From the IMG/VR virus record IMGVR_UViG_3300028653_000409, positions 1 through 51,872 of that record: a stretch of DNA of 51,872 nucleotides. One strand, written 5' to 3'. The stretch is from a virus. This document shows, in pieces, positions 1 through 51,872 of this stretch. Under the pieces are notes generated by a model that was not told the origin of the DNA, made no database searches, and worked only from the letters and a program-made list of their open reading frames with translations. The position numbers were made by a program, and so were the translations under genes. Position 1 is the stretch's first letter, and every line of letters starts with the position of its first letter.

Positions 1-27
1 GTTCGGGAGCCCCACCCCCATAGATTT
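1..27. other. left genome end, candidate cos region
   Basis: Non-coding stretch between the stop of the HNH gene and the left end of the window. Together with 51802-51872 it would form the cos region once the ends are joined, because HNH and terS genes conventionally flank cos. The stretch is rich in C runs on this strand. The exact nick sites and overhang cannot be read from sequence alone. Confidence 0.45.
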
Positions 28-393
28 TCAGATACCCCCCCCTGTCTCGTGGTATCGAGCAGCGCGCCTGGCGGCGGTGACGCGGGAGTGTGAGGAACCG
101 CATCGACCCATGATGTTAGACTTGACCAAGGCAAGATGGGGGGCGTCTCGCCGTTCCTTCAAATGGTCGAAGAAGATGCGGGTCAACCTAGTATGGAACG
201 CTCGGCAGTCCGGATCCTCACAGCAGTGGCCTTTGGTGGCCAGTAGGTACGGCCAACGCTCAGCCTTGATCTCTTCGCAGAGCGCTCGCCATCCGGGCGA
301 TGTGTAGAAGCTTTCAACCTTCTTGTCGGGAACCTTGACCTTGATAGCCGACGACGGCTTGAGCTTCTGTCCAATTGTCCGAAGCTTGCGCAT
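28..393 (-). CDS. HNH endonuclease beside cos/terminase
   Basis: Small 121-aa HNH nuclease. Residues C58 and C63, the FFDH motif ending at H77, N93, and C98/H102 match the beta-beta-alpha-metal fold. The last metal pair reads C-G-S-S-H, where C-x2-C-H is more usual, so one cysteine is missing. Family knowledge: in HK97-like phages an HNH protein encoded next to cos assists terminase cleavage. It is the first gene after two terminators (413-556) and reads toward position 1, so on a circular map terS follows. The start at 393 has only a weak AGGG ribosome site. Functional assignment is good; direct partnership with the terminase is inferred. Confidence 0.85.
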   Translation of the reverse strand: MRKLRTIGQKLKPSSAIKVKVPDKKVESFYTSPGWRALCEEIKAERWPYLLATKGHCCEDPDCRAFHTRLTRIFFDHLKERRDAPHLALVKSNIMGRCGSSHSRVTAARRAARYHETGGGI

Positions 394-519
394 CTACCCT
401 ATGAACGAAAGAAGGCGGCGCCGTTGCCAGCGCCGCCTAAGTGTCAGTTGTTGGAAGACGTCAAGACGACGACACGCCGGGGTTGAGAGGAGGGAGAATG
501 ACGAGCCGTCTACCCTATG
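393..519 (-). repeat. direct repeat of an 11-bp motif downstream of two terminators
   Basis: The 11-mer TCTACCCTATG (plus strand) occurs exactly at 393-403 and 509-519. Each copy sits just after a hairpin and its T-rich tail when read on the minus strand. A shorter match (TACCCTAT) lies at 9952-9959, upstream of the early genes. The role is unknown; candidates are a loading site for the NusG-like protein or part of a promoter. Confidence 0.45.
413..438 (-). terminator. rho-independent terminator ahead of the HNH/late genes
   Basis: On the minus strand an 8-bp stem (AGGCGGCG/CGCCGCCT, 10-nt loop) is followed by TCTTTCGTTC. It lies between the NusG-like gene and the HNH gene, where readthrough would be needed for polymerase to enter the late genes. 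The tail runs into CATAGGGTAGA, an 11-bp motif repeated at 509-519. Confidence 0.6.
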
Positions 520-532
520 TCATTGAAAACGA

Positions 533-556
533 AAGCCCGGCACGATGGCCGGGCTT
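533..556 (-). terminator. rho-independent terminator after the NusG-like gene
   Basis: A 9-bp stem (AAGCCCGGC/GCCGGGCTT, 6-nt loop) is followed on the minus strand by TCGTTTTC. It ends the early minus-strand operon 36 bases after the NusG-like stop codon. The hairpin and the following CAATGAC closely match the terminator at 22409-22442, so this looks like a dispersed terminator cassette. Confidence 0.75.
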
Positions 557-591
557 GTCATTGCAGCAGCACTTCCACCGACTCGGTCGGC

Positions 592-1302
592 TCATCCGGC
601 CATCTGGGAGACTGGGCTTGACGCCGCGCTCGACCTGAGGCCCAACGCCGCATGCAATAGACTGATTCGGTCCTCGGTGGGAAGATCTTCGATTCCACGC
701 CAGTATGACTTTGTGGAAATCGTCATATCGATCGGTTCTATATCTAGTTGTTTTGCAAAGAAATTAGGTGTCTTTTTTCCCTTCTTTTTCCACTTCTTTC
801 GCTTCGAGCGCTTCGGAGCTGGCTTACGCGCCCGCTCATCAGCATTGACCACTTCCTGGACGGCTGCCCTGACTTCCTCGTCGTTCTGCGCCTCGACTGC
901 CTCGATTTTACAGATGTCACTGTCGGCAACGACGATCAGTATGCCGGCCTCGTTATGCAGAAGACGTTTGACGCCGGGCACAGCCAAGATGCGGCGCTGC
1001 TGGTAATCGAGGCCCCATCCGAACACGAACACATATCCTGGGAACATCTTCTGAGCATATGGCCGCCGGTAACCACGCGAGACAACCGTGCGTTTGATGA
1101 TCGGCAGATAAACCCCGAATTGTCGTTCTGCCAAATGATCGACAACCTTGTTTTCCTGGTTCGGCGCCGTCACCACGACGTGCCACTTTCCGATGCAGTC
1201 GGGAAGCAAATCGGCGTCGCGCTTCCCAAGCTTCGCCTCGATATCGGCCTGGATTTCCAACGCACGACGCTCGATCTCTCTGCGAAGCTCGGTCGACAAC
1301 AT
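592..1302 (-). CDS. NusG-family (NGN-domain) transcription factor, candidate late antiterminator
   Basis: A 236-aa protein with a NusG N-terminal domain at residues 38-140: it opens KWHVVVTAPNQE and carries the hallmark strings FPGYVFVF (87-94) and VPGVKRLL (108-115). NusG/RfaH proteins bind the RNA polymerase clamp and change termination. The usual KOW domain motif is not visible. Instead there is a lysine/arginine-rich linker (about 159-178) and a short C-terminal segment. It is the last gene of the early minus operon, directly before two terminators and the HNH/terminase genes, the position lambda Q holds. A role in late antitermination is inferred from that placement. Confidence 0.8.
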   Translation of the reverse strand: MLSTELRREIERRALEIQADIEAKLGKRDADLLPDCIGKWHVVVTAPNQENKVVDHLAERQFGVYLPIIKRTVVSRGYRRPYAQKMFPGYVFVFGWGLDYQQRRILAVPGVKRLLHNEAGILIVVADSDICKIEAVEAQNDEEVRAAVQEVVNADERARKPAPKRSKRKKWKKKGKKTPNFFAKQLDIEPIDMTISTKSYWRGIEDLPTEDRISLLHAALGLRSSAASSPVSQMAG

Positions 1303-1347
1303 TGGTTCCGCCTCCTGTTTATTTCACTCACATTTCCACACGCACTT

Positions 1348-2484
1348 TCACTCGGCTGCCTGCTGATCGGGTGGGCCTGTGGTGTCGGCGCGTTCGGTCT
1401 TCGGTGGCGGAAAGCCGGTCTCAGTCCTTGGGACGCTCAACGTCCGCCGCGGCTTGCCTTCAACAACGATGCTCCGAGTGCCAATATTAGAGTTCGGTAC
1501 TTCCTGTAATCGGCGAAGCCAAGCCGGGAAACGCCCGTCACCCGCGCCCTCGACGACCAGATCCCAATTTCGGACGTCGGGGTCGAGACCGTAGCCAACT
1601 GGCGGCAGCGCCGCCGGCATAGACGCAATCCGTTTTCCATTTTCGATCCGAATGCGAAATCGCGGAATTCCGCCATGGCCACAGATCCGATGAAATACAT
1701 CCCAAGCGGCCCAGTCGCCGGTGTCATCTTCGACATCAAAGCGTTGTGCAGAGGCCGGTGTAGGTGCCACTTCCGGCTTTTTGAGCAGCGTCCAGCGCCT
1801 CTGCGCGATGTAGTTCCAAAGGGCTGGAACTGTCCCACGTTTCAGGCGTCGCAACTCTTCAAGGAAAGCCGGAGCGCCATCGACGGCTGGCTGAAACTGA
1901 TCGTCGGGAAGTGCATTCCATTCACGGTCGATCCGATCCTGATCGTCCAATGCCGACGTTGGCCATAGCGCTTTGAGCTTTGCGAGAAGCGTGCTTCGTC
2001 GATCGCGCGCGCGCATCTCTCTCTCTGAACCTTCTTGAGGGGAAGGTTCATGGTGCCCATGCATACGTGGGCACGGGGGTGCCCGTTCTGGCTGGGCACC
2101 AGGGTGCCCATCAGCGGGCACCTGTTCCACCTCTTCATCGTCCTCTTCGTCGGCCTTTGAGAGGTCAATAATGGCATCATTGTCGAGACATACGCGATAC
2201 GCATAGATCGACGACGGCTGTTTTGTTGCATCGGGCTCGACGCCGTCACGGCCAAGCAGCCGCTTTTCTAACCATCCCGCGTCGACAAGCCGCTCGATCG
2301 AGCGCTGTACCGTTGCCCGCCCGCAGCGCAGTTCGCGCGCCATGCGCACCTGCGAGCGCCGGCACCAGCCGTTCTGCTTCGTGTGCCGGCCAAGGAGACA
2401 CAGCACCTGCAGATCACGCGGCTCCAAGAGCTGATCGATTATCGCGCCCGCCGGAATGATCGAATATCTGTAGTCGGCTGTCAT
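1348..2484 (-). CDS. winged-helix DNA-binding protein, probable replication initiator
   Basis: A 378-aa protein. Residues about 15-75 form a winged helix-turn-helix: LCLLGRH, a recognition region RRSQVRMARELRCGRATVQR, then LVDAGWLEK. A charged linker of about 65 residues (acidic, then His/Pro-rich) follows, and then a C-terminal domain rich in Trp and Leu. This plan (HTH, acidic linker, second domain) is common in phage replication proteins of the lambda O/DnaD type. It overlaps the upstream HNH gene by 4 bases. Replication is inferred from architecture and from lack of another candidate; a transcription factor is possible. Confidence 0.55.
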   Translation of the reverse strand: MTADYRYSIIPAGAIIDQLLEPRDLQVLCLLGRHTKQNGWCRRSQVRMARELRCGRATVQRSIERLVDAGWLEKRLLGRDGVEPDATKQPSSIYAYRVCLDNDAIIDLSKADEEDDEEVEQVPADGHPGAQPERAPPCPRMHGHHEPSPQEGSEREMRARDRRSTLLAKLKALWPTSALDDQDRIDREWNALPDDQFQPAVDGAPAFLEELRRLKRGTVPALWNYIAQRRWTLLKKPEVAPTPASAQRFDVEDDTGDWAAWDVFHRICGHGGIPRFRIRIENGKRIASMPAALPPVGYGLDPDVRNWDLVVEGAGDGRFPAWLRRLQEVPNSNIGTRSIVVEGKPRRTLSVPRTETGFPPPKTERADTTGPPDQQAAE

Positions 2485-2909
2485 GACCGACCGTTTCCGC
2501 GCCGGAATGCCCGCCTGGCGGCCGGGTAGTTGTGCAGAAATAGTGTTCGCATGAAGCTGCTGCTGTAGCAGCAGAGCCAGTCGCGAGCGCGCTCGGCCGG
2601 ATCACACGCAAACCGAAATCGCAAATTCAAACCGCGTAATGCCCGCCAAAACCGAAATTCATCCAGCGTAAATGCCGCTTTCGACGAATTGCACGCATGA
2701 CACGTCGGGAGCCCGTTATCCCGCATAGTGGCGCCGCCGCGCATCAGTGGCGTCGAATGATCGACAATCATGAGCGTGTTCCTCCGCCGCGGGATCAGCC
2801 AATCGCGTGCAAATGGCTTTCCGTCTAATTGAAGAGGCTGGCCGCAAAAGTAGCATCGGCCTCTCGTGCTTTGATGAATGGCGCGTCGATCTCTAAAACC
2901 GAATATCAT
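2481..2909 (-). CDS. HNH endonuclease (early operon)
   Basis: A 142-aa HNH protein. It has a CYFCGQ metal pair near the N-terminus, the core VDHSTPLMRGG with the catalytic DH, and a second pair, CHACNSSK. The start at 2909 was chosen because its ATG overlaps the TGA of the upstream gene (ATGA) and GAAGGA lies five bases before it; a longer start at 2936 would run into that gene. It is unrelated in detail to the HNH protein at 28-393. The role is unknown; it may be a homing-type nuclease or a replication nuclease. Confidence 0.75.
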   Translation of the reverse strand: MIFGFRDRRAIHQSTRGRCYFCGQPLQLDGKPFARDWLIPRRRNTLMIVDHSTPLMRGGATMRDNGLPTCHACNSSKAAFTLDEFRFWRALRGLNLRFRFACDPAERARDWLCCYSSSFMRTLFLHNYPAARRAFRRGNGRS

Positions 2910-3178
2910 GGCATTCCTTCGGGAAGGCCCAGGCATGGCGGTGTAAAATTGGAAATTGGCAGCATCGAGCCATCAGGCTTCACCCATGTCCGATAGATGT
3001 CGGCGGGGTTTCCTGTCGGTGGAATGAAGGTCGTGAGCACCAAGCCGCAATGCTGGCAGGTTCGGATATGTTCTTCGTTTCCCGAGACGGACTCGCATGC
3101 CAACACGACGCGTTTGTTATCTTCAGGCCAGCGATGTTTGCGGGCCGGCGCTTCGAGGATATCGGCGGTGTCGGTCAT
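2906..3178 (-). CDS. small protein with one CxxC knuckle
   Basis: A 90-aa product not recognised as a named family. The middle holds the metal-binding-like pair CQHCG, followed by VLTTFIPPTG. Start 3178 is an ATGA overlap with the methylase stop, and its stop overlaps the HNH gene start, so it is translationally coupled on both sides. With only one CxxC visible, any zinc site would need other ligands or a dimer. Confidence 0.6.
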   Translation of the reverse strand: MTDTADILEAPARKHRWPEDNKRVVLACESVSGNEEHIRTCQHCGLVLTTFIPPTGNPADIYRTWVKPDGSMLPISNFTPPCLGLPEGMP

Positions 3179-3696
3179 GCCGCCCGCCTGAATTGCCAGC
3201 GATCGACAAGGGCGCCCGACAGGCCGCACGTTTGCAGCCGTTGCGCCTCATCATCACCGAAAGCAGCGAGCACCACAGGCGCACCGGAATTCGCAGGAAG
3301 GCCTTTGGCTGTGCACGCAAGGCCGCCGTCCGTGCGGTTGAAGATCACTCGCTTTGACAGAAACAGGATCGCGCTGGCGTTCTCCCAGACCGGTCGGAAC
3401 CATTCCGTTTCGGTGCGGGCGTGTACAAGCAAAACACCCAAATCGTGCGCGGCCAACTTCTCTACCCAGGCTTTGACTTGGTATCGATGAAAGGGCGGAT
3501 TGACGAAGCATCGGCCGCGCCACTGTTGCGACAGACCGTCATCTTCGACGGTGTAATTGACCCGCGCGCAATCCCATGGCCTGACCGTCGCTGCGCAAGG
3601 GTCGGTATCGAAAGATCCGAGCGCATCCAAAATCCATCGCGGTGTGATGTGCACCTGCGACTTGCCGATCGAGTTCTGGTGCGAGCCAAGCGTCAC
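3175..3696 (-). CDS. phage Dam-type DNA N6-adenine methyltransferase
   Basis: A 173-aa protein matching the compact phage Dam family (PF05869 type): HITPRWILDALGSFDTDPCAA gives the SAM-side DP signature, and FVNPPF (residues 65-69) is the catalytic NPPF motif. The GTG start at 3696 overlaps the upstream stop as GTGA and follows a GGGGGG tract; a start at 3861 would overlap the HD gene by 169 bases. It probably methylates adenine in phage DNA, protecting it from restriction. It is the first of two adenine methylases in this operon. Confidence 0.8.
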   Translation of the reverse strand: MTLGSHQNSIGKSQVHITPRWILDALGSFDTDPCAATVRPWDCARVNYTVEDDGLSQQWRGRCFVNPPFHRYQVKAWVEKLAAHDLGVLLVHARTETEWFRPVWENASAILFLSKRVIFNRTDGGLACTAKGLPANSGAPVVLAAFGDDEAQRLQTCGLSGALVDRWQFRRAA

Positions 3697-4331
3697 GCGA
3701 TCGACCCCCCAAGTGCCGGCAGGAGCTGCGATGCACAGAACAGCCAAGTTCGTTTTGCTTTTTGCCAATCCCAAGGCTCGTCGATCCGTTTGGAAATCGG
3801 TTCCACGTGTTGATACGGCGCCCAATCTGGATGATTGAATCCAGTCATCAGATCGCGCCATTCCGTCACGAACATGCGCAAATCCCAGAGCTTAATGCGG
3901 GATCGCATGTCGGCACCGATGGGCCACGGCAGCCCGGCGGCGGCGTGGATCGCTTCGTCGTGTCGCGCTTCGAGTGACGAAAACGCCTCCATGATCACGC
4001 TGGCGAGCGTCCCGAATTGTTCCTCGGCGATCGTCGCGAGAGCGCGTTTCTTCGGCGTCGTGTCGTCTTTGATGACGGATTCGTGGTTGTCGTGCAGGAG
4101 GAAGTAGGCGGCGAGCAAACGATCAGCGCCATTCGCCTGCAAGATCGCTTCGGCTCCGCGCGCGGCATGTTCGGCGACGCTGTATTCGATGCCCGGCGTC
4201 GCGCCGTTGTATCGTTTCTCTTTGGCGAGGTGTTCTGCCTGCCAATCAAAATCGGCATAGTCCGCCGGCGTCGGGGCGAGGAGATCGATGCCCTTGCCAT
4301 TGGCGAGTGTGAGGATGGTGCGGGCGCTCAT
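3693..4331 (-). CDS. HD-domain phosphohydrolase (YfbR-like nucleotidase)
   Basis: A 212-aa HD protein with YSVAEH (H55), LLHDNHE (H80, D81) and a further acidic ligand near D89-D90. This is the H...HD...D pattern of phage HD hydrolases related to 5'-deoxynucleotidases. It probably acts on nucleotides during infection, for example shifting dNTP pools, though the substrate is not proven. It sits between a tiny membrane protein gene and the Dam gene, close to the two methyltransferases. GAGG precedes the ATG at 4331. Confidence 0.75.
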   Translation of the reverse strand: MSARTILTLANGKGIDLLAPTPADYADFDWQAEHLAKEKRYNGATPGIEYSVAEHAARGAEAILQANGADRLLAAYFLLHDNHESVIKDDTTPKKRALATIAEEQFGTLASVIMEAFSSLEARHDEAIHAAAGLPWPIGADMRSRIKLWDLRMFVTEWRDLMTGFNHPDWAPYQHVEPISKRIDEPWDWQKAKRTWLFCASQLLPALGGSIA

Positions 4332-4343
4332 GCTTTTCGAACC

Positions 4344-4478
4344 TCAATAGGTGACCGATGCGGTAAGCGCCGCGGCGGCTGCCCAATAAATCGTGTGACG
4401 CAGATCACCATGGGTCGCGTAAACGACGGCGGAGAGAATCGACAGCGCGACCATGATGCTGGGGAAGATCAGCGTCAT
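4344..4478 (-). CDS. 44-aa membrane protein
   Basis: A short coding region of 44 residues beginning MTLIFPSIMVALSILSAVVY, with a clear membrane segment and a second alanine-rich hydrophobic stretch (WAAAAALTASV). Its ATG overlaps the TGA of the upstream gene, and its stop lies 12 bases before the HD gene start, so it fits the coupled early operon. No family recognised. It could be a small host-envelope effector. Confidence 0.6.
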   Translation of the reverse strand: MTLIFPSIMVALSILSAVVYATHGDLRHTIYWAAAAALTASVTY

Positions 4479-4789
4479 TCCGACGCGTCCTTGTATTCTT
4501 CAGAGAGGAGATCAGCGAGCCGGTAGCCGTACCAAGAGTGACTATCGACATCGAAACCAATGTCGGCGACGGCATCGCGAATGCGCTCGACGAGCTGATT
4601 GGGCGAATGCTTGATATTCCAGCCAACGGAATCGGAAATCGCGCGCCCTCGGACGTACATCTTCGGGTCGCTTTTCCATTGAGCAAAAAGAAGATCGAAC
4701 GGGGGACGTAGACCATCGGATAAATGCGCTTGCGCGCGGCCGCGGGCGATAGTGCCAACGTCTTTTGCCCAAATGATCGAAGAAATCAC
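4475..4789 (-). CDS. hypothetical early protein
   Basis: A 104-aa soluble-looking protein with a GTG start at 4789 that overlaps the MT-A70 stop (GTGA). It contains WAKDVGTIARGRAQ and an aromatic DSHSWYGYRLADLL near the end. No known family is recognised. Its place directly after the MT-A70 methylase and its coupled start support a real gene. Confidence 0.6.
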   Translation of the reverse strand: MISSIIWAKDVGTIARGRAQAHLSDGLRPPFDLLFAQWKSDPKMYVRGRAISDSVGWNIKHSPNQLVERIRDAVADIGFDVDSHSWYGYRLADLLSEEYKDASE

Positions 4790-5988
4790 GTTATCTGCCC
4801 CCGATAGTCGTCAGAGGAGCCAGCACGCAGAAACGATGGAACATCTTCGATAAGAATGTCAGCCGGCGGCGTCACGGCTGCTACCGTATGAACCGCCGCC
4901 GGCTGTTCCGACGTGACGCTGGAGGACGCGACGTCGGTTTCGATGATTTCTCCGGTTTGGGGATCTGTGGGTGAGCCGTCATCGGCTTCGTTGCCCCATG
5001 CATCCCATCCGGGCCTGGCCGGGCCACGGCGATTGAGTTCGATCTTGGGCATGTTCGGGAAATGCCGCTCGATCATCTCCTGCACGCATTCGGGCTTTGC
5101 CGAATGCCGCCCGACCGGCGCATCGAAAACGCTGGGCTCTTGCGTGCCCATGGCCGGCGCTGGCGGGTTGCCTTTGGTGCCGACAAGAATCAATTCGTGC
5201 AGGTTGCGGAACCAGTAGCCGGTGCCGATCCTGTCCTTGCGCCACACCTGATGCGATTTGTAATCGAAGCCCCAGGCCTGCATGACCTTGAGTGCATCAG
5301 GCAGCATTGGCGACGTCGCCCACAGGTAGAGCACGCAATCGTCGGCCGCGATGTCGCCGACCGGCCGCGCGCAAATCGCGTCCGTGCTCGACGTCGGATA
5401 GTGGTTGTCGGCCGCGCGATCCATGCCGGTGTCGCGGCTGTAGACCTCAAAACGCCATTCGGGATCGGCGAGGATGATGCCGTAGCGCTTCTTGGGAAAA
5501 GCCTGCTGAATGCCGCCGAGCACCATTTCGCGCCGTGCCCGACGTTCCTTCTTGTCATCCTCTTTCAGAAGATCAAGCGACACGCGGACGCGGCCCGCCG
5601 CTATATCCCGGCGCATATTGGCGATCATCCGTTCGAAGGCCTGTTCGGCGATGCCGCCGACCTTTTGCGCTCGCGATGACAGTTTTTTGTCGATCCCGAG
5701 CTCCGCTAAGGTCACGGTCGAAACCGGTTCCTCGTCCGAACCGGTTTTTGCCGGTCTTCCGCCACGGCTCAAACGGCCTTCGGCCTTCAATTGCGCCTCG
5801 ATCTGTCCAAGGCGACGTTCCGCGCGAAGCCGGATCTCGGCAGCGTCGATTTCGAGAGAAACGTCATTCGCCATTCGGCCGTAGACCCGCATGGCTTCCG
5901 CCTTATCGATGATGTCCTTGACCTCGTCGACGCGCTTGCACTCCGCAAGAGCTGATCGCGCGGCCTCATATCGAATGAGCGCTGTCAC
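4786..5988 (-). CDS. MT-A70-family N6-adenine methyltransferase
   Basis: A 400-aa protein. Residues 1-160 are a helical, charged N-terminal region with a GGRPAKTGS segment. The MT-A70 catalytic domain follows: ILADPEWRFEVYS (D175-W178, where E replaces the second proline of the usual DPPW), LYLWATSPMLPDALKVMQAWGF, and a C-terminal HSAKP/RRGPARPGWDAWGNE block. MT-A70 enzymes methylate adenine N6; phage members usually modify DNA. The final 60 residues are low complexity. It is the second adenine methylase of the operon. Confidence 0.85.
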   Translation of the reverse strand: MTALIRYEAARSALAECKRVDEVKDIIDKAEAMRVYGRMANDVSLEIDAAEIRLRAERRLGQIEAQLKAEGRLSRGGRPAKTGSDEEPVSTVTLAELGIDKKLSSRAQKVGGIAEQAFERMIANMRRDIAAGRVRVSLDLLKEDDKKERRARREMVLGGIQQAFPKKRYGIILADPEWRFEVYSRDTGMDRAADNHYPTSSTDAICARPVGDIAADDCVLYLWATSPMLPDALKVMQAWGFDYKSHQVWRKDRIGTGYWFRNLHELILVGTKGNPPAPAMGTQEPSVFDAPVGRHSAKPECVQEMIERHFPNMPKIELNRRGPARPGWDAWGNEADDGSPTDPQTGEIIETDVASSSVTSEQPAAVHTVAAVTPPADILIEDVPSFLRAGSSDDYRGQIT

Positions 5989-5989
5989 G

Positions 5990-6187
5990 TCAGATCAACC
6001 CCTTCTGACACTCTGAGCACGTGTGCCGATATTCTTGGGTGATGGGATCGCGGTTGGGTTTCCAATGCGCTCGGCGAAGTGCATTGCGCGCTGATTCCCA
6101 ATTGGAAGTGTAGGTTTCGATCATCTCGCGACAACCCTTCGTGTCGCATTGGAAGACGATGTCGCCATGGTCATAGGAGAGGCTCAT
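5990..6187 (-). CDS. small four-cysteine zinc-binding protein
   Basis: A 65-aa protein with cysteine pairs CDTKGC near the start and CSECQ at the end, consistent with one zinc site. Start 6187 is an ATGA overlap with the upstream stop; longer starts would run through that gene. It sits between the zinc-ribbon gene and the MT-A70 gene. No precise family recognised. It may be an adaptor or nucleic-acid-binding protein. Confidence 0.65.
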   Translation of the reverse strand: MSLSYDHGDIVFQCDTKGCREMIETYTSNWESARNALRRAHWKPNRDPITQEYRHTCSECQKGLI

Positions 6188-6372
6188 TCGATATGCCCTC
6201 CACTGATCGGGTCGATGGCGGGGGATGGATGCGGAATGAACACGACCGCTTGTCCAAGCTCGATCCATTCGAGCCCGCACGTCGTGCATTGCCATCCGGT
6301 TTGCACATGCTCGCGATCGAGAGTCTTGATGACCATCGCGGAGGTGCATTTTGGGCAGATGCGGTCGGTCAT
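6184..6372 (-). CDS. 62-aa zinc-ribbon protein
   Basis: A short two-pair zinc ribbon: CPKC at residues 6-9 and CTTCG at about 29-33, the classic rubredoxin-like knuckles, followed by an aromatic/hydrophobic tail. It is coupled to the upstream Gp37/Gp68 gene by an ATGA overlap and to the next gene in the same way. Function unknown. Confidence 0.65.
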   Translation of the reverse strand: MTDRICPKCTSAMVIKTLDREHVQTGWQCTTCGLEWIELGQAVVFIPHPSPAIDPISGGHIE

Positions 6373-7340
6373 GTCCGCACCTCGGGAAATTCTCGATGCG
6401 TCTCGCCGTCAAGTTCGGCGCCTGCCGCTTTCTTTCCGACACGAACCATGTTGACGGGGAACTGCTTCGGCTCCGATGCGTGCAGAATTATTTCGTTTTT
6501 GCTCTGTTGAACCTTCAAGAGTTGCGTGGATCCGCCGGCTGCATCAGGAGGCGTCAAGTAATAGCGCGGCTCCCAAGCACCCCACTGCTTAAAGAACAAC
6601 GGAACCTTGGCCAACTCACATTGGTCGCGAAGATCGCGCACCCATTGGGGATGCATGGGGCGGGCGCGCGGGCCGGATTCGCCGCCGCAGATCACCCAAT
6701 CGATCTTGAGTCGAGCACCAACGATGCCGTTGCCTTCAGGGTATTTCATCCAATCCACATCCGAACAGTCGATGTCGATTGGCCCCAGAAGTGGCTCGCA
6801 TGATACGAACCGCACGGCTGCGGGCGTCATTAATAGATCGGGAATACGCTCGTCAGCGCGTTTCTGGTCTTCGATTGAGACGCCGAACCAGACGTTCGGA
6901 AGAGGCCATGGAATATCGGGATCAGCGCGCGTAACCCATGCACGCATTCGCTCGGCGCGTTTCGTGAGCACCTGGAAAGTATGGTGCTTGGCGTAGCGCA
7001 TGACTTCGAAGACGCGCTCGATCCACTCGTCGGGAATAGATTCGTGGAACAGATCTCCCATCGAATTGACGAAGATGCGCCGCGGCTGCTTCCACGACAG
7101 TGGTTTAAGAAACAGCTTATCCGGCGCCAACGCGACCTTGCCGGTCCATACAGCACCAACTTTCGAGTCCTGTGTCGTGCCGATGTAATGTGATAGCGCG
7201 GAATTCTTGCGGCTGATGATCTCAAGCCTTCGCGCCATCTTCATCGCATAGCAATTTGTGCAGCCGGGCGAGACGACCGAGCACCCGACGATCGGATTCC
7301 ACGTCGCATCCGTCCATTCGATGCCGGTCTTGTCGCTCAT
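6369..7340 (-). CDS. phage Gp37/Gp68 (DUF5131) family protein
   Basis: A 323-aa protein opening TGIEWTDATWNPIVGCS. Cysteines C20, C27 and C30 (C-x6-C-x2-C in SPGCTNCYA) recall an iron-sulfur or radical-SAM-like cluster. Further conserved-looking blocks are NSMGDLFHESIPDEW, VFEVMRYAKHHTFQVLTKRAERM, and WVICGGESGPRARPM with its GGESGPxARP string. This family is frequent in phages and its biochemistry is not settled. The neighbouring adenine methylases suggest a nucleic-acid modification role, but this is inference. Confidence 0.8.
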   Translation of the reverse strand: MSDKTGIEWTDATWNPIVGCSVVSPGCTNCYAMKMARRLEIISRKNSALSHYIGTTQDSKVGAVWTGKVALAPDKLFLKPLSWKQPRRIFVNSMGDLFHESIPDEWIERVFEVMRYAKHHTFQVLTKRAERMRAWVTRADPDIPWPLPNVWFGVSIEDQKRADERIPDLLMTPAAVRFVSCEPLLGPIDIDCSDVDWMKYPEGNGIVGARLKIDWVICGGESGPRARPMHPQWVRDLRDQCELAKVPLFFKQWGAWEPRYYLTPPDAAGGSTQLLKVQQSKNEIILHASEPKQFPVNMVRVGKKAAGAELDGETHREFPEVRT

Positions 7341-7657
7341 GCCGCCGGCCTTCTGGCTGGGATGACATGATCTGCTGGTCTGGTCAGTCGGCGCACTTCG
7401 CGCGATAACCGCATGTTTTCGTGCGCGAGCAAAAGCGAAACGTCATCCATGTCGTGAATAACGACTTCGTTGTAGGCGGATTGCATCGCGTCGGGAGTGT
7501 CATCATTGCCGCAGACGAGGTGAACGAAACGGATCACCTTGCGGGCGATCCACCAAAGGGCAAAGAACGGCAACGCGACAACAGTGCATGCGCCGACGAC
7601 TGTCAGCGTCTGGATAATTGTTCCGGCCCATTGAGCGGAGACGATCACGTCGCCCAT
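7337..7657 (-). CDS. membrane-anchored early protein
   Basis: A 106-aa protein with one or two membrane segments (TVVGACTVVALPFFALWWI), followed by a soluble acidic region and a helical C-terminus with HENMRLSREVRRL. Start 7657 was chosen because the upstream gene stops at 7662 and an AGGCGG ribosome site precedes it. Longer starts would overlap the neighbour completely. No family recognised. Confidence 0.55.
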   Translation of the reverse strand: MGDVIVSAQWAGTIIQTLTVVGACTVVALPFFALWWIARKVIRFVHLVCGNDDTPDAMQSAYNEVVIHDMDDVSLLLAHENMRLSREVRRLTRPADHVIPARRPAA

Positions 7658-7661
7658 GGCG

Positions 7662-7985
7662 TCACCGCCTGGACTTGCGATGGCGAGCGGGCTTGCGGGT
7701 TCTGCGCTTGATGGGTTCGGCGATGAACACCGGTCCGTCTTCGGCCAGCGGCGAGTTCGCCGTCTCGACGTCGGGCTCGGCAAACCATGCCGCCGCCGGC
7801 TCGCCGTCGTCACCCAACCAGCGAATGAAGATGAACGGATAGAGCGTGGCAGATGCCGGGAACGATGACGGCACGCAGAATTCATTGACGCATCGGGGCA
7901 GCGACACGACGCCCTGCACATTCTTCTTTCCAGGTACGTTGATGCGCTGACCGAGCGCAAAGGCAAACGCGGATTTGCGAGCCAT
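7662..7985 (-). CDS. hypothetical early protein, basic C-terminus
   Basis: A 107-aa protein beginning MARKSAFAFALGQRINVPGK, with a beta-rich middle (TLYPFIFIRWLGDDGEP) and a strongly basic end (RRTRKPARHRKSRR). The N-terminal part resembles small SH3-like phage proteins, but the family is not certain. A GAGG-type site precedes the ATG. Confidence 0.55.
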   Translation of the reverse strand: MARKSAFAFALGQRINVPGKKNVQGVVSLPRCVNEFCVPSSFPASATLYPFIFIRWLGDDGEPAAAWFAEPDVETANSPLAEDGPVFIAEPIKRRTRKPARHRKSRR

Positions 7986-8363
7986 GATGAAGTCTCCTCT
8001 TGCTGATTGAATCTCGCGGGCCGGCAGCGCCGATATCCATCCTCACGGAATGGACACACTCTCCGCTGCGGAAGAGTGCGGTAAACCAGCGCTGCCAAGC
8101 GCCGCGAGAACTGAATCGGGTGGCTATGGCGGGGTATGTAGCGCGATCACGCGCCCTTCCTCGATGTGAGGCTGATGTGTTGCCGAGCCTGCCACCCGAA
8201 CTGTGAATGGAGCCGGCGGAACAGCCGCCGCCGGTCGGCTCCGCTCGCGCGGATGGGGCTAAAACCAATGTGCGCAGACTGAAGCCTTCACCCAGCGCGC
8301 GGCGGTTCGAATCATTGGCGGCGAAACCTCCATTGCTGGTGGAGAAAGTGATCGAAGAGCGCG
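7986..8363 (-). other. uncertain stretch, possible gene 7882-8367
   Basis: About 380 bases without a confident gene. One open frame (7882-8367, 161 aa) starts with an ATGA overlap to the upstream stop, like its neighbours. However, it is Ser/Arg/Gly-rich, shows no recognisable domain and runs 104 bases into the next gene. A GC-rich imperfect inverted repeat lies at about 8207-8255. Either a short unrecognised gene or a regulatory spacer. Confidence 0.3.
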
Positions 8364-8624
8364 TCATGTGCCGGCGCTCCTGGATTCACTGATAAAGATT
8401 GTCACGAAGCCTCGAACGATTTCCGTGGCAAATTCCTTCCCGCTGTGAATCAGTTCGCCTTTTGCGTCTGACGCGTAACGCTTGATGAATCCTTCGGTAT
8501 CGTCGGCAGTGATGACCATGGTCTGCTCGATTCCATCAAGACGGATATCGATGCGCCGTCCTTCGTTTTTGGCGCGTTGATATGTCCCGCAACCAGGGTC
8601 GCCAGGTTCTGCCGAAAGCCTCAC
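8364..8624 (-). CDS. hypothetical early protein
   Basis: An 86-aa protein with a GTG start at 8624 that overlaps the upstream stop (GTGA) after a strong GGAGGGAG site. It contains RRIDIRLDGIEQTMVIT and FATEIVRGFVTIFI, suggesting mixed alpha/beta structure. No family recognised. Upstream in-frame ATGs give low-complexity arginine-rich sequence and were rejected. Confidence 0.6.
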   Translation of the reverse strand: MRLSAEPGDPGCGTYQRAKNEGRRIDIRLDGIEQTMVITADDTEGFIKRYASDAKGELIHSGKEFATEIVRGFVTIFISESRSAGT

Positions 8625-8824
8625 GACTCCCTCCCCTTCCCGCCGAAAAACCCATCGGCATCGGTGAAGACGTCGTCGGTCGGAAAGATTCCCGTGCCGC
8701 GCATCTGATCGGCGACCGATTTTGGTTCGTCGCGCGGCAACACGAAAACGAGCGCGCTCGGATGCGGATGAGCGATGTTCTGGTTGCGGCCGAAGTGGAC
8801 GGGAAGCGCGATGACGTTGTTCAT
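8621..8824 (-). CDS. hypothetical early protein
   Basis: A 67-aa protein beginning MNNVIALPVHFGRNQN. Start 8824 is an ATGA overlap with the upstream stop. The product has a DEPKSVADQMRGTGIFP segment and an acidic, glycine-rich end. No family recognised; it is supported mainly by coupling on both sides. Confidence 0.6.
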   Translation of the reverse strand: MNNVIALPVHFGRNQNIAHPHPSALVFVLPRDEPKSVADQMRGTGIFPTDDVFTDADGFFGGKGRES

Positions 8825-9048
8825 GTCGACGCATTCCCAATTTGATCGCGCACCTGCTTGACTTGATCGAGCGTCGCATCGAGAGAGGCATCGAGCGCAG
8901 AATGCAGGTTCGCACGGGCCTCTTCGATATTCGATTGCAGGCCAATCCAGCATGCCGCTTCAAATTCCTTGCCGCGCGCCTCGACAATGAGCCCTGCGGC
9001 GATCTTGCGCTCGGCGAGTCTCTGCACTTGCGCCCGGGATTGCGTCAT
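8821..9048 (-). CDS. small helical protein
   Basis: A 75-aa, mostly alpha-helical product (AQVQRLAERKIAAGLIVEAR, later LDATLDQVKQVRDQI) suggestive of a coiled coil. The ATG at 9048 overlaps the upstream stop and has AAGG eight bases before it. No family recognised. Confidence 0.6.
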   Translation of the reverse strand: MTQSRAQVQRLAERKIAAGLIVEARGKEFEAACWIGLQSNIEEARANLHSALDASLDATLDQVKQVRDQIGNAST

Positions 9049-9209
9049 CGCCGCGCCTTCCTGATATCCACCAACCGCATCCGCCCGCCGCATTCGCACC
9101 AGCGGGCGACGTCCTCCCACCAATGCGAACGAATGCGAGAGGCCTTCGCGATCTCCATCCATCGGTCGGCGCGCCAGTTGGCGAAGCGTGCGGCGAGATC
9201 GAAGATCAT
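9045..9209 (-). CDS. 54-aa basic Trp-rich protein
   Basis: A very short gene, start 9209 and stop 9045, coupled to both neighbours by ATGA overlaps. The product is rich in Arg and Trp (RFANWRADRWMEIAKASR, HWWEDVARWCECGGRMR) and may bind nucleic acid. It closes the gap between the two adjacent genes exactly, which is the main support. Confidence 0.6.
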   Translation of the reverse strand: MIFDLAARFANWRADRWMEIAKASRIRSHWWEDVARWCECGGRMRLVDIRKARR

Positions 9210-9664
9210 CGACGCGGCCTCCGACCGAAGGGCAGATCGTCTTGGGCCGCGCGAAGCGCAGCGCGTTCACGCTTGCGTTTTGCGTATTCGCGCTCTTCCC
9301 GCTCGCCGCGCTCGTCCTCGAAGCGACGTTCAAGACGATGGCGCCAGACTTCCCGCGTCGTCGGCGGCAGGCGATCCCAGAAGGCATCGAGCACATCGGC
9401 GCCGAAGTGCGCGTCTGGCGCGATCACCTGCATCAGCTCGGCGACATCGATCTCGCGCGCGTCTTTTTTCCAGTAGTCGACGGTGCGCAGGCTGCAACCG
9501 GACCACGATACGATCGTGTCGCGCGGCTTCAGCAGCAAGTCCTGCGCGATCTGCATGACGGCAGCCGCAAATTTCTTCGTCTGCACGATTGTGCGACTCC
9601 GGTCGCACGATTGTGCAGGCTCGAATTCGACGATCGCGGCCGTTGCGGCATATCGTTGCGTCAT
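9206..9664 (-). CDS. putative DNA-binding early regulator
   Basis: A 152-aa protein. Residues about 45-85 (LLLKPRDTIVSWSGCSLRTV, DYWKKD, LMQVI) look like a helix-turn-helix region. The C-terminal third is a long charged helix (RRFEDERGEREEREYAKRKR). As the first firm gene of the minus early block it could be a regulator, but no family was identified. A GGGAG site lies eight bases before the ATG at 9664. Confidence 0.6.
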   Translation of the reverse strand: MTQRYAATAAIVEFEPAQSCDRSRTIVQTKKFAAAVMQIAQDLLLKPRDTIVSWSGCSLRTVDYWKKDAREIDVAELMQVIAPDAHFGADVLDAFWDRLPPTTREVWRHRLERRFEDERGEREEREYAKRKRERAALRAAQDDLPFGRRPRR

Positions 9665-10005
9665 GCGGCGGCTCCCAGTGATCGCGTCTCGCCGTTAGAT
9701 CCGCCGCCTCCGGTAATGGCGAGGATCAGGGGAGCCGCCGCGACCGATTCAGGTCGTGAGAGGAAAGGCCAGCTAGGCTGACGCGATGGGGATCGGAGGG
9801 AAAACGCACGCAGGCGGGGGCGGTAATCGCACCCAAGGATGCGTTGTCCTTTTACGTTCCAGGGGAACTTTGGATTTGTACCGTCACAACAATACCTTAA
9901 TCCGTCACCGGATTTCACAGTAGGTAATCTGCTCCATGGACTTGATGCGTGTACCCTATACAACGCTCCCGTGTTGGTTGGCATTTTGCATCGGGGGAGT
10001 GCGAT
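9665..10005. other. control region upstream of the early block, with a doubtful open frame
   Basis: About 340 bases between the first firm minus-strand gene and the plus-strand gene at 10006. A minus-strand frame (9661-9984, 107 aa) is open and ends in an ATGA overlap, but it has no ribosome site, no recognisable domain and a skewed Ser/Pro/Arg composition. I treat it as probably non-coding. The stretch contains two GTGACGG copies (minus strand, around 9884-9910) and the TACCCTAT motif at 9952-9959. No convincing promoter hexamers stand out. Confidence 0.35.
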
Positions 10006-10293
10006 ATGGACTTCGTGAGCGATCTGCCGGATTCCGGCGATGCGCTGGAAATCGCGTTCGACGATCTCGGGCGAGCAGAATTCTTGAATGGGCGCTTGCG
10101 CCTGACGTTTTACAGAGAGGTGATGCGGGGCGATGGTTCGATCAGCCGCGTGCCGTCGGTTGCGCTGGTGTGCACCAATTATGCTTGGAGCCGGGCGCGT
10201 CGGCGAAGCCCTGCCATCATCGCCATGATCGAAGAGATGGAAGCATTGCAAGAACTTGCTTCGCCAAGCGTGGCCGGATCGGCCTTCAATTAG
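10006..10293 (+). CDS. hypothetical protein, plus-strand gene in the immunity region
   Basis: A 95-aa protein with a strong GGGGGAG site six bases before the ATG. The N-terminus is acidic (FVSDLPDSGDALEIAFDDLG). The middle is beta-rich (RLRLTFYREVMRG, SVALVCTNYAWSRARRRSPA) and a helix ends the protein. No family recognised. It is convergent with the XRE gene at 10308, so transcripts from the early minus promoter would run antisense through it. Confidence 0.6.
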   Translation: MDFVSDLPDSGDALEIAFDDLGRAEFLNGRLRLTFYREVMRGDGSISRVPSVALVCTNYAWSRARRRSPAIIAMIEEMEALQELASPSVAGSAFN

Positions 10294-10307
10294 GATGTGG
10301 GCGGGGA

Positions 10308-10535
10308 TCATGGCGTAGCTCCCGCCGGCTCGCCGGCCGCATAGGCGCGGATGACCGCTTCGCGCGAGACGCCCAGCACCTCTTCTATCTTCGGCCATTG
10401 CTTGCGATTGGGCAGGCTGATCCGCCGTTCCCAACGCGAGATCGTCATCCCTTCGACGCCGATCCGGGCGCCAGCCGCAGTCTGCGTCAGGCCTTTGGCC
10501 TTGCGTGCAACCACCATTGGATGCGAATCAGACAT
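10308..10535 (-). CDS. XRE-family helix-turn-helix regulator (Cro-like)
   Basis: A 75-aa, single-domain XRE protein: KAKGLTQTAAGARIGVEGMT is the helix-turn-helix and ISRWERRISLPNRKQWPKI the following helices. Its size fits Cro. It is the first gene read from the minus promoter at 10545-10571 and faces the larger XRE gene at 10641. By position it would start the lytic direction. Which of the two proteins is the true repressor needs an experiment. Confidence 0.8.
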   Translation of the reverse strand: MSDSHPMVVARKAKGLTQTAAGARIGVEGMTISRWERRISLPNRKQWPKIEEVLGVSREAVIRAYAAGEPAGATP

Positions 10536-10544
10536 GACGTTGGT

Positions 10545-10571
10545 CTATACAGGAAATGTTAGATTTTGCAA
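10545..10571 (-). promoter_or_regulatory. early minus-strand promoter with operator motif
   Basis: On the minus strand TTGCAA (10571-10566), a 16-nt spacer and TATAGA form a plausible promoter for the Cro-like gene. The 18-mer CTAACATTTCCTGTATAG (10562-10545) covers the spacer and -10. The same 18-mer with one change lies in the plus-strand promoter at 11402-11419, so both promoters probably share a regulator. Confidence 0.65.
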
Positions 10572-10579
10572 ATGTCAGT

Positions 10580-10595
10580 AGTTTCACGTGAAACA
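10580..10595. promoter_or_regulatory. parS-like ParB site / candidate operator
   Basis: A perfect 14-bp palindrome, GTTTCACGTGAAAC (10581-10594), flanked by A on each side. It matches the bacterial chromosomal parS consensus TGTTTCACGTGAAACA at 15 of 16 positions. It lies in the space between the divergent XRE genes. No parA or parB gene is visible in the window. It could recruit host ParB or serve as the operator of a phage regulator. Confidence 0.65.
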
Positions 10596-10610
10596 TTTGG
10601 AGATAAAGAC

Positions 10611-10629
10611 GCCAACTCAATATGTTGGC
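10611..10629. promoter_or_regulatory. inverted repeat before the plus-strand XRE gene
   Basis: GCCAAC and GTTGGC arms separated by seven bases lie 11 bases before the ATG at 10641. This fits an operator for the XRE gene's own control or a small leader hairpin. Confidence 0.4.
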
Positions 10630-10640
10630 ATCATCGCGGC

Positions 10641-10970
10641 ATGGGTGGAACGCCTCGCATCAAGCCTCGTCATCCACGGAAAATTTATTTGGCCGAGTGG
10701 CGGGCCCATCGCGGACTGAGCCAAGACGGCCTCGGCGAGCGCCTCAACCCGCCGGTGGCCGGCATGACCGTCTCGCGATGGGAAACCGGCGTTTCCCGAA
10801 TGTCCGATCAGGTGATGGCGGCCGTGGCCGAAGCGCTCGACGCCGAGCCCCAAGACCTTTACCGGCATCCGAAAACGGAAAGCGCCGATGCGCTGATGCG
10901 TGAGGCGCCAGACGACCTGCGGGACGCAGCCATGCGCGCGGTCGCGGCGATCATAGGGCGGCGGGGATGA
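10641..10970 (+). CDS. XRE-family regulator, likely lysogeny repressor
   Basis: A 109-aa protein with an XRE domain: YLAEWRAHRGLSQDGLGERL, then MTVSRWETGVSRMSDQVM, and a helical C-terminal part (DALMREAPDDLRDAAMRAVA) that could mediate dimerisation. It is longer than the divergent Cro-like protein and shares a transcript with the lipoprotein gene, as expected for a gene on in the lysogen. Start 10641 was chosen because an upstream in-frame ATG at 10566 would read through the parS-like palindrome. It has no visible protease-cleavage domain of the LexA type. Confidence 0.75.
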   Translation: MGGTPRIKPRHPRKIYLAEWRAHRGLSQDGLGERLNPPVAGMTVSRWETGVSRMSDQVMAAVAEALDAEPQDLYRHPKTESADALMREAPDDLRDAAMRAVAAIIGRRG

Positions 10971-11320
10971 AACCGACGGCCGCCATTGGGGCCCTGTGCT
11001 TTGCCCTGGGCGGTTGTGCGTCCGATGCCGTTTTGCTCGAGCAAACCCCGGTCGGAACCGAGACGATTGCCCAGCCCTATAAAACATTAGCTTCATGCGT
11101 TTATCAGCGGCTTGATGGGCCAGGCGTTGCCCAGGTCGACCTTGGGCCCTCGCCGATCGTCAAGATCCATGCCGACGGCGGCGGAGTGCGTTATTTCGAA
11201 GCGACCTTCACCGGCATCGGGCCCAAGACGACGTGCGTCGACATCACCACGGCGCGGACGATGTGGGGGCCCTATCCGGCCGGGGATCGCGTCAAGGCCG
11301 CTATTCAATCCTGCCGCTAG
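10967..11320 (+). CDS. lipoprotein co-expressed with the repressor
   Basis: A 117-aa predicted lipoprotein. The N-terminus MKPTAAIGALCFALGGC has a positive start, a hydrophobic core and an LGGC lipobox (Cys17). The mature part is beta-rich with several cysteines. The ATG overlaps the repressor stop (ATGA), so it should be made in lysogens. Phage lipoproteins with this location often block superinfection at the envelope; that role is inferred. Confidence 0.75.
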   Translation: MKPTAAIGALCFALGGCASDAVLLEQTPVGTETIAQPYKTLASCVYQRLDGPGVAQVDLGPSPIVKIHADGGGVRYFEATFTGIGPKTTCVDITTARTMWGPYPAGDRVKAAIQSCR

Positions 11321-11367
11321 GTAAATCTAGGTTCGGAACATCCTGCGCAGGTGCGCCATTTTTGGCA

Positions 11368-11420
11368 TAACATTTTTTGTCTAATTGGCTCTTGTAGCCT
11401 GCTAACATTTTCTGTATAGT
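11368..11420 (+). promoter_or_regulatory. repressible promoter of the small-gene/xis/int operon
   Basis: TTGTAG (11392-11397), a 17-nt spacer and TATAGT (11415-11420) make a good promoter. CTAACATTTTCTGTATAG (11402-11419) overlaps the spacer and -10 and matches, in opposite orientation, the motif in the early minus promoter. A degenerate copy lies at 11368-11383. An 8-bp inverted repeat, CTCCCACA/TGTGGGAG, follows at 11422-11448. Confidence 0.7.
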
Positions 11421-11456
11421 TCTCCCACACGACGATTCACTGTGGGAGCGGGGAAG

Positions 11457-11759
11457 ATGGGGACGTACCTTCTCGACATCGAGTGCAATCCGCATCTCGA
11501 GCTGGCGGCTTCGGAAAGCTTCGTCAGCGACAACGAGCGCGCCTGGCTGCGGTTCGTCCGCAAAGTCGAACATCGCATCGGCCATGGTCTTGACGGCAAT
11601 CAGGACGTCGACGGTTTCAGCCTTGATGAAGCCTATGGCGCGTTCGAGGGCGGCGAGACGGCGGCGGATTACGCCGCAGAGGTGATCGATGACGATTGCG
11701 CCAACGCGGCAGCGTTCGGCCCGGCGCTATACGCCATCCCGATCGAGAGGGCCTCCTGA
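11457..11759 (+). CDS. hypothetical acidic protein, first gene of the plus operon
   Basis: A 100-aa acidic product (MGTYLLDIECNPHLELAA, later EGGETAADYAAEVIDDDC). GGGAG lies eight bases before the ATG, and a GTG at 11442 is an alternative start. It is directly downstream of the repressible promoter, so it should be an early gene. No family recognised. Confidence 0.65.
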   Translation: MGTYLLDIECNPHLELAASESFVSDNERAWLRFVRKVEHRIGHGLDGNQDVDGFSLDEAYGAFEGGETAADYAAEVIDDDCANAAAFGPALYAIPIERAS

Positions 11760-11995
11760 TGCGCGCCCCTCGCGATCTTAGCGCCAGCCAGTTCAAAGCC
11801 GAACTCGCGCGGCATGGTTTCAAGCACGAATTCTGGGGCTGGTTCGTCGACACGACCGGCGTGGCCCCCACCACCAAGTTCGGCGGCGTGTACCGCAGTG
11901 ACGGCACCTGTCTGCGGCGCAAGACGCTGGCACGCCTGATCCATCAGCGCGCCAAGACGGCCGCCGACGCCGCCAAGCAAGCGAGGGCTGCCTGA
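11759..11995 (+). CDS. hypothetical small basic protein
   Basis: A 78-aa product (DLSASQFKAELARHGFKHEF, then WGWFVDTTG and an Ala/Lys-rich helix). The ATG shares one base with the upstream stop. It may be a compact winged-helix-like fold, but no family was identified. Confidence 0.65.
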   Translation: MRAPRDLSASQFKAELARHGFKHEFWGWFVDTTGVAPTTKFGGVYRSDGTCLRRKTLARLIHQRAKTAADAAKQARAA

Positions 11996-12207
11996 TGCCC
12001 TCCGCTCTCGCCACATGGTCGAGACAATCGACACCGCGCGATCTCGCTATCCGCGCCTTCTGGTCTCCGACTCATCCTCTCATCACGCGATTTCAGCGTG
12101 CCAATCCGGCGAAGGCAAATCGCTTCGCGTTATCGGAATTGATCACCTACGCCGAGACGGCGCCACTCGGGACGCTGATGTATTTTGAGCGAGTGGAGGC
12201 GGCGTGA
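11995..12207 (+). CDS. hypothetical protein
   Basis: A 70-aa product (ALATWSRQSTPRDLAIRAFW, later RFALSELITYAETAPLGTL), coupled to both neighbours by one-base stop/start overlaps. No domain recognised. Confidence 0.55.
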   Translation: MPSALATWSRQSTPRDLAIRAFWSPTHPLITRFQRANPAKANRFALSELITYAETAPLGTLMYFERVEAA

Positions 12208-12326
12208 TGGCCCTCTGCAAATTCCCTTCCCCGACCGATAGGGCCGTCCCCACCGGCATTACTCACCTGTCGGTCACGACCGGCGCGGCCGTTCCCCCGG
12301 CTGCGCCGGTTTCTCTGGAGAGGTGA
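12207..12326 (+). CDS. 39-aa hypothetical protein
   Basis: A short Pro/Thr/Val-rich reading frame (MALCKFPSPTDRAVPTG). It fills the space between two coupled genes: its ATG overlaps the upstream stop and its own GAGAGG end serves as the ribosome site of the next gene. It may be translated mainly to couple its neighbours. Confidence 0.45.
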   Translation: MALCKFPSPTDRAVPTGITHLSVTTGAAVPPAAPVSLER

Positions 12327-12329
12327 GCA

Positions 12330-12656
12330 ATGTCGAATCTTGCGCGCGCCCTCAGCTATATGCCCTATCGCCAGAACATCGTCACCATGCGTGACGGGAC
12401 AGTCTTTGAAGTCGACGACGAAGGCCACGTGCTCGATCCGCAAATCCCTTCGATCGTGTATGTCGATTTCGACGAGATAGACGACGACACTGCAGCCGAG
12501 TTGCAAACGATGCACGGCTTTTCCGACGACGACGCCGAGCCCGCCGATCACAACATCTTCGACATGCTTGTGCCGGGCTGTCCGGCACGGCCGGAAGGGC
12601 TCGATCATGAATTCACCGGGCCGTTCGGCCGATGCCGTCATTGTGGCGGGAGGTGA
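12330..12656 (+). CDS. hypothetical acidic protein with C-terminal zinc knuckle
   Basis: A 108-aa protein, acidic in the middle (VDFDEIDDDTAAELQ) and ending HEFTGPFGRCRHCGGR, a single CxxC knuckle with nearby His. The GAGAGG site is four bases upstream of the ATG. No family recognised. Confidence 0.65.
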   Translation: MSNLARALSYMPYRQNIVTMRDGTVFEVDDEGHVLDPQIPSIVYVDFDEIDDDTAAELQTMHGFSDDDAEPADHNIFDMLVPGCPARPEGLDHEFTGPFGRCRHCGGR

Positions 12657-12661
12657 GGACC

Positions 12662-12910
12662 ATGAACCACATGATTGCATTTGCCAACATCGTGCTCGGC
12701 GTTTTCGGCCGACGGATCATTCGTAGTTACATCGGGCATTGGTACATCGACTCCAGCGGCAGATCAACGCGTCGCAAAATCTTCATCGGCCATCGTCTAG
12801 CGCGACGCGAAGAGTATGAGGGGCTTGCTGAGAGCGCGACCGAACTAGACCGTTTTGTCCAATCCCATAAAGACGAAATCAACGCGCGCCAGCATTGTCG
12901 CGGGAGGTGA
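12662..12910 (+). CDS. hypothetical protein
   Basis: An 82-aa product with a hydrophobic N-terminus (MNHMIAFANIVLGVFGRR), an aromatic SYIGHWYIDSSGR segment and a charged helix. GGGAGGTGAGG precedes the ATG. The N-terminal segment is short for a membrane helix. Confidence 0.55.
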   Translation: MNHMIAFANIVLGVFGRRIIRSYIGHWYIDSSGRSTRRKIFIGHRLARREEYEGLAESATELDRFVQSHKDEINARQHCRGR

Positions 12911-12913
12911 ACG

Positions 12914-13162
12914 ATGGTTATGCGCCCACTCGTTTCCTGCCAGCATCTCGACAACTGGTTTAGGTGTCGAGTTCATCCCGCACATTGGTCTATTCGTTGG
13001 CTTGTGCCTAAGGGCCGCGAACTTTGCGTTTTCTGCGCCGCAACGACGCCGCAAGACGGCGAGATCGAGTGCGCAGACATAAAACCAAAACAACCGGATT
13101 TTCCGCGACCATCGCCGCCGAGCAGCGGATCAGCAGTACGACCCCAGAGGCCCGCGCGATGA
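12914..13162 (+). CDS. small zinc-finger-like protein
   Basis: An 82-aa product with possible metal ligands in VSCQHLDNWFRCRVHPAHW, then ELCVFCAA, and a Pro/Ser-rich tail. The GGGAGG site lies seven bases before the ATG. No named family. Confidence 0.55.
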   Translation: MVMRPLVSCQHLDNWFRCRVHPAHWSIRWLVPKGRELCVFCAATTPQDGEIECADIKPKQPDFPRPSPPSSGSAVRPQRPAR

Positions 13163-13193
13163 GCCTCACCTTAAAGTAGCGCGAGGAATGAAG

Positions 13194-13466
13194 ATGACGG
13201 ACGACAATGTCACGCACCTTGACGACTTGCGGAATAAAACCGCAAAGGTCGCGATCATCAAAATGCCGCCGCAGCCGGCGCCGCGCAAGGGACCATTTAC
13301 GGTTCGCGTTTCCGACACCTATGGCGCGATGTTCGAAGTCACCTTTCCGGATCACACGGGCGAACTTCCAATGGATAGCCCGATCCTAGCGACGCCAGGA
13401 GAAAGCAACCTGCTTGTGAATCTGCTCACGTCCGCGTTGCGGATTTTTGTGAGATATCGATGCTGA
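13194..13466 (+). CDS. hypothetical protein
   Basis: A 90-aa product (MTDDNVTHLDDLRNKTAKVA, then a beta-rich TVRVSDTYGAMFEVTFP). The start at 13194 has GAGG seven bases upstream; the ATG at 13188 sits too close to that site. It overlaps the following HNH-like gene by seven bases. Confidence 0.6.
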   Translation: MTDDNVTHLDDLRNKTAKVAIIKMPPQPAPRKGPFTVRVSDTYGAMFEVTFPDHTGELPMDSPILATPGESNLLVNLLTSALRIFVRYRC

Positions 13467-13855
13467 TGAGCCTCACCTCCCGCCAGCGCGAGGAACTATA
13501 CGACCGCTGCCGCGGCGAGGCCGAATTCCCGACGTGCAACATTTGCGGCGGATTGATCCTCAAAGGACAGCGCTGGCACGAGAGCCACGATCCATTGACA
13601 CCCAGAGCGATCGGCGGCGAGGTCACTGGCATCGCCCATGAGCGCTGCAACCTAGATCACGCGGCGAGGCACGACGTTCCACTGATCGCCAAGGTTAACC
13701 GCCAGCGTCAGCAAGACATCGGTGCCTATGTGAAGGCGCCGACGTCTAGGCCGATGCCGGGCTCGAGGCGATCAGGCATCAAGATTTTCATGGATCGTCG
13801 CAACCATCCGCCCGTCTTTCGCGATTCCGGCAAGCCTTTATGGGGGGCGAGGTGA
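13460..13855 (+). CDS. HNH-like endonuclease
   Basis: A 131-aa protein with CNICGG (the first metal pair), WHESHDPLTPRAIGGEV (H and P around a GG, the HNH core) and AHERCN as the third element. This is the third HNH protein in the genome. Homologues in other phages often lie near DNA-processing genes; no specific partner is evident here. Confidence 0.7.
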   Translation: MLMSLTSRQREELYDRCRGEAEFPTCNICGGLILKGQRWHESHDPLTPRAIGGEVTGIAHERCNLDHAARHDVPLIAKVNRQRQQDIGAYVKAPTSRPMPGSRRSGIKIFMDRRNHPPVFRDSGKPLWGAR

Positions 13856-14112
13856 ACAGCCACGCCATCCGCATTTCCTTCGGAAAGCGCAAACGGTCGA
13901 TTGCATTGGAACGCACGTTCTGGAATCACCTCCGACGCATTGCCTCCGAACAGCACAAACCGTTGCCGAATTTAGTCTTAGAGATTGCCAACCTTTACCC
14001 AGCGACGGCACTTCGATCAGCGCTTCGACTTTACGTATTGTCAGACCTATCGAAGAAGGCGTTTCGGCCACCACCGGCGCCACCGTTCGTTGCCACCGGA
14101 ACGGCGGGGTGA
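13852..14112 (+). CDS. ribbon-helix-helix DNA-binding protein
   Basis: An 86-aa protein with the ribbon-helix-helix pattern: HAIRISFGKRKRSIALE (strand and first helix), WNHLRRIASEQHKPLP, then helix LVLEIANLYP and a basic end. The GTG at 13852 overlaps the upstream stop (GTGA) after a GGGGGG tract; an ATG at 13840 lacks a ribosome site. It probably regulates early genes or xis/int. Its own target is unknown. Confidence 0.7.
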   Translation: MNSHAIRISFGKRKRSIALERTFWNHLRRIASEQHKPLPNLVLEIANLYPATALRSALRLYVLSDLSKKAFRPPPAPPFVATGTAG

Positions 14113-14117
14113 GAGGG

Positions 14118-14510
14118 ATGCAGCTCACCGCCGCTTTGATCGCCGATAAATACGGATTTACCCCTAGACACTGGATACGGCAGGCCGCCTCCGGACATAT
14201 CCCCGGCGCCCGTCAACCCTCTGGACCTGGAGGCCATTGGCTGTTTGACTCGGCTGAGTTCGAATCTTGGTGGCGGTCCCGAAAGCGTGAGGTGGCGTCA
14301 TGGCCGGGCTATACCGTCGCGGCAAAGTGTACTGGGCGCGCGCCCAACGTCAGGGCCGAGAGCACCGGATCAGCCTCAAGACAAAGGATCGATCAATTGC
14401 TGAAAGACGTCTTAGGCAATGGCTCGGCGACCTCGAGGCGATCCGATGGGGAGACAAGCCGCGGCGGACCTATGACGAGACGTCCGAGCGGTTCATCCGT
14501 GAACACCTGA
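14118..14510 (+). CDS. excisionase-like helix-turn-helix protein
   Basis: The first 65 residues form a MerR/Xis-type winged helix: LIADKYGFTPRHWIRQAASG, HIPGARQPSGPGGHWLFDS, AEFESWWRSRKREV. This domain binds DNA beside att sites and directs excision. The rest of the frame, to 14510, overlaps the start of int by 211 bases in another frame and shows no structure. The functional protein is probably the N-terminal part, and the C-terminal tail may be an accident of the overlap. Confidence 0.6.
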   Translation: MQLTAALIADKYGFTPRHWIRQAASGHIPGARQPSGPGGHWLFDSAEFESWWRSRKREVASWPGYTVAAKCTGRAPNVRAESTGSASRQRIDQLLKDVLGNGSATSRRSDGETSRGGPMTRRPSGSSVNT

Positions 14511-15379
14511 CGACGCTCAAGCCAGGCGCCGCCAAGCGCTATGGCGTCAGCCTCAAGAACCTCGCTCTGCAGTTTGGCGGCAAGACGCTCGACCAAATCG
14601 GCGGCGCGACCCTATCGGAATTCGAGACCAAGCGGCGCACCGACGGCGTCACCGCCGGCACCATCCGCCGGGATCTTGCCTGTCTGTCATCGATGCTCAC
14701 CAGCGCGCAAGACTGGGAGTGGATCGACGACGGCGCCAACCCGATCCCCGCCTATCTGCGGCGCCGGGCCAAGCGCGGTCTCAAGGAGGCGCCAGGCCGC
14801 ACCCGCTATCTGACCAAAGCCGAGGAAGCCGTCTTGATCGACGCGGCGACGCCCGTCGGCGCGCTCACGAAGGCCGGCAAGCAGTTTGGCAAGCCCACCT
14901 GTGCGCGCGAGACGATCACCCTGTCGATCGACACCGGGCTGCGGCGCGAGGAGCTGTTCAGCCTCACATGGTCTCAGATCAACCTCAAGGCGGGAACCAT
15001 CACGACCACCACCAACACCAAATCCGGCCGCGCGCGCCTCGTGCCGTTGCCGGCGCGCAGCCGCACAATTCTCGGCACAATCCCCAGGCACATCGAAACG
15101 CCCTATGTATTCGTCAATCCAGACACCGGAGAGCGCTTCGTGCAGCAGAACAAGGGGCTCGCCGCCGCCGCCCGCCGCGCCGGCATCAAAGACCTAAAAT
15201 GGCACGATCTCCGCCGCACCGCCGGCTGCCGCTGGCTGCAGCGCGACGGCAAGACAATGGCGGAGGTATCATTGATGCTCGGCCATTCCAGCATTGTCGT
15301 GACCGAGGAATGCTATGCGTTCCTCGAGCCCGAAGCCGTGGCAAAATCTCTCGGCGCCGGCACAAAAACAGGCACATAG
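14300..15379 (+). CDS. int: tyrosine-recombinase integrase
   Basis: A 359-aa phage integrase: a basic arm-binding N-terminus, a SAM-like core-binding domain (about 60-145), and a catalytic domain with R215 (TGLRREEL), K241, H302 and R305 (HDLRRTAG), H329 (LGHSS) and the nucleophile Y339 (ECYAFL). All active-site residues are present. The attP-like tRNA-Gln 3' half lies 57 bases downstream. It is the last gene of the plus operon, so its expression should follow the repressible promoter at 11392-11420. Confidence 0.95.
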   Translation: MAGLYRRGKVYWARAQRQGREHRISLKTKDRSIAERRLRQWLGDLEAIRWGDKPRRTYDETSERFIREHLTTLKPGAAKRYGVSLKNLALQFGGKTLDQIGGATLSEFETKRRTDGVTAGTIRRDLACLSSMLTSAQDWEWIDDGANPIPAYLRRRAKRGLKEAPGRTRYLTKAEEAVLIDAATPVGALTKAGKQFGKPTCARETITLSIDTGLRREELFSLTWSQINLKAGTITTTTNTKSGRARLVPLPARSRTILGTIPRHIETPYVFVNPDTGERFVQQNKGLAAAARRAGIKDLKWHDLRRTAGCRWLQRDGKTMAEVSLMLGHSSIVVTEECYAFLEPEAVAKSLGAGTKTGT

Positions 15380-15380
15380 G

Positions 15381-15564
15381 ACAGCGGACTTTTTGTCATT
15401 CTCAAATGAAAACAACTCGCTAGACTATCAGCGTAGCGGACTCTGACTCCGTCGATCTAGGTTCAAATCCTAGTTCCCCAGCCACCGTTTTTAATTGAAA
15501 TCATTATCATTTTTCTCCGGATCAGCCGGCGGACAAGGCCGACAAACGCGAACAGACAGCGGAC
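15381..15564 (+). promoter_or_regulatory. candidate integrase arm-type sites
   Basis: ACAGCGGAC occurs in direct orientation at 15381-15389 and 15556-15564, on either side of the tRNA-like core. Such spaced arm sites are expected for a tyrosine integrase. The assignment is tentative because the motif is short. Confidence 0.4.
15436..15484 (+). other. attP core: 3' half of tRNA-Gln(CUG)
   Basis: These 49 bases form an anticodon arm (stem GCGGA/TCCGT, loop CTCTGAC, anticodon CTG), a T arm (CTAGG-TTCAAAT-CCTAG), the acceptor strand TTCCCCA, discriminator G and CCA. No D arm or matching 5' acceptor precedes them, so it is not a complete tRNA. Phage integrases commonly use such a half to rebuild the host gene on insertion. 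The predicted host target is the 3' end of a tRNA-Gln(CUG) gene. Confidence 0.85.
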
Positions 15565-15845
15565 ATCGGACACACAGAAGTCGGCACAATCGACGCAATG
15601 CATGTTCGCATCCGTTCACCTTCTGGTGCTGATCGGCCGGCACCTGGGGGCTTCCACCGTCGCCCGGTTGCACGAGCTCCAGTTATGGGAGAAAACCCAT
15701 GATCGGAGGCAAACGGCTGAGGATGCGGGCCATGAGGTCAGTGATGATCTTATGCTCCCGCACCACCATTGGTTCCGCATTTATCCCTTGACAGCAAGTA
15801 CTGTTCGTGGTGGGATATCCCTCAACCGCAGGTGAGGGAATTCCG
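15485..15845. other. non-coding stretch between attP and the transposase
   Basis: About 360 bases without a supported gene. It holds the second candidate integrase arm site near its left end and the transposase promoter near its right end. A weak plus-strand frame (15602-15835) lacks any recognisable feature. No terminal inverted repeat of an insertion sequence was found by eye. Confidence 0.4.
15788..15816 (+). promoter_or_regulatory. candidate promoter of the transposase gene
   Basis: A perfect TTGACA at 15788-15793 is followed after 17 bases by a weak TGGGAT. It sits 30 bases before the transposase ATG, which itself has GGTGAGGG just upstream. Confidence 0.4.
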
Positions 15846-16742
15846 ATGGCCCGCTACACCCTTCAGCAGTTCCAATCCGAATACCCCAATGACGAGGCAT
15901 GCTTGGCCAAACTCATGGAGGTGAACTACGGCGGTACCGAAATTACATGCCCCGGATGTGGCGTTCAGCACGCCAAATTCCACGCCATGACCACCCGCAA
16001 GGCCTACGCTTGCCAAGAGTGCGGCCATCACATCTACCCGTGCGCCGGCACCATCTTCCACAAATCGAGCACGCCGCTGACGAAGTGGTTCTTCGCCATG
16101 TACCTGATGACCAGCACGCGCTCAGGCGTGGCCGCCAAAGAGCTAGAGCGGGCGCTGGGCGTGACTTACAAGACCGCGTGGCGAATGGCTCATGAACTTC
16201 GAAAGCTCATGGGCAGCGCAGATTATGCCGGCCCGCTCGGCGGCGAAGGCAAGCACGTCGAAGTCGACGAAACTCTAGTTGGTGGGCAGGCTCGCCGCCA
16301 CGGCAAGGGGAAGGGCCGGCGAGCAAAGAAAACCATTGTCATGGGCATGGTGGAGCGCGGCGGGATGCTTCGATCCGGCCCGGTTCCGGATGACCGCAAC
16401 TTTACGTTAGAGCCGGTGATCCTTGAGAACGTGATCCCTGACACCGTAGTCACGACCGACGGCCACACGTCCTACCAAAATCTCGGCTTGACCTATCAGC
16501 ACACGGCCGTCCGCCATTCTGAGAAGGAATACGTTCTCGGAAAGCACCACACGAACACGATCGAAGGACACTGGTCGCACTTCAAGCGCGCGATCAAAGG
16601 CACGCACGTCCACATTTCATCGAAGCATCTGTGGAAGTACTGCGCAGAGTTCAACTATCGGCGCAATTATCGCACGTCGCACGCTTTCATGTTCAATCGG
16701 CTTGTGGGGGCTTTCGCGCTGCCACGCCTACAAGACGCGTGA
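15846..16742 (+). mobile_element. ISXO2-like (IS1595 family) transposase gene
   Basis: A 298-aa transposase. An N-terminal zinc ribbon (C35/C38 in CPGCG, C56/C59 in CQECG) is followed by a helical region typical of the group (KWFFAMYLMTSTRSGVAAKE) and a DDE-type domain: D in EVDETLVGG, D in TTDGHTSY and the final NTIEGHWSHFKRAIKGTH block. It appears intact. Its 3' end overlaps the converging protease gene by 50 bases. No terminal inverted repeats were found by eye, so it may be an orphan or domesticated copy. Confidence 0.85.
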
Positions 16743-17820
16743 AATCCTCTTGGTGCGTGGGGTTCGCATCGCTGGAGGAATCGCCCTCCTGCTCAGTAGC
16801 GGACGTCAATGTGACGCCACTCTTTTTGGATACCTCAAAAAGATCTTTCCCTATTTCGTCTGTGATCTTCATAAGCTCCGTTCCTAGAATTAGGTCGTTC
16901 AGTTTCCAACCGGGAATCACGCCCATCATGCCGCTGTTCGAGCGGACGTACCAGTCGTGCATCGGCTTGTCGGTTGCCCCGGTTCTGACACGTTCACGAT
17001 CACCGAAGTAACAAAAGCTCACGCCTAAAAGGATCGGCCCAAATCCGAAATCCATGTTGCGACGTTTCCTGCGCAGCATTGGAAATTGCTGAAAGAGAGA
17101 TTCTTGAGCATCGGCGCTGTAGCGTTCAAGTCGCGCTTGAGGAGGAACGTACAAGAATACAGGCGATCCGCTATATCCGGAGAGCGAGCGCACTTCGACC
17201 AAAAAGCAATCCTGCCGAAAACCGTCGTCCATTAAAATCGGCTCAACCGGCATTTGAGAGATGTTCCCAAATCTCAAAGCGGGAATATTTATCTTCGCTC
17301 CCTCACGACCGATAAACCGTCCAACTGTGAAGACCTCATCTCCGATGCCGATATCGAGGCCCTCAATCGAGCTTCTTGTTACACAATTAAGCCCGCCAGC
17401 ATCCATGTACGGATATGGATGCAACGGAGCTAAGCCGAGAGGATAAACGGCAAGGTCATCGCCGGCCGGATGATAAATCCAGTTCCGCTCATCGAGCGTG
17501 AACGTGTCCATTTTGCCGGACTTGGTGTTGCTGCGGACAACCGAATTTCCGGCCTCTGCAACATGCTTATTCGTCACAAGGCACAAAAACGTCGTGACGA
17601 CTTGGTGGTCCAGATTCGCGACCGGCGAACCGATCAGAAATCCCGTTCCACCGATGCGTTCGCCTTTTTCGGCGGCATCTTCGCACGGATAAAGGTAGAC
17701 GACGCAATTCAGATATCGCTCGTCTAGGCGCGGCATGTCGCGGACCCACATCTGAAGGGGGTAACCACGTCTAGAGTACCGCGTTTCGAAATGCCCGCTA
17801 CGGGGTTCGGAAGGCATCAT
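16693..17820 (-). CDS. trypsin-like serine protease (accessory gene)
   Basis: A 375-aa protein with a chymotrypsin-fold triad: H86 in LVTNKHV after GGTGFLIG, an Asp at 121-122 in DDLAVYPL, and S217 in SLSGYSGSPVF. No signal peptide is visible, so it should act in the cytoplasm. It lies between attP and the small-gene cluster, a typical place for accessory cargo. Its last residues run into the transposase gene on the other strand. Trypsin-like proteases occur as effectors in bacterial immunity, but its target here is unknown. Confidence 0.7.
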   Translation of the reverse strand: MMPSEPRSGHFETRYSRRGYPLQMWVRDMPRLDERYLNCVVYLYPCEDAAEKGERIGGTGFLIGSPVANLDHQVVTTFLCLVTNKHVAEAGNSVVRSNTKSGKMDTFTLDERNWIYHPAGDDLAVYPLGLAPLHPYPYMDAGGLNCVTRSSIEGLDIGIGDEVFTVGRFIGREGAKINIPALRFGNISQMPVEPILMDDGFRQDCFLVEVRSLSGYSGSPVFLYVPPQARLERYSADAQESLFQQFPMLRRKRRNMDFGFGPILLGVSFCYFGDRERVRTGATDKPMHDWYVRSNSGMMGVIPGWKLNDLILGTELMKITDEIGKDLFEVSKKSGVTLTSATEQEGDSSSDANPTHQEDFTRLVGVAARKPPQAD

Positions 17821-18070
17821 GTGTCAACTCAACCCTTACTTGGCGTGAGGGGATACACGGGATTGGTTCACATGCGACGCGCACGCGGGCGACACCCTCA
17901 GCGGGCCGACCTTGATCGCGCCATTCAATCATGGTGATGATGCATTGCACCGCTATCGCGTCGTCGTGCTCGGCAGCGATCTGCAGCATCACATCAAGAC
18001 TATCGTCGCGCGGCAGTGCGCAGGCCGGCGATGACAGAATAAGCGCGATGAAAAGCGCGATCGTTCTCAT
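17798..18070 (-). CDS. small exported protein
   Basis: A 90-aa product with a Sec signal peptide (MRTIALFIALILSSPACA, likely cleavage after ACA). The mature part has three cysteines, suggesting disulfides. It overlaps the start of the protease gene by 23 bases. It may act in the periplasm; no family recognised. Confidence 0.6.
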   Translation of the reverse strand: MRTIALFIALILSSPACALPRDDSLDVMLQIAAEHDDAIAVQCIITMIEWRDQGRPAEGVARVRVACEPIPCIPSRQVRVELTHDAFRTP

Positions 18071-18086
18071 CTGCTATGCCGCTCCT

Positions 18087-18386
18087 CTACCATGTGCCGC
18101 TTAGCGGCTCTTTCGGATCAAGCTTGTCGTTCGGGCTGAGCGGACGGCAAAGCTTCGCGTCCGCCGGCAAAAGCACATCGTGGCCGTCGATGACATGGCG
18201 GACCATCAGCGGGCCAGTTTGCGTTGCGCGGAGCAATTCGGAACCGTGAAGGTACGTCCCGTCGCAATCAAAAACGCGGTCGCCCTCAACGCGCGACACA
18301 CGATAGTCAGCCCACGAATGTCCGCATCGCTGATACGACACTGTATCGCCAACGCGGATTTCTTTGCCCGTCATGTCCTTTGCCAT
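18087..18386 (-). CDS. hypothetical SH3-like small protein
   Basis: A 99-aa product beginning MAKDMTGKEIRVGDTVSYQR, a pattern (RVGDxVxY, then EGDRVFDCDG) typical of small beta-barrel phage proteins. The GAGGAGCGCAGGAC leader gives the ribosome site. Function unknown. Confidence 0.6.
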   Translation of the reverse strand: MAKDMTGKEIRVGDTVSYQRCGHSWADYRVSRVEGDRVFDCDGTYLHGSELLRATQTGPLMVRHVIDGHDVLLPADAKLCRPLSPNDKLDPKEPLSGTW

Positions 18387-18398
18387 GTCCTGCGCTCC

Positions 18399-18635
18399 TC
18401 AAGTTTCGCTGATGCCGGCGAACTCCATCGCCGCGCTGATGTCGTCGAGCCAGCACCCAAGTTCGGGGCACTGCTCTTTCATGTAGCCGCGCACATCGTT
18501 CGGGACACCCTCCCAAGCGTCGAGCATTGGCCCGATCATCGGCATCACGGCCTTGGCCTGCGCCTTGCGTAAGTCCGCGCGCTCTTTCTCAACCTCACGA
18601 TTCGTGGGCGCCGATCCTCGGTGGCAGTGTGGCAT
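18399..18635 (-). CDS. hypothetical helical protein
   Basis: A 78-aa, largely helical product (NREVEKERADLRKAQAKAV, later DVRGYMKEQCPELGCWLDD). Start 18635 has GGAGGG six bases upstream; an in-frame ATG at 18656 lies ahead of that site and was not used. No family recognised. Confidence 0.6.
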   Translation of the reverse strand: MPHCHRGSAPTNREVEKERADLRKAQAKAVMPMIGPMLDAWEGVPNDVRGYMKEQCPELGCWLDDISAAMEFAGISET

Positions 18636-18645
18636 GACGGCCCTC

Positions 18646-18762
18646 CTATCGATCAATATCGATCTTGAAGTGAATGCGGCTCCAACCGCGTCGGCCGCTG
18701 TACCAAACCATCAACCAACAAGCTGCGATGCCGACAAGAAACCCGGACATGAACAAGACCAT
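18646..18762 (-). CDS. 38-aa single-pass membrane protein
   Basis: A short gene with GGAGCG nine bases before the ATG. The product starts MVLFMSGFLVGIAACWLMVW, a single membrane helix, then a basic tail. It is flanked by other genes of the same orientation and similar leaders. Confidence 0.55.
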   Translation of the reverse strand: MVLFMSGFLVGIAACWLMVWYSGRRGWSRIHFKIDIDR

Positions 18763-18776
18763 CGGCCGGCGCTCCG

Positions 18777-18896
18777 TTAGTTTCGCTGATGAATCCAGTT
18801 GATGAGCAACCACCAAAACCACACAAACGCGACGATAGCAGCGCCAGCAAACATGCCGTCGCCAAATCCTCTAGCGTATTCAGCCGCCGCTAACAT
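18777..18896 (-). CDS. 39-aa single-pass membrane protein
   Basis: A tiny gene with GGAG eight bases before the ATG at 18896. The product contains FAGAAIVAFVWFWWLLINWI, one aromatic-rich membrane helix. It differs in sequence from the neighbouring 38-aa protein but has the same size and plan. Confidence 0.55.
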   Translation of the reverse strand: MLAAAEYARGFGDGMFAGAAIVAFVWFWWLLINWIHQRN

Positions 18897-18907
18897 TTTG
18901 GTCGCTC

Positions 18908-19117
18908 CTATAGTGACTCGGTTTTGAACACGAACGGCAACCCGCAGTGCCGACAAGCCGTCGGCTGGCGCACCCGCCATTGATGCGGCGTTTTGCAGCG
19001 CGGGCACATGACCGCCGAAAAGTCTTTCGACCCCATGTCGATGCCGACAAACGTCGCCCGCGCGAAATTTCCGGTCGCCGCGTCCAACAACCCCTCGATG
19101 ATCTTGTCAGCGGACAT
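18908..19117 (-). CDS. zinc-ribbon protein
   Basis: A 69-aa product with CPRC and CRHCG pairs (MCPRCKTPHQW, TACRHCGLPFVF). GGAGGA lies five bases before the ATG at 19117; longer starts give unrelated sequence. It probably binds one zinc ion; function unknown. Confidence 0.65.
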   Translation of the reverse strand: MSADKIIEGLLDAATGNFARATFVGIDMGSKDFSAVMCPRCKTPHQWRVRQPTACRHCGLPFVFKTESL

Positions 19118-19128
19118 CCGATCCTCCC

Positions 19129-19266
19129 CTACTGTTCGTATTTCTTGAAGGCCGCGCGGGCGATGGCGCGGCAATAGCGCGTGTTCGCCCAGCCCATGGG
19201 GCGATACCATCCGAGACGGTAGAGCGGCAACACCGCCCACTGCATCCAGTCCCAGAACCTCACCAT
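19129..19266 (-). CDS. 45-aa Trp/Arg-rich protein
   Basis: A short gene with GAGGAG before the ATG at 19266. The product is aromatic and basic (FWDWMQWAVLPLYRLGWYR) and ends with a lysine-rich helix. It may be an amphipathic peripheral membrane protein. No family recognised. Confidence 0.5.
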   Translation of the reverse strand: MVRFWDWMQWAVLPLYRLGWYRPMGWANTRYCRAIARAAFKKYEQ

Positions 19267-19284
19267 CGGGTCCGCTCCTCTACC

Positions 19285-19530
19285 TTAGCCCTGACGCGGG
19301 CTGTGGTTGATCTCTGCGCTCGCCTTCGCACCGCCCCAACTGAGCATGTTGCCGCGCACGGCGCGCTTGGCGATCTCGATGCCGCGCGCCTGTCCTTCCT
19401 TGTCGATCATGTCGAGGGCGATCTTGCGAGCGAGGTGGGTCGCCATGCCGGCTTGCGTCTCCATGTTGACCGGCATCAGCCAAAGCAGGCCGTAGATGAT
19501 CTCAACGTTGGCTTTCTCTTGATCGGTCAC
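19285..19530 (-). CDS. hypothetical protein
   Basis: An 81-aa helical product (NVEIIYGLLWLMPVNMETQA, HLARKIALDMIDKEGQARG). The leader TAGAGGAGCTGGGTC supplies the ribosome site; the start may be the GTG or the ATG within MTDQEK. No domain recognised. Confidence 0.6.
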   Translation of the reverse strand: MTDQEKANVEIIYGLLWLMPVNMETQAGMATHLARKIALDMIDKEGQARGIEIAKRAVRGNMLSWGGAKASAEINHSPRQG

Positions 19531-19542
19531 GACCCAGCTCCT

Positions 19543-19770
19543 CTAATGACTCGGCGGCGCCGGCAACGGCTGCCAATGCGTCGGGTTGAACGGGTGCTCC
19601 GGCGCCAGCTCGTTTACGCTGGTATAGAAGCCGGGTTCCTCGGGATCGTCGAACCAATGCACCACGGTTGGTGGGTTTGTGTTGTTCGTGAACCTGATGC
19701 CGATCGGAAGGCGATAGGCCAGGATGTGCGATCCGTCGCGCGGCGCTGTTGAGATTGGTCGCCAGTCCAT
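19543..19770 (-). CDS. DUF551-like small protein, copy 1
   Basis: A 75-aa protein with the family pattern W-R-P-I-S-T-A-P-R-D-G near the start and THWQPLPAPP at the end. It is a paralogue of the plus-strand gene at 20957, and the two lie in opposite orientation on either side of the serine recombinase. GGAGGGCCGG overlaps the start region. Function of the family is unknown. Confidence 0.65.
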   Translation of the reverse strand: MDWRPISTAPRDGSHILAYRLPIGIRFTNNTNPPTVVHWFDDPEEPGFYTSVNELAPEHPFNPTHWQPLPAPPSH

Positions 19771-19781
19771 CCGGCCCTCCG

Positions 19782-20543
19782 TTAGTTTGAGTTGGGGATC
19801 GGATGCAGCTTGCGCCACTCCGACCGCTCTTTGTCCGTCTTAGACCGCCAGCCAGGAAACCAGTGATTGATTGCCGGCGCGCTGATTGCCTTGGTCACTT
19901 CCTTTTTCTTTAACTTGTAGGTGACCTCGATCTGTTCTGCGATGCGAGAGATCGGCGTATTCGTGGTCAGCAGCATCTTTTCGATCTGCTTGAACTGCGC
20001 TCGCGACATCCGAACCTGCCGGCCGAGAGGAACGCCGCGCTCTTTGAGCCGCGCCATGCCGGCCTTGGTCCGCTCGACTGTCATATCGCGCTCTAACTGC
20101 GCAAGACTGGCGAGCATGTGCAGGTAGAACTTGCCGAATGGCGTGCGCGTATCGAGCTGTTCGGTCAGGCTGACGAGGTTCCACTGTTCCTTGCGGAACT
20201 CCTCCATAAGGTCGATTAGACCCTTCACGTCCCTGCCGAGCCGGTCGAGCTTGTAGACCACCAAGGTCCATCCGGGGCGCCCTCGCATCAGCATGAGAGC
20301 CAAGCGTAGCTGCTTCCGGTTCATCTTGGCACCGGAGCCAGTATCAACGAAAAGGTTGTTGTCCGGAATGCCGCGCTTTTTCATGAGCGCGATCTGCATG
20401 TCCGCGCTTTGGTCGCTGGCCGAGACACGGCAGTACCCAACTTCCTCTGTCGGGTCTGGTTCATCCATGGCGTCCGCCGGTAGCGGGCCGGCGGCTCCGT
20501 TCCATTTCCGAATCGTTTTCAACGCTTTAGAAGCCTTGACCAT
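19782..20543 (-). CDS. serine recombinase (resolvase/invertase)
   Basis: A 253-aa small serine recombinase. The catalytic serine is S41 in GYCRVSASDQ, followed by the resolvase strings YKLDRLGRDVKGLI and LASLAQLERDM, the latter the start of the long E helix, then ERTKAGMARLKERG and a C-terminal helix-turn-helix (ISRIAEQIEV). An N-terminal extension of about 34 residues is unusual; a start at residue 26 is possible. The phage already has int, so this enzyme may invert or resolve accessory DNA instead. Confidence 0.85.
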   Translation of the reverse strand: MVKASKALKTIRKWNGAAGPLPADAMDEPDPTEEVGYCRVSASDQSADMQIALMKKRGIPDNNLFVDTGSGAKMNRKQLRLALMLMRGRPGWTLVVYKLDRLGRDVKGLIDLMEEFRKEQWNLVSLTEQLDTRTPFGKFYLHMLASLAQLERDMTVERTKAGMARLKERGVPLGRQVRMSRAQFKQIEKMLLTTNTPISRIAEQIEVTYKLKKKEVTKAISAPAINHWFPGWRSKTDKERSEWRKLHPIPNSN

Positions 20544-20570
20544 AGCAACGGTGACCGTTTCTGTGCTATC

Positions 20571-20586
20571 AAGCTATTTTTAGCTT
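20571..20586. promoter_or_regulatory. small hairpin or operator before the recombinase
   Basis: AAGCTA and TAGCTT arms around TTTT, 28 bases upstream of the recombinase start. It lies downstream of the candidate minus-strand promoter and could be a leader hairpin or binding site. Confidence 0.35.
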
Positions 20587-20591
20587 ACCTT

Positions 20592-20633
20592 TCCTACTTT
20601 ATTTTTGACATCCTGTCAAGTTGGTGCTATGGA
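20592..20633. promoter_or_regulatory. divergent promoters sharing a palindromic -35
   Basis: Plus strand: TTGACA (20605-20610), 17-nt spacer, TATGGA (20628-20633), serving the genes from 20664. Minus strand: TTGACA (20619-20614), 17-nt spacer and a weaker TAGGAA, serving the recombinase. The two -35 boxes form the inverted repeat TTGACA-TCC-TGTCAA, so one bound factor could control both directions. Confidence 0.6.
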
Positions 20634-20663
20634 ACGTTCGAACCAAAGATGGGGGCCCGAGCC

Positions 20664-20948
20664 ATGCCGTATCAGCCATCCGAACGCTTCGTTGGCGATG
20701 TGGCGGACGCGTTCGCCGAATGCAATTGCCTCCGCATCGAGAACGAGAGCCTACGCGCTCACGCTACTCACGAGCGCAGCCTTGGCGCCGAAGGGCCGAT
20801 GATCGAGTTGCAGAGTGCTCGCCAATGCATCGCGCGACTTGAGGAGGCGTTACGGGAGATTTCTTACCGCTACGCCGACCAAGACATGAGCCATGTAGAT
20901 TTTCGTGTCCGCGCCAAGCAAATTGCGGATGAAGCTCTCCAACCGTAG
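20664..20948 (+). CDS. hypothetical coiled-coil protein
   Basis: A 94-aa acidic helical product (ECNCLRIENESLRAHATHER, ARQCIARLEEALREIS). Start 20664 lies after GGGGGC; an in-frame ATG at 20649 is possible. It is the first gene after the divergent promoter. No family recognised. Confidence 0.55.
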   Translation: MPYQPSERFVGDVADAFAECNCLRIENESLRAHATHERSLGAEGPMIELQSARQCIARLEEALREISYRYADQDMSHVDFRVRAKQIADEALQP

Positions 20949-20956
20949 AGGCCGGC

Positions 20957-21163
20957 ATGAGCTACTGGAAACCGATAGACACAGCGCCCAAGGACGGGAC
21001 GCGCATCCTGTGCCAGAACAAATTCGGCGACATCAGCCACGCCAAATGGCTTGACGGAGATTCCGACGACAACACCATTGAGTGTTGGTGGAGCGAACAG
21101 GCTGACGACGAGTGGCACCCACTGTGGTGGGCGCCAGCGCTACCCGAACCAGATCAACCGTAG
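20957..21163 (+). CDS. DUF551-like small protein, copy 2
   Basis: A 68-aa paralogue of the minus-strand gene at 19543: it begins MSYWKPIDTAPKDGTRILCQ and ends in a tryptophan-rich region (EWHPLWWAPALPEP). The leader TAGAGGCCGGC precedes the ATG. Two related genes in inverted orientation around a serine recombinase is unusual. Confidence 0.65.
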   Translation: MSYWKPIDTAPKDGTRILCQNKFGDISHAKWLDGDSDDNTIECWWSEQADDEWHPLWWAPALPEPDQP

Positions 21164-21192
21164 GGGCCGGAAGGCCGCAACAGGAGACTATC

Positions 21193-21423
21193 ATGAGCAC
21201 GCACGACAAGAATGGACGGCCATGGGCACAGATTTCAGGTCTAAAAGAGGGCAGCCCGATCGAACTCGATGACGGGTTTGATTGTCAGCGAAAAGGCGCT
21301 CACATCGTCCACGCCGATGACGCTGGTCGGCTCTATTTCAACTGCCGCTCGGGTCGACACCACCTGGACGGCCAAGCCGATGATGGTGAACATTGCGTTG
21401 GTATTTATCACGGACAATCATAG
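21193..21423 (+). CDS. hypothetical protein
   Basis: A 76-aa product (WAQISGLKEGSPIELDDGFD, then GAHIVHADDAGRLYFNC and a His-rich end). CAGGAGAC precedes the ATG. Possible metal ligands (Cys/His) are scattered but form no clear motif. Confidence 0.6.
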   Translation: MSTHDKNGRPWAQISGLKEGSPIELDDGFDCQRKGAHIVHADDAGRLYFNCRSGRHHLDGQADDGEHCVGIYHGQS

Positions 21424-21539
21424 GAATTTAGATTGTGGCGAGCGCCCTGGACCGTCCTCGCTCGCGGTCATCTTGTAAGCTAGGCACTCCGCAAGCCGCC
21501 GAGGCGGGCCACAGCGTCTCAAACATAGAGGCCGGAACC

Positions 21540-21935
21540 ATGAGGGGGCTTATCGCCATGGGATTAATATCAGTGCTGTTTGGGTGTTCCGATGGCAGAT
21601 CAGAAGAGACATCGTCGGACGATGTTTCGCGAGCAGCGCTGACAATCGTGTGGCCTTTGCCCGAATGCAATAAGTCTTGGAGCGGAGGAACGATGTCCCA
21701 ATGCGATGTCGCACAAAAGCGTCTTGATGATCGGCGGGAAGAGTTCAAAAGTTTTGAGCCGGCGTGGATGCGGAAAGCCATAGAGCATTGGTTCGATTAT
21801 GCTCAGAGAAATATCAACGAGGCTCGCGAGGATTGCCGCACAAACAAAAGTCGAGCCGAACTGGATGCATACGACCGCCGCCGGAAGGCGGAAGCTGAAC
21901 GCACAAGAATGGTGCTGAAATCAATTGGAAGGTAG
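21540..21935 (+). CDS. predicted lipoprotein
   Basis: A 131-aa product with a lipoprotein signal (MRGLIAMGLISVLFGC, lipobox LFGC, Cys16). The mature part has several cysteines and long charged helices (WMRKAIEHWFDYAQRNINEA). The leader TAGAGGCCGGAACC gives the ribosome site. This is the second phage lipoprotein and probably an envelope effector expressed from the accessory plus operon. Confidence 0.65.
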   Translation: MRGLIAMGLISVLFGCSDGRSEETSSDDVSRAALTIVWPLPECNKSWSGGTMSQCDVAQKRLDDRREEFKSFEPAWMRKAIEHWFDYAQRNINEAREDCRTNKSRAELDAYDRRRKAEAERTRMVLKSIGR

Positions 21936-22035
21936 AGGCCGGCTCACGGCGTCGCCCACACGGATGCGATGATGACCAGCGCCAGCGATCCAATGAGAAT
22001 CGCGAGCAAAGTGGTGCGGGTTACACCAGTCGATC

Positions 22036-22398
22036 TCACCGACCTTCAACCTCGAGCGTCACTCTCGCCAATCCTTTTGATCCTATCGCGCGCGCTGCGG
22101 TCGGTGTGAGATCGATCACCCTTCCCTTTTTGAACGGCCCGCGATCATTGATCCTCACCACGACCGATCTTCCGTTGGCGCGATTTGTCACCTTCACACG
22201 CGTTCCGAATGGCAATTTTGGATGCGCGGCCGTTAGCGCATTAGCGCGCACTCGCTCGCCGCTGGCTGTTCGTGATCCACCTTCGGAATAGTGCCCGCTG
22301 TAGACCGATGCGATTCCGGTTTCAGCGCGCGCGGGCGCGATGCCGGCGAGCATGGCCAATGCGATGATGATGGATTTCATGAAATTGAATTTCGTCAT
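22036..22398 (-). CDS. RlpA-like double-psi beta-barrel protein
   Basis: A 120-aa exported protein: signal peptide ending APARA, then the RlpA core with ASVYSGHYSEGGSRTASGER, AAHPKLPFGTRVKVTN, RINDRGPF (the conserved Asp) and VIDLTPTAARAIG. RlpA domains are lytic transglycosylases or bind peptidoglycan. It is the last gene of the lysis module and starts immediately after a strong terminator, so its expression should depend on readthrough. ATG at 22380 is an alternative start. Confidence 0.8.
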   Translation of the reverse strand: MTKFNFMKSIIIALAMLAGIAPARAETGIASVYSGHYSEGGSRTASGERVRANALTAAHPKLPFGTRVKVTNRANGRSVVVRINDRGPFKKGRVIDLTPTAARAIGSKGLARVTLEVEGR

Positions 22399-22408
22399 TG
22401 AAACGAAA

Positions 22409-22442
22409 AAGCCCGGCCGGGTGGCTACCCCCGACCGGGCTT
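22409..22442 (-). terminator. terminator between the lysis genes and the RlpA-like gene
   Basis: AAGCCCGG/CCGGGCTT (8 bp) plus an inner CGGG/CCCG stem with one C-A mismatch, followed on the minus strand by TTTCGTTTC. Hairpin and tail resemble the terminator at 533-556, including the shared CAATGAC just after the T tract. Confidence 0.75.
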
Positions 22443-22448
22443 CTCGCG

Positions 22449-22480
22449 AAGCCACGCGAGGTTCATGTGTTACGTGGCTT
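22449..22480. repeat. inverted repeat next to the lysis terminator
   Basis: AAGCCACG and CGTGGCTT arms (8 bp) with a 16-base loop, lying after the stop of the 35-aa gene and just before the terminator. It has no T tract of its own and may pause polymerase or stabilise RNA. Confidence 0.4.
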
Positions 22481-22486
22481 CAGACA

Positions 22487-22594
22487 TCATCGCCACATAC
22501 CGACATATGCAGCAATCGCCGCGCCGATCAGCAGCGCGATCATAACGACAATATCTGCGTCGAGATCGTGCAGAACGGGTGCGGGAACGGTCAC
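22487..22594 (-). CDS. 35-aa membrane protein in the lysis module
   Basis: A GTG-started gene (22594) with GAGG six bases upstream. The product has one membrane helix (VVMIALLIGAAIAAYVGMW) and an acidic N-terminus. Between two peptidoglycan-active genes, it could be a small holin or antiholin-like protein; this is inferred from place and size. Confidence 0.5.
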   Translation of the reverse strand: MTVPAPVLHDLDADIVVMIALLIGAAIAAYVGMWR

Positions 22595-22602
22595 GTTACA
22601 CC

Positions 22603-23871
22603 TCACATCGACGCAACACGATGATGTCGCGAGTGATGCCGCTTATGTCCTGATCGGTCATCATGTGGGGGATTGGCGATCACGGCGTCGGCGACCGTCC
22701 ACATCTTGCTCAGATCCTTCGGACCATTCGCAGTGATAGTTGGCTTGAGCACGCGCGCGACCGCGCGGCCTGTCACCGGCACGCCCTGATAATGATTGAA
22801 CTCGGCGCGGTTGCTCGGACCGTAGGGATTGAATACGCCGTTTGCTTTCGCGATCCTGTAGAACCGGATGGCCGTTTTCGATCCCGGCCTTCCAATCCCA
22901 GCGATATCGCAGGCGAGTCCATAAGCGTGCAGGGAATTGAACTTGTCGCGATAGCCGCCAACGCCGAACGCAGGCGGCCGATAGCAGGAGAAGGGCTGCG
23001 CCTCGATGCCATTAGCTCGAGCCTGCTTGATCGTCGCCGCGAGATTTTTCGCGAAGGTTGGATGCAGTCGGCCGATGGCGACACTCAGCCCCTGCCTCGT
23101 CATCGTTCCTCCTGGCCGCGCCGTGGCGACTAGAAACGAACGAAACCCGTCCAGAATGTTTCCGATCAGCACGTTCGCCTGCTCGAGCACCGGTGGATCA
23201 TCCGATGCGGTCTCCTTTTGGAGATCAGCACGCGCATTTTGCTTGATCGCAGAGAACGCCGCAGACAGATCACGCACCTCGAAATGTCCGAAGTCCGCAT
23301 GGCGCCAGTCGCCGCCGTCGACCAGACCCCATCGATGAGCAATGCGGCTGATCGATCCTCGCGATACCGCGGAAAAACAGGCACGGTCGACGACGTTCCG
23401 CTTGAACTGGCAGACGTCGATCGCCCGCCCGCATGGATGCAGGCTATCGGGAACGATGCACCGGCCGGGACGGATTCCGCCCATGAATTTTATCCGGGCG
23501 CCTGCGTCCTCGATATCGTTCAAAAAGCCCTGGAATGCCGGCGCGACGGCCGCGGCGACGTGCGCCGTTTTGCCCATCTTTCGCGAATGAACAGTGGCAG
23601 CGCGGAACTCGCGAGAAGATTCGCGATGATGCCTGTAGTGACGATGATCACGAACATTCCGACCTTGAAAGTGCCGGCGAGACTGCGCCGCTGCCTTTCG
23701 TGTCGGCGGCTCATATCCGCGCACGTCGCAAGTGTGCGGATATCGCTGATCGCATTCGATAGCGCCTCCGACGGCATACTCGGAAGATCGCTTGACCACT
23801 TTTGCATTTGAATTCGTCGAGAAAGTCACAAGACAAATAGCGGCGAGAGCCGCGATCATCGTGGCCTTCAT
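22603..23871 (-). CDS. exported protein with two M15-like peptidase domains
   Basis: A 422-aa protein. It begins with a signal peptide (ICLVTFSTNSNA) and a His/Arg-rich linker. A first domain (about 120-200) has the extensin/D,D-peptidase pattern: DSLHPCGRAIDVCQF and WRHADFGHFEV. A second (about 270-375) has FSCYRPPAF, FNSLHAYGLACDI and EFNHYQGVP, the S-x-H...D...H metal-site order of M15 carboxypeptidases. It ends in a His-rich tail. It probably cleaves peptide cross-links during lysis. Confidence 0.75.
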   Translation of the reverse strand: MKATMIAALAAICLVTFSTNSNAKVVKRSSEYAVGGAIECDQRYPHTCDVRGYEPPTRKAAAQSRRHFQGRNVRDHRHYRHHRESSREFRAATVHSRKMGKTAHVAAAVAPAFQGFLNDIEDAGARIKFMGGIRPGRCIVPDSLHPCGRAIDVCQFKRNVVDRACFSAVSRGSISRIAHRWGLVDGGDWRHADFGHFEVRDLSAAFSAIKQNARADLQKETASDDPPVLEQANVLIGNILDGFRSFLVATARPGGTMTRQGLSVAIGRLHPTFAKNLAATIKQARANGIEAQPFSCYRPPAFGVGGYRDKFNSLHAYGLACDIAGIGRPGSKTAIRFYRIAKANGVFNPYGPSNRAEFNHYQGVPVTGRAVARVLKPTITANGPKDLSKMWTVADAVIANPPHDDRSGHKRHHSRHHRVASM

Positions 23872-23916
23872 AATCCACCCGTGCTGTTGTTGAAGGGAAC
23901 GCAGAAGTTTGGCCGC

Positions 23917-24186
23917 CTAGCGGCGGTCTTGCTCTTGTCGCACGCCTTGCTCGATACCTGCGGCGGTTCCGACTGCGACACCTTCACGCTTCGCAGCAGC
24001 TTCAAGCCTGACCGTCAGGCCGTTGGTCGCGGTGTGGACTTCCTCGACGCGTGCGCCCACCTGATCGATTTTCGCAGACGTTCTCATAGAAGCTCTGAAC
24101 GCAGCTAAAGCCAAAAACATGCCGCTGACCGCCGCGAACAACGTCGCGAGCGACGTGATGATGGCCACGTGTTGTTCGATGGTCAT
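23917..24186 (-). CDS. small membrane protein, possible holin
   Basis: An 89-aa product with one N-terminal membrane segment (AIITSLATLFAAVSGMFLAL) followed by a soluble helical region (KIDQVGARVEEVHTATNGLT). This plan resembles single-span phage holins or spanin-like proteins. Its place among muralytic genes supports a lysis role. Confidence 0.55.
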   Translation of the reverse strand: MTIEQHVAIITSLATLFAAVSGMFLALAAFRASMRTSAKIDQVGARVEEVHTATNGLTVRLEAAAKREGVAVGTAAGIEQGVRQEQDRR

Positions 24187-24284
24187 GGCAATCTCGATGA
24201 TTTGATTTCAAAGTGTGTAATTTTGAGCATCGCCACGGCACAAAAAGCGTATGAAAAAGTTGATCACGAGGAGAGGAGTGCCCC

Positions 24285-24416
24285 ATGCTCCGAGACCTTA
24301 TTCAGCAAACCCCGCCTTATGTTGTCGCCATGCTGGCGGCAGTTGTAGCTGTGGCGGCGTGGTTTCTGATAATGACGATGTGGGATCAATACCTGCACGA
24401 TGATCCGACGTCGTGA
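24285..24416 (+). CDS. 43-aa plus-strand membrane protein
   Basis: A short gene on the opposite strand to the lysis module. GGAGAGGAG lies five bases before the ATG, a strong ribosome site. The product has one membrane helix (VVAMLAAVVAVAAWFLIMTM) and an acidic end. It overlaps the 3' end of the minus-strand gene at 24298. An antisense transcript or lysis antagonist is possible. Confidence 0.5.
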   Translation: MLRDLIQQTPPYVVAMLAAVVAVAAWFLIMTMWDQYLHDDPTS

Positions 24417-24630
24417 TTCCGAGGCGACCTTTGATCAGCGCGACGTCCAGCGCGACAGCGTTTATTTTTCCCTGTATCGCCTCGAATTTAGCCGGGACGT
24501 CTAGCTTTTCGTGGCTCTTCCAATCCGCATAAATTCCTCCCGCCCAAAAAAGTCCGCAAGCAAGAGCAAATGCCGATCCGACCGGTATCAGCGTTTTCCT
24601 ATCTAAAATGCTTGCCGGGCGTTCACTCAT
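24298..24630 (-). CDS. membrane protein of the lysis module
   Basis: A 110-aa frame with a membrane segment (VGSAFALACGLFWAGGIYAD) and a short coiled region (FEAIQGKINAVALDVALIKG). The last 40 residues lie antisense to the small plus-strand gene and look unstructured. It could be a second holin-type or accessory lysis protein. Confidence 0.5.
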   Translation of the reverse strand: MSERPASILDRKTLIPVGSAFALACGLFWAGGIYADWKSHEKLDVPAKFEAIQGKINAVALDVALIKGRLGITTSDHRAGIDPTSSLSETTPPQLQLPPAWRQHKAGFAE

Positions 24631-24774
24631 TTCAACCCGCCCCCAGTAGCCGAAAGGCGGTCAACGTGCTTGAATTCCACTGCCATCATGATCCCTCAGG
24701 CTTTGATCGTGGTGGTAGGGCTGGCCGACTAGCTGTATCTGGTCGGCTGGCCCGCTAGTTTTGGATGCCCTGCC

Positions 24775-24939
24775 TCATAGCCTGCCAAGCAAGACGAGGA
24801 TCAGCACCACGACGACGATCAAGCCGAGCCCGCCACCGCCGTAATATCCGGTGCCGTAGAACGGGCCACCCCCGAACCCGGAAAACCCACCCAGTAGAAC
24901 AACGACGAGGATGATCAGCAGAATCGTTCCGAGCGACAT
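24775..24939 (-). CDS. DUF3309-like small hydrophobic protein
   Basis: A 54-aa product with two hydrophobic segments (TILLIILVVVLLGG and GLIVVVVLILVLLGRL) joined by a glycine/tyrosine-rich loop (GGFSGFGGGPFYGTGYYGGG). This is the DUF3309 pattern known from alphaproteobacteria. AAGGA lies nine bases before the ATG. Within a lysis cassette it is a candidate pinholin-like protein; the family itself has no assigned function. Confidence 0.7.
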   Translation of the reverse strand: MSLGTILLIILVVVLLGGFSGFGGGPFYGTGYYGGGGLGLIVVVVLILVLLGRL

Positions 24940-25008
24940 AGCGTGTGTCCTTGTGTGGATATGCCTGGCGTAAACTTCTCATAAGAGAGGTGCGCGCTGT
25001 TCACCGTT

Positions 25009-25935
25009 TTACTTGGCAGAAGTGCTGGCCGGCGCCGCGGACGTAATCGGAGGGACGACGGCGATCTGCGGAACCTTTGCACACAGGTCGTGCAGGCTCG
25101 GGATCAGCAATGGGACGGGAGAGGCCGCTTGCGCCGTGGCGCTCGCATCCGCGAACACCTGTGTGCAGTGGACGTTGGTGCAAAGCTGGTTCGTCGCGAT
25201 CTGCGCCAGCCGAAATGCTTCCAGGTCCATCGCCAGATGTAGCGTCAAGGGGATCGGATGCGCCTTCACGATGTCGCCATAGGACTTGAGCGCCATAAGG
25301 CACTGCTGTCCGTGACCGTCCTGAATGGCTGGGATCTGCGTCGACAACGTGATGGCGCCGTCGATGTCCTCGCCGATGAATGCCGCGATGTCCTGAAACG
25401 GCTTCAGCAGCGGATTGGCTGTGCCACCGGACTTCACGGCGTCTCCGGTCACGTTCGCGTCGTTCCTCTGAGCAATTCCTCGCAGCGTGTTCCCAACACT
25501 TTGCGCGGATGCCGGCGCGACAAGCAGCGCCAGTCCAATCGCCACAAGCAGAACAGGAACCGCAGCCTTTGTCACTTCCGCCACGGCCTGCGCGGCAATT
25601 GCCGGGGTGACGCTCGATGGTGTCGCTGCATCGACCCGCTCGGCCGTCGGCGCCGCAGGAACGGCGATGCCGGCAGATCGCAGCGCAGCCGCGCGATCGA
25701 GCGCCTTCATCTTCCAGACTTCCAGCCGGGCGATCATGACGGGCTGGACGTACTGCGTCCACACGTCCCAGCAAGCACTTCCTAGGGCAAGAACCACGCC
25801 TCCGCCGATGGAGGCAAAACTCTCGATGCCGCTTGACTGCATAATTCCGTGGTTCGCCAACCAACCACCCGCGCCCACCAGAGCGACGCGCGCCGCCGCC
25901 GTGAGAGCCGCCGCCAAAACAGATTTCGTGTCCAT
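25009..25935 (-). CDS. holin-like N-terminus fused to a periplasmic domain
   Basis: A 308-aa protein. Residues 1-60 (VLAAALTAAARVALVGAGGW, then SFASIGGGVVLALGSACWDV) resemble Pam3-gp28-type phage holins with paired membrane segments. A second hydrophobic segment at about 125-145 ends in a signal-like LLVAPASAQ. The last 165 residues would then be periplasmic, with a cysteine pair (NQLCTNVHCTQ). Start 25935 has GGGAG nine bases upstream. A single protein joining holin and periplasmic parts is unusual. Confidence 0.6.
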   Translation of the reverse strand: MDTKSVLAAALTAAARVALVGAGGWLANHGIMQSSGIESFASIGGGVVLALGSACWDVWTQYVQPVMIARLEVWKMKALDRAAALRSAGIAVPAAPTAERVDAATPSSVTPAIAAQAVAEVTKAAVPVLLVAIGLALLVAPASAQSVGNTLRGIAQRNDANVTGDAVKSGGTANPLLKPFQDIAAFIGEDIDGAITLSTQIPAIQDGHGQQCLMALKSYGDIVKAHPIPLTLHLAMDLEAFRLAQIATNQLCTNVHCTQVFADASATAQAASPVPLLIPSLHDLCAKVPQIAVVPPITSAAPASTSAK

Positions 25936-25937
25936 TT

Positions 25938-26456
25938 TCAAACTCCCGGTATCTGCATGTGAGTGCTCATGATGAGCAGGAGGTCGCGCGGATCTACCAG
26001 ATGGGCCGGCGCCGCAAGGCGCCACCGGAACCAGCCGCTCGCGCGCAACGCGAGAGAGACCACCGCCGAGCAGATCGAGTGATCGAACGAGTGCTCGTGC
26101 TCGGGAAGAAGGAATCCGATGATCGCCTTGAAGTCGTAGGGCTGACCTATTTTGCTGACCATGAAATCGTGAAACTTGCGATCCTGGTCAGGAGTGGCGT
26201 CGATCTTGAGAAGCAGTTCGCACAGCCCCTCGGGAAACACGTCAGCGTCATAGCCAGGAGGAAGTCGCGCGATCTGCCCATCGGCGTAATGCAGCGGCCG
26301 TGCGCGCACCCCTCCGTCGATATGCGCGCCGATGTAGCTCTTACCGTCCTCGCTCAGGGCTTCGACGTGGCTCGGCGTGAACGGCATCGCCGTTTTCTCC
26401 TGCCACGCGATGGCTGTGCTTTCCCAACTGGTCCCGCGAATGAAACGGATGATCAT
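25938..26456 (-). CDS. YiiX-like permuted NlpC/P60 cysteine hydrolase
   Basis: A 172-aa protein with TPSHVE (H30), a beta-rich middle, KIGQPYDFKAIIGFLL and SICSAVV (C129). The order His before Cys is that of the permuted NlpC/P60 (YiiX/YebB) hydrolases. No signal peptide. It lies next to the holin-like gene in the lysis module; substrate could be a peptide or lipid amide. Confidence 0.7.
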   Translation of the reverse strand: MIIRFIRGTSWESTAIAWQEKTAMPFTPSHVEALSEDGKSYIGAHIDGGVRARPLHYADGQIARLPPGYDADVFPEGLCELLLKIDATPDQDRKFHDFMVSKIGQPYDFKAIIGFLLPEHEHSFDHSICSAVVSLALRASGWFRWRLAAPAHLVDPRDLLLIMSTHMQIPGV

Positions 26457-26459
26457 TGG

Positions 26460-26648
26460 TCATTGCCCCTGCGGAACTTTTGCAGCAGCATCAAGCCCCG
26501 CCTTGGCGAGCTTAGCGCTGAGACTAGCGATGCCATCGGCTGGGATGCGGCTTTGAAACATCGCCGGCACGTAGGCTTTGATCTCTTCCTTGAGGTCCGC
26601 AAGGATGGCGGAAGTAGCGGCGGCGTATTGCTCTTTGGTCGGGGTCAT
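26460..26648 (-). CDS. hypothetical small helical protein
   Basis: A 62-aa helical product (MTPTKEQYAAATSAILADLK, then SLSAKLAKAGLDAAAK). It lies between the endolysin and the NlpC-like gene with short gaps. No family recognised. Confidence 0.6.
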   Translation of the reverse strand: MTPTKEQYAAATSAILADLKEEIKAYVPAMFQSRIPADGIASLSAKLAKAGLDAAAKVPQGQ

Positions 26649-26702
26649 TGGTTTTGATCCTATGGGGTTTGGGGGTGTGCGATATTGATAGCGGCGAGGT
26701 GA

Positions 26703-27350
26703 TCAGTTCACACCCATCGCGCGCTTCCAGGTCCGCAGCCAGCTTGCGCGCTGATCAGCGCCGATCTGTCCGCCATTGAGATGTTGCGTGACCTGGTGAA
26801 GATCGTCCTTTTGAGCCCATGGCAAGCAGCCGCAAAGAACGAAGTCTGCAACGCCGCATTCCAGCGCGTGCGCTGGATCGCTAACGAGTTCGGGATGATT
26901 GACGACGTCCAGCCCAGTCTTGGCCGCGAGCCTTTCGTAGCCTTCCCGGCCGGTCGTTTGCGACAAACCCCTGCCGATGAAGTTGCGGCCGTCATGGGTG
27001 CCGGGACGGTTGCCCATGCGATGGCCATAGACGCTATCGATCAGCTTTCCAGCGAAGTCTGGATCGCCCTCGAACGAGCCGATCGCGCGATAGACGTCGG
27101 CAACGTTATGAAAGCGGCTCGGCCATACCTGCACAGCACGCGCAGGCGAATAATGGATATTCTCCACCATGTCATTGCCAGCGCCGCATTCGTGGCTGAA
27201 TTGCGCCATCGCGTGAGCAACGACGATGTCGGACGTCAGGCCGTATTTCGGAAAGACGGTGGGAGCAGCGTCGGCGATGCCTTTGACGAGACCGGGCACC
27301 TTTACATCGCCATGCGGCCACAGAGAACGGAGCATTGCTTCGGTGAACAT
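26703..27350 (-). CDS. GH19 endolysin (chitinase/lysozyme type)
   Basis: A 215-aa, single-domain glycoside hydrolase 19. The catalytic acid is E54 in FSHECGAG, with E63 in MVENIHYSP as the second carboxylate, and the family string GRGLSQTTGREGYERLA follows. It cleaves the glycan strand of peptidoglycan at lysis. It has no signal peptide, so it needs a holin for release. First gene of the lysis module as read on the minus strand. Confidence 0.9.
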   Translation of the reverse strand: MFTEAMLRSLWPHGDVKVPGLVKGIADAAPTVFPKYGLTSDIVVAHAMAQFSHECGAGNDMVENIHYSPARAVQVWPSRFHNVADVYRAIGSFEGDPDFAGKLIDSVYGHRMGNRPGTHDGRNFIGRGLSQTTGREGYERLAAKTGLDVVNHPELVSDPAHALECGVADFVLCGCLPWAQKDDLHQVTQHLNGGQIGADQRASWLRTWKRAMGVN

Positions 27351-27508
27351 GCCGATGACTCCTTGGTTTATGTAGGAAAAGCGGCAGCCGCGACCTCACG
27401 CCCCCCCCTGCTTCAAGGGAGCGCCCGCCACTAGGGCGGAGAGGGTCATGGGGTTTTTCTTTGGGACTTTGCGGAGTAGACTAGCCGTCCCTTCAATGAG
27501 GCTCGGCC

Positions 27509-28207
27509 ATGAACATCGCGGAATCTCAATATCATCGAATATCATATTCACAATTTGGGGAAGACATCATTGTCGAACATTTATTCCCGACACTCGAACA
27601 TGGCCGCTATCTCGATGTCGGGTGTTACCACCCGCATCGATTTTCGAACACAGCGCTGCTGCATCGGCGCGGATGGCGGGGGGTCAACATCGACGCGAAC
27701 TCGAAGGCGATCGATATTTTCCGTAAGGTCCGACCCGACGATTACAATCTGAACGCCATCGTTAAACGACCGAATGAAGCGGCCAGATTTTATATTTTCG
27801 GAGATGATTGCGCGAGCAACACAGCATCAGTGCAATTTGCCAAGGCACAGGCTGAGAATGCGCACATTCCATTGCCGGCCCCGATCGATGTTGAACAGTT
27901 GGCGCTTGCGGTTATCATAGAGCGCTATTTCGGCTCGCAACCAATTCACTATCTCAACATCGACGTGGAAGCTACCGAACTCGCGGTTCTGGATTCAGGG
28001 CGATGGGAGCATGACCGGCCGTGGCTAATCTCTATCGAGGATGGAGCGTTCCTGTTCGATGAGCCGTCCAGTTCAGAGATTTATAGGTTCCTAACGTCTG
28101 TCGACTACGTGATGTATTCACGCTGCCACGCCACCAGCTTTTTTGTTGACCATAAATTCTGGAAGTATGTCCAACATGGCGGAAGCTTCGAACAAGCAAG
28201 CCTTTAA
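27509..28207 (+). CDS. FkbM-family methyltransferase
   Basis: A 232-aa SAM-dependent methyltransferase with the FkbM start SQFGEDIIVEHLF, the SAM motif GRYLDVGCYHPHRFSNT (about 32-48), GWRGVNIDANSKAI and a later HYLNIDVEATELAVL. FkbM enzymes O-methylate sugars of capsule or O-antigen. It lies alone on the plus strand between lysis and tail genes, so it probably has its own promoter. It could alter the receptor sugar in lysogens. Confidence 0.8.
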   Translation: MNIAESQYHRISYSQFGEDIIVEHLFPTLEHGRYLDVGCYHPHRFSNTALLHRRGWRGVNIDANSKAIDIFRKVRPDDYNLNAIVKRPNEAARFYIFGDDCASNTASVQFAKAQAENAHIPLPAPIDVEQLALAVIIERYFGSQPIHYLNIDVEATELAVLDSGRWEHDRPWLISIEDGAFLFDEPSSSEIYRFLTSVDYVMYSRCHATSFFVDHKFWKYVQHGGSFEQASL

Positions 28208-30864
28208 GGCGCTGTTCTCGTTATCGCATAACCATATGTTCCCGTGTCGGACGTAGCGCATTTCACTGTAAATTGCGTGCCGTTTGGCGGTACACTTACC
28301 GCCGGTGGCGTCGATATGGTTCCACCCGCCACCTGCAAACTGATGGCAATCACATCGGCCGTCGTTGCAAATGTATTGGCGACATTAATACTGCCTCCAC
28401 TTGTGCAAACGAACGTTCCGGTTGATCCATTCGATCCCTGCTTAAGCACGATCGTGTTAGTCGCCCCTAGGGATACTAACTTTCCTAGGTTGTCGAACCG
28501 CCACCTATCAGAGCCGCCGACGTTGAACACGAAATTATTCGTGCTGTCGCCGGCCATCGTGATCTGGCCAGAGCCGCCCTGAATATACCCGGTACGCGCG
28601 CCAGAGTTCGTCGTGTAGAATGAAAGGAACCCGTTAGTGCCTTCCAGGCGCATTGCCTCTCCGGTGTTTTGCATGACCGGAGGGGCCGAAAATATCTGAC
28701 TATTCGTTCCCCAAGTGTGCGCAGTCGAGAACACGTCAGCATTAAGCATCGCGCTCGTGACTTTGGTCGAACCGATCGCAGAAGCGCCGGCCGCTGTGAA
28801 CGTCACGTCGCCGGTGATGGTTTTCCAAAGCGGTGCAGCACCGGTTTGGCCGACTATGAGCTGTCCGTTCGTTCCTGCCGCCATGGACACCGGAGGATTA
28901 GCGGCTCCACCTCCGTAGATGGGACCATATTGCGTGAGCAGCGCGGACGTTCCTACCGCCGAGGTTGAGTTAAAGTAAGGAACGCCGCCGGACGTGAACG
29001 ACGTTAGTCCTGTCCACGCTCCGACGCCGGCACCGAGGTTAAGGAAGGTTGCGCACGCCGCCGCCTCCGTCGCGTATCCCTTCACGCCGCAGATCACGTC
29101 GGATGAGTCTTGCCCGTTAAAAATAGATCCTGTAAAAGTTCCGACGACATAGATGTTGTTGTAGTAGTTCGCGCTTCCAGCCGTGGCCGACGAGAACTTA
29201 AACATATTGTCGAGCGTGCTCGACGTGAGAACGTTGCCGGCGGTGAAGTTCGTGACGATATTTGTTCCTGTGTAGTTCGGGCCAAGGACAAAGATTTGTG
29301 TGATCCCGCCGGCGGTCGTGTCAAGCGCATAGCCGCTGATCGTATTGCGCGACCACAGTCCTGTTGCGGCGCCAAGATGGAACGATAAAGCAGACTGCGA
29401 GAAATTAGCGACGATCGTATTTCCGGCCACGGCGCTCGCCGCTCCCACAGTTCCGTTAGTGTCGTCCACGCAGTAGTTAGCCGCGTTACGACACATGATC
29501 GTCAATTTGTTGTTCTGTGTCAGTGCGTCTGGATACCAAGCCGTGCGGTCGCCGTTAGAGGTTAGGTCGATCTTGCTGTCAAACAGATAACTCGTCACTA
29601 ATCCGCCGCCGCTGTAGGGGTTGGCTCCGTTCGGTGCTTGGTGCGTGGTGTGCCCGGATGAAGTGATGCGCAGGTTAGCGCCGATCTGCTCGAACACAAC
29701 CGCGCCCATGTTGATGAAGTCGAGCTTTGTCCCGCAGTCAGACCGTCCGTTATTGAAGGTCTCCAAATCTCCAATCGCGCGCAAACCATAAAGTCCGGCC
29801 CCCACGTTCCCATTGAAAACCACGCCATCACTGCAATTGTTGTGGGTGCGCACGGCGTTCATCGTCAGATCGGTGACGGCGTTGGCGTTAAACCCGTGGT
29901 AGGATCCGCCGGTGAAGCTGACTTTGTTCAGGACAATTGGCCCAGAGTTCTGAAAATAAGCGCCGTTCTGATAGCGGTCGCCCGCGGCCTGCTGGGTCTG
30001 GTTCGCGCCATTCCCGTCGATCGTCAATTCTTCCAGCGTGACAGGCAACTCGATTTGCGTGTTGGCGGTGTTGACACTCTCTAAAACGTTGTAGTTGCAG
30101 GATGCTGAGGCTTGCAAAACCGTCAGGCTTCGGCCAGAACCCTTAATGTAGGTCGGCGCTAGACCTGTGTTGATGGCTTGATTGTTGATGATGGCTGCGC
30201 CGTTCGACGCCGATTGCGCTCCCGTTCCGCACAGGCTGAACGTGCCCGATCCCACCGTGACTTTTCCGCGCCCCCACGACGCCTGAACCGCCGAGTTGAA
30301 CGCGACTCGGTTCGTCGCCGCGCTTGCCGCCGCAGATGCACCCCACCAGTCGACGGGGAACTCATAAGCGGCCCCGTTGGCAAACGTCACGTCACCGGCA
30401 GAAAATCCGGAGAACGCTTGCGCAAGAGGTGCCAAAAACGGCCCGTTGATGGTCAGCGTGTAGGTCGACGCCTTGACTATCGATCCGCCAGCGACGACTT
30501 GAAGCGTGAGGGTGCTTGGGATCGTCAGGGACGCCGTAAGAGTTTCCGCGTCCGAGATACGCAACGTCGTCTGCGTCGATCCTATCGCAGTCACGGCGGC
30601 GTTGATATTCGCGTACCATGCCGGGTTGTAGTAACCGAGTGAGCTGCATCCCCATGCGCCAGTAGCGCGCACCCAAATCTGGCCAACCGTCGAATTGCAA
30701 AGATTATCGAACCACGTCGATGCGGTCTTAAACGTCGCCTGTCCTGCCCCGCTTGCCGGTCCCGTATAGACGGAATTCTGCGGCGCGACTTGCGCAACCG
30801 CGGACCCGATCACGAGCGCATATGAGAGTATAGCGACAATCGTCGCCTTCATCATGCGAAGCAT
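28204..30864 (-). CDS. beta-helix tailspike/tail fibre with a signal-like N-terminus
   Basis: An 886-aa protein. Residues about 150-560 form a pectate-lyase-like right-handed beta-helix (repeats such as PVTLEELTIDGNGANQT and VSFTGGSYHGFNANA). The C-terminal third is rich in Ser/Gly/Thr and carries a tail-fibre-type receptor region. It should recognise or degrade host surface sugars. The N-terminus (ATIVAILSYALVIGSAVAQ) looks like a cleavable Sec signal, unexpected for a virion protein. It converges with the FkbM gene, overlapping by four bases. Confidence 0.8.
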   Translation of the reverse strand: MLRMMKATIVAILSYALVIGSAVAQVAPQNSVYTGPASGAGQATFKTASTWFDNLCNSTVGQIWVRATGAWGCSSLGYYNPAWYANINAAVTAIGSTQTTLRISDAETLTASLTIPSTLTLQVVAGGSIVKASTYTLTINGPFLAPLAQAFSGFSAGDVTFANGAAYEFPVDWWGASAAASAATNRVAFNSAVQASWGRGKVTVGSGTFSLCGTGAQSASNGAAIINNQAINTGLAPTYIKGSGRSLTVLQASASCNYNVLESVNTANTQIELPVTLEELTIDGNGANQTQQAAGDRYQNGAYFQNSGPIVLNKVSFTGGSYHGFNANAVTDLTMNAVRTHNNCSDGVVFNGNVGAGLYGLRAIGDLETFNNGRSDCGTKLDFINMGAVVFEQIGANLRITSSGHTTHQAPNGANPYSGGGLVTSYLFDSKIDLTSNGDRTAWYPDALTQNNKLTIMCRNAANYCVDDTNGTVGAASAVAGNTIVANFSQSALSFHLGAATGLWSRNTISGYALDTTAGGITQIFVLGPNYTGTNIVTNFTAGNVLTSSTLDNMFKFSSATAGSANYYNNIYVVGTFTGSIFNGQDSSDVICGVKGYATEAAACATFLNLGAGVGAWTGLTSFTSGGVPYFNSTSAVGTSALLTQYGPIYGGGAANPPVSMAAGTNGQLIVGQTGAAPLWKTITGDVTFTAAGASAIGSTKVTSAMLNADVFSTAHTWGTNSQIFSAPPVMQNTGEAMRLEGTNGFLSFYTTNSGARTGYIQGGSGQITMAGDSTNNFVFNVGGSDRWRFDNLGKLVSLGATNTIVLKQGSNGSTGTFVCTSGGSINVANTFATTADVIAISLQVAGGTISTPPAVSVPPNGTQFTVKCATSDTGTYGYAITRTAP

Positions 30865-30917
30865 GGTGATGGTTCCTTCAGAAGATAGTCAGGAGAAAAT
30901 TGGGTTGGGGTTAGCGA

Positions 30918-31493
30918 TCAGCCGACGCCGCGGGCCTCGATATTGCCAGCGCCGTCCGGAGTGAACGTGAATTCGCCAGCGTCGATCGTTCCGTCCCAAT
31001 ACGTCGCGCCGTTGATCGTGGCGCCCCCGGAACCGACAAACCTGCAGTTGTATGTTGCCCAGACGCGCGACGTGTCGCGCACCGTGAGCGTCTTCGTGAT
31101 CCCTGCGGGGATAGTGACCTGACGTGCTTGCGGCACGGTCGGCTTGAGGCGAACGACGTCGTCCGTCACCAACAGTGTGACATTTCCGGACGTCGTTTCA
31201 TCGCGGAACGTGACGCCGCCGGTCGGCACAAGCTTGAACCGCAATCCGTTTGCATCGACAATGCAATTGACGCCGTTATCCGCTGTCGTTGTATCGCTGG
31301 TGTCAATCTTGAACCAGCCACTGAGCGAAGCGACGAAAAGAAGCCCGTATTGCCCCAACCAGTCACCGTTTCTGATTTCGTCAGCGTCAGCGACTTCCAT
31401 ATTGGTTCTCTTCGCAAGCGCAATCACATCAGCTTTCGCGACGTTCGATCCGCTCGGATAGACGTCTGCGGCAGGATGTTTGATTCCAGCCAT
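30918..31493 (-). CDS. tail fibre-associated protein
   Basis: A 191-aa protein. The N-terminal half (KIDTSDTTTADNGVNCIVD) closely resembles part of the next gene (YDSTDSTTAHDGTSCLVS), so both share a module. The rest is beta-rich (FRDETTSGNVTLLVTDD). It probably belongs to the tail tip or fibre assembly. Confidence 0.6.
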   Translation of the reverse strand: MAGIKHPAADVYPSGSNVAKADVIALAKRTNMEVADADEIRNGDWLGQYGLLFVASLSGWFKIDTSDTTTADNGVNCIVDANGLRFKLVPTGGVTFRDETTSGNVTLLVTDDVVRLKPTVPQARQVTIPAGITKTLTVRDTSRVWATYNCRFVGSGGATINGATYWDGTIDAGEFTFTPDGAGNIEARGVG

Positions 31494-32728
31494 CAGGCAA
31501 ACTCCAGGACGGAAAGGCGGCGGCGCGTAGGGGCAGAAGCCGGGGTGGGTGGAGTAGCTACAAGCAATCTGACTTTATAGACGTGATTTGATGCATCAGC
31601 CGATGTCATCTCTGAATTGATGACGTTATTTCCTATATTTGTAGAACTCCACGCGATTGAATTCGAAGTGGCGTCGATGAACAGTGCACACGTCGGAGAC
31701 GTATTATCGGTATTTTCAAATTCATAAGTAAAACGCAACCGCGCGCCTGATTTCTTAGCTTTATAACTTAGTGTGACAGAATCTTCACGGTAGGTATTGC
31801 TAGTGGTCGGTGCCGACGTCGCTGAAAATGTATAATATGTAGACCCGCCAGTGGTTGTCGATCCTGTCGTCGTGAGCGGCGTTGTCCCTGAACCGATGAT
31901 TGCTCCCGATTGAGCAATCCAGGCCGACCCGTTGAATTCATAATCCACGCCCAGGCTTTTATCGTAGGCGGTCCACCCGGCGGCCGGCGTATAGATAATC
32001 CATGATCCACCTTCGCCGTGAGCGATCTTGCCAGCATCGCCGGACCAGGCGCCGGTCGGCGATGGACCGATAATGTATTCTGTTCCGTTAGTGACCGCGG
32101 GCGGCGTGTTGGTCGTCTGATTTTCGGGGAACCATTTAACGCGCTTGCCGCCTCCGGTCAGCGACGATGGTGCAACCGTCCCGGCACCAAGCACAATCGA
32201 GCCAAGGCCAGCAACCCATGCGCCGTACTCATCGAGATGGTAATAGGCCGTCTCCGCTTCGACATAAATCTGTTTTCCTTCGGGCGCCGTGACGAACTGC
32301 CAACCGCGCTCAGTGTAGACCGCGATAGCACCATCATGACCCGACCATGCACCCGTCGCGGCCGTTGCCACGATGTAGCGGTCGCCGACGGAAGGTGATC
32401 CAGGCGGCGCCGTCAGCGTGCGGGAAAGCACAGAATGCGGATAGGAGAAAGTGACTGTCTTGAACCGCTTGCCGTCGGCGGACACAAGGCAGCTCGTGCC
32501 GTCATGCGCCGTTGTTGAATCCGTCGAGTCGTATTCGAAACTACGGCCGACCTGGATGATATAGAGCGGCACCGTGCCGTCGTTTGGATCGACAACCGTA
32601 AGCGTGCGCAGATCTTCGGAATCAGCCAGGCAATATGCGACGCGCTTGACAAACGCCGTGCGCAACGTGGCCTTGGTGACATTTCCGACCGCCGGAATCG
32701 CGTTGGACGTATCGAGATAAGTCGTCAT
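31493..32728 (-). CDS. DUF2793 tail protein
   Basis: A 411-aa protein. After an N-terminal module shared with the next gene it has two DUF2793-type repeats: PPGSPSVGDRYIVATAATGA with WSGHDGAIAVYTERGW, and a second starting TPPAVTNGTEYIIGPSPTGA with WSGDAGKIAHGEGGSW. The C-terminal 130 residues are a beta-rich domain. DUF2793 proteins are usual tail-tip or fibre components in alphaproteobacterial phages. Confidence 0.75.
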   Translation of the reverse strand: MTTYLDTSNAIPAVGNVTKATLRTAFVKRVAYCLADSEDLRTLTVVDPNDGTVPLYIIQVGRSFEYDSTDSTTAHDGTSCLVSADGKRFKTVTFSYPHSVLSRTLTAPPGSPSVGDRYIVATAATGAWSGHDGAIAVYTERGWQFVTAPEGKQIYVEAETAYYHLDEYGAWVAGLGSIVLGAGTVAPSSLTGGGKRVKWFPENQTTNTPPAVTNGTEYIIGPSPTGAWSGDAGKIAHGEGGSWIIYTPAAGWTAYDKSLGVDYEFNGSAWIAQSGAIIGSGTTPLTTTGSTTTGGSTYYTFSATSAPTTSNTYREDSVTLSYKAKKSGARLRFTYEFENTDNTSPTCALFIDATSNSIAWSSTNIGNNVINSEMTSADASNHVYKVRLLVATPPTPASAPTRRRLSVLEFA

Positions 32729-32729
32729 G

Positions 32730-34313
32730 TCAGCTCAGACTGAGGCTGGGCAGCGGAAAATCCCGCTCGTCGATGGAGGGCGTCCAATCGTTTTCGATCG
32801 AGGCGTCGTATTCGATCAGAGCGATTTCGATCGAGTTGAAGTCGTCGGCAAATCCGGCCGACGTGCACAGATATGTGCCGTTGGCGACCGAGAAGAGATC
32901 GCTGTCGAAGGTGATCGCGTTGCCAATTGGCTCATCGGAAAGCTCGGCGAGCCACGTCACATCGACCCGCAACGTGAGCGTCTTCCCTAGGCGTGATGTC
33001 GCGAGATAGGCCTTCTGCAATCGCATCGCCGTGCGGTAGTCGGCGGTGAACGGCAGATCGAGCGTGCCTGGCAACGCCTCGCCGTCGCTCGCGATTAAGG
33101 CCGTGTCTTCGAGGATCGGGACATCGACCGTCTGATAGGTCTGCCGCGGATCGATGCAGCGCGCCTGCACCTTGTTGAGCATGTCCTTTTTCGGCTTGGC
33201 GTCGCGATACTCGATGCCGCCGGCGAGGATAGCGTCGCGAATGGTGGCGATCGGCGTCTTCGGTTTCGATGAGTTCACCCAGACCTTACCGCCAGCCTGC
33301 AGAATCATGCCGCGATTGGCGGTCAACATCGATGTCATCACATCAAACGGCTTTTGGTCCGTCGTCACCAAGCCGTCGATCGTATAACGGCGCATTAGTG
33401 TGCCGTCGTTGCACCCAATCAGATCGTCATCGTAGTTCGCAGCATCGGCAACTTTAACCCAGTCGATGATCGACATCGGGATGCGTCCGCCGTAATCCCG
33501 CGTGATGTAGAATGCCTGAATCAGCGACGCATTGTTCGACCATTTCCAGGTCGATGAATCGTTCATGTCCTGGGTTGGATCGCGCGGGTCGTAAACAACG
33601 CCACCGCGCACAAGCAGAAATAAATTTTGGCGTGGACCGTTGGTGCCATAGAGCGAGACAAATTCCTGCTGGTTGGCGCCGACGTGGCAGCGAAAGACTG
33701 CTGTTGCAATTCCGCGTTGACGGAAAGATGCATCAAGGCTCGGATAGGTCGCCGCGAGCAACGGATCGAGTGTCTGTGTCGGCGATCCAAACCGCAAAGA
33801 AACGCTGACGCGGGCCGGATAGTTTGGCTGGCCATCGACCGCCGCGGGTATCAGGATCGATCCTTCCGTGATCGACGAAAACGCCAGGAGGTTTGTGCCC
33901 GCCCAGATCTTGTCGATGCCGGCGATCACGCCATCATTAAGCCATAGCCCGATCGTGAAGTATGGCGCCTTGAAATCCTCAAATCCGACCGCGCCACCGA
34001 CATAGGCCGACCCAAAGATTATCCGCTTGAACGGGATTGCCTGGCGTTCCGTATAGCGCTGCTCCGAACTATTGATGCCGAGATCAGATCCTAGACCGTC
34101 ACCGCGCGACGTTTGCAACAACGAAGCGACAAGCGAGATTCCAGCCGAGATGGCACCGCCGACGATCGCGCCGCCGATCGCGCCGGCGACTGCTGCCGTC
34201 GCGCCAAATCCCTCGATCAGCGCCGTCAGGCCGATGGCGGTCGACACCGGCTCGGCGGCGGCCGGCAGCGTCCCGCCGATCAGCAGGATTAGGACAATCG
34301 TGATGATCTGCAT
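32730..34313 (-). CDS. tail tip/central tail hub protein with a signal-like N-terminus
   Basis: A 527-aa protein related to J-like tail tip proteins: QRYTERQAIPFKRIIFGSAY, NLFLLVRGGVVYDPRDPTQD, and a late block (TADYRTAMRLQKAYLATSRL) are typical. It begins with a strong signal-peptide-like stretch (MQIITIVLILLIGGTLPAAA) and a second hydrophobic Ala/Gly region. Position between an NlpC-like tail protein and the fibres agrees with a tail hub. The signal is unusual for a cytoplasmically assembled tail. Confidence 0.75.
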   Translation of the reverse strand: MQIITIVLILLIGGTLPAAAEPVSTAIGLTALIEGFGATAAVAGAIGGAIVGGAISAGISLVASLLQTSRGDGLGSDLGINSSEQRYTERQAIPFKRIIFGSAYVGGAVGFEDFKAPYFTIGLWLNDGVIAGIDKIWAGTNLLAFSSITEGSILIPAAVDGQPNYPARVSVSLRFGSPTQTLDPLLAATYPSLDASFRQRGIATAVFRCHVGANQQEFVSLYGTNGPRQNLFLLVRGGVVYDPRDPTQDMNDSSTWKWSNNASLIQAFYITRDYGGRIPMSIIDWVKVADAANYDDDLIGCNDGTLMRRYTIDGLVTTDQKPFDVMTSMLTANRGMILQAGGKVWVNSSKPKTPIATIRDAILAGGIEYRDAKPKKDMLNKVQARCIDPRQTYQTVDVPILEDTALIASDGEALPGTLDLPFTADYRTAMRLQKAYLATSRLGKTLTLRVDVTWLAELSDEPIGNAITFDSDLFSVANGTYLCTSAGFADDFNSIEIALIEYDASIENDWTPSIDERDFPLPSLSLS

Positions 34314-34316
34314 GAT

Positions 34317-34763
34317 TCAGACGACAGCCCAGGCTTTCTTGACGACTTTGGCGCGGCAGGCCGAGAACCCGGCAACGCCGCGGAGCACAAACCAATCTGG
34401 CGCGCGGCATATCGCAGTGATGGTCACGACCCGACGCGTCAGCGGCCCTCCGACTGGAACGCGAACCATGCCGATATCTCCAACTATTGCATGATCGGGT
34501 GTGATCAGCCGCCAGCTATACTTTTCCGCCGTGAGGTCGAGCGCGGCCTCGAGACCGCCGACGCCAAGCACACGCTTCAGCCCGCCTGGTGACCAAAACT
34601 TGCCGCGGTACAGCGCTGCCGGGTCGTATCCGAGCGCATCACGAATGACGTTTGCCCAGATGAGCGTGCAATCGGTATGGCCCCAGATCGCCTGCGTGCG
34701 GGCGGCGCGCGCCATCCATATCTTCAACGCCGCATCGAGGCGCATACGCGCATCAGCTACCAT
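34317..34763 (-). CDS. DUF6950/NlpC-like tail protein
   Basis: A 148-aa protein with WGHTDCTLIWANVIRDALGY (a candidate catalytic Cys), a YRGKF motif and HAIVGDIGMVRVP, the order of small NlpC-like tail proteins corresponding to lambda K. It may act on peptidoglycan during DNA entry. The gene overlaps the previous tail gene by seven bases. Confidence 0.7.
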   Translation of the reverse strand: MVADARMRLDAALKIWMARAARTQAIWGHTDCTLIWANVIRDALGYDPAALYRGKFWSPGGLKRVLGVGGLEAALDLTAEKYSWRLITPDHAIVGDIGMVRVPVGGPLTRRVVTITAICRAPDWFVLRGVAGFSACRAKVVKKAWAVV

Positions 34764-35311
34764 GTGAACAAAATGTCTTTATTCTGCAGCCCATCGATCA
34801 GGCTGTTGCCTGTGTCACCCGGATAGGCCAACTGCTGATTTTGATCGGTCCACGCAGTATCAAGCGAGCGCTCGAGCCAGACGAATCCGGTGCGCGCCGT
34901 GATAAAAACTGTCGCCGTGCCTTGGTCGTCGAGCTTGAATGTTTGGTAATCGAGGACGGAATTCAGTAGTTTATATGGATCGGCGATGACGCGATCCTGG
35001 TTGTCGAGACAAGCAAGCCACACATCGCCAGTTAGATTGTGAATATCGCCGTTGAGCCGATTGACAATATCGAGGTCGACGCCAGACATCCAGAAAGTGA
35101 TTTCCTGGATTGCGATTTCCGATGTCGCCTTGACCGGCGACACGCCGCCGAGCAGGCCAGACCCAGTCCACGTAGGGCCGTCCCAGTCCTTACTTCCGAG
35201 CCCGGTCCAGAACCGGCCTATGCCGGACGGATGATCAACCGCGGCAAAGATCGCGCGCGGCGCGCCGCCCTTCAAAGCCTTCGCCATGGCGAGTGTCAGT
35301 GGCCGGCTCAT
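34757..35311 (-). CDS. minor tail protein
   Basis: A 184-aa beta-rich product (MSRPLTLAMAKALKGGAPRA, FWTGLGSKDWDGPTWTGSGL). Size and order between the DUF6950 protein and a second minor tail protein fit the lambda L/M region of siphovirus tail tips. No catalytic motif. Confidence 0.65.
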   Translation of the reverse strand: MSRPLTLAMAKALKGGAPRAIFAAVDHPSGIGRFWTGLGSKDWDGPTWTGSGLLGGVSPVKATSEIAIQEITFWMSGVDLDIVNRLNGDIHNLTGDVWLACLDNQDRVIADPYKLLNSVLDYQTFKLDDQGTATVFITARTGFVWLERSLDTAWTDQNQQLAYPGDTGNSLIDGLQNKDILFTW

Positions 35312-36039
35312 GGCACCTGATCCAATGCCTCAACCAAAGAGAAGCCAAGATTTCCAACGACGGGCGGCGTCACTTCGATGACCGCCTGCGAGTCGTCGAT
35401 CATTCTGAACACCGAACACGCATAAGAGAAAATCACTTGATCTCCGACGGCGATCCCTTGACGCAATCGCGGCCTGATTTCGACGCCAGCGCACCCGTTT
35501 GCATCAGTATCGTTACCGTGCATGATCTCGTAAAAATGCGGGAACAAGGCACGGATGCCGTTCGGTGCGATCTCGAACACGTCGCCGCGCGTGAGCGCCT
35601 GTGCGGTTGATGCCAGCAGCCCACCAAACTCGATGAAGCTGTCGCCCTTCGACGCCACGGCAGCCACATAGGCCGTCGGCGGCATCAAACCGTCGGCAAA
35701 ACCCGTTCCATCCGTGAACGATGTTCCATCCGTGAAAGTTCTACGTGTGCCAATAAGGCTGCGATTATACCAAAAATCGAGCCGGCTCGGATCACCCATC
35801 CGTAACAGACCAGCCTGCCCGTCGAGACGATGAAAGAACGCCTCGATCTGCTGGCGATCCGGGTCTTGCTGCTGCGTCATTGTGAATTCGCAGGTCCATA
35901 TCTGCGCAGCTCCGCGCGCCACTCGCTTGATGCCTAAGAGTGGCATCGACGGCGAGACCTGCGATACGGATTGCAACGGATATTTGCGGCTGGAAAACTG
36001 ATACCATCCGCGCGGAAATTCATAGATTGGAGTGGTCAT
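35308..36039 (-). CDS. minor tail protein (distal tail type)
   Basis: A 243-aa product starting MTTPIYEFPRGWYQFSSRKY, with QIEAFFHRLDGQAGLLRMGD and a repeated TDGTSFTDGTGFADG loop. Directly downstream of the tape measure gene and overlapping it by four bases, it occupies the distal tail protein position. Confidence 0.7.
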   Translation of the reverse strand: MTTPIYEFPRGWYQFSSRKYPLQSVSQVSPSMPLLGIKRVARGAAQIWTCEFTMTQQQDPDRQQIEAFFHRLDGQAGLLRMGDPSRLDFWYNRSLIGTRRTFTDGTSFTDGTGFADGLMPPTAYVAAVASKGDSFIEFGGLLASTAQALTRGDVFEIAPNGIRALFPHFYEIMHGNDTDANGCAGVEIRPRLRQGIAVGDQVIFSYACSVFRMIDDSQAVIEVTPPVVGNLGFSLVEALDQVP

Positions 36040-38591
36040 TGCCGCGCCGTGCGCAAGAGTCCGGGCTGCTGAGACTTCGCCTTATCGACCATCGGCACGA
36101 TCTGTCTGAGGATGTCCTGCTTTTGCTGCGCAAGCGCGGCGCGGATGCGCGCCTCCGAGTTCGGATCAGCGCCACGAAAATCGTTATGGTTCGTGACGGA
36201 TATAGAGGAACCGCCGCCGCCCATTGCCGCCATCTGAGCTGGCGTAAACACGCCTTCTCCTTTCCGAGCGATGATCGGTACTTCGTCTGCACCAACCGTG
36301 CCGCCGGAATGGAATCGCGGCGCATTTTCGAAATAGGCGGGATGAACGTAGCGGCCGGCAAAACTGTCCGATCCGATGACGCCGCCGGAATGCGCGATCG
36401 ACGTAGCTTCTTTCCCGGCGATACCACTCGCAACCGATGACGACGATCCGCCCAATCCCAAGAAGCTCAAGAAATTGAACCCGCCAGAACTGGTGCCGGC
36501 AAGCGTCGCCTGCAGCGCAGCCGCGATCGGCTGCACGATTGCCATCTTTATCACCATTTGATCAAGGGAGCTGAGGACTTGAGTGCCCAGGTTCCGAAAC
36601 GCGTCTTTGGCAGACGACGTATGCATGACGATCGAATCTAGTGCCGTCACCAGGTTGTTGAGAGAACTGGTAGCGAAGTTATCGATTTGTTTATAACTAT
36701 TGCCGGAATCGAGCATTAGCTGCGTGAGTTGCGGATATAAAGACTTCTGCACCTGTTGCGCTTCGATCGTTTCACGGATCGTCTTCTCATAGGTCTTCGC
36801 CGATATATTGACCTGATCCTGGGTCAATTTGTGCTGGCCCAGCAGCACATTCAATTCCGCAAGTTTTGTGGCGCGTAATGTCTCGGCTGTGACGACATTA
36901 TTGGCAGTGAGAATTTGCGTGTCGGATGATTGCCGCTGTGCGGCGACGGAAGCGAGAATCACCGAACTTTCCTGGGACGTAATCTTCACGCCCTCAAGAC
37001 GCGCTTTATTGATGAGATCCTGCTTCTGCTTCAAAAGATCGGTGACCGATGCCGCCTCGCCGAGCAATCCGATGCGCTGCCCCTCGAGCTGAATCGTTGT
37101 TTGAAGATTTTCACCGGAGACGGCGCGATTATAGGTCTCAACAGTGATTTTGCCGGACGAATATTGCGCAAACAGATCAGCCAACTTGGCTTGCAATTTC
37201 TCGGTCGCCGACGCCGCTGGACCGAGCGCTGCTGTATAGGTCTTCCACTGTTCGGAGATGGCCTGCGGCGTTAAGTTTCCGGTCAGCGTGAAAGTTCCGC
37301 CCGGATTGATAGAATCCAACGGATTACCAATGCCGCCGGCATAATTGGAGGGAGGTTGCACGCTTGATAACCAGCTCGGCTTAGCGCTGGAGGCTGCCGG
37401 CGCAGCCCCCATTTTCGCGTATTCTTGTTCCGCCCGATTGACATTATCGAAGAACTTTTGAAACCAATTCATATTGGACTGTTCGTCGTTGAGTTTCTTG
37501 AGCGCCTTGGCGCCATTTTCCCCAAGTTGAACCCAGGCAAGTTCGATCTTCTTAAGGCTCTCGGCGTTCATCGATGCGAGCATTTCTTCGGTACGCTTCC
37601 TCGTCTCATCGATTTCCGTCTGCAAATCCCGCAATCGCGTCAGCAACGCCGGATCGACAATCCCGCCTTGCGCTGCCGTCTGCGCCGTCAATCCTTGGAT
37701 TCCACCTGCCTGGTTGACAGCCTCTGCAACGCCAGTGAGAGAGCCGATGCCGCCTCGGCCACCCGCCGAGCGCAACAATTGATTGCGGGACGCGATATTT
37801 CCGGCTGCGTCATACTGCTGAATCGCCCTAACCAAAAGATTAAGTGCCTGCGTCACATCGGTCGTACGCTGCATCTGATCGGCTAGACCGCCATCGACCT
37901 TCCTGATCTGGTCGAGCATCGTGCCCGAGCCATTGCGCAGTTCATCCCATGCGGCGGTAAAGCGCTGAATGGCGCTGATTGTATCCTGCGCCTGCACGCC
38001 ATGGCGCGCGGCAGCCTGTGTGAGCGCCTGCAATTGATCGGTCGCAAGCCCGGTCGTCTCCGAGAACTTTTCGAGTTGAATGGCTGCGTTTGCGAGCGAC
38101 GTCGCCTTTTCAAACGCGGCCATCAAAAGGCCGATTCCAGCCGCCGCCGCCAGTCCCCAAGGTCCGAGCGCCGCCAGAAACACCCCCACAGGCCCAGCGC
38201 CGGCCGACAGGGCGATCAATTGGCCGGACACGCCAGAGGTGGCCGCCGAGAACGCGCGCGCGGCAACCCCAGCCTGGCCGTAGCGTTCTGCTGCTGCCGC
38301 AAGGACCACATTAGCACGATCCTGCAGCGCCGGATTCTGCTTGACCGCATCGTTGAGCGTGCTTTTGACCTTGGCAAAATCCTGATCATTGCGGATGGCA
38401 GTGACGTACCTGCGCTCGAGGCCAGCGAATGACTTGTCGAGTGAAAGATTTTGCTCGCTGACACTGATCGTTCCAGCCGTCAGCTTTGTGCCGGCATCAT
38501 TGACCGCCTTCATATCGGAGGCGACCTTATCGGCCCCATCCGACGTGAACAGATAGGTCAGCCGTTTGATGGCTTCCGTGATGTCGGCCAT
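36036..38591 (-). CDS. tail tape measure protein
   Basis: An 851-aa protein, the longest helical gene of the tail module. It starts MADITEAIKRLTYLFTSDGA and has hydrophobic helices (LAALGPWGLAAAAGIGLLMA, residues about 133-155) and long coiled regions. A Gly/Ser-rich C-terminus ends SQQPGLLRTARQ. Its length sets tail length; an estimate from family experience would be a tail somewhat over 100 nm. Follows the tail chaperones as usual. Confidence 0.85.
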   Translation of the reverse strand: MADITEAIKRLTYLFTSDGADKVASDMKAVNDAGTKLTAGTISVSEQNLSLDKSFAGLERRYVTAIRNDQDFAKVKSTLNDAVKQNPALQDRANVVLAAAAERYGQAGVAARAFSAATSGVSGQLIALSAGAGPVGVFLAALGPWGLAAAAGIGLLMAAFEKATSLANAAIQLEKFSETTGLATDQLQALTQAAARHGVQAQDTISAIQRFTAAWDELRNGSGTMLDQIRKVDGGLADQMQRTTDVTQALNLLVRAIQQYDAAGNIASRNQLLRSAGGRGGIGSLTGVAEAVNQAGGIQGLTAQTAAQGGIVDPALLTRLRDLQTEIDETRKRTEEMLASMNAESLKKIELAWVQLGENGAKALKKLNDEQSNMNWFQKFFDNVNRAEQEYAKMGAAPAASSAKPSWLSSVQPPSNYAGGIGNPLDSINPGGTFTLTGNLTPQAISEQWKTYTAALGPAASATEKLQAKLADLFAQYSSGKITVETYNRAVSGENLQTTIQLEGQRIGLLGEAASVTDLLKQKQDLINKARLEGVKITSQESSVILASVAAQRQSSDTQILTANNVVTAETLRATKLAELNVLLGQHKLTQDQVNISAKTYEKTIRETIEAQQVQKSLYPQLTQLMLDSGNSYKQIDNFATSSLNNLVTALDSIVMHTSSAKDAFRNLGTQVLSSLDQMVIKMAIVQPIAAALQATLAGTSSGGFNFLSFLGLGGSSSSVASGIAGKEATSIAHSGGVIGSDSFAGRYVHPAYFENAPRFHSGGTVGADEVPIIARKGEGVFTPAQMAAMGGGGSSISVTNHNDFRGADPNSEARIRAALAQQKQDILRQIVPMVDKAKSQQPGLLRTARQ

Positions 38592-38606
38592 GGAGTCCGT
38601 CTAATC

Positions 38607-39317
38607 TCAGGATTTTCGAAGCTTGACGATGATGGCGGGAGAACTGACGGCCGATCCAGCCGCGCGATCCTTGCGTTGCGATGGCTCGATATAAACTCGG
38701 CCACCATTCAAGAAATGCCGAGCGGCCTGATTGTTTTTGAGCCGGTAGGCGTTGACCGCTTCCGCATATCCGAACTGGATATCAGCAGAGTTGTGAAACT
38801 TCCGCCTGGCATCGTTGGCTGTGCGCTCGTAGATTCTATTGGGAACCTGCACGAGGAAGGCGCGACCCTTTTCCGTCTTCCCGACCTCTAGCTTGCGCGC
38901 ATATGGAACCGTGTTGATGAAGGTATAAACGTCGGCCTGTGGCACCGTGCCATTAACATCGGTCGGCACGCCGTCGGCATAAAGTGTATGTCCGCGCTTG
39001 TAGGCGCCAGACACGATCGGAGAGCGGTCCTCCAGCGTTTTCGCAATCCAGATCAGAACATCTCCGATCAGGTCGTATTCGACGATGATCGATCCGCCGT
39101 CTGGGTTGACGGTTTCCAGCGCGGCGCCTTGGGTTCCATCGACTGTGATCGTGTGCGGCGGCACGCGGCCAAAGATGCGCTGGTTGATCTGATCGGCGTC
39201 CGCGATGCCCTTGCGGGCAAAGTCCGCTGCCGTTTTCTTCTGATCGGCCAGCGTTCCGCCCGATAGCATCGCTGGAATATCGATGGCGAGTGGATCGATT
39301 TTGACCTTGATCGCCAT
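38607..39317 (-). CDS. tail-associated hypothetical protein
   Basis: A 236-aa product starting MAIKVKIDPLAIDIPAMLSG, with GAYKRGHTLYADG and an Arg/Lys-rich end. The pattern VSGAYKRGH resembles HK97 gp10-type proteins. The ATG at 39317 overlaps the chaperone stop (TGATG). It sits between the chaperone and the tape measure gene. Confidence 0.55.
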   Translation of the reverse strand: MAIKVKIDPLAIDIPAMLSGGTLADQKKTAADFARKGIADADQINQRIFGRVPPHTITVDGTQGAALETVNPDGGSIIVEYDLIGDVLIWIAKTLEDRSPIVSGAYKRGHTLYADGVPTDVNGTVPQADVYTFINTVPYARKLEVGKTEKGRAFLVQVPNRIYERTANDARRKFHNSADIQFGYAEAVNAYRLKNNQAARHFLNGGRVYIEPSQRKDRAAGSAVSSPAIIVKLRKS

Positions 39318-40116
39318 CACTTCACCTTGCGGGCCGCGACTTCGGATTCAATGACGGCATGCAAATAACCGAAGCGTATCAAGAGATCGATTTCCCAGGC
39401 CTCCAGTTCGATTCGCATTTCCAGCCGCCAAGCGCGCAAGGCCTCCCACGTCACATTCGATAGGCCGTAGCCGTCGGTCGGAAGCCCACGGCGGATTTCC
39501 CAATACCAATTCCAGACATGGCGTGCGCCGAGAGGGCAAGGCTGTGAATTCGTCTCATGTGCCTCTGGCTTGAGTTGCCCAAGCCGTTCAGCGATGCGTC
39601 GTCCCGCCTCTTCGTGATCCGCCTCGGTTGCGCCGTCGCTTGTTTTCTTGCGCCGGCGGAACTCACGCTCGGCGAAGATCAGGGCGTCTTCGGCGAGCGC
39701 TTGATAAAATTTCTCAGCGCCGCCGAGCCGACCAGCGCCTGCCGGTAAATCCAGTGTGTTTCCGGCGCCGTGTAGAGCGCGACGGCATCGGCTTCGGAAT
39801 ACGGCACATCAATCAGCGAACCAGTCGATGGATCGACCAGATACCAACTACGGGTGAGCTTCGCCATACGTGCGATGCTCACCGCAAGATCATCGGTCTC
39901 GGCGAGTTCCTGCCCGCGCCCGCCGAAAACCTTGCGGTTGATGGCCTTGTTCTGATCGAGATTGAACGCGCGGGCGACGTCGCTGTCCTGCGACATCACC
40001 TCGATATAGGCTTCCTTCCCGTCACCGTCCTTGATCGGAAGATCGGTTTCAGGACTTATCAACACGACCTTGAAACTATCCGCAACATTGGCAGCAAGGC
40101 CCGCAAACTTCGACAT
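39317..40116 (-). CDS. tail assembly chaperone GT, made by -1 frameshift
   Basis: After codon 137 of the upstream frame the ribosome can slip back one base at the heptamer A-AAT-TTT (39712-39706) and continue in the -1 frame for 129 codons. The product is 266 aa. The T part begins YQALAEDALIFAEREFRRRK and ends ESEVAARKVK; its size and place before the tape measure gene match lambda gpGT. The frame is open throughout. Frameshift efficiency is not known. Confidence 0.8.
39679..40116 (-). CDS. tail assembly chaperone G (unshifted product)
   Basis: A 145-aa protein starting MSKFAGLAANVADSFKVVLI. It would bind the tape measure protein or help tail tube assembly, as lambda gpG. It stops at 39679, nine codons after the slippery heptamer. 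Gene order tail tube, G, GT, tape measure is that of siphoviruses. Confidence 0.8.
   Translation of the reverse strand: MSKFAGLAANVADSFKVVLISPETDLPIKDGDGKEAYIEVMSQDSDVARAFNLDQNKAINRKVFGGRGQELAETDDLAVSIARMAKLTRSWYLVDPSTGSLIDVPYSEADAVALYTAPETHWIYRQALVGSAALRNFIKRSPKTP
39706..39712 (-). promoter_or_regulatory. -1 frameshift slippery heptamer AAATTTT
   Basis: In the chaperone frame the heptamer reads A-AAT-TTT, a canonical X-XXY-YYZ slippery site, eight codons before the zero-frame stop codon. The -1 frame stays open from here to 39317. Confidence 0.8.
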
Positions 40117-40160
40117 GATTCATCGTCCTGTTGGCTGAAGTGGAACGCCTTGCGTTGCGG

Positions 40161-41423
40161 TCATGTCACCTCGGTATCCACGATGCGCAATGCAGTGTCG
40201 GCGACGCCGATGCCGGGAGTCGAAGGCCGACCCGCCGAGTACTTGCATGCAACCGACTTTGACCCGCCCGAGCTCGCAGGATCCGCCGACGTCTTGATAC
40301 AGCGCGGCAGGTAGAACGTCATCGCCGGCGTATTCGCCGCATTCGATGCCGGAAGATAGGCGAGGATCGCAAACTCAGTCGCAGCCAGATACGCAGCCTC
40401 CGCCGCCGTGTCCGTCATCCACAGGCTGAAATCACCGGAGATAACTGCGTTGTCGCTGGCGACGACTCCCGCAGCCAACCCATCCGCTTTGATTTGCACC
40501 GCCGCCGATAGTGAGCGCTGGAACGATATCGATAACCCCGTCACCGGCATCGCCACAGACCCGATCAACAGCAGCCCATCCATGGATGAAATGACATCGG
40601 TCGTGGTCTGTGCGGTCGGACTGGTAAAAAACGGCGCATTGACGCCTGAATAAAGTACCAGATTGCGCCCGGTCCCGGTAAAATCGAGCGTTGCCAAAGC
40701 ATTCGGAGCCGCCTTTAGATCGAACCCGCCGAACCGAATCTCGGTGCCCAGACGAGCGATGTCAGGGCCTGACTGATATTCCTCGATCGCGAACTTGCGC
40801 GCGACGGGAGCGGTCTCAGGTGCGATCAGAGAGCGCCCAACTGTCGTTATGGTGAACGACGTATCTGCGGTCATGGTGGCCGGAGGCGGATACACGGTCC
40901 ATTCTCGGTTGGACGTTCCGCCGATTCCTGTGATTACGTAATTCGCAGTATTGTCCGTCGCCTCGGAAAGATTCGTGAATCGGACAATGTCGCCAACAAA
41001 AAATCCCGCCGCGATCGTATCGCCGCCCGCGAAGGTGAATTTCGATGTCGTTGAATCTGCCGCCACGCTGATCAGCGTCGTGTTGTCCGACGTCACCGCC
41101 GCGACCGTCCACGTCCCGCCGATCACCGCCTCGAGAGGCGTCTTATGGGTGAGGCACGAAAGTAACGTCGAAACCGACACGGACAAAGACTTGGAACCGA
41201 GTTTGTCGATCGGCTGTTGCTGATCGATACGGATTTCCTTCGGTGAATACGCCGTCTTAGCAAGCGCCATTTTGAAGGAGTCGGTATGGCGCCAGACCTG
41301 ACCGCCCGTCGCGGCCGGATCGGTCGCCGGTGCCGGCTCACTCACCGCGTCATAGGTCGCCGTCGAGTACGCCTTCAAAACCAGCCGTTCGGATACAGTT
41401 TCCGCAATCAGTTGCGCGGTCAT
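40161..41423 (-). CDS. major tail tube protein
   Basis: A 420-aa beta-rich protein (MTAQLIAETVSERLVLKAYS, later TGLSISFQRSLSAAVQIKAD and a Gly/Ser-rich end). It is larger than many tail tube proteins, and an extra Thr/Ser-rich domain in the middle (about 90-200) may decorate the tail. Start 41423 follows GGAGG by seven bases. Position before the chaperones supports the call. Confidence 0.75.
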   Translation of the reverse strand: MTAQLIAETVSERLVLKAYSTATYDAVSEPAPATDPAATGGQVWRHTDSFKMALAKTAYSPKEIRIDQQQPIDKLGSKSLSVSVSTLLSCLTHKTPLEAVIGGTWTVAAVTSDNTTLISVAADSTTSKFTFAGGDTIAAGFFVGDIVRFTNLSEATDNTANYVITGIGGTSNREWTVYPPPATMTADTSFTITTVGRSLIAPETAPVARKFAIEEYQSGPDIARLGTEIRFGGFDLKAAPNALATLDFTGTGRNLVLYSGVNAPFFTSPTAQTTTDVISSMDGLLLIGSVAMPVTGLSISFQRSLSAAVQIKADGLAAGVVASDNAVISGDFSLWMTDTAAEAAYLAATEFAILAYLPASNAANTPAMTFYLPRCIKTSADPASSGGSKSVACKYSAGRPSTPGIGVADTALRIVDTEVT

Positions 41424-41496
41424 GAGGCGACCTCCATTAAGCTCTAACCGCAACAGCGGATGAGCGGGATTAGTGATGTGGATTGAGGAAAGGGTC

Positions 41497-41961
41497 TCAG
41501 CCGGTCAGATCGAAATAGAATTCAATCTCGCAGCAAGCCCACATGTAGTTGTCGACTTCGGAATCTGTCCCGGGTGGCTTCATCTGCGAACCGAGGCCGC
41601 CTGGATAGACAGTTGCGCTTTCGCAACTGACGCCGTTTTGACGGTAGGACCGGAACAGCGTCGCGATCGATTCAGCAAGATCGGTCGCAACCTTTAGTGT
41701 CCAGTCCTGCGGCACGAATAGGTAGATCGCAGCGATGCCTGGATTGCGGTGCCTATTGGCACCACGTCCGCCGCCGACCTCGATCACGCTCGCGCGTGAT
41801 GCATCGAACAGGATGAAAGCGAATGGCTGCGGAATCGACGGCAAAAGTGGCGCCTGGTCACCATAGAACCGTAAGTCGATCGGCCGTCCATTTTGATCGT
41901 TCGGCACATTCGCTTCAATGACTGATCGGATGACGCCGTAAGCGTCGCTTGCTGTGGTCAC
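41497..41961 (-). CDS. tail terminator-like protein
   Basis: A 154-aa product (MTTASDAYGVIRSVIEANVP, later FAFILFDASRASVIEVGG and a beta-rich C-terminus). Size and place between connector genes and the tail tube fit a lambda gpU-type tail terminator. No sequence motif is decisive. Confidence 0.6.
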   Translation of the reverse strand: MTTASDAYGVIRSVIEANVPNDQNGRPIDLRFYGDQAPLLPSIPQPFAFILFDASRASVIEVGGGRGANRHRNPGIAAIYLFVPQDWTLKVATDLAESIATLFRSYRQNGVSCESATVYPGGLGSQMKPPGTDSEVDNYMWACCEIEFYFDLTG

Positions 41962-42305
41962 CCTCGCACCTGCAGCTCGATCGCGATCAACACCCCATCC
42001 ACCCGTCGGGTGGAGTCGTCCGGCGCGATAATCGCCATTTCCTTGCCGCGCATCCAGACCTTGTCATTCGCCGTGACTGGCAATGCAAATCCCTTGGCAA
42101 TCAGATCATCCGCGAACACGATCATTTTCCGGTCGCCCTGTACAATCGTGCCGACGAGTTCGTGCGGCTCATACCCGACCGTGCGAGCGCGGATATTCTC
42201 CGCATCGAACCGTGGCCGATTAGTGCCCGAACCCGTGTAACGCCGCAGCGTCACTCGCTCTTTGAGCGTGCGCGCGTAAGATGCCTTTGCAGACGCTACG
42301 CTCAT
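41958..42305 (-). CDS. head-tail joining protein
   Basis: A 115-aa product (MSVASAKASYARTLKERVTL, then ELVGTIVQGDRKMIVFADDL and IIAPDDSTRRVDGVLIAIEL), the pattern of small head-tail adaptors of the HK97 class. Start 42305 was chosen because longer frames overlap the previous gene fully. Confidence 0.65.
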   Translation of the reverse strand: MSVASAKASYARTLKERVTLRRYTGSGTNRPRFDAENIRARTVGYEPHELVGTIVQGDRKMIVFADDLIAKGFALPVTANDKVWMRGKEMAIIAPDDSTRRVDGVLIAIELQVRG

Positions 42306-42310
42306 GGATG

Positions 42311-42766
42311 TCAGCGCAGATGTAGCCGCAGCGACAGCGATGTGTTGCCGGCATAGGCCGCACCGGCTCCCTTGAGCGTACGCGCGCGGAAGCGGTCGCC
42401 GAGAATGCCGTCCTTGACGGTGTCGTCGGAAAGCGCGGTCGGCGCATAGACCGTCGTGACGGGTGTCAGCGCCGACAGATTGATGACCTTCTCGGCGGAG
42501 GCCTGCGCAAAGGCAAGCCGCGCGATCTCGATCCAAGTAATTCCCTGATTGAGCGTCGTTTCGACAATCACCTTGAGGGTGTCGCCGCCGGATCCGTAGA
42601 CAAAATTCGCCTCGATCGTCGCGCCAAGCGCGCCTTGCGCCTGGTCGATATAGGGCTGCGTCGCGCCCTCATCGTCTGACGCCGATGTTATCACGGTCGC
42701 CGTCGTCGCCGCGTTGATCGCCGCGAGCGCGACGTCGCCGAGATTCTTCAAGCCGGAATTGTCCAT
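42311..42766 (-). CDS. hypothetical head-tail region protein
   Basis: A 151-aa product (LKNLGDVALAAINAATTATV, later GSGGDTLKVIVETTLNQGIT and a basic C-terminus). It lies in the connector cluster with a four-base spacing to the next gene. It may be a head completion protein, but no family was identified. Confidence 0.55.
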   Translation of the reverse strand: MDNSGLKNLGDVALAAINAATTATVITSASDDEGATQPYIDQAQGALGATIEANFVYGSGGDTLKVIVETTLNQGITWIEIARLAFAQASAEKVINLSALTPVTTVYAPTALSDDTVKDGILGDRFRARTLKGAGAAYAGNTSLSLRLHLR

Positions 42767-42767
42767 C

Positions 42768-43397
42768 TCAGCCTACCATGCCTTGCCGATTGACGTATCC
42801 GCCGTCTTTCAAACCTTCCATGATCTCGGCGGGAATTAGCGGATCATCGGGGCGACCGTAACGATAGGTCTCAGCGATCACACCGGGAATGTCGACGCTG
42901 CCGAGCGATCCGTCACGTCCGCGCTCGGCGCGTAGCGTGGTGGCGAGTTTTGCTGCGAGTTCTTTCAGGCCAGGAGGAACGACCAGATAGCCGGCGCGAT
43001 AGGAAACAACAATTTTTCCCGTGGCCCACCATGACGCTGCGCCGCTCTGCCTGCGTAGCAGGCTGCGTTCGCTGTTCTGCTCGTAGTCGTCGGCGACCGT
43101 CAAAAGGGAATCCCCTTCCGTCACGGTGAGCACTTCGACGATCGGCTTGCGCGCCAGGTACAACACATCGATCGGACAGCGCAGCCAGATCGTCTCGGTC
43201 AAGGTTTCTTCGCGAAGCGTCAGAACCGCAGCGCCAGCACGCTCGAGCCCGCACGCGCCGGCGAGCAGTTCGCTGACGCGCGCATTGAGCCGGCGCAATG
43301 CGGCATCGCTGTCGTGAATGTCCGTTCCGATGGCCTCGGAAACCTCAGCCAATGTCAGCAGCGTCGGATCGGGTGCGCGCGTGGTTACGGTCAGCAT
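42768..43397 (-). CDS. head-tail connector (gp6-like)
   Basis: A 209-aa product starting MLTVTTRAPDPTLLTLAEVS, with ALRRLNARVSELLAGACG and the beta-hairpin region WLRCPIDVLYLARKPIVEVL. This layout is that of phage gp6-like connectors, which sit under the portal. Start 43397 overlaps the collagen-like stop (TGATG). Confidence 0.7.
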   Translation of the reverse strand: MLTVTTRAPDPTLLTLAEVSEAIGTDIHDSDAALRRLNARVSELLAGACGLERAGAAVLTLREETLTETIWLRCPIDVLYLARKPIVEVLTVTEGDSLLTVADDYEQNSERSLLRRQSGAASWWATGKIVVSYRAGYLVVPPGLKELAAKLATTLRAERGRDGSLGSVDIPGVIAETYRYGRPDDPLIPAEIMEGLKDGGYVNRQGMVG

Positions 43398-44563
43398 CAC
43401 TGCAGCTTTGCCAGCAAAGGATAAAGGTCACATTCGACCTTCGATCCGTCGGCGTTGAACAATGTCAACATTCCCTGATCATCGACGTCCATGCGCGCGA
43501 TCGTCGGCCCGGCGGGCCCGCGCGGGCCGCGCTCGCCGATATTGCCACGCTTTCCCTGCGACGAGATCAATTGCCAACCAGGACCTGGGCACGGGCCCGG
43601 ATTGTCATGCCGCGCGATGAAGGCAGCGCCACCCAGGGCAACGATGTCGAGATCGCTGTAATCGTGCACGTCATGGCTGAAGGTGCCGCGCACCTTGGGG
43701 CTGCGACCATCTTTGCCGTCACGTCCGGCCGCGGCGAGGCAAATCCAATCTTCATGCGGAGGCTCGCGGCCAGTATCCCGATGCGCTTGGTAGGTTGCCC
43801 CGCCATACGTAACCACGACGCCGGCATAATGAACCTTGTCCGTCCACTCCTTGGCGATCGGCATAAGACCTTCACGACCAGCCTCGCCCGGCTTCCCCGG
43901 TTCCCCGGGCTCGCCTTTGTCGCCTTTCGCCGCCGGCGGCAGCGCCGCCACGGCGCGCGCGACTTCGGACGCAACAAGCGGCGCCACGTCGTCAAGCGTC
44001 ACGCCAGCGCCCGCCTCACCCGGCTGCCCCGGTTCCCCAGGTTCGCCCTTGTCACCCTTCTCCGCCGGCGGCAGCGCCGCCACGGCGCGCGCGATTTCGG
44101 ACGCAACAAGCGGCGCCACGTCCTCGAGAGTCACGCCAGCGCCTGCCTCACCCGGCTGCCCCGGTTCCCCAGGTTCGCCCTTGTCACCCTTCTCCGCCGG
44201 CGGCAGCGCCGCCACGGCGCGCGCGACTTCGGACGCAACAAGCGGCGCCACGTCCTCGAGAGTCACGCTTTTTCCATCAACTGGCACCGGAAACGCGCTC
44301 ACGGCCTCGGCCACCAGCGAGACCAGAACCGGCCGCACGTCGTCAACTGTGACAGACGCGCCCGGAGTTCCATCCTTGATCGTCGCAATCCGCCCATCGA
44401 CGCGCCGTTCCAGCGCTGTCAGGCGAAGCTCTCGCTCCGCGTCGACTCGCCGAAGATCGGCGAATGCCGCATCAAGCCGCAGCACCGACTCACGCTCGAT
44501 CCGTGCGGCGACTGCACCGAGTTCCCCGGCCAGCACTTCAAGCGGCGTGGCGGACATTGTCAC
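43397..44563 (-). CDS. collagen-like repeat protein, head region
   Basis: A 388-aa protein. Residues 1-60 are a charged coiled-coil region. Three 44-residue units follow (99-230), each a VTLEDVAPLVASEVARAVA helix and a GDKGEPGEPGQPGEAG collagen stretch. Then comes a WTDKVHYAGVVVTYGGATYQ domain resembling small carbohydrate-binding modules, two further Gly-x-y stretches and a C-terminal beta part. It overlaps the portal gene by 26 bases. It could be a head fibre or decoration; a trimer is expected from the collagen repeats. Confidence 0.7.
   Translation of the reverse strand: MTMSATPLEVLAGELGAVAARIERESVLRLDAAFADLRRVDAERELRLTALERRVDGRIATIKDGTPGASVTVDDVRPVLVSLVAEAVSAFPVPVDGKSVTLEDVAPLVASEVARAVAALPPAEKGDKGEPGEPGQPGEAGAGVTLEDVAPLVASEIARAVAALPPAEKGDKGEPGEPGQPGEAGAGVTLDDVAPLVASEVARAVAALPPAAKGDKGEPGEPGKPGEAGREGLMPIAKEWTDKVHYAGVVVTYGGATYQAHRDTGREPPHEDWICLAAAGRDGKDGRSPKVRGTFSHDVHDYSDLDIVALGGAAFIARHDNPGPCPGPGWQLISSQGKRGNIGERGPRGPAGPTIARMDVDDQGMLTLFNADGSKVECDLYPLLAKLQ
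43874..44269 (-). repeat. three tandem 132-bp repeats in the collagen-like gene
   Basis: Three near-identical units of 132 bp (44 codons) encode the helix-plus-collagen segments. A degenerate fourth unit precedes them (VTVDDVRPVLVSLVAEAVSA). The high identity at the DNA level favours slippage or recombination, so copy number may vary between isolates. Confidence 0.8.
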
Positions 44564-45923
44564 TGTGCCCTTTTAGGAATGCCGAACGCACGCGCTGCAC
44601 TTCCTCTGCGGCTTTCGCCGGATCCTGATTGCCGGATCCAGCGGCGTCTGTACCCGAAGATGACGGCGATCCCGTCGATGAAATCTTTCCCGCCATGCTC
44701 AGCGGTACATCCTGCTGCTGGACGAGGATCTCATCGCCGCCGGCTTTTGCCGGAAGATCGAGATAGCGGCGAGCCTCATTGATTGCCATGACGCGCCGCG
44801 TACCATTCGACAGCGCGTCGATCATTTCCTTGAACGACGAACGAAGCAACGCATTCGTATCGAACTCAACATATTCGTCGGGAAACCCTTTGAGTCCGAA
44901 CAGCAGGCCGAACGCTTCCTCGATATGGTTGAGCGCGAAGCCAAGCCCCATCGCTTTCCACGACGACATCAGCGCTTCAGTCGACGCAAATGGCGTTCCG
45001 CCAATCCCAAGAATCTGCAGAGGCATGCGGAACGCGAGCGCGACATTCTGATCACTCAGTTTCATCATGTCGGCGAGCTGGGCATCAGCACCGCTTCCGA
45101 CTGTGGCCGGCTTTGCCTTCAGCCCCCAAGACAAAATAGGTGTCCCGCCGGAACCCTCGCCCTTTGTCTGCGCTTCCCAGCGCTGCCGAAGATCGTTTGC
45201 TTCCGTCGTCGTCAGCTTCATGTCCGTCTCGAGCAGGAACGACGGACGCGCCTGGTTGAGATAGAACGCCACCTGTTGCGTCAGAGCCGCACCAGACATT
45301 TGCAGTTCGAGCGTAGTGGCAAGAATCGGGCTTTCGCCTTTCAGAGGATGCCGCGGCGTATGCAAACGAACATGGAGAACATCACGTGCGGGAATCGGAT
45401 TGTACAAATCTAACCGGCGCTCTACGATCTCGTTGCCGGCCAATCGGTAGAAGATCGAACCATCCTCGGCAACGTAAGGCCAACCGTCCCGCATCCAATG
45501 CAATTCGACGATCTCAAAGCGAGAGTTGCGGATTCCCAGCGCAAATCCCTCGCCCTTGCTGTAAAGGCGACGTGTCAGATTTAGCAGAAGATCCGACATC
45601 GACTGGTAGTCGTTGGGCTTGCGGATGATGCGCGACAGCGCCGACGTTGTCACGCGGTCGCGTCCACCATCATCTGTCGAGCTCCAATGATCACCAGGAC
45701 ACATGGCAACAGTTTGCGCATAAGCTGACACGCACGCTTCGACCATCGCACCCGACTCACCATACGGGCGGAGCGAATAGCCATTCTGCCACCAGTTCAT
45801 GAACTTGCCTGCGGTCGCGGACAGCCATCCGCCGGAGAGCAGGTACGGCCCTGGCTGGACCTGCCCTTCGACGGATTTTTGCTGACGACCGAAGATGCGC
45901 GACAGAACGCCCAAACTCATCAC
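44538..45923 (-). CDS. portal protein (HK97 type)
   Basis: A 461-aa portal protein: SLRPYGESGAMVEACVSAYA, LNLTRRLYSKGEGFALGIRN, DVLHVRLHTPRHPLKGESP, QARPSFLLETDMKLTTTEAN and LGIGGTPFASTEALMSSWKA are typical of the family. The C-terminal 70 residues are low complexity. It forms the dodecameric gate for DNA packaging and lies upstream of the collagen-like gene. Confidence 0.85.
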   Translation of the reverse strand: MMSLGVLSRIFGRQQKSVEGQVQPGPYLLSGGWLSATAGKFMNWWQNGYSLRPYGESGAMVEACVSAYAQTVAMCPGDHWSSTDDGGRDRVTTSALSRIIRKPNDYQSMSDLLLNLTRRLYSKGEGFALGIRNSRFEIVELHWMRDGWPYVAEDGSIFYRLAGNEIVERRLDLYNPIPARDVLHVRLHTPRHPLKGESPILATTLELQMSGAALTQQVAFYLNQARPSFLLETDMKLTTTEANDLRQRWEAQTKGEGSGGTPILSWGLKAKPATVGSGADAQLADMMKLSDQNVALAFRMPLQILGIGGTPFASTEALMSSWKAMGLGFALNHIEEAFGLLFGLKGFPDEYVEFDTNALLRSSFKEMIDALSNGTRRVMAINEARRYLDLPAKAGGDEILVQQQDVPLSMAGKISSTGSPSSSGTDAAGSGNQDPAKAAEEVQRVRSAFLKGHSDNVRHAA

Positions 45924-45956
45924 CTATCGTTCATGCGGCTAGATCGACGCACTCGA

Positions 45957-46274
45957 TCAGTGCGGTTCGCCGAGCGTCGCCGGCGGAGGAGTGTCGACCT
46001 TTTTCTCGGCCGGCTTCTCGATTTCGGTCACCTTCGTTTCGGCGAAGAGGTCGACCTTTTCTGCAACGTGTTCCATCTTGCCGGCCTGCGCGGCATCGAC
46101 ATTCATGCTTATCACGGCATTTTCGCCGATAGTCATCGGCTTGCCGTCATCACGCAAGCATACGGCCAAGCCGTCCTTGTGCCGCAGCACGCCGGCCTTG
46201 TCGGCCGAACAATCAGCAGAGTCGGCTTGCGTGCCGTCCTGCAGCAGATAAAGATTATCGTGGTCGCCTTTCAT
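45957..46274 (-). CDS. head-region small protein, copy 1
   Basis: A 105-aa product with an N-terminal module (YLLQDGTQADSADCSADKAG, then VLRHKDGLAV) shared with the next gene and an acidic/Lys-rich tail. The pair look like duplicates. The modules resemble small decoration proteins, but no function is known. Confidence 0.6.
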   Translation of the reverse strand: MKGDHDNLYLLQDGTQADSADCSADKAGVLRHKDGLAVCLRDDGKPMTIGENAVISMNVDAAQAGKMEHVAEKVDLFAETKVTEIEKPAEKKVDTPPPATLGEPH

Positions 46275-46318
46275 GGTGTGTTCCTTCCTGGTGCCAGTCT
46301 TGATCCCCCCGGGACCAT

Positions 46319-46624
46319 TTACCGGTCTGCCTTGCTCTCGCGCGTGGTGTAGCCGGTCTTCGACTCCTCCGGCTTCATGTCCTTGGACTTGAGTTCGTCC
46401 TTCGGCTCGACCTTGACGTCTGGCGACTTCGGCGCCTTCGTTGCGGCTTTCGCTGCTACGTGCTTCGCGCGCTCTTCGTCCGGATCAACGCCACGCGTCC
46501 GTGGTCCGTGCGGCGCATAAGCAACCGCACGTCCATCCTTGTGTCGCAGAACTCCTGTGGAATCGTTCACAACCTCTCGAGGATCGGCGACGGAACCATC
46601 CTCCATCACGTACCACGTCTCCAT
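46319..46624 (-). CDS. head-region small protein, copy 2
   Basis: A 101-aa product beginning METWYVMEDGSVADPREVV, with TGVLRHKDGRAVAY matching the neighbour at 45957. The C-terminal half is a highly charged Lys/Glu/Pro tail. Start 46624 was chosen over an in-frame one at 46687 because that would overlap the upstream gene by 59 bases. Confidence 0.6.
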   Translation of the reverse strand: METWYVMEDGSVADPREVVNDSTGVLRHKDGRAVAYAPHGPRTRGVDPDEERAKHVAAKAATKAPKSPDVKVEPKDELKSKDMKPEESKTGYTTRESKADR

Positions 46625-46628
46625 GATC

Positions 46629-47003
46629 TCACCTGTCCGATACTGTGATGACGAATGTTCCGGTCTTGGTTCCTCCAGCCTGGGCAATCGCGATTTTCAC
46701 GCGGTCGCGGCCGAGGGCGATGCGGTCGGTCACAGCCTCACCCGCCGCGGCGAAAAGCGAGGCCACGCCGGCGGTCGAATGCGTCGCCGCCCGCGGATAT
46801 ACGATCACCGCAGCGTTGACGTCAGCCTGTGTCCAGATTGTCTCACCGGTTGCTTCGGCGGTGATCGTAAAATCAACGCCGTCCGCGTAGTCGGTTTTCA
46901 CATACTGGATTGACTCGATGAAGCCCGAAATATACGGGCTATAGGCCGTTCCAGTGGCGCCGACGGCCGATGTGAGGGAGACGGTATGCCTGCGAATGGT
47001 CAT
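46629..47003 (-). CDS. head-associated small protein, copy 1
   Basis: A 124-aa beta-rich product (MTIRRHTVSLTSAVGATGTA, then YVKTDYADGVDFTITAEATG). About half of its residues match the next gene (YVKTDYANGVDFVITGETSG), a tandem duplication. Located just downstream of the capsid gene, it could be a decoration protein. Confidence 0.65.
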   Translation of the reverse strand: MTIRRHTVSLTSAVGATGTAYSPYISGFIESIQYVKTDYADGVDFTITAEATGETIWTQADVNAAVIVYPRAATHSTAGVASLFAAAGEAVTDRIALGRDRVKIAIAQAGGTKTGTFVITVSDR

Positions 47004-47013
47004 GGCTTCACCC

Positions 47014-47385
47014 TCAACCGTCAACTGTGATGTGGAAAGCGCCGCTCGTCGAGACGCCACCCTGGGCGACGACGATCTTCACCCGCTCGCCGCCGAGGCC
47101 GTACTTGGCCTGCACCGCAGTCCCGCCAGCGGCATAGAGTGCCGCAACGCCAGCAGTCGAATGCGTTCCGACGCGCGGATAACGCGTTGCCGCTGCGTTG
47201 ACGTTAGTCTCGGCCCACAACGTCTCGCCCGATGTCTCCCCCGTGATGACGAAGTCGACGCCGTTGGCGTAGTCGGTTTTGACATAGCTGATGGAGACCA
47301 GACTGCCATAGATAGGCGGGCTGTATTTTGTCGCATCACCGCTCGCATCGACAGTGACCGGAACAACAAAGCGTCGGATTGTCAT
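47014..47385 (-). CDS. head-associated small protein, copy 2
   Basis: A 123-aa paralogue of the gene at 46629, starting MTIRRFVVPVTVDASGDATK, with the shared THSTAGVA segment and a VKIVVAQGG strand. The two copies are adjacent and in the same frame order. They are the first genes after the capsid terminator, so dosage may be set by readthrough. Confidence 0.65.
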   Translation of the reverse strand: MTIRRFVVPVTVDASGDATKYSPPIYGSLVSISYVKTDYANGVDFVITGETSGETLWAETNVNAAATRYPRVGTHSTAGVAALYAAGGTAVQAKYGLGGERVKIVVAQGGVSTSGAFHITVDG

Positions 47386-47424
47386 TTTGATTTCTCCCGC
47401 GGACTAGCCCGCACAAGTGTAAAA

Positions 47425-47448
47425 CGCGGGGCCGGGATTGGCCCCGCG
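47425..47448 (-). terminator. terminator downstream of the capsid gene
   Basis: A 9-bp stem (CGCGGGGCC/GGCCCCGCG, 6-nt loop) followed on the minus strand by TTTTACAC, 22 bases after the capsid stop. Partial termination here would keep capsid mRNA more abundant than downstream head and tail genes. Confidence 0.75.
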
Positions 47449-47469
47449 TCGCGTCAATTTTGTCAGATG

Positions 47470-48795
47470 CTACCAAGTCACCGAGTCAATCCACCGCACC
47501 ATGCCAGTACGGCGCATCGCCCAAGACACGTCCATCAGCATGCGTACGCCGATGGTGGCGGTCTGGAAGAAGCTGCGAACCGGATCGGCTGTGGCCGGGC
47601 CGGTGCCGCTGACGATCTCCAGCGGCGTAGTATCTTCCATGTGAACGGTCGCCTGCTCGGACACATCGAACTCGGGCGCGTCGCCGAGAGCGGTGGCAAA
47701 GTCCGAATTGCGAATCGCGATCAAACGACCTGCCGTGACGTTCGTCGATTCGATGATGTTGAGCCGAGCCATGAGCGGCTGTGCCCATCCGAATTCGCCA
47801 GCGGCGCCAGGGCCGGGCATCATCGAAAGAGAGAGCCCCTGCGCAGGGTTCATCAGAACGGTGATATTGTCTCCGGCATTTGCCGAATAGAAGGGCGCAA
47901 GCAGCGCCTTCAGATCCGCAACGACAGCCTGATAGTCACCGCCGCCATAGCCGCTTGCCGTGGCCGCGAGGCCGTAGAGCAAGCCAGCAGGTCGCACTAC
48001 GCTGGACGCGGTCGCGTCCAGAATTGCCGCGTCGAGAATGGCGCCGGTATCCTCGAGAATCGCTTGACGCACGAGCGCTTCGATTGCAGGCGTGCTGCGC
48101 TTCGCGAGTTCGCGGGAGAACGGGACGATCACACCCATCTTCCTCGGCGTCATCGTGACTGCGGCCGTGGTGATACGGCCAACCCTGATCGGCGATCCTT
48201 CCGAGACGAACCCACCGCCCGCTCCGCCGGCAGTGCGGCTCGGGAGAGACACGCTGCCGATGCCGTCGAAGTTGACGCCGATTCCCCGAGCGCGCAGCGC
48301 AGGGTAAATCGAGTACGGCATCAAGGCCTCCAAGAAGCCCTGATTGACGGTCTGCACCAGTTCAGATGCCCAACCGGACACCGTCGTTGTGCCGATCGTC
48401 TGGTCCGATTTGGTGATGATGGCCGTGGCTTCGTGACCGGGATAACGCTCCTCGAGAACTTGGTCGATCGACTTGCCGCCGAAGTGCGCGACGCCGCGAA
48501 CGACGAGGGCGCGGACCAAAAGGTCCAACCCCTTCACTTCCTTCTGCCCAAGGCCGAGCGGACGGCGAGGGACCGCAGGTGCGGTAACGCCGGACTTGTC
48601 CACGGCGCCGAGGCCGATCTTCGCTTCCGACGACTTTAGCGCGGTAAGGCCGCGTTCATCGGCATCGATCTGCTGGTTGATCTCTTCGATGGCTTCGACG
48701 TCGAGCGTCTCGGCCTTGGTGAGTTCGGTCAGCTTGTCCTTTTTCGCGATCAAGCCGGCCTGCGCATCCTCGATGCGCTGGGCAAGGGTCTTCAT
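47470..48795 (-). CDS. capsid-only product from an internal in-frame start
   Basis: ATG 48795 (M189) is in frame and has GAAAGG nine bases upstream, a good ribosome site inside the fusion. It would yield a 441-aa capsid precursor with its own scaffold, close to HK97 gp5 in plan. This would let the phage make many capsid subunits and few protease fusions. Confidence 0.6.
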   Translation of the reverse strand: MKTLAQRIEDAQAGLIAKKDKLTELTKAETLDVEAIEEINQQIDADERGLTALKSSEAKIGLGAVDKSGVTAPAVPRRPLGLGQKEVKGLDLLVRALVVRGVAHFGGKSIDQVLEERYPGHEATAIITKSDQTIGTTTVSGWASELVQTVNQGFLEALMPYSIYPALRARGIGVNFDGIGSVSLPSRTAGGAGGGFVSEGSPIRVGRITTAAVTMTPRKMGVIVPFSRELAKRSTPAIEALVRQAILEDTGAILDAAILDATASSVVRPAGLLYGLAATASGYGGGDYQAVVADLKALLAPFYSANAGDNITVLMNPAQGLSLSMMPGPGAAGEFGWAQPLMARLNIIESTNVTAGRLIAIRNSDFATALGDAPEFDVSEQATVHMEDTTPLEIVSGTGPATADPVRSFFQTATIGVRMLMDVSWAMRRTGMVRWIDSVTW

Positions 48796-49359
48796 GGCCA
48801 GTGGCCTTTCATTTTTCGGATGTCTTGCGGCGTGCTCGCCATGGGTCGTCACGTCCCGTCGCCTCACGTCGGCTTGCTCGCCAAAGGCCAGGGACAAAGT
48901 TTCGGAAGAGATATTCAACGACTTCGCCAACTGCAGCGCAGCCGGGTTCGCCGGAACGGACACCAGCGATGTTTCGAGGAGTTCCTGTTTCGTGTAGCGC
49001 TGGCCGCCGTAAGGTTGCTTCGGATCGATCGGTTCGGATTCGAGAGGTCGAAACCCGACCGACACCGCACGAAGAATGCCCTGCTCGACAAGGCTGATCA
49101 GTTCGTCGATACGCGCGCTGGTGCCGCGCGCCGCCAGCATCAGACGCGCAATAAGCTTGCCGCCTTCGATGCGAATGTTCGTCCACGTCCCGATAGCGAA
49201 GCGACTGTCGTGCGCGAACAGCGCGATCGGATTGCGTTTGAAGTTCGTCAGCACCCAGCCCGACGCCACGATGATATCGCCGTAACGATCGACCGTGTCA
49301 TCCGACAGAACAAAATCCAGACCCCCGTCGCCCGCGACGGTTTTGAAGATCATCTGCAT
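47470..49359 (-). CDS. prohead protease fused to HK97-type major capsid protein
   Basis: A 629-aa fusion. Residues 1-150 are an S78-type prohead protease with H50 (ALFAHDSRF), S100 (RAVSVGF) and E129 (ELLETSLVSVPANPA). M189 starts the HK97-type part: a coiled scaffold region (KTLAQRIEDAQAGLIAKKDK to about 290), then the capsid fold (WASELVQTVNQGFLEALMPY, PFSRELAKRSTPAIEALVRQ). Proteases and capsid are normally separate genes. GGAG lies nine bases before the ATG at 49359. Confidence 0.9.
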   Translation of the reverse strand: MQMIFKTVAGDGGLDFVLSDDTVDRYGDIIVASGWVLTNFKRNPIALFAHDSRFAIGTWTNIRIEGGKLIARLMLAARGTSARIDELISLVEQGILRAVSVGFRPLESEPIDPKQPYGGQRYTKQELLETSLVSVPANPAALQLAKSLNISSETLSLAFGEQADVRRRDVTTHGEHAARHPKNERPLAMKTLAQRIEDAQAGLIAKKDKLTELTKAETLDVEAIEEINQQIDADERGLTALKSSEAKIGLGAVDKSGVTAPAVPRRPLGLGQKEVKGLDLLVRALVVRGVAHFGGKSIDQVLEERYPGHEATAIITKSDQTIGTTTVSGWASELVQTVNQGFLEALMPYSIYPALRARGIGVNFDGIGSVSLPSRTAGGAGGGFVSEGSPIRVGRITTAAVTMTPRKMGVIVPFSRELAKRSTPAIEALVRQAILEDTGAILDAAILDATASSVVRPAGLLYGLAATASGYGGGDYQAVVADLKALLAPFYSANAGDNITVLMNPAQGLSLSMMPGPGAAGEFGWAQPLMARLNIIESTNVTAGRLIAIRNSDFATALGDAPEFDVSEQATVHMEDTTPLEIVSGTGPATADPVRSFFQTATIGVRMLMDVSWAMRRTGMVRWIDSVTW

Positions 49360-49378
49360 GTCAGGAGACTCCGATTGA

Positions 49379-51157
49379 TCAGGCGATCATCGCCGCGGCT
49401 TCGGCGCGAGGTTGTGCTTGCGGATTGAGGCTCATCAGGTGCCCCGCGTTGAACCCCGCCATCAGCGGATCGACCTTGCCGAATCCGGCCTCGTCCCGCC
49501 CTACCCGCATCGCAGTCGGCGTCGGCACGATGATCAAGTTTCCGGCACACCAGCCGAGTAGAGGCTGATCACCATGGCAAAAACTCCCGTCGGCGAGCTT
49601 GCGCTCGATCGTTTTGATCGCACCCATCAGCGCAATGCCCTGTCTGACGGCGTCGAGAGTTTCGGCATCCTGCGACACGCCAATGTCGTCGAGCGCATCA
49701 ACTATTGCTCCGATTCCGGCTGCATCGACTCCGACCTGGGCGAGCAATCCAAAATCGCGGATGCGCACGACCAGGTCACGTACATACTGGATATCCGGCG
49801 GCAACCTATTCGGATCCGGATCGGATGGAGGCACGTCCGCCAGCAGATCAGCCATTACCGGGTCATCATCGATCACGACCTCTTCGGCATGTCCGAAACG
49901 GAATACGGTCAAGTCTCCAGCCTTCTTGAACCTGAGATAATCCTCGGAGTTGGCCTTGCGGCGCCAGGCGCCGACTGTCGATATCAGACCGTGAGCCCAG
50001 CACAGCCACCGGTTCGTTCCACATTCACGACCGATCACGGCGATGCCGAGCAAGTCGTCGAGCCCGCCGCCGTCGACACCAACCGTGACCACTTCACAAA
50101 CGGCAAGAATATGATCGAGCCATTCCGCCGATGTCATACCCTGCCGAGCGCCGCGGCTCCAAACCAGCGCACCCGCCCAACCATCAGACCGCAGCGAATT
50201 CCCGATCTGCACATTGAGGTGCTTGGCGAGAAATCCGACCACCTGGGCACGACCAGCCCGTTCGGCTTCGGCCAACTTGTCGGCGATATAGAGTTCGTCG
50301 ACCGATGCACCAAGATTCGGATTCGTGATCGGCCAGAACTCGCGTTTGCGAAATTGCTCATCCTTGAGCAGCGACTTCGGAAACTCATATAGGACCGGCA
50401 ACCGGTTCGGCTCGATGATCCTGCCATCTCGGATCTCGCGAAACTCTTCTAGCTTTTGCTTGAACACCCCTGCCGGCGGCGCATCCGACTGCGTCGAGAG
50501 ATAGATCACAAATCCTTCCGGTCGAGAGGCGAGCCCGCCTTGCGCCTCGAGCAAAAGATTGTCGGCCTGCGCGCGCTTGCCGAACAGCCAGAGTTCATCG
50601 ACCAGCAGACCGATCGTCTTCTTGCCCGACACTGTTTCGCTGTCGGCGGCGATCACCTTAAGAAAGGCGCCGGTGTTGCGATGCTCGATGACGCGGCCGG
50701 CGCTGGGCTTGAGGATCGCCCGCAAATCCGGATCGGCCATGACCATGTCGCGCGCCGGATTATACGAATTGTCCGCGATCTCCTTGGTCGGCGCTAGAAT
50801 GTAAAACTCGCCGGACTCCCGCCAGTTACGGATTAAGGCCGTGACCATGATCCCGGCGGCGAGCGTCGACTTCGAATTTTTCTTGCTGATCAGCAAAAAG
50901 AAATACTGGATCAGCCGGCGGCCGGTCTCCGGATCATAGGCACCGAAGATCGACGCAACGAAGTCGATGATCCATGGCCGAGCTGCTTCGCCGAAGGTCG
51001 GCCGATGCGCGGCATCGACGATCCGCAGCGACTTGAAGATTTCGAGCGCGGCCTCGGCCTCGGCCGGAAATAGCGGATCGAACGGAATCAACGAACGCTG
51101 TGGCGTCGCCAAAATCCGTTCCTGCCAATCCGGACATGCGGTCGACCATTGCTTCAC
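49379..51157 (-). CDS. terL: terminase large subunit
   Basis: A 592-aa HK97-type terminase ATPase/nuclease. The Walker A-like motif is LISKKNSKSTLAAG (S91-T98), Walker B is GLLVDELW (D187, E188), and the nuclease acids include D362 in VGVDGGGLDDL and a later VGVDAAGIG. It cuts and packages DNA at cos. It overlaps terS by four bases and lies 19 bases upstream of the capsid fusion. Confidence 0.95.
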   Translation of the reverse strand: MKQWSTACPDWQERILATPQRSLIPFDPLFPAEAEAALEIFKSLRIVDAAHRPTFGEAARPWIIDFVASIFGAYDPETGRRLIQYFFLLISKKNSKSTLAAGIMVTALIRNWRESGEFYILAPTKEIADNSYNPARDMVMADPDLRAILKPSAGRVIEHRNTGAFLKVIAADSETVSGKKTIGLLVDELWLFGKRAQADNLLLEAQGGLASRPEGFVIYLSTQSDAPPAGVFKQKLEEFREIRDGRIIEPNRLPVLYEFPKSLLKDEQFRKREFWPITNPNLGASVDELYIADKLAEAERAGRAQVVGFLAKHLNVQIGNSLRSDGWAGALVWSRGARQGMTSAEWLDHILAVCEVVTVGVDGGGLDDLLGIAVIGRECGTNRWLCWAHGLISTVGAWRRKANSEDYLRFKKAGDLTVFRFGHAEEVVIDDDPVMADLLADVPPSDPDPNRLPPDIQYVRDLVVRIRDFGLLAQVGVDAAGIGAIVDALDDIGVSQDAETLDAVRQGIALMGAIKTIERKLADGSFCHGDQPLLGWCAGNLIIVPTPTAMRVGRDEAGFGKVDPLMAGFNAGHLMSLNPQAQPRAEAAAMIA

Positions 51158-51801
51158 TGTACCGTCTCAGGTCCGCGAGATCGCGGCGGCGCCGGCGTGG
51201 CGTATTTGCCGGTCGCGGCGGCCTCGGCCGCGCGCGCCGCCTCTTCCTTTTTTCCGAGCGGACGGTCGCGTTGTTCATCGGGCATGCGCGCCTTGCCAAC
51301 CGTTCCACATCCGCGCTCGAGCAAAGCCTTGGAAGCCGCCGCGCGTGCCGTCTCGCTCCGACCGTCCTGGGCGATCTTGCGCAGAACGGCGAGCGCCACG
51401 GTGCAATATTTGCGCGCCTGGTCGCGAACCTCGCCGATTTTAGATGGCGCGATGGCCGGAGCCATCATGAACGGCAGCAACGCCGCGTCGCCGCCGATCT
51501 CGACTGCCGGCTTGCCATAACCGCGGTCCAGAATTTCCTTGGCTGCCGTGATCTTCGCCGACTCGCTTGCCCCATAAACTAGAAGCCGACCCAACGTCTC
51601 GATCGCAAGGTCGGCATGCCGCTGGGCAAGTCCGTCGATCTCATCCGGCGCCGGCTCGGCGAGCAGCGCCTTCAACTCAAGCTCGGACAGCGACGTCGGC
51701 TCCGATAGGCCCTTCTTTTTCCGACCAGCGCCTGGCCGGGCCCCGCCGCGACGGGTTCCATCCTTGGCCTTGGCTTGGGTTTCGTCTGCTGCAGCGGTCA
51801 T
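51154..51801 (-). CDS. terS: terminase small subunit
   Basis: A 215-aa product. The N-terminus is basic (RRGGARPGAGRKKKGLSEPT), the middle helical (LAQRHADLAIETLGRLLVYG, TAAKEILDRGYGKPAVEIGG) and the C-terminus low complexity. AAAGGA lies eight bases before the ATG. It recognises cos and recruits terL. The first gene of the late minus-strand series, directly after the candidate cos region. Confidence 0.85.
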   Translation of the reverse strand: MTAAADETQAKAKDGTRRGGARPGAGRKKKGLSEPTSLSELELKALLAEPAPDEIDGLAQRHADLAIETLGRLLVYGASESAKITAAKEILDRGYGKPAVEIGGDAALLPFMMAPAIAPSKIGEVRDQARKYCTVALAVLRKIAQDGRSETARAAASKALLERGCGTVGKARMPDEQRDRPLGKKEEAARAAEAAATGKYATPAPPRSRGPETVQ

Positions 51802-51872
51802 GTTTGATTTCCTTTGAAACCGACCTATGATTTCAAAGGTCGAACGCCCAGAAAAAATTTTGCGCGCATGAC
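51802..51872. other. right genome end, candidate cos/terS-binding region
   Basis: Non-coding region between terS and the right end. It contains the perfect inverted repeat CCTTTGAAA (51811-51819) / TTTCAAAGG (51831-51839) with an 11-base spacer, plus an AT-rich patch (AAAAAATTTT). It joins 1-27 on a circular map. Terminase binding is inferred from position. Confidence 0.5.

Follow-up and report, generated by a model that had tools for sequence, protein, structure and literature searches.

The last early gene of the viral DNA that we analysed, a stretch of 51,872 nt referred to here as the window, encodes a paralogue of the elongation factor NusG, and we propose that this protein is probably a phage late antiterminator, steered by an RNA element past the late terminator or terminators. 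Judged from sequence conservation among its relatives, the NusG paralogue, a structured RNA, and an intrinsic terminator constitute a conserved three-part module. The features of the window are listed in table 1. Pfam, PHROGs, a terminator scan, and the end junction of relatives together reproduced the order described in the initial annotation: the NusG gene is followed by two strong intrinsic terminators, the HNH gene, the contig ends, and terS and terL, so that the window ends (positions 1 and 51872) fall between HNH and TerS. In the related loci L271, L273, and L274, ~10 additional bases (CGCACATCCC-like) were observed exactly at the junction of the two ends. Because relatives carry these extra bases, the contig ends look like a cos site, which fits a whole genome cut at cos with a single-stranded overhang of ~10 nt. 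Broad DNA similarity to other phages was found only at window positions 6565-7340, a Gp37/Gp68, DUF5131-like stretch common to mycobacteriophages and Gordonia phages.

Table 1. Features of the window around the early/late boundary
Feature	Position	Strand	Evidence or remark
Helix-turn-helix replication initiator-like gene, last before nusG	1348..2484	-	Pfam HTH_36; PHROGs replication initiation protein
NusG-paralogue gene, 236 aa, putative late antiterminator	592..1302	-	PF02357, phrog_6386; tree apart from host NusG
NGN domain (NusG N-terminal, RNAP-binding), residues 39-132	907..1188	-	Pfam; confident AF2 model; Foldseek to RfaH/NusG
Strongly basic linker, residues ~157-178, replaces KOW	769..834	-	Sequence; low pLDDT; similar tails in L271, L276, L282
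C-terminal helix, residues 209-219, motif LxxALGL	646..678	-	AF2 helix; motif common to L271 and L282
Divergent copy of conserved RNA (likely): hairpin, then GTGC-TGCT-GCAATG	558..616	-	Best R1 match in whole window; motif test
Intrinsic terminator T1	533..556	-	Strict scan, dG <= -12
11-bp motif copy 1, post-terminator element	509..519	-	Exact repeat; related elements after terminators in L271, L273, L274, L276, L277, L282, L009
Intrinsic terminator T2	413..438	-	Strict scan, dG <= -12
11-bp motif copy 2, last base = A of HNH start codon	393..403	-	Exact repeat; family element AGGGTATG
HNH endonuclease, first late gene	28..393	-	PHROGs 589/144
Terminase small subunit, terS	51154..51801	-	PHROGs 2538/641
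Terminase large subunit, terL	49379..51157	-	Pfam TerL_ATPase; phrog_9

The description of the protein as a NusG N-terminal domain with a strongly basic linker and no visible KOW domain was borne out. The Pfam NusG family matched with 50.2 bits (E = 3.7e-13; cut-off 22.2 bits), the PHROGs match was to a 'transcription antiterminator' family, and no Pfam match to a KOW domain was obtained; after residue 158, the protein carries the basic stretch KPAPKRSKRKKWKKKGKK. AlphaFold2 predicted a confident NGN domain (~37-158), a disordered linker, and the C-terminal helix. The structural comparison that the initial annotation had suggested was made with Foldseek, in which this model matched RfaH (including RNAP-bound RfaH), NusG, and a NusG-RNA complex. 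A single-protein search with the window protein gave no matches in IMG/VR or INPHARED, and relatives were reached only via TerL, TerS, and the replication initiator. When phrog_6386 was searched over 298 genomes, mostly host NusG was recovered, and an E-value cut on a phage-only profile (A3) told the two apart. In the NGN-domain tree, which was built without LoaP rows, host NusG lay on one side of a 99/99 branch and every phage row on the other; by this separation, the window protein appears distinct from the housekeeping NusG. It grouped with the proteins of L271, L282, and L276, which likewise have a basic tail instead of KOW, and with the long-branch protein of L288, in which a KOW-like end is retained. 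A KOW-like C-terminus is kept in most Rhizobiaceae relatives.

The two rho-independent terminators reported after the NusG gene were recovered by our strict scan, in which the minus strand of the whole window had just four sites, T1 and T2 (-16.1 and -18.7 kcal/mol) among them; dinucleotide shuffles of the window gave 0-5 sites on both strands together. The 11-bp motif CATAGGGTAGA occurred exactly twice in the window, once after each terminator, as had been observed. Its suggested role as a loading or ops-like site was rejected, since the motif sits past the terminator that RNAP must pass and merges with the first late start codon in relatives; with ops (GGCGGTAGnnTG) it has only GGTAG in common. 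The motif corresponds to a family element, AGGGTATG, which from its distribution we regard as a post-terminator/start-codon element. With two or fewer mismatches, this element was present at the late start in 46 of 67 loci versus ~4% of control windows, and the first late ATG lay 16-17 nt past the first tail base of the terminator in 45 of the 67. In the window clade, the element also follows terminators where no gene starts (window T1, L273, L274, L282, and L009), and it may therefore be more than a ribosome-binding site. When a gene other than HNH opens the late operon, as in L010/L015-type loci, the AGGGTATG-like element can give rise to a very short ORF; in L010, this ORF overlaps the start of the next gene, as if translation were coupled. 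The SD-like sequence of such elements is unusually near the ATG. A separate stretch, GCCCTCCTTGGGCGTTTCCTCCC, with CCTCC repeats resembling an anti-Shine-Dalgarno sequence, is shared by L271, L273, L274, and L009 between terminators 1 and 2, where the window has only CT-rich sequence.

We then considered the gene order in Rhizobiaceae phages and prophages, where the phage-only NusG profile detected 28 copies in 24 of 299 genomes. Wherever a locus was long enough, the order was almost always replication initiator, NusG, a gap of ~200 bp, HNH or a minor protein as the first late gene, TerS, TerL, and portal, and replication-initiator homologues directly preceded nusG in almost all related loci. 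The same order was observed with both HK97-like and lambda-like (GpA-type) terminase modules, which are unrelated to each other, and was retained by most members of the window's own clade; these module names are our interpretation of the record annotations. As the NusG slot is kept while the late module is exchanged, the gene order argues that the job of NusG is tied to the early/late boundary and not to one late gene set. The records of phi2LM21 and phi3LM21 are already annotated 'transcription antitermination protein NusG', and that of vB_RleM_PPF1 is NusG-annotated as well. The three features of the lambda Q-type arrangement, namely the last early gene, a terminator, and then the late operon, were found in the window, in its relatives, and in viral contigs, and the gene order thus supported a placement of the NusG paralogue in the λ-Q position, before the terminator guarding the late operon. 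The Q-like antitermination by a NusG paralogue that had been proposed for the window therefore stands in part: the place of the gene, the terminator before the late operon, and their conservation over unrelated late modules agree with it, and the 11-bp motif as its loading site was abandoned.

The ~200-bp gap between NusG and the late genes of these relatives contained a structured RNA, then an intrinsic terminator, and then the late start codon ~16 nt further on. The RNA core reads CCCTGA-[hairpin]-CGAYTCAGGG-CAGTGC-GNRA or UACU/UACA-GCTATG and lies ~12 nt upstream of the terminator. Few pairs were obtained when RNAalifold was applied to the entire gap, and the core alignment A6 (31 sequences, 16 pairs) was needed; in A6, 88% of cells were paired, and 31 double-changed cells were counted versus 10.2 expected from shuffles, with none of 500 shuffles as high and 4-12 double-changed cells in slid controls. 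Single-sequence folding energies were not clearly below those of shuffles, and the support for the structure is thus covariation rather than stability. No match above gathering score was found in Rfam 15 for eight loci, and the window region gave only sub-threshold, chance-level Rfam matches. A covariance model of the RNA (R1) matched in 29 of 299 Rhizobiaceae genomes, and all nine held-out matches, outside the training set, were flanked directly by a NusG paralogue on one side and by late genes on the other. Because none of 384 other alphaproteobacterial genomes matched, R1 appears specific and the element lineage-limited. Moreover, the pattern CCAGTGCGNAAGCTATGA, derived from the RNA, was found in 42 viral contigs of IMG/VR, and in all 38 with >300 nt upstream, a NusG stop codon preceded it by 136-165 nt; a looser 17-mer, AAGTGCTRCTGCWATGA, gave mostly chance matches (NusG adjacent in 11/51). 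The core was absent from the NusG loci L121, L122, L128, and L134, which may use another signal.

Of 86 deduplicated loci, 70 had an intrinsic terminator within 110 nt after the RNA; the same test was positive in 6 of 811 random windows on that strand and, on the opposite strand, in 2 of the 86 loci. For this count, a cut of dG <= -9 on bare stem energy was replaced as too strict. About half of the 16 failing loci had weak or displaced terminators, and none was visible in the remainder. At least four unrelated stem families were found after the RNA (GGCGGCC.., GAGCCCGG.., GCGGATCG.., and GAGCGCC..), so it is apparently the termination function that is preserved rather than one sequence. Two further observations concern the gap. 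On the 5' side of the core, conservation extends over another ~90 nt that directly follow the nusG stop codon (CGGAYGAnCnG.. / GGTCGGTA..CCGGTC; for instance, L110:4655-4750), and one Rhizobiaceae prophage carries a tRNA-Met gene (L124:5758-5834, minus strand) that separates the RNA element from the late terminator.

For the window's own clade, loci were collected via related TerS. A NusG-like gene was present upstream of HNH/TerS in L271, L273-L277, L282-L283, L288, L293, and L294, and no such gene could be recognised in L284 or L287. Two terminators recur in several of these loci. With filters off, the best R1 match in the window was the element listed in table 1, which includes the nusG stop codon and reaches almost to T1. 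The match was weak (14.3 bits, E = 0.056; next best 12.0 bits); limited to the 200-nt slot on one strand, the E-value would be ~1e-4, model E-values being rough. R1 gave no significant match in the nine window-clade relatives searched. Of 11 clade loci, 5, the window among them, have a short core, GTGC-N3-5-GCWAT[GC], ahead of T1 or of the late start, where the background rate is 0.0026 per 180 nt; the significance of this result is overstated because the pattern was relaxed after inspection of the clade sequences. Given a weak R1 match that nevertheless falls in the right slot, and a core pattern relaxed post hoc, the RNA element in the window is likely but not proven.

Taken together, these results point to processive antitermination of the LoaP type, guided by RNA and taking the role of Q, as the most likely mechanism. 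The strict linkage of RNA and nusG, the covariation, and the frequency of terminators after the RNA speak for this mechanism, and a structured RNA is the likelier recognition signal before the terminator. In the proposed sequence of events, the NusG paralogue would be made from the early operon and its NGN domain would bind the host elongation complex; the freshly transcribed RNA (hairpin plus GTGC-N3-5-GCWATG) just before the late terminator would direct it to the right transcript, and the modified polymerase would pass the terminator(s), so that transcription would extend into HNH, terS, terL, and the remaining late genes. The late transcript could begin from the early promoter, or from another that lies upstream of the RNA and escaped our scans. 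RNA recruitment, readthrough, and timing are what we infer from sequence. In the window clade, the basic tail in place of KOW may take over RNA binding. More generally, we lean towards a class of phage late switch in which NusG paralogues read a dedicated, uncatalogued RNA, which would have evolved independently of lambda Q and be common in Rhizobiaceae phages, and of which the window sub-lineage would have lost KOW and use a basic tail with a reduced RNA.

That the RNA covaries and directly precedes the terminator could also be read as an RNA acting alone (put-/EAR-like or an attenuator) in cis on RNAP or on the terminator, with NusG as a general elongation helper; put and EAR RNAs do act in cis. 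This reading is unlikely in view of the total RNA-nusG linkage in the held-out and viral sets and of the window clade, which retains NusG while the RNA has mostly diverged. Conversely, the protein alone might account for the arrangement: a KOW-less paralogue that competes with host NusG but cannot recruit Rho would relieve Rho-dependent silencing generally, without sequence specificity, and the terminators would be ordinary ends of the early operon. NGN contacts suffice for elongation effects and KOW binds Rho and the ribosome (PMC7819879), which is compatible with such a competitor, as is the absence of KOW in the window, L271, L276, and L282. However, most relatives keep a KOW-like C-terminus, and competition leaves both the conserved RNA with its terminator and the fixed place by the late operon unexplained; we consider it highly unlikely.

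The least probable reading, in our view, is an ordinary arrangement in which the early operon ends at the terminators, the late genes are served by a promoter of their own, perhaps with an activator from the phage, and NusG has an unrelated role. Bidirectional-type terminators are common at operon ends, and T1 scored on the plus strand too, as this reading would have it. However, the late ATG follows the terminator by ~16 nt in most loci and the T2 stem by just 20 bp in the window, so a promoter apparently cannot fit between the terminator and the first late gene. Nor were sigma-70-like sites in excess, with 27 in 40 conserved regions versus 29-36 in shuffles, although alphaproteobacterial promoters may differ; the gap of the window contained none. 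Thus, we retained RNA-guided antitermination by the NusG paralogue as the preferred reading.

In phiLM21-like Sinorhizobium prophages, a transcription antiterminator next to HNH has already been annotated (PMC12429752), in the same place before HNH as the window NusG; the descriptions searched mentioned no RNA element, late terminator, or mechanism, and papers on LM21 prophages and on alphaproteobacterial phage architecture did not mention NusG. No description of the RNA element was found in a literature search that left most subscription journals and all preprints outside its range. Early-to-late switching in phages outside the lambdoid group is mostly unknown. If our proposal is true, phages have turned the universal elongation factor NusG into a late antiterminator under the guidance of a dedicated RNA, and the system would be present in roughly one Rhizobiaceae genome in ten by protein or by RNA counts. 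The element would add an RNA family absent from Rfam, and the compact system (protein, ~160-nt RNA, and terminator) could be rebuilt in vitro, so that a phage would offer a way to test how NusG paralogues locate their operons. In the KOW-less branch, RNAP modification would be separated from Rho and ribosome contacts.

Among known systems, lambda Q, Q21, and 82 Q resemble the window in place and presumed job (last early gene, terminator, and late genes); however, the fold of Q is unrelated to that of NusG. For loading, Q uses DNA at the pR' promoter together with a pause, whereas no promoter-proximal site was found here and the conserved signal looks like RNA. LoaP is a NusG paralogue of Bacillus and others, known from the difficidin and macrolactin operons. 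With the dfn hairpin and a terminator, LoaP switches on a long operon by readthrough; the hairpin in the leader cannot be dispensed with, and LoaP by itself is enough to suppress a NusA-dependent terminator (PMC12691694). The likeness lies in a NusG paralogue, a leader RNA, and an intrinsic terminator just downstream, represented in relatives by the covarying RNA and in the window by the weak RNA match and two terminators. The present system differs in belonging to phages, at the early/late boundary, with a putative function, and in a window protein without KOW. In addition, the phage RNA is larger, with a capped P3, whereas LoaP uses a UNCG hairpin; the P3 loop is UGCU in the window and GNRA or UACU/UACA in Rhizobiaceae phages, in neither case of the UNCG type of dfn. 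RfaH and plasmid RfaH-like proteins share an NGN domain that binds RNAP, an elongation-complex contact established for NusG/RfaH (PMC7819879), as well as antitermination of one or a few operons, and rfaH-like genes on prophages were noted in a study of RfaH evolution (PMC7593976); RfaH, however, depends on the ops DNA element for its recruitment and its KOW is of the switching kind, and the window has no ops match and its protein no KOW. GafZ of the Caulobacter gene transfer agent also places an alphaproteobacterial phage-like cluster under antitermination control, but it is a sigma-like HTH protein rather than a NusG paralogue, and its binding element lies in the promoter (PMC11150451). By these comparisons, LoaP would be the closest experimentally supported mechanism and lambda Q the closest system by role.

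Follow-up and report, generated by a model that had tools for sequence, protein, structure and literature searches.

A probable host-type parS site within the lambda-like immunity switch of a temperate phage

Introduction

ParB-parS is the main origin-segregation system in most bacteria outside Enterobacteriaceae. A sequence of the parS type is present between two divergent regulatory genes of a virus (IMG/VR record IMGVR_UViG_3300028653_000409, positions 1 to 51,872; this whole stretch of 51,872 nucleotides is referred to as the window). This location raises the question of whether a phage without partition genes carries a functional docking site for the ParB of its host, or whether the palindrome is an operator or a coincidence. 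Our analysis indicates that the feature is probably a borrowed host parS placed in a lambda-like switch.

Results and Discussion

A parS-type palindrome between divergent XRE genes

Positions 10580-10595 of the window read AGTTTCACGTGAAACA, with a single mismatch to TGTTTCACGTGAAACA. The inner 14 bp, GTTTCACGTGAAAC (10581-10594, no strand), form a perfect palindrome. The site agrees with the chromosomal parS consensus TGTTNCACGTGAAACA (PMC7022226; GTTNCAC/GTGAAAC core) at 14 of 14 core positions and 15 of 16 overall. The mismatch falls on the outermost base, 10580, and appears unimportant, since the outermost bases vary among sites near parB and the parS of S. pneumoniae is AGTTTCACGTGAAACT (PMC7022226). 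The palindrome is located 46 bp from the ATG of the leftward XRE gene (start at 10535, minus strand) and 47 bp from that of the rightward XRE gene (start at 10641, plus strand). The sequence-only reading had described a 15/16 parS match containing a perfect 14-bp palindrome, exactly between divergent XRE regulators, and both descriptions were borne out.

No other parS match with up to three mismatches occurred in the window, and dinucleotide shuffles gave a mean of 0.19 at the same loose threshold. The exact 14-mer should be much rarer by chance, since host-order genomes totaling about 1.3 Gb (as estimated from the genome table) contained a single match to its backwards control. A palindrome arisen by chance and without function is very improbable. 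In favor of such an origin, the palindrome was picked out by reading the whole window for striking features, and many other stretches were read likewise; against it stand the scarcity of control matches and the almost identical site that a diverged relative, L235, has in the corresponding position.

Gene content of the phage

The virus record contains genes for an integrase, a replication initiator, a portal, a major head protein, a tape measure, and a terminase. The tyrosine integrase (14300-15379, plus strand; phrog_1, 8.4e-51) is that of a temperate phage, and the replication-initiation-like protein is encoded at 1348-2484 on the minus strand (phrog_270, 8.9e-10; HTH_36). Megablast against known phages revealed no relative of the window.

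Searches of the entire window with PF02195 (ParB_N), PF13614 (ParA-type ATPase), and an HMM built from five host ParBs yielded no match, in line with the earlier claim that parA and parB are absent. A large par-bearing segment is seemingly not missing, because the first and last genes of the window adjoin each other in a related Pseudolabrys prophage. The site is located on a phage genome without parB and not near oriC or parB. A ParB-fold gene of the DGQHR type (L214, 5069-5959; C39 of G029, the related prophage in Pseudolabrys JAUXXH010000025.1), about 1 kb from the sequence GTTTCCCGTGAAAC, was considered as a phage ParB candidate and set aside, as this sequence occupies another place and has a core mismatch.

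Several other genes were observed. A serine resolvase (19782-20543; PF00239) is encoded besides the tyrosine integrase and could resolve multimers of an episome or invert DNA. An IS1595-family transposase (15807-16742; PF12762) resides within the phage and has a homologue in the phage of L235 (record G331); its end is overlapped by a minus-strand gene (16693-17820) with a weak match to trypsin-like peptidases (PF13365, under the cut-off). The DUF5131 protein encoded at 6369-7340 (PF07505, 1.9e-99) is an uncharacterized phage protein with strong conservation.

Probable host order and its parS

Relatives of the portal protein were found in Pseudolabrys (76% identity), Devosia, Mesorhizobium, and Enterovirga, all of which are classified in the Hyphomicrobiales. 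Judged from these related prophages, the phage host probably belongs to this order. The exact 14-mer was present in 262 of 298 Hyphomicrobiales genomes, against a single match for the backwards control. Each of the five genomes with portal relatives carried it once or twice, within a few kilobases of parB; both Pseudolabrys sites read AATGTTTCACGTGAAACATT, and the bases flanking the 14-mer were variable among the sites near parB. The 14-mer of the window is identical to the parS of the ParB of this probable host.

The palindrome could instead serve as operator to a different regulator, of the phage or its host, that recognizes a CACGTG palindrome. Many perfect palindromes between divergent promoters are operators, and a control palindrome in viral contigs was likewise mostly intergenic. 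On the contrary, no such regulator was identified in the phage, and in two host-order genomes with extra copies (G207 and G305) the inspected sites were located beside parB or housekeeping genes such as mutM/ubiE and miaA, which share no common regulator. We regard this alternative as improbable.

Operators and putative promoters of the switch

The leftward regulator (10308-10535, minus strand; 75 aa) is a Cro/CI-type helix-turn-helix protein (PF01381, HTH_3, 1.3e-9), and the rightward one (10641-10970, plus strand; 109 aa) has an HTH_31/HTH_3 domain (PF13560, 5.4e-8). Both belong to 17-member families: profile searches gathered 16 phages in which this divergent pair recurs, making 17 with the window. 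This divergent-XRE family (L229-L243, L262, L267, and the window) had not been named before and probably has a leaderless rightward start. A search for XRE proteins in 300 genomes returned only generic ones, and these ORFs were discarded.

An 18-bp operator, CTANACA-N5-TGTTAG, was derived by comparing the window with its nearest XRE relatives. Alignment of the 17 intergenic regions revealed three conserved operators, namely O1 at the leftward promoter, an inverted O2, and O3 at the rightward promoter, and the window has all three. O1 (CTATACAGGAAATGTTAG, 10545-10562, plus strand) fits the consensus exactly and overlaps the leftward promoter; O2 (AACATTTGGAGATAAAG as written on the plus strand, about 10592-10608, minus strand) is weaker, with a 1-bp gap, and aligns with the conserved O2 of the relatives; O3 (GCCAACTCAATATGTTGG, 10611-10628, plus strand) aligns with their O3 and lies inside the rightward promoter. 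Many of the 17 phages have a further operator or operator pair 3' of the rightward gene, the paired ones being 32-35 bp apart in several relatives. In the window these are found on the minus strand at 11367-11384 (two mismatches) and 11402-11419, the latter being exact and forming an 18-nt inverted repeat with 10545-10562 (94%).

A consensus scan of the window for sigma-70 promoters found none. A putative leftward promoter, PL (10544-10571, minus strand), was read from the sequence, with a -35 box TTGCAA (10566-10571), a 16-bp spacer, and a -10 box TATAGA (10544-10549); a TTGACA-like -35 box recurs at this promoter among relatives. The putative rightward promoter, PR (10606-10634, plus strand), was deduced from the alignment and has a -35 box AAGACG (10606-10611), a 17-bp spacer, and a -10 box CATCAT (10629-10634). 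Most relatives have GTGACG as the -35 box of PR, and the window version is a weak consensus match; its putative transcript would start leaderless at 10641. Divergent helix-turn-helix regulators, three shared operators between them, and a second operator set appear to constitute, by anatomy, a lambda-like immunity switch. The operators were defined by comparison, and the XRE pair would control both divergent promoters via O1, O2, O3, and the downstream pair. By this anatomy each regulator is predicted to repress the promoter of the other.

The palindrome matches none of these operators and is a fourth element filling the O1-O2 gap, midway between the putative -35 boxes and 10-12 bp from each. 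Its right edge overlaps O2 by 3 bp, so it is partly not independent of that operator. An operator of one XRE protein that merely resembles parS had been named earlier as the main alternative. Such palindromes are bound by XRE proteins, and in L164 and L165 about 34 bp separate O1 from the beginning of the inverted O2, which is the distance of the palindrome in the window. However, full alignment places O2 of the window at 10592-10608, past the palindrome, and the operator consensus, which recurs at O1 and at the two downstream sites, differs from GTTTCACGTGAAAC. Moreover, the O1-O2 gap is longer in the window and L235 and accommodates the palindrome in addition. The 17-phage alignment rules out this reading as the main explanation, and the alternative is now disfavored, with little probability left to it: the XRE operators have a different sequence and occupy three other intergenic places as well as downstream ones.

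Conservation among the switch phages

The related phages were searched for the motif at the same place, with a divided outcome: a near-identical site was found in L235, while the other 15 of the 17 phages, L229 and 14 more, lack it. The L235 site, TGTTTCACGTGCAACA (phage record G331), occupies the same O1-O2 gap, and its reverse strand, TGTTGCACGTGAAACA, fits the consensus TGTTNCACGTGAAACA. The probability of an L235-like site arising by chance in the regions of the 16 relatives ranges from about 3e-4, calculated analytically, to 1e-3, obtained by shuffling (4 of 4,000 shuffles). The window and L235 have little in common besides the switch, a methyltransferase, and the IS1595-type transposase, and their rightward XRE proteins are 56% identical. 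Since the genomes are mostly different and these proteins so diverged, neutral retention of the site in both phages is unlikely.

The window, L235, and L229 cluster in the tree (support 90/93, not starred). At the place of the palindrome L229 has TAGTTTGCCACATTT, which may be a decayed copy of the site. The switch does not depend on the site, because the 14 remaining phages do without it. A composite pattern of parS plus O2 gave 62 matches in IMG/VR; only the phage of L235 led back to the switch family, and most of the matches reflect an extended parS consensus, AACATT. The sequence GTTTCACACGAAAC beside the downstream operators of G343 was set aside owing to core mismatches.

Host-type parS in other phages

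The exact sequence TGTTTCACGTGAAACA was present in 286 of 50,697 phage records (about 412 sites, or 824 places when each strand is counted), and a second parS type, TGTTCCACGTGGAACA (the GTTCCAC variant), in 58 of them, both counts being inflated by near-identical phages. Three control palindromes of related composition gave 0, 0, and 0 matches in the same records. A part of this parS set is not functional, since the sites in Listeria (87) and Microbacterium (49) phages are mostly within one gene, and that of a Klebsiella jumbo phage is within a structural gene, the host group of Klebsiella being without chromosomal ParABS.

Other members of the set are difficult to attribute to chance. The most compelling individual example of a phage with host-type parS is the filamentous inovirus bajarodino virus 6 (L291, PQ006149.1), whose genome of 5.9 kb contains six 16-bp sites but lacks ParB. 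Five of the sites (635, 662, 1414, 2857, and 5628) are outside annotated genes and one (4096) is just within an annotated ORF; most are extended to AATG...CATT. Two sites 19 bp apart were found in Glutamicibacter phage Voltaire and two sites in Gordonia phage Woes; the sites of Voltaire and Arthrobacter phage Nubia adjoin polymerase or tail genes. Among INPHARED records, exact parS was also counted three times in KT870145.1 (Roseobacter), four times in MH884508.1 (Bacillus cohnii), three times in MN882551.2 (Butyrivibrio), and twice in KU998240.1 (Gordonia).

In IMG/VR, at least 120 contigs contained the 16-mer, compared to 11 for the control. About 17 of these contigs had 2-5 copies, and a search for ParB was positive in 1 of 120 stretches among the matches listed (about 10 kb around each site). 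An apparent enrichment of the viral-contig sites in intergenic regions (59% versus 14% at random) was dismissed as not specific, 10 of 11 control sites also being intergenic. These data provide evidence that phages commonly carry host-type parS sites. No report of host parS on phages was found in open-access full text, the literature searched.

Proposed role of the site

The palindrome is most readily explained as a real docking site for host ParB, neither an XRE operator nor a product of chance, and on sequence grounds we assign this explanation a probability of about two in three. Chromosomal ParB of the host would dock at 10581-10594, in the only free gap, O1-O2, of the lambda-like switch. 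Because the palindrome is identical to host parS and ParB acts as a CTP clamp, the protein would be expected to load there and slide outward. Most likely, the benefit would be to circular phage DNA that is not yet integrated, has been excised, or persists in a carrier state: it would share the positioning and segregation of the host origin without parA and parB of its own. Segregation as the main purpose is proposed tentatively. Certain properties count against a docking site: it is single in the phage, only 2 of the 17 switch phages carry it, L229 of the same branch being without it, and a prophage integrated at a distance from the origin would bear it as an ectopic parS, possibly at a cost.

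ParB loading would be expected to affect the two early promoters, as a side effect or possibly as the main function. Under the regulatory alternative, ParB loaded between PL and PR biases the choice between lysis and lysogeny or signals to the switch the cell-cycle or origin state of the host. The position midway between the -35 boxes in the immunity regions of two diverged phages is consistent with such a role, as is the fact that these phages share mainly the switch module. Elsewhere, however, parS occurs away from switches, being distributed around the inovirus genome at six places and located near polymerase or tail genes in Nubia and Voltaire. A purely regulatory site is rather unlikely, and a general role in DNA positioning and segregation is somewhat likelier because the sites of other phages are away from switches.

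Compared with known systems, the palindrome shares with parS of chromosomal ParABS (TGTTNCACGTGAAACA) the 14-bp core, exactly of the Hyphomicrobiales type, and perfect symmetry, but it is single-copy, unaccompanied by parA and parB, and located in an immunity switch rather than close to oriC/parB. Phage-plasmids of the P1/F type and mycobacteriophages with parABS likewise have a partition-type site on a temperate phage, but they encode their own ParA/ParB with their own parS, whereas the site in the window is host-type and without par genes. The immunity region of lambda (cI/cro, OR1-3, and OL) also has divergent helix-turn-helix regulators with three operators between them and more across the gene. 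The window differs in the added parS-type palindrome between the promoters, in the 18-bp CTANACA-N5-TGTTAG operators, and in the small size of the XRE proteins, which lack a peptidase domain. Certain filamentous phages use host XerCD/dif, a cis-acting site of host chromosome maintenance whose trans-acting factors are not in the phage; in the window the target would be ParB/parS instead.

We consider it an even chance that host parS without parA/parB is carried by numerous phages of unrelated kinds (lytic, temperate, and filamentous), which would position or segregate their DNA by means of host ParB, and that the site in the window couples the lysogeny switch to this protein. The enrichment over control palindromes suggests that parS borrowing is widespread and has been overlooked. 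If so, ParB ChIP-seq peaks would be expected on infecting phages, carrier-state stability would be lost on removal of the site, and little enrichment would be seen among phages whose hosts lack chromosomal ParABS. For the phage, such borrowing would mean that partition, or a cell-cycle-linked input to the switch, is gained for 14 bp of DNA.
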